From the NCBI GenBank assembly GCA_032622095.1, contig CP136067.1, positions 134,853,990-134,917,989 on the forward strand: a stretch of DNA of 64,000 bases, written 5' to 3'. The stretch is from Siphonodentalium dalli (Eukaryota > Mollusca > Scaphopoda > Gadilida > Siphonodentaliidae). Under the pieces are notes generated by a model, which worked only from the letters and a program-made list of their open reading frames with translations, ran no database searches and was not told the origin of the DNA. Below are positions 1 through 64,000 of this stretch, one piece after another (the stretch's first letter is position 1; every line of letters begins with the position of its first letter). The translations under genes and the position numbers were made by a program.

Positions 1-394
1 CCAAATTGCTGAAGATGGCTTCCAAAATGGTAACCAAATTTGGTAAAAAGTTCATTTTTTACATAGATCCCGAATATTGTTCTCTGCGTTATCCGAAAAG
101 GTAGCAAATTGTTACTCACTTGGCTATTATAAGTGTATGTTAATTAATTGACAACTACATGTTATATTCTGGTTGTCCCATCTCCATATGGAGTATGACA
201 AATTCATTTTAAAGTTGCAGTTTGGAATTTTGCCGAGAACCTCTTTTGTGATTCTGGCCATATTATTGAAAGGAAATGGCCAGAACTTTGAGACGAACTG
301 AGATAAACCATAATATATGGCTATTCTGGCCCACTAAAAATTGATCAACTGGATACAGTGTGGATGCCAAGATGGCAGCCAGTGAGTTACTGTA

Positions 395-1565
395 TGATCA
401 TAGGTGATGTGCATGTATACAGGGAGTTATTGTATGGTTATGGATGATGTGAATATGTATACAAGGAGTGACTATAAGGTTATGAGTGGGGTGTCCATGG
501 TGATATGTATATGTATACAAGGAGTGGCTGTATGGTCATGTGTGATGCGAATCGGTATACATGGAGTGAATGTACGGTGTATGGTTGTGTGTACCCAGTA
601 CCAGTGTACCCGATGTGGCTGTATGGGCATTGGTGTGGTGTATGGATACGACGAGATTAACTACATGGTCATCTGTGTGTTGATTATGTATATATGGAGT
701 GACTGTAAGGTCGTGGTGGGATTACAGGTGTACCTTGCGTGGCTGTATTGTGATATGTGGGTGTATATGTATAAATGTGCTGTCTGTTTGATCATGGATG
801 GAGTGTGTGGATAAATAGGGAGTGATTTTCTGGTTATGGGTAATGTGTATAGGTGTATATGGAATGACTGTACGGTCATGATTGAAGTGTATATGCATAC
901 TTGGAGTAAGCTGGATGGTCATTGGCGAGCGTGTGGGTATATAGGGAGTGTCTTTTTGGTAATGGTTGGGATGTATATTTATATATGTCGAGGATGTATT
1001 ATCATTGGTGGGTGCATAGGTAGTAGCTGTATGATCATGGATGAGTATACGTAAGTTGCTGAATTGTCATGTGGGAGGTGTACATGCACGTATGGCAGGT
1101 ATTAATGGTCGTGCCTACGGGTATTGGTATATCTGGAAGGGCTGAATGGCCATTGGTGAGATGTATATGTATACCTGGAATGAATCGATGGTCATGGGTG
1201 GGTTGTATATATATATATATCGAGTGGTTATATGACTATGGGTGTGGAGAATAGGTATACAGGTAGTGACTGTATGGTTAATGGTGAGGTAAATAGGCAT
1301 ACAAGGAGTGACTGCATGATCCTGAATGTGGTGAATATGTATACAGGGAATGACTATATGGCCACGCGTCAGGTGTGGGAGTATACCTGGTGTTCCTGCA
1401 TGGTGACTCGTGGCTGTACTGTCATTTGTGGTGTGTACGGGTATATCTATGGCTGTATGGTCATGGGTCAGATGTACGTGTATAAATTTGGTGACTATAT
1501 TGTCATTTGTGTGGTGTTTATGTACATATGGAGTGACTGTAAGGTAATGGGTGTGTTGTACATGT
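395..1565 (+). repeat. Minisatellite, left arm of FB-A copy 1
   Basis: Diverged tandem repeat with recurring GTATACANGGAGTGACTGTA and ATGGTCATGNGTGNGGTG blocks. GTATAC occurs at 415, 457, 513 and 555, giving steps of 42, 56 and 42 bases, so the unit is about 42 bp with 14-bp jumps. The long apparent reading frame here (TGS-DCMVM type peptides) is a by-product of the repeat, not a gene. Confidence 0.75.
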
Positions 1566-1694
1566 GAAACCTTCTGTGTCTATCGCTTTCCACAATAACT
1601 CAAGGATATGTTAATCAGATATGTTGACCATCCAACAGAGAGGTAATGTCATAGAGTTCTCCATCTTGATGGTGTTTATGTACAATTGATGAAA

Positions 1695-3345
1695 ACGATA
1701 GTCACCGATTACCACACAGTCACTCCATATATACATAAACACAACACAAATGACAATATTGTCACCCACTGTATACACGTACACATGACCCATGACCATA
1801 CAGTCATACTTGGTTATACCCGTACATACCACAACACATATGACCATACAGCCATGAGTCAGTCACAATGCAGGCACACCGGGTACACTCCTACATGACC
1901 CATAACCATATAGTCACTCCCTTATACATATTCACCACATTCATGATCATAAGTCAATTCTTGTATACCCATTTACCTCACCATTGGCCATACGGTTACC
2001 CCTGTATACCTATTATCCACACCATTACACGGCCAAATAGACATTCAAGATATACATAAACACCACAACAATTACCATATAGTCACTCCAGGTATACATA
2101 TGCACCTCACCAATGGCAATATAGCCACTTGATTCACGCACATACCCTCACCATGACACCAGGCACACTCCTTCACCCGACCTATGACCATACAGTCACC
2201 CCTGTGTACCTATTCAAATCATTCATAGATGACCATGGCGATTTCTTGTATACATATTCACCTCACATTGGCCATAAGTCACTCCATGTATACCTATTCG
2301 TCACACCATAGAAAAATATCCACACAAGATATACTAATACACCAGGTATACTCCTACACCTGGCGTGATCATATGGTCACCCCATCTATACATATTAACC
2401 ACATTAAGGGTCAAGCAGTCAATCCATGTATATCTATTTACCTCACCGTTGACCATACAGTGACTACCTGTATACCTATTCGCCACACCCATAGTCATTT
2501 AACCACTCGATATATACATATTCAGCCCACACATGACCACAGAGTCAATCCAGGTATACATACACACCTCACCAATGGCCATTCAGCCCCTCCAGATATA
2601 CCAATACCCGCACGCGCGACCACTCATACCTTCCAGACTTGCATATACACCTCACACATGACAATTCAGCAAATTACGGTATACTCATACACGCCATCCA
2701 TAATTATATAGCTAATCCCACCAATGATAATACATCCACGACATATATAAATATACATCCCAACCGCTACCACAAGGACACTCCCTATATATCCACACGC
2801 TCGCCAATGACCATCCACTTACTCCAGGTTTGCATATGCACTTCAATCATGAACGTACAGTCATCCATGTATGCCTATACACATTACCCATAGCCATAAC
2901 ATCTCCCTATTTATTCACACACCCCATCCATGAGCAACGAGCACACAGGGAGAACATTTATACATATACACCCATCTGTCACAATACAGCCACACATGGT
3001 TCACGTGTACACCCGACTCATGCCCTTACAGTCCCTCCATATATACATAAACAACACACAAATGACCATATAGCTACCCTCGTTATACCCATGCACCACA
3101 TCAATGCTCATGCAGCCACATCGGGTGCACACATACTGGGTACACACAACCATACACCATACAGTCACTCTATGCATACCGTTAGACCTCACACATGACC
3201 ATGACCACTCCATGTATATCTATACATCTTACCATGGACACCCCACTCATAACCATATAGTCACTCCTTGTATACCTATTCACATCATTCATGACATACA
3301 ATAACTCCCTGTATACCTATTCACCTCACCTGTGATCATACATTA
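1695..3345 (-). repeat. Minisatellite, right arm of FB-A copy 1
   Basis: Same minisatellite as the left arm in reverse complement (CCATACAGTCACTCC, GTATACATATNCACCTCACC, repeated). It is about 0.5 kb longer than the left array, so the two arms have changed copy number independently. Several short open frames rich in His, Thr, Tyr and Pro are repeat artefacts. Confidence 0.75.
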
Positions 3346-3735
3346 ACTCCCTGGCTTCCATCTTGGCATCCACCCTGTATCGAGTTGATCATTTTTTTAT
3401 TATAATGGGCCAGTATAGCCATATATTTGGGTTTATCTCAGTTCCGCCTCCCAAGTTATGTCCATTTCCTTTCAATATTATGGCCAGAATCACAAAAGTG
3501 GTTCTCGGCAAAATGCCATACTGCAACTATAAAATGAATTTGTCATGCTCCATATGGAAGTGGGACAACCAGAATAGAACATGTAGTGGTCAGTTAATTA
3601 ACTTACACTTATAATAACCAAGTGCTACCTTTTCGGATAACATAGAGAATAATGATCGTGATATATGTAAAAAAAAAACTTTTTACCAAATTTGGTTGCC
3701 ATTTTGGAAGCCATCTTGAGCATTTTGGTCTATAA

Positions 3736-4160
3736 TCACCATAGTGTGAGACATCTAAGATAGACAAAAACAATATCACCTTTCATACAAAAGATAGTTA
3801 CACTTTACTTGGAGAGAAAAAATGGTCCAAACCTGAAAAGTGAATTTTTGCCGATATTTTTGTCAAGTTTGTGAGAGAAAATTCCAATATTTCTGGTAAA
3901 GCAGTGGAGACAATAGTAACAATTAACCATGGTGCATCATACATGTTATTACTCGATGTCTAGAAGGCAGAATAGTCAATTGCAAACATCAAGCACAACT
4001 TGTAAGCGATTGCAGGGCACGCTGGGGCAATATATCTACCATTTTCCATATTTTGGCGGCCATTTTTGGCGGCCATTTTTGGCGGCCATTTGGAGCCAAA
4101 GTTACAATTTTGGTTCCAATGAGTTGGAATATTCATGTAATTTCGAATGTTGAAACCATT
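3736..4160 (-). mobile_element. Outer segment of FB-A family (ATGGC-rich)
   Basis: This continues directly from the palindrome. Its reverse complement matches 63,450-63,935 and 47,640-48,140: CCAGCGTGCCCTGCAATCGC, then GATATTGG near an interstitial ATCGGCAAAAATTAACTTTTC, then GTGATTATAGACCAAA. It carries three direct copies of GGCGGCCATTTTT at about 4,049-4,092. It is therefore the outer portion of the same transposon family, and FB-A extends beyond its palindromic core. Confidence 0.7.
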
Positions 4161-4355
4161 GTTATTTAAATGAGACTGTTTTGTCAAGTGATTTGTCCAC
4201 AAACATCCCTAATCGTACATTAAATTCAATATTTTAGGATTTCAGGTTATTTTCCAATGCTTGGATCTTTTTCAATGTTTACTACCATCCAGTTTTGAGT
4301 TAACTTTGGTAAATTATTTAGCTAACTGGACTTGTATCGCAATTCCACTGTAACA

Positions 4356-4711
4356 TTAAAGGTGTATACTGTCCACTAAATCCGGCCATTTATGGGACCA
4401 TCTCATTTTATACACAAAATAATATTGGCAACAAATGAATGAATTTGAGCCATGGATTAGTGCAAAAATACTCTCATGTTCTCTGTGAACAATGCAAACA
4501 ACATGGTAATTATAATGAAACTGAATTTATGACTCCAGCGATGTATTCATTTTCATTATAATTACCATGTTGTTTGTATCGTTCATAGAGCACATTAGTG
4601 TATTTTGCACTAATCCATGGCTCAAATTCACTCATTTGTTGCATATATTCGGTTGAATATAAAAGGGGATGTCCCATAAATGACCAGATTTAGTGTACAG
4701 TACCCCTTTAA
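4356..4711. mobile_element. TTAA-flanked palindromic MITE (family T3)
   Basis: A 356-bp element bounded by TTAA on both sides (4,356-4,359 and 4,708-4,711). Ends AGGTGTATACTGTCCACTAA and TTAGTGTACAGTACCCCT are inverted repeats, and pairing continues inward through CATTTATGGGA, GCCATGGATTAGTGCAAAA and CATGGTAATTATAATGAAA. It is thus a nearly full-length hairpin. TTAA duplication is characteristic of piggyBac-type cut-and-paste transposition, so it is probably mobilised by a piggyBac-like transposase encoded elsewhere (inference). Confidence 0.8.
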
Positions 4712-4809
4712 TATTTATACAACAATGGATTTGACATGCAAAATGTCCATTATTTCAGAGTTGTAATCATGAAAATAAGAACAAAGTCTATTTTATGACT
4801 TGTTGGAAA

Positions 4810-5286
4810 TACAGTACCAGTCAAAACAAGTGGTACATTAAGCGCGTTATTTTCGCGCCCAATGTCGCAATATAATATTGCAAGTGGAAACGCTTATAAG
4901 CGCGCTGTTTGTGTTATTATTGCAATATTTTGCGCTTAATATTACAATATTTCGCGCTTAATATTGCGTATTAAACTTTTGAAATTACCCGCTTGGCATA
5001 AATAGAGGCAACGTTTTATATTTTTATATAATTATAGTTGTAAATGCTACATGAACACTATGGGCATAGTATTTATCTAATATAAATATAACACTATTCA
5101 ATTTTGTCGCGCGAAATATTGCGACAATGCGCGCTTAATATCGCAATATTCTGCGCTCAATATCGGAAAATAAGCGCGACAGATTTTTGCTGTTGTGATA
5201 TAATCGCGCCTTTTTCTAAATTAAGCCCGCTCAATATCGCAATAAAGGCGCGCCTCAATATACCACTTCTTCTGACTGGTACTGTA
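4810..5286. mobile_element. Tc1/mariner-like MITE
   Basis: A 477-bp element flanked by TA, with inverted ends CAGTACCAGTCAAAACAAGT and its counterpart (ACTTCTTCTGACTGGTACTG). CAGTACCAGTCAAAA-type ends with TA target duplication are classic for Tc1-like elements. The interior has no coding capacity and is packed with short palindromes of the kind CGCTTAATATTGCAATATT and GCGCG, so it is a non-autonomous derivative. Confidence 0.8.
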
Positions 5287-5354
5287 GTTGTTTTACAGAC
5301 TTTGATCTTATTTCGCACTAACCCACTTCGAAGGCCTTCAGTCGATTTAATATC

Positions 5355-5900
5355 ATGAGTCCAATAGAACGTGGCGTCATGATTGCATTTACAGGGAATA
5401 CACCTGCGAATGTGTTCAAAATGTGTCAAATGGAACGGACACTAAAATGTTATTTGTCCATCCATTGCAATTACAGCCAAGTCGTCCCTCAAGACCAATC
5501 AAATGGAATTGCTCCGAGCACATTATGTCGTCTACACCAATTGCACTGATATGTCAAACACGAGTCAAATGGAACGGACCTTCCTTTGTCTCTCCATCCA
5601 TTGAGCAGAGAAGCCACCAATGTTCCAATTGAGCGGTGCGTGGATATGTCTGCATCCTCATCCACTGTAATAAATCGCACGAATACAGTAAACACTAGTC
5701 CAAATGGAACGGACCTTAACCTTTTTTTGTTGCAGTTACCGGCAATTGCAATGAATTACACGAATATTACTGACATGCCATTGGTAATTGAGTCAAATTG
5801 AGCGTATATAGCATCTAGTAGCATGTCACATTTGTGTCTTGGTCCACTGCAATGAGTGTATAAATATGACCAACGTGGATCGGTGTATGGCATGTTTAAG
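5355..5900. repeat. Diverged ~135-bp tandem repeat
   Basis: The phrase TCAAATGGAACGGAC recurs at about 5,427, 5,562 and 5,697, spaced near 135 bp. It is followed each time by a TCCATCCATTG-like block. Divergence is strong, so this is an old tandem array. Short overlapping reading frames here follow the repeat and are not credible genes. Confidence 0.5.
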
Positions 5901-6335
5901 TCTCTATCCGTTGCAATTCCTGATTATCGGAAGCTCCGCTCGATAAATGCTACATCACGGTATCGATATTCCACATTCATACCACCTGGGAGATGGCGTT
6001 ATCATAAACATGTCTCCACGCTGTGGTACCTCGCCCCATTCTCTCCGCCGAAATCCTGCAACAAATGATAAATATTCAGTTCGCATTTCAAAACAGCGTA
6101 TATTGTATGCATTGACAGCGTTTACTGGTTTGGACATTCTGGGTGTTTAGCCACCCACACGCTTATCACCATCAATGGAAAATGTCCACGCATAATCACC
6201 AGTGGGAGGAACGTATACTATCTTATGGAGGTAATGAGTCTGCAGAAATAGCTTAATTAGTTTAACAGCGCTTGTCCTTGTGCTAAAATACACCAGAGAA
6301 CATGCACTCTTTTCGCCTTTATTTGTGAAAATTGT
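5901..6335. other. Unassigned AT-rich spacer
   Basis: No gene, RNA or recognisable repeat end seen. Short open frames occur on both strands but lack coding character. Confidence 0.4.
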
Positions 6336-6560
6336 TACAAGTGTCACGCAAAATGATAAACAATGTTATAACCATGTACATGGATGATTTCCAACATCAT
6401 GGCATAAATATAAATTTCAGTACATAATGAGTTTACAACAAAACACGTTGTTTGAATATAGGAAATTTAACAAAGAATATGCATTGCAGCAAGCGACCGG
6501 CTCAGTCGCTGATTGGTGGAAACTATCGGCTAATAATTATAAATAAGCCGCGGAAAGGTC
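6336..6560 (+). repeat. Dispersed repeat family D, copy 1
   Basis: Matches 60,600-60,905 in the same orientation: GTGAAAATTNTNACAAGTGT, then AACATCATGGC, then a strongly conserved GGCTCAGTCGCTGATTGG block. The copies are diverged and no ends or coding sequence could be defined. It is an interspersed repeat of unknown class. Confidence 0.6.
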
Positions 6561-6677
6561 CATTAGTTATTATGTATGAGATGGAATCATCCGCGTTACA
6601 GATGAATCAGTCAGAGTAAACCCAGACCACATATAGAACTACTATGAGTTTACTAAAAAAAATGTGGGTAAAATCTG

Positions 6678-7733
6678 TGCCAATGCATTCTCTTATATAT
6701 ATGCGAGTCTCCCATAGAGAGCCTGGCATATATCAGACAATACGTTGGCCTAACAATAATTTTAATGACCGTGCATGTAAGCCAGTGCGTGCATTATATT
6801 ATTTATGCGAGGCTCCTTGTGGGAGACTCGCATATATAAGGGAATGCACTGGCGCAGGATCTTTAATGCCGCGCCGGATCATGCGCCAGTGTATTCTCTT
6901 ACATGTATATATGCGAGTGTCCCATGGGAATGCGAGTTTCCCATAGGAAGCCTCGCATTTGTAAGAGAATGCATGGCTTAATGGTCAAGGGAAATATTGT
7001 TGGGCCAATGTATTCCCTTATATATACGAGGCTCCCTATGGGAGACTCGCATATATAATAACATGCATTTGCACACGGTTTTGCAAAATTTCAAGAAGCT
7101 CCAGTCATAGAATGGTTGATCTGGAGTATTTTATTTCACCAACGTAATACAGATGTCCGTTACTGCGAATATGTGGTGCATGCCTGCATGTATGACAGAC
7201 AACAAAGATTGCGTTTCTATGGGGAGCCTCGCATATATAAGAGAATGCACTGCCTTACAAGGTGAAGGTAAATAGTGTTAGGCCAATGTATTCTCTTATA
7301 TATGCGGGGCTCCCTATGGGAGACTCGCATATACAAGAGAATGCATTGACACAGGTTTCGCAAAATTCAGGAAGCTCCAGCCATGGAATGGTTGAGCTGG
7401 AGTAATTTATTTCACCAACGTAATACAGATGTGCGTTACTGCGAAAATGTGGTGCATGCCTGCATGTATGACAGACAACGATTGCGTTTCTGCACTTAAC
7501 ATGATTGGGTCGAAGTTTACTCTGTATGAGTAGAATTCATACACTTTCCGTAACCCTGTCACGACGGTAACTGCGCTGGTGCAGCATTAAATATCATGCG
7601 CCAGTGCATTCTCTTATATAATGCGAGTCTACCATAGGGAGCCTCGCATATATTATAGAATGCATTGCTTTACAAGGTCAGGGTAAATAGTGTTAGGCCA
7701 ATGTATGCTCTTATATATGCGAGGCTCCCTATG
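6678..7733. repeat. Cluster of ~70-bp hairpin repeats (family C)
   Basis: At least eight copies of a palindrome of about 70 bp occur here: CAATGCATTCTCTTATATAT, ATGCGAGNCTCCCTATGGG, AGACTCGCATATATAAGAGA, ATGCATTGGC. Copies lie at about 6,678-6,750, 6,781-6,855, 6,883-6,977, 7,003-7,072, 7,217-7,256 (half), 7,281-7,352, 7,599-7,671 and 7,697-7,733 (cut by a hAT element). Between them a ~280-bp unit is duplicated (7,075-7,260 and 7,355-7,500; GTGGTGCATGCCTGCATGTA in both). Each copy would fold into a long single-stranded hairpin. Confidence 0.75.
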
Positions 7734-8672
7734 CAGAGACGTGGCTAGAGGGTCTCCGTTCGGGGGTTGTCCACCTTGGGAAATTCCAACTACACCCCCC
7801 CCCCCCCCCCCCCCCTTGAATAAGAATCAGACCAAACACAAGTTTTGCATAATTCCATTTGCACTCTCCCCTTGTGCTCAGGCCTAATTTCCTATTATTC
7901 ATAACCCATGGTTCTATATTCCCGGTATGGAGACCATTCAGATATTTTAACCTGAAATTTGCAAAAAACATCTAGTGGTCTCATTCCAGACAAATGCACA
8001 CAGCTACGGACAAGAGACCGGGACACCCCGGGCCGACCATGGTTGTTCGGCCCGGTGTGAAAACTATACAAGAAAATCGCAAACCCTAGCATCTAGACTG
8101 GCCTCAACTGAAGCTTTCCTAGTGTTGGAAAATTCAAACCTCATAATCCCCCTCAGGTTGGAAAATTCTTCAACTGATGACCATTTTTGACCAAATGCAG
8201 TAACATATTGTTTTGCTAAACTGATTAGCAGTTTTGTATTGGCCATGGGTAGGGGCAATGACACATCGGTCCGACCATGGTTCGGCCCGGTGTGCGAAAA
8301 TTTTGAAATCTGAACAAGAAAATAGCAAAATCCTAGCATCTATACTAGCCTCAAGCATTCCTATACAGTTGGAAATTTCAAACCCTACACCCCCACTTAG
8401 GTTGGAAAATTTCCAACTGATGACAATTCCAATGACAATATTGACCAAATGTATGACAATATTGTTTTCTAAAATTAACTAGAAGTTTTTGACTGGCCAC
8501 GGGGGAGGGACCAGGACACAAGCTTCCCGACTGATGGCCATTTCAGTCAATATGTTGGAACAAAAGTAGGAAAATATGCAAATGCTGGTCTAAAAACAAC
8601 AAATTCCCCAATAATTCATTGTTGGAAAATCAAATTACAAGAACAATTCCAACCTATCGTTGATGTGAAATT
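7734..8672 (-). mobile_element. hAT-type element, copy 1 (3' truncated)
   Basis: Begins CAGAGACGTGGCTAGAGGGT and is collinear with the complete hAT copies at 49,042-50,121 and 62,005-63,241 in opposite orientation. Shared blocks include the C-run after CACCTTGGGAAATTCCAACT, the GGGCCGACCATGGTTGTTCGG block and GGTTGGAAAATT. It interrupts a family C hairpin right after GGCTCCCTATG. The last ~85 bp and the second terminal repeat are missing at about 8,672, so no target duplication can be read. No transposase ORF: non-autonomous. Confidence 0.8.
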
Positions 8673-8729
8673 TGCACACGTCCATGCAAATAAAGTAGCG
8701 TGTATATCCAAACGGAATAAAAATTTATT

Positions 8730-8947
8730 TAGTGCGTCTACTCGCATTTAATTTGAAACAAACATCGCACTTTCGTCGACTCGAATTCAAATACCACCAA
8801 ATTACGTCATACTCGTTGGTGTTTTCCAGTTTCAATTGGAATTCCCTCATTAGCATATCATTATGCAGCTCGTTTGCATTTATCCGATATAAATTCGAGT
8901 CGACGGTCATGCGACGTTTTTTTTCAAACACGGATCTCAGACGCATC
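8730..8947. mobile_element. Hairpin MITE
   Basis: Inverted ends of about 60 bp: GTGCGTCTACTCGCATTTAA, then CGCACTTTCGTCGACTCGAA on the left; the complement ends at GATCTCAGACGCAT. A shorter, almost loop-free copy lies at 8,992-9,090. Superfamily and target duplication not determined. Confidence 0.65.
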
Positions 8948-8991
8948 AGCAATTAGATTCGTGTTGCCCACACGCATTCTTCGTCGGTAGT

Positions 8992-9090
8992 GCGTCTACT
9001 CGCATTTATTTGAAACAAACGTCGCACTTTTGTCGACTCGAATTCGAGTCGTCGGTAGTGCGACGTTTGCTGCGAGTGTACGCTCGTGAT
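8992..9090. mobile_element. Short hairpin copy of the 8,730 MITE
   Basis: GTGCGTCTACTCGCATTTAT and GTCGCACTTTTGTCGACTCG are immediately followed by their complement (CGAGTCGTCGG, GTGCGACGTTTGCTGCGAGT). The central part of the longer copy is deleted here. Confidence 0.6.
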
Positions 9091-9345
9091 CTAAATAGCA
9101 TGCGGGGGTATAAGATTACAGAGTGGAGAAGTCTGATGAAGTCAATAAGAACAGGGATGTAATGACAATACAGCGTGGCAATTTCCGGCGAACTTGGAAG
9201 CAAGTCAGCGTGTGCACTGTGTCATCAATCATATATGGTCTGCTCTAGACTAAGTACAAACACAACATATTTGTGATAAAGAGAACTTTCATACAAACAT
9301 TCCCGCAACAGATGATATACAATTGTAACAGAACGAGACTGAGAG

Positions 9346-9432
9346 AGGAGTGCGGGAGTCGCACCGAAAGATGGCAGAATCCGGAATCCCAAGTCGGTCA
9401 CCCATCCAAGGACTATAACCGTTGCTTAACTT
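9346..9432 (-). repeat. 5S rRNA-derived fragment 1
   Basis: On the minus strand this reads GATCACCAAAGTTAAGCAAC, then CTTGGATGGGTGACCGACTT, then GGGATTCCGG. This is the 3' two-thirds of a 5S rRNA, including the internal promoter C-box region. The 5' third and normal 3' end are missing. It ends in GTGCGACTCCCGCAC followed by a CT/GA-rich tract. I read it as a 5S-derived SINE-like retroposon or 5S pseudogene, not a working 5S gene. Confidence 0.7.
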
Positions 9433-9649
9433 TGGTGATCACACAAATCGTCTAACGACTGTGACTAAGAGATATATAGAGACCTCTCGAGCAGAGAAGT
9501 CATCGGCCTTCTATATATACCCCGCGACCGCTAGACTACCCCCCCCCCCCGTTCTTTTTGAGAGTTACTGAATCTCACCGAGTCCTCCCCAGAGCGGTCG
9601 CATCATGACATAGTCATCTGAGGATCGGACGAAACCCCAGTGCAACAGT

Positions 9650-9669
9650 ACGAGAGAGAGAAAGATAGA

Positions 9670-9767
<98 letters not shown>
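9650..9767 (+). repeat. (GA)n microsatellite
   Basis: About 110 bp of nearly pure GAGAGA, directly abutting 5S-derived fragment 2. The open frame on the opposite strand (Ser/Leu repeats) is an artefact of the microsatellite. Confidence 0.95.
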
Positions 9768-9768
<1 letters not shown>

Positions 9769-9818
9769 AGTGTGGGAGTCGCACCGAAAGTTGGCAGCAC
9801 CCGGAATCCCCGGAAACT
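9768..9818 (-). repeat. 5S rRNA-derived fragment 2
   Basis: Minus strand reads GGGATTCCGGGTGCTGCCAA, CTTTCGGTGCGACTCCCACAC, the same 3' end as fragments 1 and 3. It is joined to the long (GA)n tract. Only ~50 bp of 5S-related sequence remains. Confidence 0.6.
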
Positions 9819-9823
9819 GTGTG

Positions 9824-10193
9824 TTAAAGACATATTATGGACTTATTCGGGTGGCTGAAACTGATAAAGTAGTACTCATGCACTATGCCAACTGTGGGAA
9901 TGTAGCATTCTACTAACATCGCCGAAAATCTCACAGAAATCGACCATACCACTCCATAGAATTCATCGTCTGAACTACGCTTAATTGTAAATATTTACAT
10001 CTCGATTCGGGACGCAAAAAATCGGCGATAAACTAACGAAAATTAGTTCCTCGGCCAGCGTCATTGCATTTAATTAATATATATTAAGAATGCCGTGTGT
10101 GTGCTGTAAATTTGGATTAATATTCGTAAAAATAACAAGATTATTCTCCATTTCTATGTGAGCACCCAACCGGAGTGTTTCACGTCACTTTAA
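9824..10193 (+). mobile_element. Family G element with TTAA borders
   Basis: A 370-bp segment starting TTAAAGACATATTATGGACT and ending GTTTCACGTCACTTTAA. The same sequence recurs several times at 19,580-20,665. It sits between two 5S-derived fragments in opposite orientation. The TTAA borders suggest a third TTAA-targeting family, but its two ends are not good inverted repeats beyond TTAAAG, so the class is unsure. Confidence 0.55.
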
Positions 10194-10300
10194 GCAGCAA
10201 CGTCGAGCTCTGTTAGTCCTCGGATGGGTGACCGACTTGGGATTCCGGGTGCTGCCAACTTTCTGTGCGACTCCCGCACTTCTCTCTATCTCTATCTGCA
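10192..10300 (+). repeat. 5S rRNA-derived fragment 3
   Basis: Plus strand reads TTAAGCAGCAACGTCGAGCT, TTAGTCCTCGGATGGGTGAC, CGACTTGGGATTCCGGGTGC, then TGCCAACTTTCTGTGCGACT and CCCGCAC. It closely matches 5S rRNA from the GTTAAGCA block to the GGGTGCTG block, then continues into a non-5S tail shared with fragments 1 and 2 and a CT-rich tract. It is a member of the same retroposed family. Confidence 0.7.
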
Positions 10301-10526
10301 GGACCAATATAGTAACACATGCCATGGTACAAGTTACACGTACGTGTGGCTAAATCTTGCTATTTAAGATATTGCGTTCCTTGTTAGTATTTTTTTCCAA
10401 CAACAACCACAAGAATATAAAAGGGCGTTTATTCACACTTATGTGCGGAAAGTCGGCTTCGTGGATATCAAGCATTATGTCGTAATTCGATCGCCGGAAT
10501 TTCACAGGATGCGATAATTACTTATT

Positions 10527-10892
10527 TTAAAGGTACTCAATCCGATCAGACGCTCCAAAATTACCATTTCTTTGGCTTCGGGGTAAAAAAAAAAAATATT
10601 TGATTCGAGTCGAGGACCCACCCATCAAAGCTAAGAGTGATCAGATATCGATTTTTATGTTTGTTATTTCTCGAGAAGTGTAATAACATGTGGCCCAGAA
10701 ACACGTGGTCAAACGGAGTGTCTAGGACAATTTGTTGCGAAATTTGATACCAAAGTTGACAGTGGTTAGCATTATTTTGTTACAATAAATCGATTCTGAT
10801 AACTAAAGCGTATTTTGAAGAAATGTTGTTGTTGTTGTTGTTGTTGTATCTTGGTGGTATGGGGACCGTCTGCTCGATAAAAGTACCTTTAA
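10527..10892 (+). mobile_element. TTAA MITE family T1, copy 1
   Basis: A 366-bp element with TTAA at both borders. Left end is AGGTACTCAATCCGATCAGA; right end is GGGGACCGTCTGCTCGATAA, degraded, then AAGTACCTTTAA. Interior landmarks shared with the other T1 copies are TTTGGCTTCGGGGTAAAA, TTGATTCGAGTCGAGGACCC, a GTGATCAGATATCGATTTTT block and a (GTT)n run. Piggyback-type TTAA duplication. No ORF. Confidence 0.85.
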
Positions 10893-11579
10893 CTTGTGGA
10901 TTGAAACTTAAGAGGGGTTTAACTTGTTTTTGTCGTCGTTATCGTGTGTGTTACTGGTATCTCTAGATATATTTTATAGTTGTTTCTAACGAGGTTATAT
11001 AGTCCTTTAAAAAGTACACAATTTTAATGTATATATACCAAGGTCATGGCCATATGAGCTGTATATATATTCAGTGCTATCGCACCAAGGAGCCGGCTGA
11101 TTCCATTAAATAATAATCACTTCCATTATGCCGCCTTTAACGTGCTAAACCGGGGTTATCTATTTGTGAATTATCTCTGAACTGAGGTTTAATAACAGTA
11201 ATGTGAGAGCTCCCCACTGACAGCATGGTGTGTGTTTTTCTAAATTTGTGTTGCCAATTTCGACATAAAGACGACCATATCTGATTCAACAAGAATTATG
11301 TAACAACTCGGCTCCGAGAGAAACCCAACTAAACACCGATATGTTATAAAGATACCGATTTTATCGAGAACACCCTTGTAGTTTGGAGATATCAATATTT
11401 TCTTTTTCCGGCTGCAAGATGTTTTAAATTTTGATGAATGGGGTTTTCTGTCTGGGTTTTTGTTTCACATGCGATGAATTGCTGTTTGAATGCGCATGAC
11501 GAATCGAACTGCGCACGATAGGAAATCTATACGGCGTCAACATCCGTTAATTTCGAATTTGTTCTCTTGGGTGGTGTTC
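10893..11579. other. Unassigned intergenic DNA
   Basis: AT-rich, no convincing ORF, RNA gene or repeat boundary found. Confidence 0.4.
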
Positions 11580-12063
11580 TAGATCATGCCACGAATCTCT
11601 ACTCTGGCTAACGCCCGTAGAGATCATACTCCACCAGTACAAAACCTTGGAACTTTTTTGAGTTTTGACAGGGAACCTTATAAAGTCGAAATAATAACGC
11701 GAGGAATATATTTCTTAGTTGTTATCTATTCCTTAATAATGTACTTCACTGCAGGTGAAGGTCCCAACTATTTAAGTGAATTTGTGAGCGATTTTGCGTG
11801 GAGTCGCTTACAATTATAGCATTTCTCCTGGTTAATTAATTTGATGTTTATTGCGATATCGCTCACAAAAGTCACAGAAATTCATGCAATTTCGAGTTAG
11901 GACCTTAACATACAGCGAAGTACATTATTAAGGAACAATTAACAACTAAGAAATATATTTTATAAGGTTCCCTGTCAAAACTTCAAAAAGTTCCAAGGTT
12001 TTGTACTGGTGGCATATGATCTCTACGGGCGTTAGCCAGAGTAGAGATTCGTGGCGTGATCTA
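11580..12063. mobile_element. TA-flanked long-TIR MITE (family M), copy 1
   Basis: A 484-bp element whose ~110-bp ends are near-perfect inverted repeats: GATCATGCCACGAATCTCTA, then ACGCCCGTAGAGATCATACT, then ACAAAACCTTGGAACTTTTT on the left, and the complement on the right. The outermost bases are TA on each side, fitting Tc1/mariner-type target choice. Second copy at 54,383-54,890. Pairing continues inward (ACCTTATAAA / TTTATAAGGT; GAATATATTTCTTAGTTGTT). Confidence 0.8.
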
Positions 12064-12302
12064 GTGCATGGTGTTCCAACTTCCGAATGAAACTACAATG
12101 ATGTGCCACATGAGCATTCACTCTCTAACCCTTATACAAACAGGGGTCCGGGCAGCTCAGTCTGTTAGGTGCATAGCGCATTAGGACGTCACAAACCGTC
12201 GAGCAGCTTGTTTTACTCCAGATAATCGAGGTTGGATGTTCCATGCAAAGGGATGGTAACCCAACTCGTGTATCTGGGCACCTTAGAATTTCCAATTACA
12301 AA

Positions 12303-12470
12303 CAGGGACGTGACGACAGGGAGCAGGGAATATTCTCCCCACCCAATTTTCAAGTTGGTCTATATTTTCAATAGTTGGAAAGTTCATGCCTGACAGAATA
12401 TAAGTTGGAAATTTCAAGACCCACGTATAAGTTGAAATTATTCTGGTAGTTTAAGGGGGGGGGGTCAAGT
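12303..12470 (+). mobile_element. hAT-related fragment
   Basis: Starts CAGGGACGTGACGACAGGG and continues with CAATAGTTGGAAAGTTCATG and AGTTGGAAATTTCAAGAC, which resemble the start of the hAT elements at 61-63 kb. Only the left part is recognisable. Confidence 0.45.
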
Positions 12471-13256
12471 GACCATTTTTAAATGGGATTTGCATGCAAA
12501 TCTGCAGAGTGGACATTACAGAGTTGCATATACTTCTGAGTGTGACTTGGTGTTGCATTTGAAACAACAGGTATTTATCTGGCGGGTCCGCATGGTACTT
12601 GTTCCATTGTAGTGTTGGTGTATTTATTTTTTTATTTTATACAAAACGTCCACACGAGAGCGATAGTCACAATAATAACAAATATACCAACATAATTAAC
12701 ATTTAATGTGAAATAATTTACACATAACCCATAACATGTTCAAGCATGTTTGAGCATGTTCGGTGAACATTCTTTGAAAAATACCCGGACCATGTTGCAG
12801 ATTATACTGCATGTTTCTGGTTCATTTTCTTCTTTTTTTTGCAACAAGAATAAGATTTTTTTTATCATAATTAAAGCTTATAAATGCACCATTCTTTGTG
12901 CATATCTCATTAAAGAAGTTAAAATCTATGCAGAGATAATTTTCTTGCGGAGACAACGATTTTTTTCACAAATGATAAGTTTCCCAAGGCATATATACAC
13001 GGTGTTAGTGATATCTCGAAGACAGACAGCAATCAAAATATTTGTGTTCGTGTGAAGCCCTCCTCACACCTGCATTATTGATTGCTAAGCACTTGCGGGA
13101 CAAGATGATGGATCTGCATACTCCCCCCAGACTTAAGTAATCGTGATTAGTACACAACGATGCATACTCGGGTTGCGAACATAATCACGTGATCGGTCAT
13201 ATCAGCTCACTTAACACACGGTCACACGATTACAAATATTCTTGAAAATAGCCCAT
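12471..13256. other. Unassigned AT-rich DNA
   Basis: No supported feature. A 101-codon open frame at 12,750-13,055 has low-complexity, AT-driven composition and no recognisable domain. Confidence 0.4.
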
Positions 13257-13713
13257 TTAAAGGTACTCAATCACATCAGACGCTCATATATTACTATTTC
13301 TTTGGCTTCGGGGGTAAAAAATATTTGATTCGAGTCGAGGACCCACATATCAAAGCTCAGAGTGATCAGATATCGATTTTTGAAGTTTGTTATTTCTCAA
13401 GATGTGTAATAATATGTGGCCCATAACACGTGGTCAAACGGAGGGTCTCGAACAAAATTGCGGATGAAGATGGATAACTCTAAAATTAATTTGTCAAATT
13501 TCATGATAATTTAGTGATAATACGGCCATATTTTGTTGAACAAAATGTTGATAAATAACAAGTTTTGGGAAATTTGATACCATAGTTGACAGTGGTTAGC
13601 ATTATTTTGTTGCAATAAATCGATTCTGATAACTAAAGCGTATTTTGAAGAAATGTTGTTGTTGTTGTATCTTGATGGTATGGGGACCGTCTGATCGGAT
13701 TGAGTACCTTTAA
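13257..13713 (+). mobile_element. TTAA MITE family T1, copy 2
   Basis: A 457-bp copy, TTAA at 13,257-13,260 and 13,710-13,713. Left end AGGTACTCAATCACATCAGA; right end CCGTCTGATCGGATTGAGTACCT, an exact inverted counterpart of the T1 consensus end. Interior collinear with 10,527-10,892 but with ~90 bp more around GGATGAAGATGGATAACTCT. Confidence 0.9.
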
Positions 13714-13740
13714 ATACTCTGACTCGGGCATTTGAAACTA

Positions 13741-14160
13741 TTCTACAGACACGACCGGACTGTTCCTGGTACACACACAGATCGACACGATTATGTCAAT
13801 GGGTTTACTGATACGGTACGAGTGCTAGTGCGGAAGGATATGACGAGCGTTCTATCCTTCCGCAATGGCACAAGTGTCGTATCAACATACACATTAACAC
13901 ACGTTCGTTCTGTGCTTGTTACGTACGTCACCCGTCCTAGAATACGTTCATTAAAAATACAGACTTACAAGTCTTGTTTATGCACATACAGGGCTTGTTT
14001 TGTGATGTGTGATCGTGCTTTTTTTACAGTTTCGGTTTCGTGGTTCAAGCGAACGTCATTTGACGTTAACGATAAGCACATGGAACGTACGCTCAATGCG
14101 GATTTGTAAATATGGAACCGCGATAACACTGTACTTCTAGGAACAAGCTTGTAATAACTA
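13741..14160 (+). repeat. Family F repeat with large stem-loop, copy 1
   Basis: Collinear with 43,000-43,440: ATACGGTACGAGTGCT, GCGGAAGGATA, CATTAAAAATACAGACTTA, GGGCTTGTTTTGTGATGTGT, TGTACTTCTAGGAACAAGC. The first part (13,772-13,915) folds on itself, though less perfectly than copy 2. The 125-codon frame at 13,732-14,109 crosses the stem and a T1 border, so it is not a gene. Confidence 0.65.
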
Positions 14161-14381
14161 GTGAATATACACAGAGGCCACGTACACTCTAACGCGCCTG
14201 GTTACCTGACACTTGCACAACATGGTACGGGTTTAGCCCTGAATTATTAAGAAACGGATGCCGATTCGCTTGCCTTACATAGAGTATGGATGCAAGTTGG
14301 TCTGACATTGACTGAAAATGTAAGACCAACTTGCATCAATAATCTATGTAAGGTAACAAAATCAACGTAAATTACTTATAT

Positions 14382-14800
14382 TTAAAGGTACTCAATCGAT
14401 GGTCCCCATATCATCAGATTCCAACAACAACAACAACAATTTTTGAAATGCCGCTTCAGTTATCAGAATCAAGTAATTGCCCAAAATTATGCTAACCATA
14501 GCAACTATAGTATAAAATTGCCCAAGACCTGTTATTTATCAACATCAAATATCTGACACAAAAAAGCCACTTGATTTTAGAGTTATCCATCCTCATGCGC
14601 AATTTGTTCAGAGGAAGTCTTCTCGTCGACTGTTTACTGGGCAACTTAAAATTATGGGTGGTGAAACATAATAGATTTCAAACATCGATATCTGATCACT
14701 CTGAGCTTTGAAGGGTGGGTTCGTCGACTCGAATCAAATATATTTTACCCCCAAAAGCCAAGGAAATAGTAATTTGCGAGCGTCAATTCTGATTATGCAT
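14382..14800 (-). mobile_element. TTAA MITE family T1, copy 3 (reverse, right end decayed)
   Basis: Starts TTAAAGGTACTCAATCGATG, then GGTCCCCATATCATCAGATT and a (CAA)n run, i.e. the reverse orientation of T1. Continues through GATATCTGATCACTCTGAGC and ACTCGAATCAAATATATTTT to a decayed end near GCGAGCGTCAATTCTGATTA. The right TTAA is lost. Confidence 0.8.
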
Positions 14801-15609
14801 TTAGCGTCCATTCCCATCGTTATTCTCGTCGCTCGTCGCCTATACACCATGGAAGCAAATAGAGTCTACGTGCGACGTCACGTGGCGTAATATCGACCAA
14901 CGAAGTAATAACACTGATTATAACTACCCGACATAAAAACAATCAAACGGGAAGCCTTATCAATGGAGTTAATCGATAATAACCAGACCTTATGAATATA
15001 TCAGTCGTTATGCGATGACAGAGTATGCAGATGGCATGTATCCCCCTCGCTCAGTGATGTTATTCTCCCGCTTGTTAGCTCCACAATAAAGTACGCCATA
15101 TAGCAAGTACGTTTTAATCACATTTACTCCATCACCTCCTACGACAAATCTAGGGGCGTCTGCTCAGATGTGGGGCGGCATTTAGTTAGAGTATAAACAC
15201 GTCGTTTTTAATTTGTTTTTCGGCAGTGTACCCGACAAATATGAATAAACTCTCCAGATGAACGGCTGCAAACTGCAAGGAAGAGTTACATTATGTCACA
15301 TCGCTACGCTGGACATACCACTGCCATCACCTAATTAGTGTTTATATTTGGAACATGAAAATGTTGGGGAAAACCCATGCAAATGGCTGTCGTGTGCAGC
15401 ATGTGTCACAGTCATATATGTTGTTTCTATTCGAGTGTTCTTGTCAAACTTCTGACATATCTGGGTGATTCAAGGTTTAACACTCAACATGAGTACACCA
15501 AAGAGAACAGTTCCTACAAACTGAAGTTGTTTCAAGTGGATTTAGCGAAGGTTTCAGAGTCATGTTTTTATTTACGTCTGGCTAATCGACTATATAGTTT
15601 GCGCTACTA
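14801..15609. other. Unassigned intergenic DNA
   Basis: No supported gene or repeat. A 77-codon frame at 15,377-15,610 (Cys- and Ser-containing) has no signal or domain I can recognise. Confidence 0.35.
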
Positions 15610-15836
15610 GAGTAATGCCCTAAATAATGGACTCCTTAACCACAGCAGAATTATGGGTAATTTTTAAGGATTTAGTCGGAAATATGGCTTGTTGCCATTC
15701 ATCGGAAAACTCTCACTGAGAGCTTTCCGATTAATGGCTTTCCGATGAATGGCAACAAGCCATATTTCCGACTAAATCCTGAAAAATTTACCATAATTAT
15801 GCCGTGGTTAAGGGGTCGATTATTTAGGGCATTACT
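15610..15836. mobile_element. Full-length hairpin MITE (family H), copy 1
   Basis: A 227-bp, almost perfect palindrome. AGTAATGCCCTAAATAATGG, TTAACCACAGCAGAATTATG, GGATTTAGTCGGAAATATGG and CTTGTTGCCATTCATCGGAA are followed by the complement to GGGCATTACTGT. The centre carries a second small hairpin around GAGAGCTTTCCGAT. A half copy lies at 41,137-41,282. Confidence 0.8.
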
Positions 15837-16233
15837 GTAAATCGGATCCATTTGCGACACAAAGTTGATCTGATCCAACCAATTACAAATTTAAAATAGC
15901 TTATTTTCTCGGAATAATGCCGAATGAAATGTAAACGACAAAAGTATTTATTAAAATGCAAGGAAAGCTTACATAGAGTGCGTAGTGGTAGAAGTCAGAC
16001 CAGAGTAGCTAGCGAGGGGACAGAGCTCTACCTTGCAGTTTGCAACGTACAAGCTTATCACTATATGACAAGTTTATGACAGACAAGACGGGAAGACTCC
16101 TCTAAAAGTCAACTAGCAAACGGAATTTCAAAACAACGTTGTAACGGAAATTATATTTTAAAATCGGATGTTGTCTCCACACTTTACCATCGAGACTGCA
16201 TTTATTGTTGTTGGCGATCTTGCATATATACTT
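15837..16233. other. Unassigned spacer
   Basis: No supported feature between the hairpin MITE and the Helitron. Confidence 0.4.
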
Positions 16234-16588
16234 CTAGCTGTGGGCCCGACTTCGTCCGGGGTATTTAGGGATTTCTTTGCCAGAAACATGACTATATGAG
16301 CGTATATGAGGAAGGACAGGTCGGAGTCACGATTTGACCGTCCAAAACACTCCCCGGACAAAAGTAACCCTATGTATCAAATTTCGTCGAAATCCGTCCG
16401 GTTTTACCCGATTTGACCATGAATTGACCATTTTGAAGGTTTAATGTCAGGTCGGGGTCACGATTTGACCCGTCCAAAACACTCCCCGGACAAAAGTAAC
16501 CCTAGGTATCAAATTTCGTCGAAAACCGTCCGGCAGTTTTCCCGGTCATTGCTAACAGACAGACAGAAGTCCCAAAATATATATTAGA
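16234..16588 (-). mobile_element. Non-autonomous Helitron-like element
   Basis: Read on the minus strand it begins TCTAATATATATTTTGGGAC then a TCTG run. It contains two ~130-bp repeats (GGACGGTTTTCGACGAAATT, GTTACTTTTGTCCGGGGAGT, TTTTGGACGGGTCAAATCGT) and ends with a GC stem-loop CCCGGACGAAGTCGGGC followed by CCACAGCTAG. A TC 5' end, a hairpin about 10 nt before a CTAG 3' end, and no terminal inverted repeats or target duplication are the Helitron signature. It shares repeat units with the 33.3-34 kb element. It lies just downstream of the 591-aa gene's stop codon. The base after CTAG is A instead of the usual T. Confidence 0.75.
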
Positions 16589-16692
16589 CTAAAAATGAAC
16601 GCAATATATGTACACTACTTCCTATTATCAATATGCAGTGTGTATCTCTATTTACAATAGCCAATTACGATTATCGCCATCAACATTATTGT

Positions 16693-18468
16693 TTACGTAC
16701 CTTTGCGCCCTCTGGTGTACGATACTTTGACGTTGGTTCTCGCCCTTCTCGTTCGATCGCCTCCTATGAATTCACAGTGGTCCTCGCCTTGGCCAAGCTC
16801 GTCCCCGATATCCAGGAATGTATCCTCTAAGTTGTCTGCCAGCGTCAGTTTGTACCTATAGCGCGAGCACAATATGGCACCAACGTATCTTCCGCTCGAA
16901 TACGGAGTTTTCCGAACATACTGTCGCCCATGACAACCAGAGTTCCCGTTCAAGTATGAAAAGTTGAATTTCGTCCACAATTCATTTTCCAAATTATAGT
17001 TCAGTTCTTGCACCAACATTCTGCGGGATATTTCTTGCATATTTTTATTCAGAATTGCAATCGACTCATTTAATGAGTTTCCTTCCAGAGTCGAAAACTC
17101 CGAACAACACGTTTGGTTGGCATTGTCAAGTGCGTTAACTTTTTTGCGAATAAGGTCAAGGTCATATGACAAGGATTTAACATTCCTTCTATTCACATGC
17201 CTGTCTTCGCGCATGGATTCTGTATGTTCATCGATCTCTTCCTCGATGTCTGTTAACCTATCTTCCATAAAACTAGAATGATCATAATCAAGTTGTTGTG
17301 AATATATGGAATTATTTAGGTATAGGAATTGATGTCTTGTATTAACGGAAACTCTAGTTATCTTTCTATCCAGGAAATCCACGGTGTGTTTCAGTGGTGT
17401 AAACAATGAACCCATCCTCACCACGGATCTGTTCAGTGACAGTTGCTCTCGTTGGATACGATCAGTCACGTGACCAATCATGTGTCTGTTATCAGCGGCT
17501 AATTTCAGTGCCTGTCTTGATCTTTGATCGTCATCATCCGTTCTCAGCCTCCATTGCGAACTGAAAAGAGTGTTATTGAGAAACGTCACTTTGGTTCCAA
17601 GCTTCTTGGATGTGACGTCAATTGACCTGACGTCCCGTCGCAGATTAGACACCACATTAGAGTAGTCTTTCTTGAAATCGAAAAACATATGTTCGAAGGA
17701 CAATGTTTTGTTAATCAACATCTCCATTTGAATATAGACATTGTCTAGATCGGCGTGATTCGAGTAAGATGGCACTGGTTCGTCTGGAAATAGTGTGGAT
17801 CCTATAACTGGTGGCAGGGTCGAGAAAACTGGATCTGTATCAAAACCGTCAAACGGCTCTTCATCGGCTGTTTGTTTTACAGGTTCGTCAACAACATGTT
17901 CGTCCATACCACTCAATTCATCATCATAAAATGTGTCATATCCCTTTTGGAACTTATCAAGAAATGTGTCGACATAATCGTCCTGTTCGTCAAAGAGAAG
18001 TTGATCATTCATCACGTGACCTTTTCTAGGAGCGTCTGCTAATTTACCATTGACGACACGCCTGGAATTGTGCGGTCTATTTTGATGAAAACTGTACATT
18101 CGGGACATCACGCCCTGAAATATTTCTTCTCCCATCTTGGTGAACTGCTGTCTGGTAATAGCCGATCGTCCACTATTAATTCCGTCTTGAGTTATTCTCG
18201 TCAGTGTTTTCTCGACATCTCTAAGTCGAAAGTCGTATTTGTCGGTTAACTCCAAACATTGTTTAGTTTCCAAATCCAATCTCTTCTGAAACCGCTGTAA
18301 CCTATCATCAAACCCTGAAAGTTTCTCCTCCACATCTCTCAGTATCTGCTTCCTTGGCACCGTAATTTGCAACACGATGTTTTCTTGACCCTCTTCTGTA
18401 GCAGCAGATACCGTCAAAGCAATCCAGCCCATAATTAAAACAATAACGTCATGTCCCGGAAACAACAT
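16693..18468 (-). CDS. Secreted coiled-coil protein of unknown function, 591 aa
   Basis: This is the only long open frame in the window and it is uninterrupted. The start has a clear signal peptide: hydrophobic residues 8-20 (VIVLIMGWIALTV), with likely cleavage near residues 22-23. Residues 35-95 and about 240-490 are heptad-like and charged (for example LRDVEEKLSGFDDRLQRF and RLTDIEEEIDEHTES), suggesting coiled coils. Residues 155-235 are acidic and Pro-rich, probably disordered. Seven N-glycosylation sequons occur at about 253, 298, 346, 385, 451, 467 and 502. Residues 510-591 form a compact basic domain with Cys at 512, 534 and 565, Gly/Tyr-rich (SSGRYVGAILCSRYRYK) and a GEDHCEF motif. 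A Cys pair at 454-455 could link chains. The layout (signal, coiled coil, small C-terminal globular domain) resembles secreted oligomeric recognition or extracellular-matrix proteins, but I do not recognise the C-terminal domain. Single-exon structure could indicate a retrocopy or an intronless gene. Function is not inferred. Confidence 0.8.
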   Translation of the reverse strand: MLFPGHDVIVLIMGWIALTVSAATEEGQENIVLQITVPRKQILRDVEEKLSGFDDRLQRFQKRLDLETKQCLELTDKYDFRLRDVEKTLTRITQDGINSGRSAITRQQFTKMGEEIFQGVMSRMYSFHQNRPHNSRRVVNGKLADAPRKGHVMNDQLLFDEQDDYVDTFLDKFQKGYDTFYDDELSGMDEHVVDEPVKQTADEEPFDGFDTDPVFSTLPPVIGSTLFPDEPVPSYSNHADLDNVYIQMEMLINKTLSFEHMFFDFKKDYSNVVSNLRRDVRSIDVTSKKLGTKVTFLNNTLFSSQWRLRTDDDDQRSRQALKLAADNRHMIGHVTDRIQREQLSLNRSVVRMGSLFTPLKHTVDFLDRKITRVSVNTRHQFLYLNNSIYSQQLDYDHSSFMEDRLTDIEEEIDEHTESMREDRHVNRRNVKSLSYDLDLIRKKVNALDNANQTCCSEFSTLEGNSLNESIAILNKNMQEISRRMLVQELNYNLENELWTKFNFSYLNGNSGCHGRQYVRKTPYSSGRYVGAILCSRYRYKLTLADNLEDTFLDIGDELGQGEDHCEFIGGDRTRRARTNVKVSYTRGRKGT

Positions 18469-19283
18469 AGTGCTCTATTGTAACATTATTTGATTTCGAG
18501 TAGACAGTTCCTGGCAGATAATTAATTAAATTTGGTTTTGTTGTAATCAGAACGTTGTTGGCCTCTCAAGAATTATATAGCGTCGTCTTGGAAACCTTCA
18601 TGCATGATCCACAAAGAAACGAGAGGACGACAGCTCATTAATTGTGTTCGGCATCTTAATCCTGAGTTGTATGTGTTTCGTGTAGACACTATACCATGTA
18701 CCTGCTGTATATAATGATATATCTTGATCTTGTAAATTTTAGAACGTTGTGGTATCGTGATAATTTTAATAGTCGGTCGACTCTCGTTATCAGAATGGTT
18801 CACTTCTAAACAAAGCAAGCAAGTGGTTGTAAATTAAACAATAATGTGTAACTTCTTAATTTATCTCAGAACACACGCGTGTGATGTTGATGATGCCGAT
18901 GATTGATCAACACCCCACACGAGGGTCGTTACTGGTGCTCTCATGTCGATCGAGTCCCGTGGAGTTGAGTAACTGTTATAACGATCGCTGATGTAATCCC
19001 TGAAGAGAGAAATAATACACATTGTTAGTGTCATACTTATAGTAACCGGACATACATTCACTGTGTGAGGGCGTACGCTCTGGAGTAACAACAAACTTCA
19101 GATATATATATATATGGGAGCATAATGATATATATAGTTATATATATCGTGCGGTGCTGAGCAATTCCACCCACCAAATGTCATCATCATATATATATAG
19201 AGAGTATAATATGTATCCTTTGTGACAAAGAAATAGAGAGACCTATAATATGAATTAATTGGGAATATTATCACATATACACT
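18469..19283. other. 5' flank of the 591-aa gene and spacer
   Basis: The start context is AGAGCACTATGTTG on the minus strand. No TATA box or CpG-rich promoter stands out. AT microsatellites occur near 19,100-19,200. No other supported feature. Confidence 0.35.
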
Positions 19284-19500
19284 CAAGGATGTTGCTAAAG
19301 GGTTCCTGTTGCGGAGTGCCAAACTTAGTTTCCAACTGCACCCCCTTGAACTAAATTCAAATTACCATGTTCGGGAAGTTCCATCTGCACCCCTTCGGGT
19401 TTGAAATATCCAACCGGTCCACCTCAAGCATTCCGACTTTTGGAAATTCCCAATTTGACACTCCCTATATTTGGCAATTTGCCAACTCCTATAGTTGATC
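19284..19500 (-). mobile_element. hAT-related fragment
   Basis: Starts CAAGGATGTTGCTAAAGGGT, a diverged version of the CAGGGATGTGGCTAGAGGG terminal repeat, followed by TTTCCAACTGCACCCCCTTG and repeated TTCCATCTGCACCCC as in the hAT copies. No second end found. Confidence 0.55.
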
Positions 19501-19574
19501 ACTGATCAGTCCAGCCCAAAATATTAAAATATTTTTTAATTTAATGTTTTTGGACAAAAAGTAGAATATTTTAA

Positions 19575-20280
19575 TAATTAAAGACATAATATGAACTTTT
19601 TCGAGCGTGAAACTGATAAGTTAGTATTTAGGCGCTATGCCAACATCGCCGAAAATATAAAGCAATTCGACCATACCACTCCATAGAAAACGTCGTCTAA
19701 ACTACGCTCAATTGTAAATATTTACATCGCGATTCGGGAAGCAACTATCGGCGATAAACTAACGAAAATGTTTTCGTCATCGAGTCAAAAAAAAAATTGC
19801 ATTTAATTAAAGACATATTATGGACTTGTTCGGTGTGTGAAATTGATAAGTTAGTACCCAGGAGCAATGCCGACCTGGGGAATGTAGCATTCTATTAACA
19901 TCGCCGAAAATTTCAAAGAAATCGACTATAAAACATCGTCTGAACTACGCCCAATTGTAAATAGTTACATCTCGATTCGGAACCCAACTATCGGCGATAA
20001 TCTAACAAATTATTGCATTTATATAAGAATGGCGGTGTGTATCGTCTATTTGGATTAATATGCGTAACAAATAACTACTTTGAGCAAGATTATTCTCAAT
20101 TTTTATTTGATCACCCTATCGGAGTGTTTCACCTCACTTGAATATATATAAGAATGACAGTGTATACGTGTTGTCAATTTGGATTAATATTCTTAAAAAC
20201 AATACTTTGAGCAATATTATTCTCCATTTCTATTTGATCACCAGGCCGGAGTGTTACACATCACTCTAAATGTACACTGA
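19575..20280 (+). repeat. Family G repeats, tandem copies
   Basis: Three diverged copies of the 9,824-10,193 element in direct orientation: 19,575-19,800, 19,805-20,135 and a partial one at 20,140-20,280. Landmarks are AAAGACATATTATG, CGCCGAAAATTTCAAAGAAA, TTGTAAATATTTACATC, AACTATCGGCGATAA and CGGAGTGTTNCAC. Confidence 0.65.
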
Positions 20281-20287
20281 ATATATA

Positions 20288-20400
20288 AATGCATGGTTGG
20301 AAAATCAAACTATCAGAACTATTGAACTGAAATTTCCAACCGTTATTGTGTCTGGCATGAACTTTCAAATTGTTGAAACTTTTGACCAAAGTTAGCTATA
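20288..20400 (-). mobile_element. hAT-related fragment
   Basis: GGTTGGAAAATCAAACTATC, then GAACTGAAATTTCCAACCGT and GGCATGAACTTTCAAATTGT resemble the left segment of the hAT elements at 61.5 kb in reverse. An (AT)n tract follows. Confidence 0.45.
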
Positions 20401-20494
20401 TATATATATATATATATGTGTGTGCTTCTTCGGAACATTATACAAGATCATCCATATGCACCTAATACGCACAAGATTAGATAGCGAAATATAC

Positions 20495-20665
20495 TTAAAG
20501 ACATATTATGTTCGTGAAACTGATAAGTTAGTATTCAGGCGTTATGCCAACCTGAAGAATGTAGCATTCTACTAACATCGTCGAAAATTTCAAAGAAATC
20601 AGCCATACCACTCAATAGAAAACATCATCAAAACTACGCTCAGTTGTAAATATTTACATAAGCGT
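20495..20665 (+). repeat. Family G fragment
   Basis: TTAAAGACATATTATG, TGAAACTGATAAGTTAGTAT, TGTAGCATTCTACTAACATC and TTGTAAATATTTACAT match family G; only the left half is present. Confidence 0.65.
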
Positions 20666-21399
20666 AGAACAACTGTTGTCGGTCCACAACAGGGATATCG
20701 AGTTGGTTTATGCTGTTTTGGACCGAGTCCCATCCCGGACTTTACGCCCATAATCGTGGGCTGGAGTTATCTTGTATATGTCTTTGGGTTAGGTCAAATG
20801 GAATCTTTGCGTATAAGAACATAGAGAGCAGCCTTTCCCAAGCATGATGATATCAAACATGCATATATATATATATCAGATGTCCGTTATTTGTCAAAGC
20901 CACGATATTTATAAGTAAACAAAGCCTTGTTTTCCAGAGAATTTCGATTTGTCGCGCTATCATAAAATGCATGTAAACAATACATGAAACGATCGTACAT
21001 GTATTCTGTATATGACTTTAATGCGTCTTTCTGTGACATAATAACGCTCATAGAAAGTTAGCTCAGGTATTTATCGACCTATCGCGATACCGGGGGAAAT
21101 TTTTAAGTGATTTTTAAGTATAGGTGCATTTTTTTTGTTTAGATTTTTTTTGTTTTTTGGGTTGAATTTTTTTGGGGTATGCTTAAGCATGCTATAGTGA
21201 ATTTAAAAACAAACTGGATAAAACCTTAGGGGCATGTTATAACTCAAAACTATCACCAAGTATTCATATTAATAATTTTGATGCCCATGAAAAACGTAAG
21301 ATTCCCTGGCACTAAACCTACAAAATAAGTCTGTTAAAGAATATAAAAGAAAAAATTATTAAAATTGTAAAAAATAATAACAAATGATGAAATATTGTC
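20666..21399. other. Unassigned AT-rich DNA
   Basis: T- and A-runs near 21,120-21,190; no supported gene or repeat end. Confidence 0.4.
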
Positions 21400-21474
21400 A
21401 GGCCAATGCATTCTCTTATTTATGCGAGGCGACCTATGGTCGACTCGCATATATAAGAGAATGCATTGGCACAG
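21400..21474. repeat. Family C hairpin
   Basis: Isolated copy: GGCCAATGCATTCTCTTATT, then GCGAGGCGACCTATGGTCGA, then CTCGCATATATAAGAGAATG. It contains paired changes (GCGACC opposite GGTCGA) relative to the 7-kb cluster, so base pairing is kept. Confidence 0.75.
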
Positions 21475-21519
21475 GGTATATGTGTTGATACAAACATTGG
21501 ACCTGGCACTGAAATGGTT

Positions 21520-22545
21520 AAATGCAAGATGAACATACCTCTTTCGCAGAAAGATCCAATATTTTCACTATATAACACCTATATTGCACCACGACCATAT
21601 ACAGCCTAAACAATGGGAATCCGGTTCAAAACATAGATGGAAGTTATTAGCCGTGCACTGTAGGAGATCGTCGAATTTAAGTCAATGAACGGTCATATTT
21701 TTAAATAATTGCGATGAATTGTTCCATGGCGTTCGATCTGTTATTGGAATAAACATGCATTCCTCTTCTGTGGTAGAACGAGGCTCGTCGACCCACGTGA
21801 GATCAAACAACACGGCCGTATGAACATTATTCAGTCTACTTCAGAAGGGTAACAAACGTTTATATTTTAAACTCTCTTCGTATCATGTTGACTCCGCGGG
21901 AACATTGTCGGATTTTCGGTTTGCGCTATATTTAATTTGAGCGGATGTACGTACGTGTAGTGTGTGTGTGTGTGTGTGTGTTTTGGTTTTTTATTGTGAA
22001 AAAAAATGGACTCCAGTATTTTGGGCTTCGGCGTAGAATCCTCACGAAAGCCATGATCATGCACGACTAACCCGGGCTCGATTAATGCCATTTGAACAAT
22101 AAACTCGATACGGACATTTACATAGGATCTGTCATTTTAAATGCAATATGTACATACCTGTTACGTGTGACTATCCATGATTCTCACCGGACAACACCTA
22201 CAGTATACCGCAAGACGTTATATAGCCAAAACAATGGGGATTGCCAGTTCAAAAATTATTAGCTGCTAGTCTGCTATTTAAGAGAACGTTGAATTAAAGT
22301 CAATAAACAGTCATCGTTTTATATGCAAAATAAATGCGATGAATGAGTCCATGGCGTTCGATCTGTTATTGGAATAAACATGCCTTCCTCTTCGGTGTTA
22401 GGACGAGCCACGTGAAATCACCAAGAACATGGCCGTAAGAACATTAGTCTACTTCAGAAAGGTAACAAACCTTTAGATTTTAAACTCTCCTCTTATCGCG
22501 TTAAAGCCGCGGGAGAGCTTGTCGGATTGCCAGTTTACGCTCCAT
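21520..22545 (+). repeat. ~620-bp tandem direct duplication
   Basis: 21,520-21,930 and 22,138-22,545 align collinearly: CCATGGCGTTCGATCTGTTA, TTGGAATAAACATGC, CCTCTTC, ACTTCAGAANGGTAACAAAC and TTTTAAACTCTC. Copies differ by many substitutions and small indels, so the duplication is not recent. No coding potential is conserved between them. A (GT)n run lies at 21,960-21,981 within the first unit. Confidence 0.75.
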
Positions 22546-22901
22546 GGTGCTAGCTCTGTGAGATTATTTAAAGATTTCGAAATGCACTTGGGTTGATAAG
22601 CTTAAACAGGGCTGTAGCGACAGAGATGTTGGTGTCTCGGTCGGGTCGGCCTTCTCTAAAAATGACGACCCGAGTTTTCGAAATTTAAAATTTCGATGGC
22701 CTACACTTTGGCTAATTTGTAACTGAGTTTTAGTCGAACTACACCAATATCCCACCCGACCAAAGACATGAATGCTTCCGCCCAGAGAGCATTGAGTTTG
22801 TCCGAAATTATTCATTTTTTAAAGGCTTATATACATGTAGTCCGGTTATTTTAACCCTTTCGAGCCGGGAGTTGCGATGATGCAGCACTGCATGTCCTGT
22901 G
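22546..22901. other. Unassigned spacer
   Basis: An 83-codon minus-strand frame has no recognised domain; nothing else seen. Confidence 0.35.
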
Positions 22902-23045
22902 ACAATGCATTCGCTTATATGTGCGAGTCTCCCATAGGAAGCCTCGCATATTTTAGAGAGCGCATGCAGTGGCTGTTTGAGGTCAAAGAAAATAATGTTA
23001 GACCAAATGTAGTCTCTGATATATGGGAGACTCGCATATAGAGAT
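22902..23045. repeat. Family C hairpins (one full, one partial)
   Basis: ACAATGCATTCGCTTATATG, GCGAGTCTCCCATAGGAAGC and CTCGCATATTTTAGAGAGCG form one hairpin (22,902-22,972). A second, shortened copy lies at 23,003-23,045 and directly precedes the first Helitron 5' end. Confidence 0.65.
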
Positions 23046-23048
23046 ATA

Positions 23049-23952
23049 TCTCATATATATTTTGAAGACCTCTGTCTGTCTGTATGTTTGTATGTTTGTA
23101 TGTTTGTCATTTATACAAATCTACGATTCTCGACCGATCGGGACGAAACTTGGTACGTGTGTGTAGTTTGACCATGCGGTGGACGTTGTCGTATTGGCGA
23201 GCCCGTGCGGCGCCCGTGCAGCGCATGCGCAGACGAGATCTCTGAAACGGGTGGAGCTATCGACTTGAAATTTGCTATGTGAATGTATCTTGCCCCGGAT
23301 ACGAATTTTATCTGGTCGCCGAGCCCGTGCGACGCCAGCTTCGCGCATGCGCAGACCAGATCTCGGACACGGGTGGAGCTATCGACTTGAAATTTGCTAT
23401 GTGAATGTATCTTGCCCCGGATACGAATTTTATCGGGTCGCCGAGCCCGTGCGACGCCAGCTTCGCGCATGCGCAGACCAGATCTCGGAAACGGGTAGAG
23501 CTATCGACTTGAAATTTGTTTTTTTAATAGCCCGGACAACGTCGGGCTGGGTAGAGCTATCGACTTGAAATTTGGTTTAGACGAGATCTCGTAAACGGAT
23601 GCAGCTATCGACTTGAAATTTGGTATGTGAATGTAGCTTGCCCCGGATACGAATTTTATCGGGTCGCCGAGCCCGTGCGACGCCAGCTTCGCGCATGCGC
23701 AGACGAGATCTCGGAGCTATCGACTTGACATTTGGTATGTGAATGTATCTTGCCCCGGATACGAATTTTATCGGGTCGCCGAGCCCGTGCGACGCCAGCT
23801 TCGCGCATGCGCAGACCAGATCTCGGAAACAGGTAGAGTTATCGACTTGAAATTTGGTTTTTGAATTATCCGGACAACGTCGGCCTGGGTAGAGCTATCG
23901 ACTTGAAATTTGGTTCTTGAATAGCCCGGACAACGTCGGGCTCATCGGCTAG
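23049..23952 (+). mobile_element. Helitron unit 1 with 122-bp minisatellite
   Basis: Starts A|TCTCATATATATTTTGAAGA and ends with the stem-loop AGCCCGGACAACGTCGGGCT followed by CATCGGCTAG. The core is a tandem repeat of period 122 bp (CGACTTGAAA at 23,261, 23,383 and 23,505). Each unit carries GGTCGCCGAGCCCGTGCGAC and CGCGCATGCGCAGACC. Minus-strand open frames here (MREAGVARARRPDK type) come from the repeat and are not genes. No Rep/helicase: non-autonomous. Confidence 0.85.
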
Positions 23953-23960
23953 TCTATCTA

Positions 23961-24376
23961 TCTCATATATATTTTGAAGACCTCTGTTTGTTTGTCTGTC
24001 TGTCTGTCATTTATACAAATCTACTATTCTCGACCGATCGGGACGAAACTTGGTACGTGTGTGTAGTTTGACCAGGTGGTCGTCGTTGTCGTATTGGCGA
24101 GCCCGCGCGACGCCCGTACAGCGCATGCGCAGACGAGATCTCGGAAACGGGTGGAGCTATCGAATTGAAATTTGCTATGTGAATGTATCTTGCCCCGGAT
24201 ACGAATTTTATCGGGTCGCCGAGCCCGTGCGATGCCAGCTTCGCGCATGCGCAGACCAGATATCGGAAACGGGTGGAGCTATCGACTTGAGCAGACCAGA
24301 TCTCGGAAACGGGTGGAGCTATCGACTTGAAATTTGGTTTTTGAATAGCCCGGACAACGTCGGGCTCATCGGCTAG
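23961..24376 (+). mobile_element. Helitron unit 2
   Basis: Same 5' end (TCTCATATATATTTTGAAGA) and same 3' stem-loop plus CTAG as unit 1, with only two repeat units inside. It is separated from unit 1's CTAG by 8 bases (TCTATCTA). Confidence 0.85.
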
Positions 24377-25845
24377 TACTATATATTTTGAGAGTTCGTA
24401 TATGTGTGTGTGTGTGTGTACTTCATAGAATCCAAAACGACTGGTCCGATCGAGCTCAAACTTCGTATATAAGGATAAAAAGCAACGGGGATCGTCCGCG
24501 TAGCATTTTGGAGACGCTCAGAGCACTATTTCTCCACTCCCAATCATTTTATTGATCCGTAAACACGGAGGGGGGGGTTAATCCAAGAAGAGTAACTCTA
24601 CATCATTTTTATAGCACAAATATGCCTTAAAGCGCCAAATAATTCACCACCTGCGTGTATTCAAGAATATGAATCACACCAAAATTAAGCGAATTGTATA
24701 TGGAATGTGTATGTATAAGCTGCGATGTGTATATCATTCCCAGAATCCTACTATATCATGACATTCTATTAGTTAAAATAAAACACCTTTAAATGTTGGG
24801 GGCATCGCGATATAGGCAAGCGAGCAAAGAGAGTTTTTGTCATCATAGGCTATTTCGCTATTGCGAAATGGGTGATCGTTACATGTAGCATAATTACATT
24901 GAACGACATATTTAATTATGTTTGTGTGTGAATAACGATGGTGAAGACTTCCAATAACATATTAAATGGTCAAATATCCGTATATTCAAAATAATATCTA
25001 TTTTACAAGCTCGACATGCCATGTTTGTGTATATGGTACACTACCGTTCCAACACATCTTGCTGATACTTCCGTTCCAACACATCTTGCTATTTATCATT
25101 TTGCTGGTGAGAAAGTTTATGTTCACTTTGGTGCTATTTATATGCACAGAAAAAGGTACCATTACTCGGGAAAGCAACCTACTGAAATGCATATAGATGT
25201 ACGCGAATCATGTTGCGTTCTCACACAATGCAGTTATCCCAAATCCGCGCTCTTTAAAATAGAATTGGCTGCATGGCTGGCCTACTTCTGATGGCACATT
25301 ATGTTACGCACCTGTCCGACTAAGTCACTTTGAACCCAAAATGTATACAAAATTCGCACAAGCTCTTCACATTGAAACGGGTACCCACAAGTGATATATA
25401 TGTGTGTGTTCTTTATAGACTCGGACCGATTGAGCTCAAACTTGGTGTCTACGGGAAGTGTCATGGACGGGTTAAAAACTTGGTATCTACGGGAAGTGTA
25501 ATGGACGGGTTAAATTGTGACCCCGACCTGACCTTGACCTTGAAAATGATCAATTCAGGGTCAAATCGGGTCAAATTGAAAAACAAAAAATTAAATTAAA
25601 AAATTAAAAAGGCACAATTAACTCATTGAACAAAAAAATTAAATTAAAAAATTAATTAAAAGCATTAAGTAAAAAAGCCAGTAAATTAAAAAGGCACAAT
25701 TAACTCATTGAAAAACAAAATAATTTAAATAAAAAATTAATTTAAAAAATTAAAAATTGTCATAAATTAATTAAAAACATTAATTTAAAAAATTAAAATT
25801 GTCATGTTTCGGACGATTGCCGCCAGTGGCGGGCTAACCTGCTAG
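24377..25845 (+). mobile_element. Helitron unit 3
   Basis: Follows CTAG directly with TACTATATATTTTGAGAGTT, and ends TTGCCGCCAGTGGCGGGCTA, ACCTGCTAG. The 3' part holds GACCTGACCTTGACCTTGAA (shared with the 33-kb element) and AATTAAAAA low-complexity DNA. Short frames around 25,016-25,600 have no domain. Confidence 0.8.
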
Positions 25846-26445
25846 TCTATACTATATATTTTGAGACTTCGTATATATGTGTGTACTTCATAGAATCCAA
25901 AACGCGTGTACATATTGAGCTCAAACTTCCTATGTAAGTGTCAAATCCCACCGACACGACCGTGGTCGCGGTTTAGAGAAGCTCAGAGCACCCGTTCTCC
26001 AATCTCAAATCACCGCAAAGGCACGGCGTGGGTTAATCAAGTGATTATTTAATGAGCGTTTGTTTTTGACGCATCTCTATAAAGAGCGTCTGTTTCCCAT
26101 TCAACGTTATTAGCATCTGCAGACGGGAACATTGAGTGCTTGCCTATGCGACGAGATTTATTGGAGCTCTTACAACATCATTGTTATAGTATGTATGACA
26201 CTTAGGTCAGGGCTTAGGGGGGGGGTAGTTATAGGCATAATGCTTCTCATAAATCCCGGTTACAAACCAACACTCACAATTTCGTATTTACGCAAACGTT
26301 ATCGCTCGAAATTTATTCCCTGCGAGCACGGATGGCGCGCTTTGTTTTTACAGTATATACCGAAATCATCCAAGATAATCACGAAAATAGCATCAGATTT
26401 CTCCCCAGATATACCGTTATAAAGCTACTGGAATCTGCCAATCTA
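25846..26445 (+). mobile_element. Helitron unit 4 (3'-truncated, 600 bp)
   Basis: Starts TCTATACTATATATTTTGAG right after CTAG. It ends at GAATCTGCCAATCTA, where the next TC 5' end begins, so its 3' hairpin is missing. It is nearly identical to 26,446-27,045 at exactly 600-bp offset. A 96-codon frame in both copies is conserved only because the DNA is. Confidence 0.8.
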
Positions 26446-27065
26446 TCTATACTATATATTTTGAGACTTCGTATATATGTGTGTACTTCATAGAATCCAA
26501 AACGCGTGTACATATTGAGCTCAAACTTCCTATGTAAGTGTCAAATCCCACCGACACGACCGTGGTCGCGGTTTAGAGAAGCTCAGAGCACCCGTTCTCC
26601 AATCTCAAATCACCGCAAAGGCACGGCGTGGGTTAATCAAGTGATTATTTAATGAGCGTTTGTTTTTGACGCATCTCTATAAAGAGCGTCTGTTTCCCAT
26701 TCAACGTTATTAGCATCTGCAGACGGGAACATTGAGTGCTTGCCTATGCGACGAGATTTATTGGAGCTCTTACAACATCATTGTTATAGTATGTATGACA
26801 CTTAGGTCAGGGCTTGGGGGGGGGGTAGTTATAGGCATAATGCTTCTCATAAATCCCGGTTACAAACCAACACTCACAATTTCGTATTTACGCAAACGTT
26901 ATCGCTCGAAATTTATTCCCTGCGAGCACGGATGGCGCGCTTTGTTTTTACAGTATATACCGAAATCATCCAAGATAATCACGAAAATAGCATCAGATTT
27001 CTCCCCAGATATACCGTTATAAAGCTACTGGAATCTGCCAATCTACTATATAATTTGAGACTTCC

Positions 27066-27137
<72 letters not shown>

Positions 27138-27788
27138 ATATATGTGGGTACTTCATAGAATCGAAAACGCGTGTAGGAACGGGCATCCCCACGGCAATGT
27201 CGGCTTATAAGACATCTTTACTACACATGACAGCCGATGGACAATTGGTCTCTATATATGTACCAAAATTACGCCGCGTTGGTGACTGGGAAATTCCAGG
27301 GAATGCCGATTGAGCTCAAACTTGCTACCTACGGGAAGTGTCATATATATGAGTGTGTCCTTTATAGACTCGAACCGATTGAGCTCAAACTTGCTAAATA
27401 TTGACTGGGAAATTCCAGGGAATGCCGATTGAGCTCAAACTTGCTACCTATACGGGAAGTGTCATATATATGTGTGTGTCCTTTATAGACTCGAACCGAT
27501 TGAGCTCAAACTTGCTAAATACGGGAAGTGTCATGGACGGGTTCATTGAAAAACAAAAAAAAATCGGGTAAAATTAACTCCTTGAAAAACAAAAAAAAAT
27601 CGGGTAAAATTTAAAAACAAAAAATTCAATTAAAAAATTAAAAAAGCACAATTAACTCATTGAAAAACAAAATAATTAACTCATTGAAAAGCAAAAAATT
27701 CAATTAAAATTGTCATGTTTCTGACTATTGCCGAAATTTGCTGCAAATGCAGCATACGAATGCCGCCAGTGGCGGGCTAACCCGCTAG
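26446..27788 (+). mobile_element. Helitron unit 5 (full length, with nested 5' end)
   Basis: TCTATACTATATATTTTGAG to GCCAGTGGCGGGCTAACCCG, CTAG. At 27,045 the sequence after GAATCTGCCAATCTA becomes CTATATAATTTGAGACTTCC plus a (TA)n tract of ~60 bp, which looks like a second Helitron 5' end nested inside. The host sequence resumes at GGAAATTCCAGGGAATGCC. Repeats of GATTGAGCTCAAACTTGCTA follow. Confidence 0.8.
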
Positions 27789-28884
27789 TCTATCTATACT
27801 ATATATTTTGAGACTTCGTATATATATATGTATGTATGTACTTCATAGAATCCAAAACGCGTGTAAAGATTGAGCTCAAACTTCCTATGTAAGTGTCAAA
27901 TCCGACCGACACGACCGTGGTCGCGGTTTAGAGAAGCTCAGAGCACCCGTTCTCCAATCTCAAATCACCGCAAAGGCACGGCGGGGGTTAATCAATTGAT
28001 TATTGAATGAGCGTTTGTTTTTGACGCATCTCTATAAAGAGCGTCTGTTTCCCATTCAACGTTATTCGCATCTGCAGAGTTATACGGGAACGCAAACGTT
28101 ATCGCTCGAAATTTATTCCCTGCGAGCACGGATGGCGCGCTTTGGTATATACCGAAATCATCCCAGATAATCACGTATATAGCATCAGATTTCTCCCCAG
28201 ATATACCGTTATAAAGCTACTGGAATCTGCCAATCTACGGGAAATTCCAGGGAATGCCGATTGAGCTCAAACTTGCTACCTACGGGAAGTGTCATATATA
28301 TGAGTGTGTCCTTTATAGACTCTAACCGATTGAGCTCAAACTTGCTAAATAAGAAAATAGCCCCCAAGCCGTAAATATCAACAACAACGATATTGCTACC
28401 TACGGGGAGCAACGTTATTAGCATCTGCAGAATTATGCAGAGTGAAATTGCTTTCCTATTTTTAGAACGCAACACATGTATACGTCGCGTTGGTGATTGA
28501 GGTTCACAACGGGGTTAATTGACTGTCCGCTCTTTGCGACGATGAGGTTCCCGGTGGGGACTATTGACCAACACTCACAATTTCGTCTTTTGCATCAGAT
28601 ACCAACACCTCGACCGATCGGGACGAAACTTGGTACGTGAGTGTAGTTTGACCAGGTGGTCGTCGCTGTCGTATTGGCGAGCCCGTGCGACGCCCGTGCA
28701 GCGCATGCGCAGACGAGATATCGGAAACGGGTGGAGCTATCGCTTGAAATTGGTATGTGAATGTATCTTGCCCCGGATACGAATTTTATCGGGTCGCTGA
28801 GCCCGTGCGGGCAAACCTGCTATTTAAAACTTAAAAATTGTCATGTTTCTGACTATTGCCGCCAGTGGCGGGCTAACCTGCTAG
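27789..28884 (+). mobile_element. Helitron unit 6
   Basis: Begins TCTATCTATACTATATATTT after CTAG and ends GCCGCCAGTGGCGGGCTAAC, CTGCTAG. It lacks the nested insertion of unit 5, so GAATCTGCCAATCTACGGGA runs straight through (28,223-28,242). It contains part of the 122-bp minisatellite of unit 1 (CGCATGCGCAGACGAGATAT). Confidence 0.8.
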
Positions 28885-29475
28885 TACTATATATTTTGAG
28901 ACTTCGTATATATGTGTGTACTTCATAGAATCCAAAACGCGTGTACATATTGAGCTCAAACTTCCTATGTAAGTGTCAAATCCCACCGACACGACCGTGG
29001 TCGCGGTTTAGAGAAGCTCAGAGCACCCGTTCTCCAATCTCAAATCACCGCAAAGGCACGGCGTGGGTTAATCAAGTGATTATTTAATGAGCGTTTGTTT
29101 TTGACGCATCTCTATAAAGAGCGTCTGTTTCCCATTCAACGTTATTAGCATCTGCAGACGGGAACATTGAGTGCTTGCCTATGCGACGAGATTTATTGGA
29201 GCTCTTACAACATCATTGTTATAGTATGTATGACACTTAGGTCAGGGCTTAGGGGGGGGTAGTTATAGGCATAATGCTTCTCATAAATCCCGGTTACAAA
29301 CCAACACTCACAATTTCGTATTTACGCAAACGTTATCGCTCGAAATTTATTCCCTGCGAGCACGGATGGCGCGCTTTGTTTTTACAGTATATACCGAAAT
29401 CATCCAAGATAATCACGAAAATAGCATCAGATTTCTCCCCAGATATACCGTTATAAAGCTACTGGAATCTGCCAA
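28885..29475 (+). mobile_element. Helitron unit 7 (copy of unit 4)
   Basis: By eye identical to unit 4 apart from the length of a G-run and four bases at the 5' end. It starts TACTATATATTTTGAGACTT after CTAG and is cut at GAATCTGCCAA by unit 8. Confidence 0.8.
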
Positions 29476-30095
29476 TCTATACTATATATTTTGAGACTTC
29501 GTATATATGTGTGTACTTCATAGAATCCAAAACGCGTGTACATATTGAGCTCAAACTTCCTATGTAAGTGTCAAATCCCACCGACACGACCGTGGTCGCG
29601 GTTTAGAGAAGCTCAGAGCACCCGTTCTCCAATCTCAAATCACCGCAAAGGCACGGCGTGGGTTAATCAAGTGATTATTTAATGAGCGTTTGTTTTTGAC
29701 GCATCTCTATAAAGAGCGTCTGTTTCCCATTCAACGTTATTAGCATCTGCAGACGGGAACATTGAGTGCTTGCCTATGCGACGAGATTTATTGGAGCTCT
29801 TACAACATCATTGTTATAGTATGTATGACACTTAGGTCAGGGCTTAGGGGGGGGGTAGTTATAGGCATAATGCTTCTCATAAATCCCGGTTACAAACCAA
29901 CACTCACAATTTCGTATTTACGCAAACGTTATCGCTCGAAATTTATTCCCTGCGAGCACGGATGGCGCGCTTTGTTTTTACAGTATATACCGAAATCATC
30001 CAAGATAATCACGAAAATAGCATCAGATTTCTCCCCAGATATACCGTTATAAAGCTACTGGAATCTGCCAATCTACTATATAATTTGAGACTTCC

Positions 30096-30179
<84 letters not shown>

Positions 30180-30830
30180 ATATATGTGGGTACTTCATAG
30201 AATCGAAAACGCGTGTAGGAACGGGCATCCCCACGGCAATGTCGGCTTATAAGACATCTTTACTACACATGACAGCCGATGGACAATTGGTCTCTATATA
30301 TGTACCAAAATTACGCCGCGTTGGTGACTGGGAAATTCCAGGGAATGCCGATTGAGCTCAAACTTGCTACCTACGGGAAGTGTCATATATATGAGTGTGT
30401 CCTTTATAGACTCGAACCGATTGAGCTCAAACTTGCTAAATATTGACTGGGAAATTCCAGGGAATGCCGATTGAGCTCAAACTTGCTACCTATACGGGAA
30501 GTGTCATATATATGTGTGTGTCCTTTATAGACTCGAACCGATTGAGCTCAAACTTGCTAAATACGGGAAGTGTCATGGACGGGTTCATTGAAAAACAAAA
30601 AAAAATCGGGTAAAATTAACTCCTTGAAAAACAAAAAAAAATCGGGTAAAATTTAAAAACAAAAAATTCAATTAAAAAATTAAAAAAGCACAATTAACTC
30701 ATTGAAAAACAAAATAATTAACTCATTGAAAAGCAAAAAATTCAATTAAAATTGTCATGTTTCTGACTATTGCCGAAATTTGCTGCAAATGCAGCATACG
30801 AATGCCGCCAGTGGCGGGCTAACCCGCTAG
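29476..30830 (+). mobile_element. Helitron unit 8 (copy of unit 5)
   Basis: By eye identical to unit 5 including the nested 5' end, with a (TA)n tract ~12 bp longer. Ends in the same hairpin and CTAG. Confidence 0.8.
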
Positions 30831-31994
30831 TCTATACTATATATTTTGAGACTTCGTATATATGTGTGTATATATGTGTGTATATATGTGTGTGTGTACT
30901 TCATAGAATCCAAAACGCGTGTACAGATTGAGATCAAACTTCCTATGTAAGTGTCAAATCCCACCGACACGACCGTGGTCGCAGTTTAGAAAAGCTCAGA
31001 GCACCCGTTCTCCAATCTCATTCATCAAAATCAGCTCAAACGGCACGGCCGGGGTTAATAACGTCATTATATATATATATGAAGTCAGAGTCTCCAGAGT
31101 TATACCGGAACAAACACGTGTTTACGTCGTCTTGGGGGTCCACGATGGGAGTCTGACTTCAATGCAATGTTATCGCTCGAAACACGTGTTTACTTCGTGT
31201 TGAGGTTCACGATGGGAGTCTGACAATTGTTATCGCTCGAAATAGTACAACGGCTGGACAGATTGAGCTCAAACTTCCCATCTAGAGGTAAAATATCACG
31301 TACGATGTCGTCCACGCGTTTTCCAGAAGCTCCGAGCACCCGTACTCCACTCCCAGTCATTAAAATCAGCTCAAACGGCACGGCCGGGGTTAATAACGTC
31401 ATTATATATATATATGAAGTCAGAGTCTCCAGAGTTATACGGGAACAAACACGTGTTTACGTCGTCTTGGGGGTCCACGATGGGAGTCTGACTTCAATGC
31501 AATGTTATCGCTCGAAACACGTGTTTACTTCGTGTTGAGGTTCACGATGGGAGTCTGACAATTGTTATCGCTCGAAATAGTACATTAGGACGGGTACGAA
31601 ATGCATTTATCTCGATTAAAAAGGCAGATCTCGGAAACGGGTGGAGCTATCGACTTGAAAATTGCAATGTGAATGTATCTTGCGCCGGGTACAAATTTTA
31701 TCGGGTCGCCGAGGCCATGCGACGCCCGTGCAGCGCATGCGCAGACGAGATATCGGAAACGGGTGGAGCTATCGACTTGAAATTTGCTATGTGAATGTAT
31801 CTTGGGCCGGGTACAAATTTGATCGGGTCGCCGAGCCCGTGCGAAGCCAGCTTCGCGCATGCGCAGACCAGATCTCGGAAACGGGTGGAGCTACCGGGTA
31901 CAATTTTTTCTTATTGAAACGCGTGGAGCTAAAAATAAAAAAAAAATATAAACAATGTTTCGGACAAGCCGCCGGTGGCGGGCTAACCTGCTAG
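30831..31994 (+). mobile_element. Helitron unit 9 with internal 335-bp duplication
   Basis: TCTATACTATATATTTTGAG to AAGCCGCCGGTGGCGGGCTA, ACCTGCTAG. A segment starting at CGGCACGGCCGGGGTTAATA (31,041) is repeated at 31,376, 335 bp later, with ACACGTGTTTAC blocks. The 3' half carries the 122-bp minisatellite type with two GCGCATGCGCAGAC sites. Confidence 0.8.
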
Positions 31995-33318
31995 TACTAT
32001 ATATTTTGAGACTTCGTATATATGTGTGTATGTGTGTACTTCATAGAATCCAAAACGCGTGTACAGATTGAGCTCAAACTTACTATGTAAGTGTCAAATC
32101 ACACCGACACGACCGTGGTCGCAGTTTAGAAAAGCTCAGAGCACCCGTTCTCCAATCTCAAATCACCACAAAGGCACGGCGTGGGTTAATCAAGTGATTA
32201 TTTAATGAGCGTTTGTTTTTGACGCATCTCTATAAAGAGCGTCTGTTTGCCATTCAACGCTATTTGCATCTGCAGAGAGATATACGGAACATACATTAAA
32301 TTTAAAAAACATTTGTTTCTGACCAACCCTGCGAGCACGGATGGCGCGCTTTGTTTTTACAGTATATAGTTATATACCGAAATCATCCCAGATAATCACG
32401 AATATAGCATCAGATTTCTCCCCAGATATACCGTTATAAAAAGATACTGGAATCTGCCAATCTACGGGAAATTCCAGGGAATGCCGATTGAGCTCAAACT
32501 TGCTACCCACGGGAAGTGTCATATATATGAGTGTGTCCTTTATAGACTCGAACCGATTGAGCTCAAACTTGCTAAATAAGAAAATAGCCCCCAAGCCGTA
32601 AATATCAACAACAACGATATTGCTACCTACGGGGAGCAACGTTATTAGCATCTGCAGAATTATGCAGAGAGAAAATCCTTTCCTATTTTTAGAACGCAAC
32701 ACATGTTTACGTCGCGTTGGTGATTGAGGTTCACAACGGGGTTAATTGACTGTCCGCTCTTTGCGACGATGAGGTTCACGGCGGGGACTATTGACCAACA
32801 CTCACAATTTCGTCTTTTGCATCAGATACCAACACCTCGACCGATCGGGACGAAACTTGGTACGTGAGTGTAGTTTGACCAGGTGGTCGTCGCTGTCGTA
32901 TTGGCGAGCCCGTGCGACGCCCGTGCAGCGCATGCGCAGACGAGATATCGGAAACGGGTGGAGCTATCGACTTGAAATTTGGTATGTGAATGTATCTTGC
33001 GCCGGGTACAATTTTTATCGGGTCGCCGAGCCCGTGCGACGCCCGTGTAGCGCATGCGCAGACGAGATATCGGAAACGGATGGAGCTATCGACTTGAAAT
33101 TTGCTATGTGAATGTATCTTGCGCCGGGTACAAATTTTATCGGGTCGCCGAGTCCGTGCGACGCCAGCTTCGCGCATGCGCAGACCAGATCTCGGAAACG
33201 GGTGGAGCTACCGGGTACAAATTTTTCTTATTGAAACGCGTGGAGCTAAAAATTAAAAAAAAATATTTAAAAAATGTCATGTTTCGGACAAGCCGCCGGT
33301 GGCGGGCTAACCTGCTAG
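31995..33318 (+). mobile_element. Helitron unit 10
   Basis: TACTATATATTTTGAGACTT after CTAG to AAGCCGCCGGTGGCGGGCTA, ACCTGCTAG. Left half matches unit 6, right half carries three 122-bp minisatellite units. This is a mosaic of the two sub-types seen elsewhere in the array. Confidence 0.8.
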
Positions 33319-35540
33319 TCTATTATATATTTTGGAAGATCTGTCTGTCTGTGTGTCTGTCTGTCTGTAAGTGTGTTCGCGATGGACTCGAAAACGACAT
33401 AACCGATTTCGATGAAACTTGGTATGTGGGGATACTTTCGGCCGTGGAGTGACATGAGCCTGTTAATTTGCCCGTGTGACGTGACCTTGACCTTGAAATC
33501 GGGTCATTTCAAGGTCAAACGCCCGAGTATCACGGGATTTCGATGAAACTTTGTATGTGGGGGTACTTTCGGCCGGCGAGTGGCATATGCCTATTAATTT
33601 GCCCGTACGACGTGACCTTGACCTTGAACCCGGGTCATTTCAAGGTCAAACGCCCGAATATCACGGGATTTCGATGAAAATTAGTGTCTAGGGATACTTT
33701 CGTATGGGGAGTCTCATAAGCCTATTCATTTGCCCGTGCGACGTGACATTGACCTTGAAATCGGGTCAATTCAAGGTCAAATCGCGAATTTTGATGGGAT
33801 TTCTACGAAATTTGATACATATGGTTACTTTTGTCCACTGAGTGTTTTGGACGGGTCAAATCGTGACCCCGACCTGACCTTGACCTTAAAAATGATCAAT
33901 TCAAGGTCATAGAGAAGAATAATATATCAATTTGGTGGAAATCTGGGCTAAAAATAGTTTATTAAATCAATTGTTGATGCCCCACCCCTGCAACGCTGAC
34001 TCGAACAACGCCATATCGCGGAGGTGATTATGTATGCGTTTGGTGGAAATCGGCGACAAAACTATTTCACCATATTTTTTTATTTTGCCGACCTCTCCCC
34101 TTTCTTCCCCTGACACCAACAGCGTCACTTTAGAAAATTTAAACCCGCACTATTATCTTCCTTGTAAAAGTTACCCCTCTTAGAACGCCTTGGTGCCATC
34201 TCGATTGTACCGCGTGAAGTTATATATAGAAAGCACACAGACAGACAGAAAGACAGACAGCACGATTTATTTCTCGTATCATTTGAGAAGAACGTGTCTG
34301 AATTTGATGGTAATTGGTACTAAAAATATTTTGTATCAGTTTTGGTGACATTCCCGTCCCTATTCCGGACTCAAGCTGCACACACTAAGACTCATTAGAG
34401 ATTAGAGATGCATATATATGAAATTAGTGAAAATTGGCGAGTATACAAATTCGTATCAAATTTAAGGTCCCCAAATCTCTCACCCATAGGGCACCAGTTT
34501 GGTGTATCTAAACCACACGATAAGATTCCTCGTGTCACTGAGAAGAATATGTATCAATCTGGTGGAAATCGGCGCTAAACATATTGATATCATTTTTTGT
34601 GTTCCTCTCACCTCTATACACCACTAACTCGAATGGCCCCACTTGTGACATCCTCAAACCACACAAACCATATCTCCTGATATCATGGAGATGATTATTT
34701 ATAAGTTTGGTGCTAATCGGCGACGAAACAATTTTTATCAAATTTGGTGCCCACCCCTCCCCATCTTTCACACAAACAGCACCACTATGGCGTCTTTAAA
34801 TCACACGATTAGATTCCTCGTCTCATGGATAAGAACGTGTATCAATTTGGTGGAAATTGGAGCTAAAAACATGTGCATCAATTTTGGTGCCCCCTCCCTT
34901 TCAATGCACCCCTGACTCGAATGAGGTCACATTTGACAGATTTAAGCCACACAATTAGACTACTCATACCATGGGGATGATTTTGTATAAGTGTGGTGGC
35001 AATCGGTGACTAAACCAATTATTATCAAATTAGTGCCCCCCCCCCCCAATATATCATCCAAACGACAACTTTTTGGCGTTGTTAAATCGCATAATTAGAT
35101 TCCTTGTATCATGAAGAAGAATATATATCAATTTGGTGGAAATCGGCGCTAAAATTAGTTTTATCAATTTTGGTGCACCTCTCCCCTTCCGCGCATCCCT
35201 GACTCGAACGACGCCACTTTTGACACATTTAAACCACACCGTTAGATTCTTCATATCATGGACATGATTATATGTAAGTTTCGTGGCAATCGGCGCCAAA
35301 AAAAATTCTGACCCTCCCCCTTTTCTGCCCCTGACAACAACGACGTCACTTTAGAAAATTCTAACCCCGACCATTATCTTTCTCGTAAAAAGCTACCCCT
35401 AGTAGACCCCTTTGGTGTCATCTAGATGGTCCCCTGTGGATTTCTATAGAACACAGACAGACATGGTCCCCTGTGAATTTCTATAGAACACAGACAGACA
35501 GACAGACAGACAGACAGACGTTCGCAAATATAGATATAGA
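33319..35540 (+). mobile_element. Minisatellite-rich Helitron-like element
   Basis: Starts TCTATTATATATTTTGGAAG then a TCTG run, directly after CTAG. It carries about four ~132-bp units (GGGATTTCGATGAAACTT, GACGTGACCTTGACCTTGAA; 33,404-33,930). It then holds ~130-bp half-units to 35,440 (TCAATTTGGTGGAAATCGGC alternating with ATGATTATNTATAAGTTTGG). It ends in CAGACAGACAGACAGACAGA, CGTTCGCAAATATAGATATA, roughly complementary to its own 5' end. No CTAG hairpin is seen at the right end, so its class is less sure. Several 70-80-codon frames are repeat artefacts. Confidence 0.6.
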
Positions 35541-35599
35541 AGATATATAAGACAAGTGTATAAGCAAAGGATTTTCGCCAAATTTCAGGAAGCTCTAGT

Positions 35600-38500
35600 C
35601 ATGCATGAGGGTATCACCCCCCCCCCCCCCCTGAATCCTGAATACCAGTTAATTTTGGTGGGTGAATCCTGAATAAATGTTTAGAAATAATATGCGATAA
35701 ATGACATACAAATTGACTGTTTTAATATACCGGTTAATTAAAAGTTTGGAATTGGAACACAAATCAAATATAGTTTCCGGACGTTATCCGGTTAACGACC
35801 GAAGAGACGCCGGTCGCGTTATGGGCGTTATGAGGCCGTTATGGTACTAGTCCAGGAGATATTGGTCGACCTCTGCACCCCCCCCAGGACTTAACTTCAC
35901 CCCACTAATTTTCTTCCTTAAGGTCTCCTCTAATTTTTTTCACTTGTTAACAAGAAAAAAAAGTGGCCGCAGAGACTCCAGACAAGATGGCGTCCATCAT
36001 GGCGGCCATTTTTTTTAAATGCACCAGGTCTCTTTGATCGCCATTATAGTACAGATGATAGCACATGCGGTCTTGTTTTCCGCTCGATGCGTTATGCTAA
36101 TATACAACCCTTACAAATTAGCCAAAACTCCGACACCAGAATCCAATATGGCGGCCAAGATGGCCGCCGAAATGTGAAAATATGCTATTTTTCTGACATG
36201 TTACCACCTTTCGTTTGTCTCTGTGGGCAAATGTTAGAATTTTTGCGTCATATTATACATTTATCATATAGAGGAGTCATTGGCGAACACATGGGGACCA
36301 TAATATGCATTCATTGCGGGATATTTTTGTCCGATATCACGTTTTCCCAAATGCCGGCATCATAGGTCGAAGCCGAATCTCCGTTAATAACGGGATGTTA
36401 TGTTTCGAATCAATGAATGTTATTGCTATTATAACAACACCCATGCATATATATTTGCAGGAGATACTCGAGCTAGGATTCCTCTTATACCTGAGTTGAG
36501 GAATATTTACCCAAATCCAAGATGGCGGCCAAAATGGCCACCAGAAATAAAAAAATCGCCGAAAATCGCTGATTTTAACATCAGTGAGCATTATTGTCAT
36601 GACAACTCCACACCTGCTTACTATTGTAAGTTGGGAACACTTAGGCGAAGAACTTTCCTTGTACCATATCCAAATAAAAGTCCCCCAAATCCAAAATGGC
36701 GCCCACAATGGCGGACAGATTTTGAATAATCACCGAAATTCCCTCATATTCACATCATTGGGCATTATTGTCGAGACAACTCCACCCATGCTTACAATTG
36801 AGTTGGAAATACTGAGGTGAAGTAATTACATTACATCTCATGCAAGAAATTGTTTTCCAAATCGAAGATGGCGGCCAAAATGGCGACCGAAATTTGAAAA
36901 CAAATCTACATTCCTTTACTTTCTTAGGATGGGAGTTATTGTTTCGCGATTTCTATCCACCGTTACATGTTGATATGGAATAGTGACATGAAGTATTCAT
37001 TAGAGTTTGGCAATTGATACTCACAGCCAAGATCGCTGGTAAATTGGCGGCTAGAAATTGAAAAGAAATCGATATTTTCACATATTAATTTCAACCTTTT
37101 GTCATAATATCGGTATGTATGGACGAAATTGTACATAAACCATCTACTAGTTCAACTTAAAGGTATCAAAACGCATAACATAGCTCGTATCCTTCTGGAA
37201 AGATGAAACACCACAATTAATATCGCGATGTGGCATTTCGAAATCCAGTCTCCACTTAGCGCCGATAATGGCCGTAAGCGTAGGTGCGCCGAATAGTTAT
37301 ATCACAACAATTACCTGATAACAGATTCTGATTTGCCACGTCACGTCCATAATTATCTGGACCAGCTTCCATTTATTTGTCTGATAAATCTAGGTCGCTC
37401 ACACCGACAAAGTATTCACCACTTCCTGGTAGTAGGGTCCCTCTAATCATAACGTTTCAAACAATTCATTTTCCGGTGTCTAGCTTACAGAAGGTCATCT
37501 CTATGTATGTGCCTCACACCCCATGGGATAACGACATGTACACCTGGCGAACCAGTTAGCTAGTCACTTCTCAATAGATAGTTCGTCAACTCACACTCAG
37601 CGAACGCATTGGCATATGTGGACAACTTCGACAGTGTTTCGAAGGTTGCTAGTTGTCTCATTCCCTTGGACAGATGTCTATCAGCTAAGGAGAAGACCCT
37701 AGTGTACAGACTACCCACACTTCTTGACCATTATCCGAGCAAACTGTGTGACGCCCCGCAGTTGTCTCGTCGAATATCTCCCAGCCGAGAAGAACAATGC
37801 TCGCGGTGCTAGTGATAGTGGGAATGAAATGGGCCACTGTATACACCACCCCTACACCTGGTGCATGTTTAAGATATCGAATGTCACGCGTGTCGGTTTT
37901 GTTTAGCCTTTCTGATTCAACTACGTACACTTTTGTCTGGATAATAATATGCTAGCCTCCCTCAAAACAGTCGAATGGACTAAAGGATAATGTCTTTATA
38001 GCATGGATGTATGCGTGTTTTGTTATCCTCTCTCGGGGTTAGTGTCAGTATGTGGGCGGTATTATTCAAGAGAATGTCAGGAACTGTGGTGCATTTATTT
38101 CACTATGTGTTTAAAGAACAATTTACAGTCTCGATGGCGATGGCTGTGGCCGTTGGGGAACGCGACCTTTATGATCATATAGCTTTATATATATAACTTT
38201 ATAATATAGTAGTTAATGTCTCATGCAGGAAAATGGTCGCATTGGTGATGTTATCAAGAAATCACTTGGTGTACCAACGTGTGTTGAACTGAATGCAAGA
38301 GCTCATCAACGTAACATTCCTCTGGATGTTCTTCGCGTTGAACATTTCACCCTTTTGTTGATGGCATTTGTACTTTCTTGAACCATACCACCCAGCGTGA
38401 GTATGACATATCAACCAACTATCAAAGGTATCGCCTTTAAGACTACACCACAGTCTTTGTGGGGCTTATACAGCAGTAGCCAATGGCATACCCCTGGTCC

Positions 38501-41012
38501 AGTTGTTTAAGAACGGCTTCCAAACGGATGGGAACATATAATCTTAGCATACAAGGAAAGCAAAGCCACACAAGAGATCCTGTCTGAATCTAAAACATAA
38601 CAAAATAAGGGGCGGTACAGTCATGGTCCAATTTCATTTCCACTATCATGATACATACCCACAAACTAGCACCGTGTGTATTGTTATCATCTGCTTGGAT
38701 CTGTTCGGTGAGACGATTGCTGGACGCCAACAAGCTTGTTCTTATGATCATGTTCAAGGAGTTTGGGTATATTATGCATTATGGTCTTCTACGCCTTAGC
38801 AGAATTGCATCCGGCAAATGTCGGGCTTTCAACATTCGAAGCCATATACAGAAGTTGTCCGGGTACGTCAGTGCATTAGATGAGTATGTGAATTGATGAA
38901 CCATATATTGAGAAGTGGCTGTTTGGGAAGATCACCAGGCGTACACGTTGTTATCCCCATTAGGTCACCAACGCTGACAATACGCAGATAGATAGGTCCT
39001 TATGAAAGCTAGTATACGCATCGACCGAATACCTTTATAGTGTATTGCACAAGATGACGCATATACCCCATATGTAGCATCTGAATTATACCATAAGCTA
39101 TACCACGAATGAAGCTCGCTAAGAATTCCAAGCTTTCGAAACCAACACGTGAGCTGGACACCGGCATATGTATTGTTTGAAACATTGCGATTAGTGGCAC
39201 ACTCCTACAAAGAAGAGTAGTGAACTGTTGTTGTGAGTGAGATAGATTAATATGACGAAGAGACGGAAACGAGTCTAGATAATGCTGAATGTGGCAATTC
39301 AGAATAAGCTCAGGTACTGTTGTTTTGATTCTTGGAAGTCATAATATGACTATTCGGCGCACATATATACGGTTACGGCCAGTATGAGCCCTTAGTGGAG
39401 AATGGATTTTGAAATGCCACATTGCGATTGTGGGTTTTCATCCTTCCAAAAGGCTACGACTTACATTGGAACTAATATATGGCTTATATTATGTACCGTT
39501 TTGTTTATACAAATCAATATTATGACAAAAAGTTGAAATAAGTATGTGATAATATCGGCTTCTTTTCAATTTCTGCCCGCCAGTTTGGCCGCCATATTGA
39601 CTCTGAGTATCACTTGCCAAACCCTAATGAATAATTCATACATATCAACATGTAATGGTGGTAGAAATCGCGAAACAATAACGCCCATCCTAAGAAAGTA
39701 AAGGAATGTAGGCGTGTTTTCAAATTTCGGTCGCCATTTTGGCCGCCATCTTCGATTTGGAAAACAATTTCTTGCATGAGATGTAAGGTAATTACTTCAC
39801 CTCAGTATTTCCAACTCAACTGTACGCATGGATGGAGTTGTCTCGACAATAATGCCCAATGATGTGAATATGAGGGAATTTCGGTAATTTTTCAAAATCT
39901 GTCCGCCATTGTGGGCGCCATTTTGGGTTTGGGGGACTTTTATTTGGATATGGTACAAGGAAAGTTCTTCGCCTAAGTGTTCCCAACTTACAATAGTAAG
40001 CAGGTGTGGAGTTGTCATGACAATAATGCTCACTGATGTTAAAATCAGCGATTTTCGGCGATTTTGTATTTCTGGTGGCCATTTTGGCCGCCATCTTGGA
40101 TTTGGGTAAATATTCCTCAACTCAGGTATAAGAGGAATCCTAGCTCGAGTATCTCCTGCAAATATATATGCATGGGTGTTGTTATAATAGCAATAAGATT
40201 CATTGATTCGAAACATAACATCCCGTTATTAGCGGAGATTCGGCTTTGACCTATGATACCGGCATTTGGGAAAACGTGATATCGGACACAAATATCCCGC
40301 AATGAATGCATATTATGGTCCCCATGTGTTCGTCAATGACTCCTCTATATGATAAATGTATAACATGAGGCAAAAATTCTAACATTTTCCCACAGAGACA
40401 AACGAAAGGTGGTAACATGTCAGAAAAATAGCATATTTTCACATTTCGGCGGCCATCTTGGCCGCCATATTGGATTCTGGTGTCGGATTTTTGGCTAATT
40501 TGTAAGGGTTGTATATTAGCATAACGAATCGAGCGGAAAACAAGACCGCATGTGCTATCATCTTTACTATAATGGCGATCAAAGAGACCTGGTGCATTAA
40601 AAAAAAATGGCCGCCATGATGGACGCCATCTTGTCTGGAGTCTCTGCGGCCACTTTTTTTTCTTGTTAACAAGTGAAAAAAATTAGAGGAGACCTTAAGG
40701 AAGAAAATTAGTGGGGTGAAGTTAAGTCCTGGGGGGGGTGCAGAGGTCGACCAATATCTCCTGGACTATACGATTAATGATACTTTATGATGGCATGGTG
40801 GTCGAATATGCCCAAGAAGCTATTCTACCCACTCATTCATACAAATAACTAGCACCAAATATTATTTTGCGCCATCAAAACCTGCGTCCATGATGTTTTG
40901 CTTGAACCCGAATACCAGTTAATTCGGGGGGTATGAATCCCGCGTACGGCTTCAAAACACCCTGAATCCCGCGTACAGAAAGGGGGGGGTGATACCCTCA
41001 TGCATGGAAGGG
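35600..41012. mobile_element. Giant foldback element FB-B
   Basis: A 5.4-kb palindrome. TAGTCCAGGAGATATTGGTC at 35,850 returns as GACCAATATCTCCTGGACTA at 40,748. The outermost match is ATGCATGAGGGTATCACCCC (35,601) against GGGGTGATACCCTCATGCAT. Arms pair continuously to about 37,350 / 39,330 and again at 37,437-37,490 / 39,145-39,200. The arms carry spaced AAGATGGCGGCCAAAATGGC-type blocks. The middle ~1.6 kb is weakly paired or unpaired. Inward-facing open frames in the two arms (37,377-37,559 plus; 39,009-39,200 minus) share a FQTIH-PVSS peptide only because the arms are inverted copies. No transposase recognised. Confidence 0.85.
37500..39020. other. Central region of FB-B
   Basis: About 1.5 kb between the arms. 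Frames at 37,609-37,812, 38,011-38,196 and 38,648-38,896 (plus) total ~60-80 codons each. They show no catalytic triad, zinc finger or other domain I can name. It could be the decayed remnant of a coding core, but this cannot be shown by eye. Confidence 0.35.
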
Positions 41013-41136
41013 TTAAAGTGGCATAAAGTTTGCCAATGTTTATACACTGTAGGGTCTCTCTCACTTAGAGTGACTATCAGCAATCGAGCAAAGTACTTTC
41101 TAACTATACACCCGATCCGCATAGCAAAATCAGTTA

Positions 41137-41282
41137 CAGTAATGCCCTAAATAATCGACCCATTAACCACAGCAGAATTATGGGTAACTTTTCAGGATTT
41201 AGTCGGAAATATGGCTTGTTGCCATTCATCGGAAAGCTCTCAATGAGAGCTTTCCGGTGAATGGAAACAATCCATATTTATG
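41137..41282. mobile_element. Half copy of hairpin MITE family H
   Basis: CAGTAATGCCCTAAATAATC, TTAACCACAGCAGAATTATG, GGATTTAGTCGGAAATATGG and CATTCATCGGAAAGCTCTCA match the left arm of 15,610-15,836, followed by only the start of the right arm. Confidence 0.8.
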
Positions 41283-41714
41283 AACGGTTGGCTGTCAAAA
41301 TTTATGGGAGGTGTTGGTGTTTTTTTTCGATATGATTTTTTTCTCTCCATTTTAAGGGTAGTGTGACGTTTGTCAAAACTGCAGTGTGACGCAATACATT
41401 GACAAGTACTTTTGGGCACATTTTCGTGTGTCTAATTTGACGTTCTTTACTTTTTAATACTCGGGCAAGGTCAACCCTTTCCTTCGAATACAGGCCAGCG
41501 GGATTTGTTAACACTGAGGCCTATGCAAATCATTTGGTGTATATATTGTAACCTACATTGTTGGAATTTGATGCTGGAACTGAGGATTGTACTATACGAT
41601 GGGGTTCATATCACCGAGAGAGACACCAAAAGTGGCTATAATTTAATTAGTCTAATGATTATACGGATATCGTCGGCCCGTCCTCTTTCGTCCAATCAGC
41701 ATCGTCGATGGATC

Positions 41715-42726
41715 TGTCGTCGTCGGTCTTCATCCTAGTGTAATATCTATAGGTACATATTGGTTGACAGCCATCGTATCGTCCCGGTCTTCATCCTAGT
41801 GTAATATCCAGGTACATATTGGTTGACAGCCATCGTATCGTCCCGGTCTTCATCCTAGTGTAATATCTAGGTACATATTGGTTGACAGCCATCGTATCGT
41901 CCCGGTCTTCATCCTAGTGTAATATCTAGGTACATATTGGTTGACAGCCATCGTATCGTCCCGGTCTTCATCCTAGTGTAATATCTAGGTACATATTGGT
42001 TGACAGCCATCGTATCGTCCCGGTCTTCATCCTAGTGTAATATCTAGGTACATATTGGTTGACAGCCATCGTATCGTCCCGGTCTTCATCCTAGTGTAAT
42101 ATCTAGGTACATATTGGTTGACAGCCATCGTATCGTCCCGGTCTTCATCCTAGTGTAATATCTAGGTACATATTGGTTGACAGCCATCGTATCGTCCCGG
42201 TCTTCATCCTAGTGTAATATCTAGGTACATATTGGTTGACAGCCATCGTATCGTCCCGGTCTTCATCCTAGTGTAATATCTAGGTACATATTGGTTGACA
42301 GCCATCGTATCGTCCCGGCCTTCATACTAGTGTAATATCTAGGTACATATTGGTTGACAGCCATCGTATCGTCCCGGTCTTCATCCTAGTGTAATATCTA
42401 GGTACATATTGGTTGACAGCCATCGTATCGTCCCGGTCTTCATCCTAGTGTAATATCCAGGTACATATTGGTTGACAGCCATCGTATCGTCCCGGTCTTC
42501 ATCCTAGTGTAATATCTAGGTACATATTGGTTGACAGCCATCGTATCGTCCCGGTCTTCATCCTAGTGTAATATCTAGGTACATATTGGTTGACAGCCAT
42601 CGTATCGTCCCGGTCTTCATCCTAGTGTAATATCTAGGTACATATTGGTTGACAGCCATCGTATCGTCCCGGTCTTCATCCTAGTGTAATATCTAGGTAC
42701 ATATTGGTTGACAGCCATCGTATCGT
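41715..42726 (+). repeat. 59-bp satellite array, 17 units
   Basis: GGTTGACAG occurs at 41,762 and then every 59 bases through 42,706, i.e. 17 occurrences. The unit contains GGTACATATTGGTTGACAGC, CATCGTATCGTCCCGGTCTT and CATCCTAGTGTAATATC. Units are almost identical. The few variants are CTATAGG in the first unit, CCAGG in two units, and GGCCTTCATACTAG in one. Edges decay into GTCGTCGGTCTTCATCCTAG on the left and TATCGTTCCGAGCC on the right. 59 is not a multiple of 3 and stops occur in every frame, so it is not coding. Confidence 0.95.
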
Positions 42727-42852
42727 TCCGAGCCGAGTCCTTGATAATAGCATGCAGCCTGAGGAGCAGAGCGGAAGTAAGGCTTCTGTCTTTCGGCTAA
42801 ACCCTATCCGATTGCGCCCGGATGCCGATCTCATGATGGAGCATGTCTCTGT

Positions 42853-43765
42853 TCCGAAGGTTCGCTATTCGGAAGGTTCGCTATTCGGAAGGTTCTCTAT
42901 TCCGAAGGTTTCCTATTCCGAAGGTTCTCTATTCCGAATGTTTTTTTTATTCTATTACAAACGAGGACCTTTCCTTGTGGACGACATGCGACGAACCGAC
43001 TTGCAAGTTTCATCCATACACAGAACGACACGATGTGTAAATAGGTTTGTCGATACGGCACGAGTGCTGTCGCGGAAGGTTGGAACGAGAGGCGCTTGCG
43101 CCTCGAGTTATATCCTTCCGCGACAGCACGAGTGCCGTATCGAAAAACCCATTTACACATCGTGTCGTTCTGTGTTTATTGCACGCTTCGCGTACTAGAA
43201 TCCGTGCATTAAAAATTCAGGCTTAGAATGTTTATTTAGGCACACAGAGGGCGTGTTTTGTCATGTGTGATGCTTTTATTTTATAGTTCCGGTTTCATGG
43301 TTGAGGCGAACGTCATGTACGTCATTTTACGTCACTGAGATGCGTATGGAACGTACATGTACATGTACGTTCCATACGTATTTGTTAATATGGAACAGCA
43401 ATAATACTGTACTTCTGGGAACAAGCGTGTAATAAAAAGACAGGATGCCAGTTCGGTCGGACTTTATCCCTCATTTTGTTTCGGTCATGCAGTCACCATA
43501 TGTTTCCATAATAAACAATAAACTTATACTGTATGTCTTCCTGATAATAATACCCGACATCTGAAACAATTTGGAAATTAAAATGGGGTGTATTAATGTT
43601 CTACGGGAATACAAGTGTAATAGTATTTTTCATTTTGGGGGGGGGGGGGGGGTGTGTGAATTTGTATGAATTTCTGAATAAACACGTCCAGAATAGCGAA
43701 CCTTCGGAATGAAGAACCTTCGGAATAGTGAACCTTTTGAATAAAGAACTTTCGGAATAGAAACC
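42853..43765. mobile_element. Foldback-like element FB-C with 16-bp repeat arms
   Basis: Left arm: five units of period 16 bp (GAAGG at 42,856, 42,872, 42,888, 42,904 and 42,920; unit like ATTCCGAAGGTTCTCT). Right arm: four units in reverse complement (CCTTCGGAA at 43,702, 43,718, 43,734 and 43,750). The interior holds a family F copy. The inverted tandem arms resemble FB-D, but only ~80 bp per arm is left, so the call is moderate. Confidence 0.6.
43000..43440 (+). repeat. Family F repeat with ~60-bp perfect-type stem, copy 2
   Basis: 43,018-43,175 is a large inverted repeat. ACACAGAACGACACGATGTG, TCGATACGGCACGAGTGCTG and TCGCGGAAGG pair with CCTTCCGCGACAGCACGAGT, GCCGTATCGA and CACATCGTGTCGTTCTGTGT. 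The loop has its own hairpin, GAGGCGCTTGCGCCTC. A second inverted repeat, ATGGAACGTACATGTACATG, lies at about 43,345-43,372. The rest matches 13,915-14,160. The open frame 42,704-43,198 runs through the satellite, arm and stem and is not a gene. Confidence 0.75.
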
Positions 43766-43834
43766 CTACCAATTTTTGGGCGACAGTCGCCAAGAAGTCG
43801 CCAACGTGACCAGCCATTAACACAGAAAACAATG

Positions 43835-44323
43835 TTAAAGGTACTCAATCCGATCAGACGCTCTATTATTTTTTGGCTTCGGGGGGGGGGGGTAAAAATA
43901 TTTGATTCGAGTCGAGGAACCCACCCATCAAAGCTCAGAGTGATCAGATAACGATTTTTGAAGTTTGTTATTCCTCAAGATGTGTAATAATATGTGACCC
44001 AGAATCACGTGATCGAACGGAGGGTCTCGGAAAAAAATGCGGATGAAGATGGATAACTCTAAAATCAAGTAGTAATACGGTCATATTTCGTGATACTTTA
44101 GTGATAATAAATACGGACATATTTTGTTGAACAAAATGTTGATAAATATGGGAAATTTGATACCATAGTTGACAGTGGTTAACAATATTTTGTTGCAATA
44201 AATCGATTCTGATAACTAAAGCGTATTTTGAAGAAATGTTGTTGTTGTTGTTCACACAACAGTTGTTGTTGTTGTTGTACATTGATGGTATGGGGACCGT
44301 CTGATTGGATTGAGTACCTTTAA
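43835..44323 (+). mobile_element. TTAA MITE family T1, copy 4
   Basis: 489 bp, TTAA at 43,835-43,838 and 44,320-44,323. Ends AGGTACTCAATCCGATCAGA and CTGATTGGATTGAGTACCT. Interior as in copies 1-2, with a duplicated (GTT)n tract around TTCACACAACAG that forms a small hairpin. Confidence 0.9.
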
Positions 44324-44439
44324 CCAGGACATATCGTAACAGAAACCAGCCATACCAATAACGAAACGATCATAAACAGCTAATGTGAGTTGTAAGGCCC
44401 GGTCTCACCGTATCATGCACGGTGGGGAATCACGTGGTT

Positions 44440-45410
44440 TCGAAAATGGCGGAGGCGACAGAAAAACACATCGAGAATTGAAGAAAAAGGTAATAAACTA
44501 GGATATGACAGATTACATAGTATTTTGGCAGCTACGAGCATATGCTACACTATTTTTCAAACAAGCTGATACCTCATGTGTGTCCAAACTCACATTTGTT
44601 TGCTCAACATTCTGACAAAATGTAGTCAGTTGAAGGATTTTCCGCGATGTGTCTACTGGTGTATTCCACGAACATTTTCTATTTTCATGCTTTTTCTCTG
44701 CTTGGGCCAAAAATATTGTTACTAATGTTATGTTTATTGAAAGAAAGCATATTAAGTCGGCAATATATTGAACCCTGCTTTTAAAAAATGTATTTTTCCT
44801 TGTGAATCGTAGCTTTTTCATTTTTGTGATGAGTGTACACGCACCACAATTAAGTGATGAGTTACCACGAAATTGCTCAGAACAGACTGAATAACTAGAG
44901 GATACAAAACGAGTCAACCGGCTTACACCGAAATTTACAAAAGGAGTTCAGCAAATTATGTCTGAACCGTCCATATAGGCAAGGTGCATGCCTAATTTAC
45001 TGGAATTTCGCTATAAACTGAGTCGACTTTAAGATTATATATTGCTGTATGTATATGCATGGCCCAAGCAAACCGCAAAACTACGGTACTCTTCAATTTG
45101 GGGTAATATATTAAACTGTGTAACCTAATGTAAAGCATGTGGTTAAATTACATATAATTATGCTACTGGTGCTATTAATGGTCGTTGATCACCATTTGGT
45201 AATAAGTGTAATGACCGTGTATGAAATGTTGGACCATATAATAACACGAAATAATGGCGGAGGCGACAGAAAACACAACGAGAAACGAGGGAAATGGCAA
45301 TCAAATAGTATATGACATACTGCATAGTATTTTGGCAGCTACGAGAATATGCTACAATATATTTCAAACAAGTTGTTACCTCGTGTGTGTCAAAACGCAC
45401 ACTTAATTAA
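44440..45410. repeat. ~155-bp direct repeat pair, possible duplicated exon
   Basis: 44,446-44,600 and 45,252-45,405 match: AATGGCGGAGGCGACAGAAA, TAGTATTTTGGCAGCTACGA, ATATGCTAC and TTTCAAACAAG. On the minus strand both copies keep an open frame sharing a DTHEV-CLK-VAY-RSCQNTM peptide (frames 44,513-44,917 and 45,158-45,400). On the plus strand both keep ATGGCGGAGGCGACAG. Conserved peptide similarity may only reflect nucleotide similarity. I do not recognise either reading. Confidence 0.45.
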
Positions 45411-46009
45411 CTTGTGATGTGGGCTTCACACCCATGGCCACCAAAATTAGTCAATCACTAAATTATTTGGGTGTATTTAATTCACAATTCAACTTAATAT
45501 AATTCAACCAAAGTACCATTACATTACATGCAAATTGACCGGATTTTATTTTAATACATGCTTTGGTATACACTTTCAACGTCTAGAATGAATGCATGGA
45601 AGTGTTAATTACTTCTAATCTTGTTGAAAATACGTTGTACAAATGTGAACAAACTATTTACCATTCAATTGTTTTATATTAAATGTATGGTCTGTTTTGT
45701 TATCATTGGAACCATCAAATTTACGAATGTTACGAAGTGGGTTGCTTTTACTATATGTTAGGGGAGACGTCCCGGGAAAAGTCACCGGGCAAAGCGGGAC
45801 ATCGGCATAACGTGCCTGAAACGTGCTGCGCATTTCCCGGGGAACTTGATTACGTCAGATGATTCAGTAGTGGAGTCGCTTAATGAAAACTCGTTCACTT
45901 TTGGATAGAAGCATAAAAATTTCAGGGTTGGTTGGGTATGTGGTCCTCATCAACCAGTTAGCTGGTTCCAGGTTTCTGGTGACCCCTTGACCTTCAAATG
46001 GTGTCAGAC
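45411..46009. other. Unassigned spacer
   Basis: No supported feature. Confidence 0.4.
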
Positions 46010-46324
46010 CGGTTTTCCGAAGACCTATTACTACGAAGGCCCACAACTCCGAAGACCCGATTCTACGAAGGCCCACAACTCCGAATACCCGATTCTCCGA
46101 CGGCCCACAACTCCAAAATCCCGATTCTCCGACGGCCCATAACTCCGAAGATCCGATTCTCCGAAAGCCCATAACTCCGAACGGCCGATTCTCCGAAGAC
46201 CTATAACTCCGAAGACCTATAACTCCGAAGGGCCGATTCTCCGACGGCCCATAACTCCGAAGGTCCGATTCTCCGAAGATTTTGTTTTATCGGGGTATTA
46301 TCGTTTACTAAATAGTGTACAGCC

Positions 46325-46516
46325 CAGTGGCGAAGCCAACGGGTCCCAAAATTCCCACTGCCCCCATTAAACCTCTACTTGCTATTTCAGACAATATGGG
46401 CCCCTACCAAAACATGTCCAATGTCATGTAAACGCCCGGAATCGTTCATGAGGAATCAAAATATTCAAACTTTTCCTACTGCCCCCACCTAAATGGGAAT
46501 CCTGGCCCGCCACTGA
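46325..46516. mobile_element. CAGTGGCG-ended element 1 inside FB-D
   Basis: Starts CAGTGGCGAAGCCAACGGG and ends GGCCCGCCACTG. CAGTGGCGGANCCAGGG ends are typical of a widespread hAT-like MITE type. No 8-bp target duplication is visible. Confidence 0.5.
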
Positions 46517-46666
46517 CTATACACCAGATACTATAACGTTACATTGGCCCATGAGATGCCAGAGTAAAATGTACAGGGGTGAACGGGGAAGAACTTGTCG
46601 CCCCTGTGCATGTTAGGCTACTCTGACATTCTTGCAGCGTTTCGTTATAATATACCCGGTGCACAC

Positions 46667-46955
46667 CAGTGGCGGAACCAGGGTTCCCATTTAGGGGTGC
46701 ACATTAATTAGCATATGTGGGGGATATGTGGGGGATATATCATGCATATGATAGGCCGAAAGCATATCACGATGACCTGATTTGGGGAGCGCATACATGG
46801 GAGGGGTCACCCCCAATCGTTGGTCCGGGGGCTCCCCTGGGCAGGAACACTGTGAATATTTGAATGCCTAGGCGGGATTTCCTGACGTTTACATGACATT
46901 TGACATGTTTTTTGGGGGCGGTCTTCCCTAGGGCCCCATTGACCCCGCCACTGGA
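46667..46955. mobile_element. CAGTGGCG-ended element 2 inside FB-D
   Basis: Starts CAGTGGCGGAACCAGGGTTC and ends TGACCCCGCCACTG. Similar terminal repeats to element 1; target duplication not evident. Confidence 0.55.
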
Positions 46956-47763
46956 CTGTACACTATTTAATAAGCGATAAAACATGATCTTCGGAGAATC
47001 GGACCTTCGGAGAATCGGACCTTCGGAGAATCGGCCCTTCGGAGTTATAGACCTTCGGAGTTATGGGCGTTCGGAGTTATAGGCATTCGGAGTTATGGGC
47101 TTTCGGAGTTATGGGTCTTCGGAGTTATGGGATTTCGGAGAATCGGGACTTCGGAGTTATGGGCTTTCGGAGAATCGGGGCGTCGGAAAATCTGACCTTC
47201 GGAGAATCGGACCTTCGGAGTTATGGGTCTTCGGAAAAACGCTACGTAACCCTTCAAATTGACCTTGCCATTTCCAAAATTTGAGATTTAGGGGTATCTA
47301 TTTTGTATCGAATATAATGGCTATATTAAATGATATATAGACATTGGAGATTGTCGAAGCGATACCATGGACGTCCGACTTTGTATCCAGATTCAATTTG
47401 TCTATGATAATCCAAAATGGCGGCCATAATGGACGCCAAAATAAAAATATTTTATGTTTTTCACTAATATCTTTCAAATCAGTTCCTGCTTTTGGGAACT
47501 GTTTGAGAATTACAACTTTATTTTGTATTGGTCACATTAACTGAACAATGGAGCAATTAAATATGCATTCGTGTGCTCCCTGCCAACTCCGATCCCTTAA
47601 AAATTCGATTATACAGAAAGTGGTATAAAAATTTACAAAAAATCACCATTGGGATTCTAGTCATATTTTCGTCAAAAAAAGGGAAGAACTGGGCAATCTA
47701 GTGACAAATTCCATTTCCTATGAATATTCCAACTCAATTGTACCCAAATTGTCAATTTGGCTC

Positions 47764-47859
47764 AAAATGGCTGCCAAAATGGCAGCCAAAATGGCAGCCA
47801 AAATGGCAGCCAAAATGGCAGCCAAAATGGCAGCCAAAATGGCAGCCAAAATGGCAGCC
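47764..47859 (+). repeat. 12-bp tandem repeat AAAATGGCAGCC x8
   Basis: Eight perfect consecutive 12-bp units; the first has GGCTGCC. The same position in other FB-A copies has one unit (63,597-63,612), two (about 52,395-52,420, reverse) or three (about 4,049-4,092, reverse). The predicted (Lys-Met-Ala-Ala)n peptide is an artefact of the 12-base period. Confidence 0.95.
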
Positions 47860-48140
47860 AGAATATGGAAAAATGTAAATATTTCCCCAGCGAGTCATGC
47901 AACCGCATACCGGTACCAGTTGTGGTTGATGGAAAATGACTATTCTCTCTTATAGATATTGAATACTACCATTTCTGATGCACCTTGGTTAATTTTTACT
48001 ATTTTAAACACTGAAATTACCAGAATTATTGGATTTTCTATCACAAACTTGACATCAAAATCGGCAAAAATTAACTTTTCAGGTTAAGACAATTTTGTCA
48101 AGTAAAATGGTATCGAAGGTGTTTATTGTCTTGATCTGTC

Positions 48141-48588
48141 TTAAAGGTACGGTTGGCCTTAATTGTCGAAAATATTCATATTTGTTCCAACACCGTAAAC
48201 AGAAAAACATTAAAACGCATACAGTTTCGTTCATATATACCATGACCATCGCGTAAAACAGCATGTCATCATAAAAATCTACTGTATTTTACCTAAGCAA
48301 GAGCCTGATTGTGTTACAGAAGACATCACAATGCTACTGGTTAATCACACACAAATTGTATAAACGCTCTTCGTTAGTTCCATATCAGGAATTCACCAAC
48401 AAAGAACGCTCTTTTTGTTTACCATCATAATATAAACAAACACCAGAAAAAGTAACATTTTATGCTTTTGATTACATAACAATGGTCAAAATTATGACAA
48501 TAACATACTATTTATGCGATATTTCTTATTTGTATACGGACAAAGTTTGTCTACATTTACCCACCACCAAGGCCAACCGTACCTTTAA
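48141..48588. mobile_element. TTAA MITE (family T2) nested in FB-A
   Basis: 448 bp with TTAA at both borders and perfect 18-bp inverted ends, AGGTACGGTTGGCCTT / AAGGCCAACCGTACCT. The paralogous FB-A copy at 63,895-63,918 has the unoccupied site GATCTGTTTAAAATGTGTCA. Here GATCTGTC-TTAA and TTAA-ATGGGTCACACT flank the element. This directly supports insertion at a single TTAA with its duplication. Confidence 0.92.
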
Positions 48589-49041
48589 ATGGGTCACACT
48601 TATCTGTTTTTGGACAAATTTCCTCAAGATGGTTTGCAAAATGGCAACCAAATTTGGTAAAAGAAATATTATTCTCTAATGTCCGAAAAGGTAGCAAACT
48701 GTGACTCACTTTGTATTAACCATGTTACTTATGAGGCATAACAAATAATTATAAACGATGTAGTACGGAATTTTGCCAAAACTTATTTTGGATTCTGACC
48801 ATGTTTTTTTGTACGGAAATGAATAGCACTTTGAAACTGAACTGGAAAGGGCATTATTGTGAGGCTATGTGACATAACTACACATGCCCCATCATTATAT
48901 TCCTATAACTTGATTCAAGGACATATAACACTCCGTGTATATTATATAACTGTCCCAATAGGTAGAACCCCAAACTCGAATATCCGTGTTCGGTTCCTTA
49001 AGGAAACCTCACACATCTTACTCCATGCCAAGACCTACACA

Positions 49042-50121
49042 CAGCGATGTGGCTAGAGGGGGGTGTTGGGGTGTCTCACCCCCCCCCCCAACTTTGGTAA
49101 AAATTTTCAACAGTTGGAAATTTCATTTCACACCAACAATGGGTTGAAAATGTTCTTGTCGTTCGATTTTCAAACAATTTATTGGGGGGGAATTAATTGT
49201 TTTTGGACCAATATTTGCATATTTTCCTATTTTTTGTCAAAATTTTGGACTGAAATGGTCATCAGTTGGAAATTTTCCAACCTTAGGGGGGTGACAGGTT
49301 GGAAATTTCCAACATTTGGAAAGCTTGTGTCCTGGTCCTCCCCCGTGGCTAGTCAAAACTGCTACTAACTTTAAGAAAACAATATTGTCATACATTGGTC
49401 AACATTGTCATTGGAATTTTCATCATTTGGAAATTTTCCAACCTTAAGTGGGGGGTGTCAGGTTTGAAAACCAACTCTAAGAAGACTTGAGGCTAGTCTA
49501 GATGCTAGGATTTTGCGATTTTTTTTGTTCAGATTTCAAAATTTTCGAACATCGGGCCGAACCATGGTCGGCCCGGTGTGTCACTGTCCCTCCCCCGTGA
49601 CCAATACAAAACTGCTAATTAGTTTAACAAAACAATAGTTTAGTACATTCGGTCAAACTTGTGGACTGAAATGGTCATCAGTTGGAGAATTTTCCAACCT
49701 AAGAGGGAGTATGAGGTTTGAAATTTCCAACACTAGGGCTGAACAAACATGGACGGACACAATGTCCTGGTGGCTTACCCGTAGCCGTGTGCATTTGTCT
49801 GGAGTAGGCTACTAGATGTTAGGATTTATGCAATTCTCAGGTTAAAGTATCTGAATTTTCTTATACCGGGCATATAGAACAACATAGTTTATGAATACAT
49901 AGGATATTAGGCCTGGATGACTGATGTGCAAGGGGGGTGCACATGGAATTATGCAAAACTTGTGTTTGGTCTGTGATTCTGATTCAAGGGGGGGGGGGAT
50001 ACAAATGGAATTATGCAAAAAGTTGTGTTGGTGTGATGTTCCGACTCAAGGGGGGTGCAGTTGGAATTTCCCAAGGTGGACACCCCCCCCCCCCAACGGA
50101 GACCCTCTAGCCACATCCCTG
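49042..50121 (+). mobile_element. hAT-type element, copy 2, complete
   Basis: 1,080 bp with terminal repeats CAGCGATGTGGCTAGAGGG and CCCTCTAGCCACATCCCTG, flanked by the 8-bp direct repeat CCTACACA (49,034-49,041 and 50,122-50,129). The 8-bp duplication and CAG ends identify a hAT-superfamily element. The interior has long G and C runs, recurring GTTGGAAATTTCCAAC palindromes and a GGGCCGAACCATGGTCGGCC palindrome, but no transposase: non-autonomous. Confidence 0.93.
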
Positions 50122-50539
50122 CCTACACACAACGAAGACGGCTACCCAATATGGTCATAGGAAATGACCAAAACAGGGGGGCAAATCCCGATGTGTATTA
50201 CCAAACACCTAATTATGTATTCACCCACATGGTATATAAGTAAATACAATTCCTCAAGATATCATGCTTGTCCTATTCCACTTCCGAGCCTCTAATGCGT
50301 AGAGGCTCGACTATTCTAATACTAGGGTAATCGATTGTCACATATGTATACACTGCTTGTATATATTCACGACATATTAAAGACTTGTACATATATATGT
50401 GTGTGTCCATTACCTCACAGCTACGACAATAAAAGTGTGGCTCATTGGCATCGAAATGACTAATGTCAGGAAAACCGTTTCCCCCACTGTGCATATAAAC
50501 CACCATCAGGATGTAGAACTCTCTGACATTACCTCTATA

Positions 50540-51515
50540 TCGATTAACATGTCCCTGAGTTATTGTGTAAAGCGATACACACCCAAATTTACACATGTAC
50601 AACCCACCCATGACCATACACTCGCTCCATATATGCATAAACACCACACAAATGACCATGTAGCCACTCGTTTTTACACACACGTCACTTCATCCATGAC
50701 CGTACAGCCATATTTAGGTATAACCGTACACCACGCACTTGACTATATAGTCATAAGTCACCATGCAGGTATACTTCTACGACCGTATAATCACTCTATA
50801 TATAGCTCTACACCCCATTCACTCAAGCTATACATATACACCACACCCATAGCAATAGAGTCACTCCAAGTACACATATACGCATCACCAATGGCCATAC
50901 AGACGTTCTATATATATACCAATACCCCGCTCTCACGACCATTCATACACTCCAGGCTTGCATATACACCTCACTCGTGACAATTCAGCCACTCGCTGTA
51001 TGCTCATAACCACATTCGTGCTCATATTGTCAATCATCGTTTACCAATTCACATCACCATTGGCCATATGGTTATTCCATATACACATATTGCCAGCTGC
51101 AATGGTCATATAGCCACTACAGATATACATATGCACCCCACCCATGCCTATAAAGTCACTCCAGGTATACATACCCACCTCACCAGTGGCCATGCAGCTT
51201 TCAAGACATACCAATACCAGCACGTCACCTCAGCATTGGCCATACGGTCACTGCCTGTATAAACATGACCATATAGCCACTCAGGATATGCATATACACC
51301 GCACTCATGACCACAGTCACTCCAGTTGTGCGTGTACACCTCACTAATTGCCATACAATCCTTCAAGACATACCCGTACCATTTACACCACCTCACCATC
51401 GGCCATATGGTATCTCCCTCATACCTATTTGACACATACATGGCATATAGCCACTCAAGATATACACATACACCCCACATATGGCCATATAGTTATTCAA
51501 TGTATCCATATACGA
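50540..51515 (-). repeat. Minisatellite of FB-A family, copy 2
   Basis: Same tandem sequence as 1,695-3,345 (CCATGACCATACACTCGCTC, GGTATACATACCCACCTCAC, GCCATACAGACG and so on). No oppositely oriented partner array is present in this copy, so only one arm's array survives. Open frames of 110-190 codons here are repeat artefacts. Confidence 0.75.
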
Positions 51516-52145
51516 GTCAATATCAATTTTGGTCAAAATTTATGTCCTCGGTGGATGATGAGTGCATAATGCAACGTGCGAATCCCAACTACTGGTCCCA
51601 GTGTGCATCTCTATCACTGTCACAACATGCACACACAAATAAGCGTGGTGTTCGGGTATATATGTATGTAATGGGCTCATTCATGGCCAGATTTGACCAA
51701 AATGGCCTGTCCCCAGGAACATTTTACAGGCTAAAATCGAAATTTCGGTATTTTAACTACCATGCCACCGAGAAAATCCTCTGGCATATCATTAGTTTAG
51801 TTCTTGGTATAAACTACTGTCACATATACACCACCCAAGATTGAACTTAACTAAGTGAAAATTGCTCAGAAACTTTGTACCTCAGCATTTTGTCTCTCAT
51901 GTAACGAAGTGCTATTTACTTGACATAAGACGTATCCCTGATATTTATAATCTCCGTATTTTGTTCTCCGTGATGCTGTGTACGTCACAATATCGGAAAC
52001 GCATGTCGTCTGAATCAAAAAAACAACTTGCGATAACACAATTATATAATAGGTAGGTTGACCCCCTTGCGTACTTTTCAAAGTCGTCTTTTAAATAACG
52101 CATGTTTGTTCGCTATAACATATGTATAATTATATTTCAAATAAA

Positions 52146-52370
52146 ATGTTTCCGAAGCCACTGTGGTGTATTTTATACTTCCCTATTTTCGCCATACTGG
52201 AGGGAGAACTCATTGAATGCCGTGACCAGAATGGTATGTACTATCTCTACTGTAACGCTCTCTGCTGTAACAGGGCAAAACGTCACAGGAGAGACCAATA
52301 CTGTAACGATAGTCAAACTTTGTCATCAACCACAACTTGTATGTGGTTGCATGGCACGCATCATGGGTAA
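52146..52370 (+). CDS. Small Cys-rich ORF with signal-like N-terminus (doubtful)
   Basis: Seventy-four codons from ATG at 52,146. Residues 5-20 (PLWCILYFPIFAILEG) are hydrophobic like a signal peptide. A Cys-rich patch follows with spacing C-x9-C-x3-CC-x9-C (ECRDQNGMYYLYCNALCC, then DQYC), reminiscent of small secreted or single-pass Cys/Tyr-rich proteins. The last ~23 codons (from about 52,303) lie in FB-A sequence that also occurs at 3,960-4,020 and 63,640-63,690, so the natural 3' end or a splice donor must lie before that, or the ORF is chance. No family assigned. Confidence 0.25.
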   Translation: MFPKPLWCILYFPIFAILEGELIECRDQNGMYYLYCNALCCNRAKRHRRDQYCNDSQTLSSTTTCMWLHGTHHG

Positions 52371-52620
52371 TATTTAAAAGAAAATTCACATTTTGGCCGC
52401 CATTTTTGCAGCCATTTTGAGCCAAAGTGACAATTTTGGAACCAATGAGTTGGAATATGCATAATAAATGGAATGTTTCACTAAAATTGCACAGTTCTGC
52501 CCATTTCTTGGTGAAATATGACTAGAAATCACAATGGTGATTTTGGGAAAGTGTTATACCGCTTTCTGTAAAATCGAATTTTTGAGAGATCAGAAGGGGA
52601 TCATAAAGGACATACACTTT
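52303..52620 (-). mobile_element. FB-A family, copy 2, right end segment
   Basis: The reverse complement runs from TCAACCACAACTTGTATGTG through GCCAAAATGTGAATTTTC to CAACTCATTGGTTCCAAAAT, CAGAAAGCGGTATAACACTT and AAAATTCGATTTTACAGAAA. This is collinear with 47,600-47,940, making an inverted partner of the left part at ~5-kb distance. Confidence 0.75.
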
Positions 52621-52655
52621 ATGAAATACCGCATAACAAAAAGAGCTGAACTCTC

Positions 52656-52972
52656 AGCACAAGCAATACACTCATATGAGATTTAAAACATTTATCTAGA
52701 AAACCCCATCTCAACCTGGGCAGCATATAATTTTCCGGTGTGTTGTGTGTTTACAACTTCACTTTAACTAGCAACTTTTAAAAATATATAAAGTAAACAC
52801 GAGTGCATTTCATGGATAAATGCACATTACACAAAGTCCAGTGCAAAGTCTGGAATAAATAATTAGATAAAATAATTTTTTTTTTTTAAGTTGTTTCACT
52901 GGTTGTGTCAGCTGGTTGTTTTGAGTTTTTCATGATAAATGTTTTTAATCTCATGAGTGTATTGCTTGTGCT
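52656..52972. mobile_element. TIR-bearing MITE
   Basis: 317 bp with ~45-bp inverted ends: AGCACAAGCAATACACTCAT, GAGATTTAAAACATTTAT and complement ending GTGTATTGCTTGTGCT. Target duplication not clear. It abuts the end of FB-A. Confidence 0.7.
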
Positions 52973-54056
52973 CATAGTTATAATTTATTAGTATTTGAGT
53001 TTAACTGGTGGCGAAAGTACACCAAAGTTGGATGATGCTGGAAAAAAACAGAATGGTCAAATTACGAATGACTGATAATTATTATATATGTTCATTCTAA
53101 TTTAACCATTCTCTGTTTCTCAACATCAGCCACCTTCACTGGACATTATACACCCTGATGTTTTTGGCTATAATGGCACTCCAGCTTGATAAATTTCATT
53201 CAAATGTGACTGGAAAGGGGGGGTCCCAAAACCATGAGTGGAAAAAAATATTTTTTTGCACAAAGAGGGGGGGGGGTGGGGGTCCAAAGTGCTGCAAAAA
53301 AAAATTCAATGTTGTGTATGCAAATTTTTTCCTGCCCCCCCCCCCCCCCCCCTGATCCAGGCGGTAAAGCTGTTTATTGGCAAAAATATATAATTTTGAA
53401 CTTCTGCAAATATTATTTTGTTTTTGTTATACATGTAGCTAGTGTTAATGTACCTTTTAGGAGGCCAGTGATACTAAAACAGTGCTGCATTTTGGTCTAA
53501 GTCTGTTAAACAGCCATATGCTTTGTGTCTGGTACAGGGGATATAAGAAAAAAGTTCTATCTTAGTATGGGTACATTACCAATCATTGAGACACTTGAGA
53601 TGTCATCGAAGCCTATACAATATCAAATCCCCACTTTAACGTCACAACAAGCTCACAGATTCCGGTCCTTGCGATAGATCGTGGTGGCAGTTGATTAATT
53701 GGTCGTCTGGTGGTTTTAAATATGACACAGGTAACATTGATTAGATGCGGAAAGCTTGATCACAATTGAGGCCATTCCAAAATACACTTTGTGTTTCCCG
53801 GCCCCCTACTCAAGCAATCCTCCATATTTAAACTATGTTATTGCGCCCTCACCACATAACTAGTTTCGTTTAAGTCCATCAAGGCACTCACAGTGTGAAT
53901 AGAAAGTTATTCAAATCCAGCCGATCAAATAATAGGTATCATCATCGTGAGAATGCCATTAGTATACATGTATCACCGGCTTCTCGATTTGTCAACATTT
54001 AACTCATTACGGTATTTGTCATAAATTTATGCAAATCGTTTTAAGCGTTGCAAGTT
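52973..54056. other. Spacer with long G and C runs
   Basis: G-runs at 53,216-53,283 and a C-run of ~18 at 53,336-53,352 resemble hAT interiors but without ends. The rest (53,400-54,050) shows no supported feature. Confidence 0.4.
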
Positions 54057-54118
54057 GCACAAGAATATATTACTTTGCAAGTTGCAACTTGCAACTTGCA
54101 AAGTAATATATTCTTGTG
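54057..54118. repeat. Near-perfect hairpin
   Basis: CACAAGAATATATTACTTTG, then CAAGTTGCAACTTGCAACTT, then GCAAAGTAATATATTCTTGT form a stem of ~26 bp with a 4-8 nt loop. Unique in the window. Confidence 0.8.
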
Positions 54119-54382
54119 TTTTAATAATGTAGATCGATGTGGGTGCAGTCATTGCTGTTGCAAATATGTTGATGGGGAAATAAGCAACGCCCGGTATCTG
54201 ACAATAATCTGACAATAATCAGTAATAGTCTGTATTTTAGAGTTATCTTTCGTTGCGTAAAACATATTACTAACTGTGATGTTACAGTAAATGTTTACAA
54301 GCAATGGTTTCAAGATACAGAATCGCGTCACTGGATGATTAATGATAACAAAAGTAAGAGCAAAATAGTTATATATATTCAC

Positions 54383-54890
54383 AGATCATGCCATGAATCT
54401 CTACTCTGGCTGACGCCGGTAGAGATCATATTCCACCAATACAAAACCTTGGGACTTTTTGAAGTTTTGACAGCTAGGGAACCTCGTATTGCGGGGAAAA
54501 TATTTCTTAGTTATTATCTATTCCTTAATAATGTACTTCACTGTGGGTGAAGGTCCCAAATCGAAATTGCATTATTTTGTGTGACTTTTCTGAGCTGATA
54601 TCGCAATAAACATTGAATTAATTACCAAGGATAAATTCCATAATTGTAAGCGACGCAAAGCAAAATCGCGCACAAAGTCAATTAAATCGTGAAATTTCGA
54701 GTTAGGACCTTCACCTGGAGGGAAGTAAATTATTATGGAACAGATAATAACTAAGAAATATATTCCCAGTGTTATGTTGTCCAACTTCATACGGTGCCCT
54801 GTCAAAACTTAAAACAGTTCCAAGGTTTTGTACTGGTGGAATATGATCTCTACGGGCGTTAGCCAGAGCAGAGATTCATGACATGATCTA
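54383..54890. mobile_element. Long-TIR MITE family M, copy 2
   Basis: AGATCATGCCATGAATCTCT, ACGCCGGTAGAGATCATATT and ACAAAACCTTGGGACTTTTT at the left, complement at the right ending CATGACATGATCTA. Collinear with 11,580-12,063. Confidence 0.8.
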
Positions 54891-55247
54891 ATTTTTTCAA
54901 TTCTTCTTGGAAATTGTGTAGCTGCCCCGCCGCGAAGGCCTTGGTGTACTTTAAGGATAACAATACGTCCATGTTACCTCTTTGAAACGTCAATTGAACA
55001 TATACCTATAAATATGTGTTTACTTACTGGTGGAACTTACAGGGTAGAGAAACAAATATATTTTGAATATGGCCTGCCGACGGATGGGCTTGGTGCATCA
55101 ATCAGACACCCACTGGACGTCGCGATAAAAAAAAATCTTCTCGCGAACGTGGGATCAATTGAATAAAAACCAGAGGGACACAGATTCCGGCCACTATCTG
55201 CCCCCCCCCCCAAACAGCCAGCAAACAGGAACATATGCTGATCATGG

Positions 55248-55458
55248 ATGCACTCGATCTGGTTAGGTGTTGTGCTGGTTGTCGGGTTTATCCGGTTTGG
55301 CGACGCCGCTGAGAACCGTATATGTGATAGAGACAGTAGTGCCCATCCATATGGCCTATGTGGCGACAGATTGACTAATTACGTGAGTCTCATTTGTAGA
55401 GAACACGGCCGACCACATATTCCTCCGAACGGAAAAAGGGCCCAGAAACTTGGTGTCG
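55248..55458 (+). CDS. Insulin-like peptide precursor, first coding exon (signal peptide, B chain, KR site)
   Basis: Seventy codons plus one base. Residues 1-21 are a signal peptide (MHSIWLGVVLVVGFIRFGDA). The B chain follows: Cys38 and Cys50 sit in LCGDRLTNYVSLIC, the insulin-family C-G-x10-C spacing with the conserved Leu/Val core positions. An extra upstream Cys26 (ENRICDRDSSAHPYG) is the pattern known from molluscan insulin-related peptides, which carry a fourth disulfide. Residues 61-64 are NGKR, a dibasic prohormone-convertase site ending the B chain, with Gly-Lys-Arg possibly allowing amidation. The reading frame then meets a strong donor, GTGAGT at 55,459, in phase 1 within the C-peptide. 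This is the same place and phase as the conserved second intron of insulin genes. The product would be a secreted hormone acting on an insulin-type receptor tyrosine kinase. No A-chain exon (CC-x3-C-x8-C) was found downstream in the window, so the gene is either split by a long intron or is incomplete. Confidence 0.82.
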
Positions 55459-56205
55459 GTGAGTAACTTACATATATATGCATGACTTGATCTATAGTTG
55501 AAATATTTTTGTAATGCAAATACAACTGCGTATCTCTCGCAAATGTTACTTCCAATGAAGATGGCTTTTTTCTGAGGGTTATGAATTTCCTAAGGGGCTT
55601 ACCTTCAAAAAATTAATAGACAAATTTTTTTTTATTGAAAAAACATATATAACTGGAATATGAGACAGACATGCACAAGACACCCCCATGCTGGCTCATG
55701 AACATAATATTATAAACCACAAATCATTCAAATGCGGCGTATGGTGACTCAGATATAGTGCGTTGAAGATGTTATGGATGCACGGACATACCCCCGAGAA
55801 CACCTACTTTTGCGATGCAGACAATCCTTTGTGGGGCGAAGCGCCCCTATCCAGGAAGAAGTTGTGTGCAGGTCAAATTTAGTTGGGTGCGAGATATTAA
55901 AAGTAAATAAATCAATAAATATTGACAGCTTTGTTGAAACATGGTATCAGTCTAATAAGAATTTTCAGTATAGAGATGTTGATACATAAGCATATTTAAA
56001 GCTATGGTTACACAAATATCCGAAGTGGTGTTGCCTAATATAGTGCACCCAACAAATCTACGGTTAACTATTGGTTCAAATACTGTCACAGGGTATATAT
56101 ATATGTTTACCCACCTCTTCCTTTGACTGTTCCGTGTATTCATTTCAGTGAATTATTTGCTGGGGGGGGGGGGGGGCTTTGTTTAGAACTATTGTTTAAT
56201 GATTG
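55459..56205 (+). other. Probable first part of insulin-like gene intron
   Basis: Starts with GTGAGTAACTT. Contains a poly-T tract (55,624) and a G-run (56,162). The open frame at 55,774-55,989 lacks insulin A-chain cysteine spacing. Confidence 0.4.
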
Positions 56206-56214
56206 CTCCGGTGT

Positions 56215-56491
56215 GTAAGATGGATAACTCGAAAATCAAGAGGTTATTATTGTTAATAGTAACCACTTGATTTTCGAGTTATCTATCTTATAACCGCAAT
56301 TTGTCCGTTTGAGCACGTGGTTCTGGACAAGTTTTGGTCCACAAACAATAGAAACAGCAAGCTTCAAACATCGATATCTAATCACTCTGATCTTTGATGG
56401 GTGGGTTCCTCGACTCGAATCAAATATTTTTTACCCCCGAAACCAAAGAAATAGTAATTTAGGAGTGTCTGATCGGTTTGAGTACCTTTAA
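56215..56491 (-). mobile_element. TTAA MITE family T1, copy 5 (truncated, self-inverted)
   Basis: The right part matches T1 in reverse complement (TCGATATCTAATCACTCTGA, TCGACTCGAATCAAATATTT, GTGTCTGATCGGTTTGAGTA, CCTTTAA). At the left end 56,217-56,241 (TAAGATGGATAACTCGAAAA) is inverted at 56,268-56,290, so the inner end has been duplicated head to head. Only one TTAA border remains. Confidence 0.75.
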
Positions 56492-59040
56492 ATAAAATTA
56501 TAAGTTTGAGTTCCTGGCTTTCCAAAAAATGGGCGTCATCTTTTAAATTATACTGGGCAATTTCGTGTCAAGTTTCTACTTTCTAATAATCCATTCTGAT
56601 ATTAGACTCGTCCCTGGCTCATATGTGAAACACTACTGCGCTGTCGCTCTGTGACGTGCCCTCCCATAATAACGACGTCCAAAGCAGAGCGATGGCAAGG
56701 TTTATAGTCCGGGGACCAGTCAATTCTGATATATGTTCGGTAATATAGAGGATATCTAGTGTGTTTTTAGGGGATAGCGAAAATTATCTCATGAAAGACT
56801 GAGACAAGTGTCTATTTTTCGCGAGTGGCTTGCTACGAGCGAAAAATAAACATTTGTCGCGGTCATGAATGAGATAATGTTCAGTATCCACTCAAAACAC
56901 TAGATTTTATTTATATTTTATAAGCGATGTGCATATACACATTATAGCCGGGTCAAATCTAAAATACTTCATAATAGCATTATAATAATGCTACATGTAC
57001 TATATATGGTTAACATTTTACATTTCGATTATAGTTATTCAAGAAATTCAGTTACGTCATAAACGTCAGTAACGTGAAAGCAACAATGGATGTGTAGTTT
57101 TCTATATCTTCACTGCTAGCCATGGATAACGATTATTATCTTACAATATAGCTATATTTCATCAAATACACGCGAAAACACCTAGGCGGTTTCCGATCTT
57201 GTATCCTGGATGGCAACAAGGATATCGTGGATGGCAACAGCTGGTGAACGTGCGTTTCGACAACTGGCTTGTTTTCAAAACAAAACGTCTAAATAACCAA
57301 CTAAAAGTCGTAAAATAATATACTCGTGTGCTACGAATGTAAAATAATCAATAATTAGTTCAATAAAGTTGACAAAATGTGGAGACACGGCCCAAAAAGC
57401 TCAAAATAACCACCCAAAAATGTTTGGAAATCGAAAAAGTAACGAAGTTTATACATTGTTTACAGCGCGCACGAATACGGACTATTTTGACAACTTCTAT
57501 TTTAGCGAAGTAGGGAATTCCCCGTAATTCAGTACGGTCTTGATCAAAAGCTACTGAACGCATTTTTTATTCGATAAAATACAGAAGGGAAAATCAAATT
57601 AATTTTATCTTATGTTAAGGATATAAAACAGAATACTTACGAACAGTCCGTGATTTATTGCATTTCCTCTAAATGAAGTTTAATGGGTTATTTTAGTGCG
57701 AGTCAGAACTCGATTGTCGTCAATGTCGAAAAGTTCAAAATTCACCAAAACTCTGAATGAACAGTCATCTCCGACAATGCCTCTCGCCAACACTATCACT
57801 ACCCAAGGAGATTGCACCATAAAATAATACAATTATCCTGTTAAAAGTGACAATTATGTCGAACATATGAAACGAAAATATCGTCGCCTCTTCATTGAAT
57901 CGGATTCCAGCCAAAGTGAAATTGAATAGTTACGTGAATTTCTCAGAATTTGACTTATCACAACGTCGCGTGCTGAGAATTGTGTACGTTGTGTGTTGCT
58001 CGTAATAAAATAGTTCCTGTTTTAAATTGAGTTTTATTGCATTTTTATGGGACGAATTGTAAGATAAATTGGTTATCATCACCCTGTGTGTTTCCGAGAT
58101 CCGTATTCAAGTCTCGCTGCCTTATCTGGACTCGTCGATAGACTGCCCAGAGAAGGCAGCTCGACTTGAATACGGATCTCAGAAACACACATGGTGGTGA
58201 TAATCTATATTTATCTGTTAGCGATTTCTTCTATAATCTATTGTTGAGCGTATAATAAAAAAAACTAAATTTCAAACGTATTCACAACATAAAATAGTAT
58301 CTCATTAATTTGGGCGCTCTGCCTCCTTTTCTAAATGCCATTTGAGAAGCGATATACGTGAACATTTGTCAAATTTTATAATTGTGAGTTTTGGTGGCCA
58401 TTTTGGCGATCATCTTTGATCAAATTGATCAGTTGCAAGCGTACGTGAATGAAATTACATATTAGGTTAGTTAAAATGCGTTTTTTATCTTCAGAATATG
58501 GACAGCAATTAGACAAAAATTACAACATAATATGTTTTCCAAAGTGTTAGATGTCATGATAACTGATAGAAAAGACAATTCCTACTTGCCACAATTTACA
58601 AATAACCGAACATTGTGCAAGGGGCACGTGTGACTGTGGAATCCACAGAATGCAGTAAATGACACACCAGCTATTTGTGTCTACCGTGTCTACCTGTTTT
58701 GTTTCTCCATTTAATTATCTCTATTGTACCAGTGTGATGATTCTACACCCATTGTCTACAGCAATTCCAATAAGATTTTATCCTAATTGAAGTTGGCTAG
58801 CCTATTTATTCATATTAGAACATTTCATTGACATTCGATTATATGTGTTGTGTCACAAGTCTATTGCCATTCATGCTGGCTTCAACAATTGTGTGTTGTT
58901 ATTTGTGACCACTGCCAGAATTTACACAATGTACCACTAACATAACACATGGACAAATTGTATTAACTGTCTAATATGTTATTTGTATTTGTGAACACCC
59001 CACATAACTACAGTATTAGACTATGAGTACCCAATATCCA
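56492..59040. other. Low-repeat intergenic or intronic DNA with two hairpin elements
   Basis: 56,755-56,907 is an inverted repeat (CTAGTGTGTTTTTAGGGGAT; TTATCTCATGA against TCATGAATGAGATAA; TATTTTTCGC against GCGAAAAATA). 58,070-58,217 is another (GTGTTTCCGAGATCCGTATT, CAAGTC against GACTTGAATACGGATCTCAG, with GTTATCATCACC / GGTGGTGATAATC outside). The remainder shows no convincing exon. A 67-codon minus-strand frame at 57,360-57,563 is unremarkable. Confidence 0.5.
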
Positions 59041-59225
59041 TCCATATGGATATTTTAGTAAAAGTAATTAAAAAGTACTCAAAATGTAATCATGATTACA
59101 GGTACATTTGAAAGTAATCGATTACGATTACGATTACTTGCAATCAAAAAATGTCATGATTACTGATTACAGGTGATTACTCCAAATTGTGTAATCGATC
59201 ACTTTGATTACGATTATTGATTATG
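59040..59225 (+). repeat. GTAATC/GATTAC-rich simple repeat
   Basis: Many interleaved GATTAC and GTAATC words (TAATCATGATTACAG, GTAATCGATTACGATTACGA). It is a self-complementary low-complexity region of a type seen in many animal genomes, sometimes as hAT interior. Confidence 0.65.
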
Positions 59226-59405
59226 ATTATCCCAATCCTGCTGTGGATAAATTTTGTTCTTTAAAGAGGAAGCTTAATGCAATATTAACATTGATGATTA
59301 AATATATACCGTCCCAAGCCCATGGGAAAGTGGAGCGCCGGGGTACAGCTGCGATCGGAAAGATGAGAAAGAGTCCTTTCCATCGTCACAGGGACGCGGA
59401 GATGA

Positions 59406-59790
59406 TGGCTAGGTGGGGGGCAGCAATCTGAGAGACGCCCAGATCCACCTCCCCACTCGGCCACCGAACGGGACCACCCTTCAACTGCTGAGTCCGGTGA
59501 TGCCGATTCCATGCAGCCGACTGATGTCACCAATTGCTGTGGAACCGATGATGGAGACGGAATTTGCATTCCCGCCACAGACGCCGGAATACCAACACAG
59601 CCTGGCGTCTACCATCATCACCACCAACACAACAACAACACTAGCAGCAGTGGATCCACATATTCTGCTTCTGAGGCCCAAGACATTAACAGCAGAGCGC
59701 TGGCGAATATTGGTGAAAACGAAGCTCAACAACTACAATAACAGCTTCAATAAGCTAGCGACTCCCAAGCATCAGAAAAGACAACAATAG
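59406..59790 (+). CDS. Coding-like open region, possible 3' exon of an unknown gene
   Basis: GC content rises locally and two plus-strand frames stay open. One runs 59,413-59,790 (Met/Pro-rich, MPIPC, FPPQTPEYQ, then Thr-rich and basic Lys/Arg/Asn). The other runs 59,406-59,741 (Ser/Asp-rich, DDGDGICIP, HHHHQHNNN, SEAQDIN). The second resembles the disordered, His/Asn-rich C-terminus of a nuclear protein; the first also has reasonable composition. An acceptor-like GATGGCTAG precedes both. No domain is recognised and only one frame, if any, can be real. Confidence 0.25.
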
Positions 59791-60590
59791 CAACATTATT
59801 TGTTTAAATGTATAAACCATTGTCCAAAAAGATGTCCAAAGTGGGTTGCAGGGAAGGGGTACCACCCCTTCCAAATTCTCCCGGGTATATCTCCAAATCC
59901 CCAATAAAAAAATTAATTGTAATTCGATGGGATATGTTGTATCACAAGTTTAGTACCGCCCACTGGTACTAAGATTTTATCGATATAAATATTGTCTGTT
60001 ACCCGAGATCGACTTCCGAAGCATACATATCAGCACTTGCCATTATGTTAACTAGCCGAAACAGATTCCTGTATATGATTCGAGCAAATTTTGATCTTTC
60101 AAACAGTTTGATTTAAAAAAAAATGATTTATATTAAAAAAAAAAAAAAAATTTATTGAACTCTGACCTGCTGTTGAACAAACAAAAATAAATTAATCTAA
60201 AAACAAAATTTTATAAAATTTTTTAATTTGTTTCTAAGTATTTAATTTTCTTTTTAGATTTTTAGATTGAAACTTTAACATTTTTTTTCATTTTTTTTTT
60301 TTCATTTAATTTTTTTTTTTCATTTTAAATTTAATTTTTAAATTTTAAATTTAATTTTTTTATTTTTAGATTGAAACTTCCTGCTAAAAAATTTTAAATG
60401 TTGAAAAACATATTAATTTAATATGTTTAAAAATTTTAATTAAAAAAAAGTAAGGCCGTTATAACATCTTCCGGAGTACCCCGAGGCACCACACCAAATT
60501 TGGTTGAAAGCTGTCAAGGGCTCTGGAAGAAAAATCACGAACAGACCAGAACAGACAACAGATCCCTGAACTCTTTAATGTATCTAAACC
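59791..60590. other. AT-rich low-complexity DNA
   Basis: Long A- and T-runs from 60,110 to 60,450. No supported gene. Confidence 0.6.
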
Positions 60591-60599
60591 AGAAAACAC

Positions 60600-60905
60600 A
60601 CATTCGTTTTGCCGTGAAAATTATGACAAGTGTCATGCTAAATGAAAAACATTGTTATAATCACGGATGAATTTATAACATCATGGCGCAAATATAAATC
60701 GCAGTATATTATGATTTGACAACAAAAAGGTTGTTTGAATATAGCCAATTTAACACTGTATGTATGCATGGATATCAAACTTAGGGTGAAGACATAATGG
60801 TAGCAGAATTATCAACGCAGCCATTGGCCGGCTCAGTCGCTGATTGGTCGAAAATATATGCTAATAATTATTTGATTAATAGCTGTGGAAAGGTCTATTC
60901 AAAAA
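60600..60905 (+). repeat. Dispersed repeat family D, copy 2
   Basis: Collinear with 6,336-6,560, with the shared GGCTCAGTCGCTGATTGGTC block and GNGGAAAGGTC end. Confidence 0.6.
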
Positions 60906-61004
60906 TTGTGTGTTGTTATTTGAGTCCAATGCCAGAATGTACACAATGTACCACTAACATAACTTCGGCAGCGTAGAACCGCCACACCATTGTATATTTC
61001 AACA

Positions 61005-61105
61005 GATTAGTAATATGTTTTTAGAGATTACTAATCTGTTTAAACAGTTTACTAATATGTTTTTACAGATTACTAATCTGTTTAAACAGATTACTATGCT
61101 TTGTA
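61005..61105 (+). repeat. Short tandem repeat of AGATTACTAATCTGTTTAAA
   Basis: Three units, each partly palindromic (AGATTAGTAAT, AGATTACTAATCT). Confidence 0.7.
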
Positions 61106-61208
61106 AACCGTTTTAGAGCACATCTGTGGTTTTACGGTTTTGTGAAATAAATTATTATTATTTATGTTAGTTTGCTCTGTGATGAGATAATGATTGTTCA
61201 AGCACAAC

Positions 61209-61335
61209 AGGGACGTTGCTAGTGGGTTCCAACTGGTCGATGAGACCATAAAATTTCTAACTATTAGGATTTAGTCTAATCAAATTTCCAACTATAGAGG
61301 ATTTGGTTTTGAGTAATGTAAAATTCCAATATTGG
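61209..61335 (+). mobile_element. hAT-related fragment
   Basis: Starts CAGGGACGTTGCTAGTGGGT, then CAAATTTCCAACTATAGAGG. Diverged relative of the hAT terminal region; no right end found. Confidence 0.45.
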
Positions 61336-61464
61336 CTTAATGGCTTAATAATTTGGGTTTCTATATGTTCTTTTTAAGAGTATGCGGACTGTGAAAATAA
61401 AGACACTAGTAACAAGAATGACATAGCATTGATCCATGTTTCTATGTATTGAGTACACTGTGCA

Positions 61465-63445
61465 CAGAGACTTGGCGAAATGGGGGTTGGGATGTCTCAC
61501 CCCCCAACTTGGTCAAAATTTTTAACTGTTGGAAATTTCATACCTAAAACAACATTAGTTGAAAATTTCACACCAACAATAGGTTGAAAATGTTCTTGTA
61601 GTTTGATTTTCAAACTATTTATTGGGGGAAAATTATTGTTTTTGGACAAATATATGCATATTTTCCTACTATTGGTCAAAATTTTGGACTGAAATAGCCA
61701 TCAGTTGGAAATTTTCCAATTTTCCAACGTTATGGTGTCAGGTTGGAAATTTCCAACACTTGGAAAGCATGTGTCCTTGTCCCTCCCACGTGGCTAGTCA
61801 AAACCTACTAGTTAATTTAAGAAAATATTATTGTCCTACATTTGGTCAACATTGTCATTGGAATTGTCATCAGATGGAAATTTTCCAACCTAAGTGGGGG
61901 TGTCATGCAGGTTTGAAGCTAGTCTAGATGCTAGGATTTTTCAGTTTTCTTGTTCAGATTTCAAAAGTTTCCAACACCGGACCGAACCATGGTCGCCCCG
62001 TGGTCAGGGATGTGGCTAGAGGGGGGTGTGGGGGTGTCTCACCCCCCCCAGCAGAGAGCTATATTTTCAATAGTTGGAAATTTCATACCTGCCACAACGA
62101 AATTTCACACCAACAATAGGTTGAAAATGTTCTTGTAGTTTGAATATAAAACAATTTATTGGGGGAATTTATTGTTTTTCGACCAATATTTGCATATGTT
62201 CCTGTTTTGGTCAAATTTTTTGACAGAAATGGACATCAGTTGGAAATTTTCCAACCTTAGGGGGGGTGACAGGTTGGAAATTTCCAACACTTGGAAAGCT
62301 TGTGTCCTGGTCCCTCCCCCGTGGCCAGCTAAAAACTTCTAGTTAATTTAAGAAAACAATATTGTCATATAATTGGTCAACATTGTCATTGGAATTGTCA
62401 TCAGTTGGAAAATTTCCAACCTAAGTGGGGCTGTAGGGTTTGAAATTTCCAACAGTAGGAAGGCTTGAGGCTAGTCTAGATGTTAGGATTTTGCGATTTT
62501 CTTGTTCAGATTTCAAAATTTTCGCACACCGGGCCGAACCATGGTCGGCCCGGTGTGTCATTGCCCCATCCACATGGCCAATACAAAACTGCTAATTAGT
62601 TTAGCAAAACAATATTTTACTACATTTGGTCAAACTTGTAGACATAAATGGTCATCAGTTGAAGAATTTTCCAACCTGAGGGGGAGCATGAGGTTTGAAA
62701 TTTCCAACACTAGGAAAGCTTCAGTTGAGGCCAGTCTAGATGCTAGGATTTGCGATTTTCTTGTATATAGTTTTCAAACTTTTCTCACACCGGGCCAAAC
62801 AACCATGGTCGGCCCTGTGTTTCCTGGTCTGTTGTTGGTAGCTGTGTGCATTTGTCTGGAATTAGATCACTAGTTGTTTTTTTGGGGGCAATTTTCAGGT
62901 TAAAATATCTTAATGTTCTCATACTGGGAAAATAGAAGCATAGCTTATGAATATATAGGAAATTAGGCCTCAGCATGAGGTACAAGGGGGGTGCAAATGA
63001 AATTATGCAAAAAGTTGTGTTGGTGCGATTTCGACTCAAGGGGGGGGGGGGTGCAAATAATGGAATTATGCAAAAAGTTGTGTTGGTGCGATTTCGACTC
63101 AAGGGGGGGGGGGTGCAAATAATGGAATTATGCAAAAAGTTGTGTTGGTGTGATTTCGACTCAAGGGGGGGGGCTGCAGTTGGAAATTCCCAAGGTGGAC
63201 ACCCCCCCCCCCCCAGCGGAGACCCTCTAGCCACATCCCTGCCCGTGGTGTCATGGTCCCTCCCCCGTGGCCAATAAGAAACTGCAAATTAGTTAAGAAA
63301 ACAGTATATTACTACATTTGGTCAAAATTTGGACTGAAATGGTCATCAGTTGGAGAATTTCCAACCTAAGGAAGAGTATGAGGTTTGAAATTTGCAACAC
63401 AGGGAAAGCTTGAGACCAGTCTAGATGCTAGGATTTGGCGATTTA
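61465..63445 (+). mobile_element. hAT-type element, copy 3 (host copy, interrupted)
   Basis: Left end CAGAGACTTGGCGAAATGGG, then GTTGGAAATTTCATACCTAA. It runs to 62,004, is interrupted by copy 4, and resumes at 63,250 (GTCATGGTCCCTCCCCCGTG, TTGGAGAATTTCCAACC) until about 63,445, where FB-A sequence begins. The removed portion is collinear with 49,042-50,121. Confidence 0.85.
62005..63241 (+). mobile_element. hAT-type element, copy 4, complete and nested in copy 3
   Basis: 1,237 bp from CAGGGATGTGGCTAGAGGGG to CCCTCTAGCCACATCCCTG, flanked by the 8-bp direct repeat CCCGTGGT (61,997-62,004 and 63,242-63,249). Near the right end a ~65-bp unit with GTGCAAATAATGGAATTATG, CAAAAAGTTGTGTTGGTG and a G-run is repeated about three times. 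Copy 2 has the same module about twice. Minus-strand frames (Pro-rich, NTTFCIIPLFAPPP) derive from these modules. Confidence 0.93.
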
Positions 63446-63449
63446 TATT

Positions 63450-64000
63450 TTAAACGCGGAAAAAACTTTCACAAAAAATCTATATTGGGATTCTAGTCAC
63501 ATTTCAACAAGGAATGACCAGAATTGTGGTATGTAAGTGAGGCATACCATTACCCGTGAATATTCCAAGTCATTGGAACCAAATTGTTACTTGGCTCAAA
63601 ATGGCCGCCAAAATATGGAAAATTGTAAATATGGCCCCAGCGTGCACTGCAATCGCTTACACGTTGTGGTTGGTGAATAAAATTGGCTATTCTGCCTTAT
63701 GTCCATTGAAAACTAACATGTTTGATTCACCTTGGTTAATTTTTGCTATTGTAGCCACTGACATTACCAGAAATATTGGATTTTACTTTCACAAACTTGA
63801 CATAAATATCGGCAAAAATTAACTTTTCAGGTTTGGACCATTTTTTTTTAAAGTAAACTTTAACTAACTTTGGAATGAAAGGTGTTTATTGTTTTGATCT
63901 GTTTAAAATGTGTCACACTAAGGTGATTATAGACCAAATTACTCAAGATGGCTTCCAAAATGGCTACCAACTTCGGTAAAAACATTTTTCACATATATCC
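63450..64000 (+). mobile_element. FB-A family, copy 3 (runs off window)
   Basis: GATTCTAGTCACATTTCAAC, GAATATTCCAAGTCATTGGA, ATGGCCGCCAAAATATGG, CCCCAGCGTGCACTGCAATC, GGTGATTATAGACCAAATTA and ACTCAAGATGGCTTCCAAAA follow the order of the outer segment and start of FB-A. Its continuation lies outside the window. It contains the unoccupied TTAA site matching the T2 insertion. Confidence 0.8.

Follow-up and report, generated by a model that had tools for sequence, protein, structure and literature searches.

The window, that is, the whole stretch of 64,000 nucleotides of Siphonodentalium dalli (contig CP136067.1) analysed here, contains an array of nine small head-to-tail Helitron-type units, eight of which end in CTAG, while the truncated ninth starts at 33319 and carries the array beyond 33318 (Table 1). 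The last bases of the eight units at their CTAG are 23952, 24376, 25845, 27788, 28884, 30830, 31994 and 33318, and the eight CTAG positions listed in the initial annotation were all exact. The number of units given there, ten, fits neither the 3' ends (eight plus the truncated ninth) nor the 5' ends, of which the array holds 13 on the plus strand, with two extra internal ones in each of U4 and U6. These 5' ends are of three types, A in U1 and U2, B from U3 to U8 and C in U9, and do not form the two alternating interior sub-types that had been described. U9 resembles a solo copy with type C ends on the minus strand (16588-16234), and its right limit, at about 33909, was taken as the point where this match ends. 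A hairpin-CTAG 3' end was looked for in U9 and none was found; the right end of the array is lost.

Table 1. Units of the array, the words between them and the end sequences referred to in the text (positions in the window)
Feature	Positions	Strand	Description
U1	23049..23952	+	Type A; 5' end TCTCATATATATTTTG after host A; 3' hairpin and CTAG
U1 core repeats			Tandem, ~122 bp
Pair of TCTA words separating U1 from U2	23953..23960	+	TCTATCTA
U2	23961..24376	+	Type A
U3	24377..25845	+	Type B, head TACT (without TCTA); 3' hairpin and CTAG
U4	25846..27788	+	Composite: 5' ends at 25846, 26446 and 27042; single 3' end
TCTA word between U4 and U5	27789..27792	+	
U5	27793..28884	+	Type B; decayed inner 3' end upstream of the real one
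U6	28885..30830	+	Near-identical to U4; head TACT; further 5' ends inside it, at 29476 and 30072
U7	30831..31994	+	Type B 5' end, different interior
U8	31995..33318	+	Type B, head TACT
U9	33319..33909	+	Type C 5' end TCTATTATATATTTTGGAAG; 131-bp core repeats
5' head without TCTA			TACTATATA
End sequences expected to flank an autonomous Rep/Hel partner			TCTATACTATATATTTTG and GGCGGGCTAACCTGCTAG

Other repeats lie around the array. The repeat on its left, at 22852-23040, is 73-77% similar to one at 6695-7727 and contains ATGCGAGTCTCCCATA words in both orientations. Beyond U9, diverged repeats of ~280 bp occupy 33907-35540; on the minus strand, at about 35534-35540, their right end resembles another Helitron-type 5' end, in which TCTG repeats come after TCTATATCTATATTTGCG. 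The segment 35848-40768 consists of an inverted repeat of ~1.6 kb around a 1.7-kb middle, with 88% identity over 1,670 columns and 98.9% over the outer 353; it ends in GTCCAGGAGATATTGG with TA outside, and resembles a DNA transposon of the foldback type that targets TA. Further on are a 59-bp tandem repeat in 17 copies with 98% matches (41724-42730) and the inverted arms of 16-bp tandem repeats (46034-46347 and 46931-47233, 79% over 315 columns), to which a smaller pair, at 42845-42938 and 43672-43764, is similar.

The units have the ends expected of Helitrons. Matches to TACTATATATTTTG with at most two mismatches number 15 in the window, 13 of them inside the array, compared with 1.5 expected, and 15 were reached in none of 100 shuffles. 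The canonical (Helitron1) 3' terminus, CTRR (here CTAG) after a short hairpin, was found in all eight CTAG-ended units, U9 being without a 3' end. The description of the unit ends as a GC stem-loop followed by CTAG was borne out, given that GC-rich hairpin regions are present in 8/8 units and the fold energies of the 45-nt 3' ends lie between -11.7 and -16.5 kcal/mol (RNA parameters). The other CTAG sites of the window (n = 104) fold at a mean of -5.6 kcal/mol; 16% of them reach -9 or lower, the extreme being -17.6. Among CTAG sites such a 3' hairpin is uncommon, yet not unique, and its predicted fold varies from unit to unit. The canonical TC start at the 5' end is found in U1, U2, U4, U5, U7 and U9; U3, U6 and U8 have it only if a nested reading of the array, developed below, returns a stranded TCTA to them. 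Canonical Helitrons insert between a host A and T and do not duplicate the target; here a host A directly precedes U1, and under the same nested reading the joins of the array are compatible with A|T insertion sites. The analysis supports Helitron-type ends, with TC on the 5' side, hairpin and CTAG on the 3' side and an A ahead of U1.

No match to Rep or helicase families was obtained with Pfam among the nine ORFs of at least 150 aa in the window. The longest of them (16693-18474, minus strand, 593 aa) matched TARSH_C at 6.4e-29, a domain that would suggest animal DNA, and the eight others gave no Pfam match at E 0.01. Rfam returned no match at gathering thresholds, and the type B 5' end, scanned for as an exact string, had no hit in viral contigs or in prokaryote genome contigs. 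The solo copy is flanked by G and A, not by A and T. The missing Rep/Hel match and these flanks would suit a different kind of hairpin-ended repeat, or a complex satellite, with ends that resemble those of Helitrons, an explanation that the 5' TC, the 3' CTAG with strong hairpin regions in 8/8 units and the A before U1 make very improbable.

The eight junctions are not of one kind. Three are flush with TCTA (U3|U4 at 25846, U6|U7 at 30831 and U8|U9 at 33319), three lead into a TACT head (U2|U3 at 24377, U5|U6 at 28885 and U7|U8 at 31995), and two are offset, U4|U5 by 4 bp (TCTA, 27789-27792) and U1|U2 by 8 bp (TCTATCTA, 23953-23960). Two offset junctions thus exist besides the two junction classes recognised initially; the 8-bp one had been recorded as the sole offset, that of unit 2, and the 4-bp one had been overlooked. 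Three of the eight junctions lack TCTA and two carry extra TCTA. The TACT heads (n = 3; U3, U6 and U8) are as many as the surplus TCTA words (n = 3), and the two pair in a properly nested order. On its own this order is weak evidence: among the 1,120 distinct orders of the same junction values, 280 (25%) show balanced nesting.

Head-to-tail Helitrons are cited as evidence of rolling-circle copying, and it was as a rolling-circle read-through array that the initial annotation presented the locus. A read-through concatemer would show near-identical units joined CTAG|TC, which is not what the array as a whole displays. In a unit-against-unit BLAST (E 1e-3, coverage as the percentage of the first-named unit), neither U2/U3 nor U8/U9 gave a match at this threshold. 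The remaining neighbours ranged widely: U1/U2 (97% covered, ~88% identity), U3/U4 (42%, 73%), U4/U5 (67%, 95%), U5/U6 (59%, 93%), U6/U7 (29%, 80%, within ranges of 29-37% and 78-80%) and U7/U8 (66%, 87%). None of the eight adjacent pairs is near-identical along its full length, and the closest pairs are non-adjacent, namely U4/U6 over the full length and U5/U8 at ~92% identity over 98% of U5 and 96% of U8. A single read-through event for the whole array was rejected, given that neighbouring units are unlike in BLAST. Read-through would fit the U4/U6 pair without U5, but not the whole array, with its unlike neighbours and the unmatched U2/U3 and U8/U9. One or a few read-through events followed by divergence and small losses seem quite unlikely to us. 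At three of the eight junctions CTAG meets TCTA perfectly, without an intervening A, a single substitution in 1,934 aligned bases separates U4 from U6, which would be flush if U5 were removed, and excerpts of a published account cite tandem Helitrons as rolling-circle evidence (PMC5876387); nevertheless, neighbours differ in type and in sequence, and three TACT heads and two offset junctions would be unexpected.

The U4/U6 pair deserves separate consideration. In a global alignment, 1,933 of 1,934 aligned bases match, with one substitution; besides this, the two differ in length at a TA run (by 12 bases), at a G run (by 1 base) and at two TCTA words. The match drops within about 50 bp outside the units on both sides, an edge that the conserved ends of the neighbours blur. 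By this alignment, U4 and U6 are copies of a single element. With U5 set aside, the CTAG of U4 stands directly before the TCTATACT of U6, which gives a flush near-identical dimer, the one good candidate for rolling-circle read-through. Two insertions of one source element at a single tip would leave an identical pattern, so the dimer stays a candidate.

The same near-identity bears on two other explanations. Unequal crossing-over, gene conversion or another form of recombination among related units could have enlarged an older cluster, as suggested by the long blocks common to units, by U4/U6, by U5/U8 (92% alike) and by the match of S1 and S2 within U4 over 593 bases with one substitution. 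We regard this as unlikely, because a block produced by crossing-over would often end in mid-unit, whereas the U4/U6 near-identity stops within ~50 bp of the unit ends (with the edge blurred), and because this explanation offers no account of how unlike units first came together. An assembly error, with U6 as a false duplication of U4 and the tandem arrangement partly an artefact, would account for their near-identity; it is extremely improbable, as the two lie between different neighbours and are told apart by the TA run (12 bases), the G run, a TCTA word and a single base.

The explanation that we consider fairly probable is that the array is made of short non-autonomous Helitron-type elements, gathered mainly by serial insertion at the 5' ends of residents. 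According to excerpts from the literature, Helitrons should insert between A and T (PMC2267711, PMC5148889). A resident 5' end, A|TCTA|TACTATATATTTTG, offers two such A|T targets, one flush with its first T and one 4 bp in; in type B these read A|TCTA and TCTA|TACT. Flush insertion would create the CTAG|TCTATACT join, and insertion 4 bp in would strand TCTA on the left side of the incoming element and leave a TACT head on its right. The array could then be written as U1, TCTA (U8), TCTA (U3), U2, rest of U3, U4, TCTA (U6), U5, rest of U6, U7, rest of U8 and U9, with the words at 23953..23960 assigned, putatively, to the stranded starts of U8 and U3, and the word at 27789..27792 to that of U6. 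The letters, positions and identities are observed, and from them we infer an order of events. U8 would have arrived flush in front of U9, and U7 would have inserted into U8. U4 and U6 would have come flush in front of U7, possibly as one rolling-circle dimer, followed by U3 flush in front of U4. U5 would then have inserted into U6 and U2 into U3, and U1 would have arrived flush in front of the TCTA of U8. The composites U4 and U6 may have arisen by copying from an outer 5' end as far as the first 3' end encountered.

U6 provides stronger evidence than the nested order alone. As a copy of the same element as U4, U6 should start with TCTATACT, as U4 does. The TCTA missing from U6 directly precedes U5, and this word together with the TACT head of U6 restores the flush starts seen at 25846 and 30831; the twin U4 has kept its TCTA and that of U6 adjoins U5. 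Ordinary repeat slippage needs two copies, so that loss of a single TCTA is not slippage, and plain slippage was rejected as the origin of the TACT heads for want of another TCTA with which the lone word could misalign. The chance that seven random A|T choices would all fall on the two tip sites is roughly 10^-12.5, a figure whose events and residents come from the serial-insertion reading itself; it counts against random nesting, not against read-through. The inner 5' ends of U4 and U6 have no CTAG before them and are preceded by GCCAA, which indicates that these ends also sit at A|T. A decayed inner 3' end is found in U5 at 28809-28822, where GGGCAAACCTGCTA is followed by TTT and CTAT replaces CTAG.

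Several points count against serial insertion, besides the weakness of the nested order, the lost right end at U9 and the missing transposase match among the ORFs of the window. One is the solo copy, with its flanks of G and A. Another is the junction of S1 and S2 inside the composites, TCTATCTA in U4 and a single TCTA in U6, a difference which means that the number of TCTA words also changes by other means. In addition, strict use of A|T implies that U5, U3 and U2 arrived after U4 and U6; being younger than a very young pair (1 substitution), they would need a recent burst or later homogenisation. As to the enzyme, we put forward tentatively that the 5' tip of a resident Helitron may serve as an attachment site, which Rep would recognise and nick as it would that of a donor, joining the incoming strand or circle to it, whereby the cluster would grow 5'-ward.

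The letters at the joins separate read-through from insertion at 5' tips unit by unit, and most joins favour insertion, read-through accounting for one pair at most. If this is general, tandem Helitrons should not count as read-through before neighbours have been checked as mutual copies, and Helitron ends may be preferred targets of further Helitrons. Pritham and Feschotte reportedly described in 2007 tandem Helitrons of Myotis lucifugus with perfect head-to-tail joins, read as rolling-circle products. As far as that summary goes, perfect head-to-tail joins are common to both cases, whereas here only U4 and U6 are near-identical enough.

Further parallels come from maize and fungi. In excerpts of Du et al. 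2008, adjacent maize Helitrons resemble our array in having CTAG directly before TC, a G/T join and unlike neighbours (PMC2267711). They are attributed there to consecutive insertion; among the options is a canonical insertion into the AT that the host A makes with the first T of the resident 5' end (PMC2267711). Those excerpts deal with two units, unlike the nine found here, where a 4-bp-in class with stranded TCTA is also present. FoHeli of Fusarium, according to excerpts of PMC5148889, has several 5' ends but a single 3' end, an arrangement attributed to self-insertion and subsequent transposition that starts at the leftmost 5' end and stops at the first 3' one. U4 and U6 are similar in their several 5' ends and one 3' end, although the ends of FoHeli are Helitron2-like and those described here are canonical-looking TC/CTAG. 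The same excerpts explain a three-copy tandem in Metarhizium by two insertions into a 5' end or as a rolling-circle product (PMC5148889). The decayed inner 3' end of U5, with CTAT for CTAG, recalls the maize multi-terminus Helitrons in excerpts of PMC3288121, which belong to another sequence family; the element described here lies in a tandem array. A description of the stranded-TCTA class was not met in the excerpts of the Helitron literature covered by searches aimed at other points, and the class is not claimed as unpublished. Tandem Helitrons, consecutive insertion beside a resident and multi-terminus Helitrons are already on record in these published excerpts, and the array of Siphonodentalium dalli is a long and legible new example of them.
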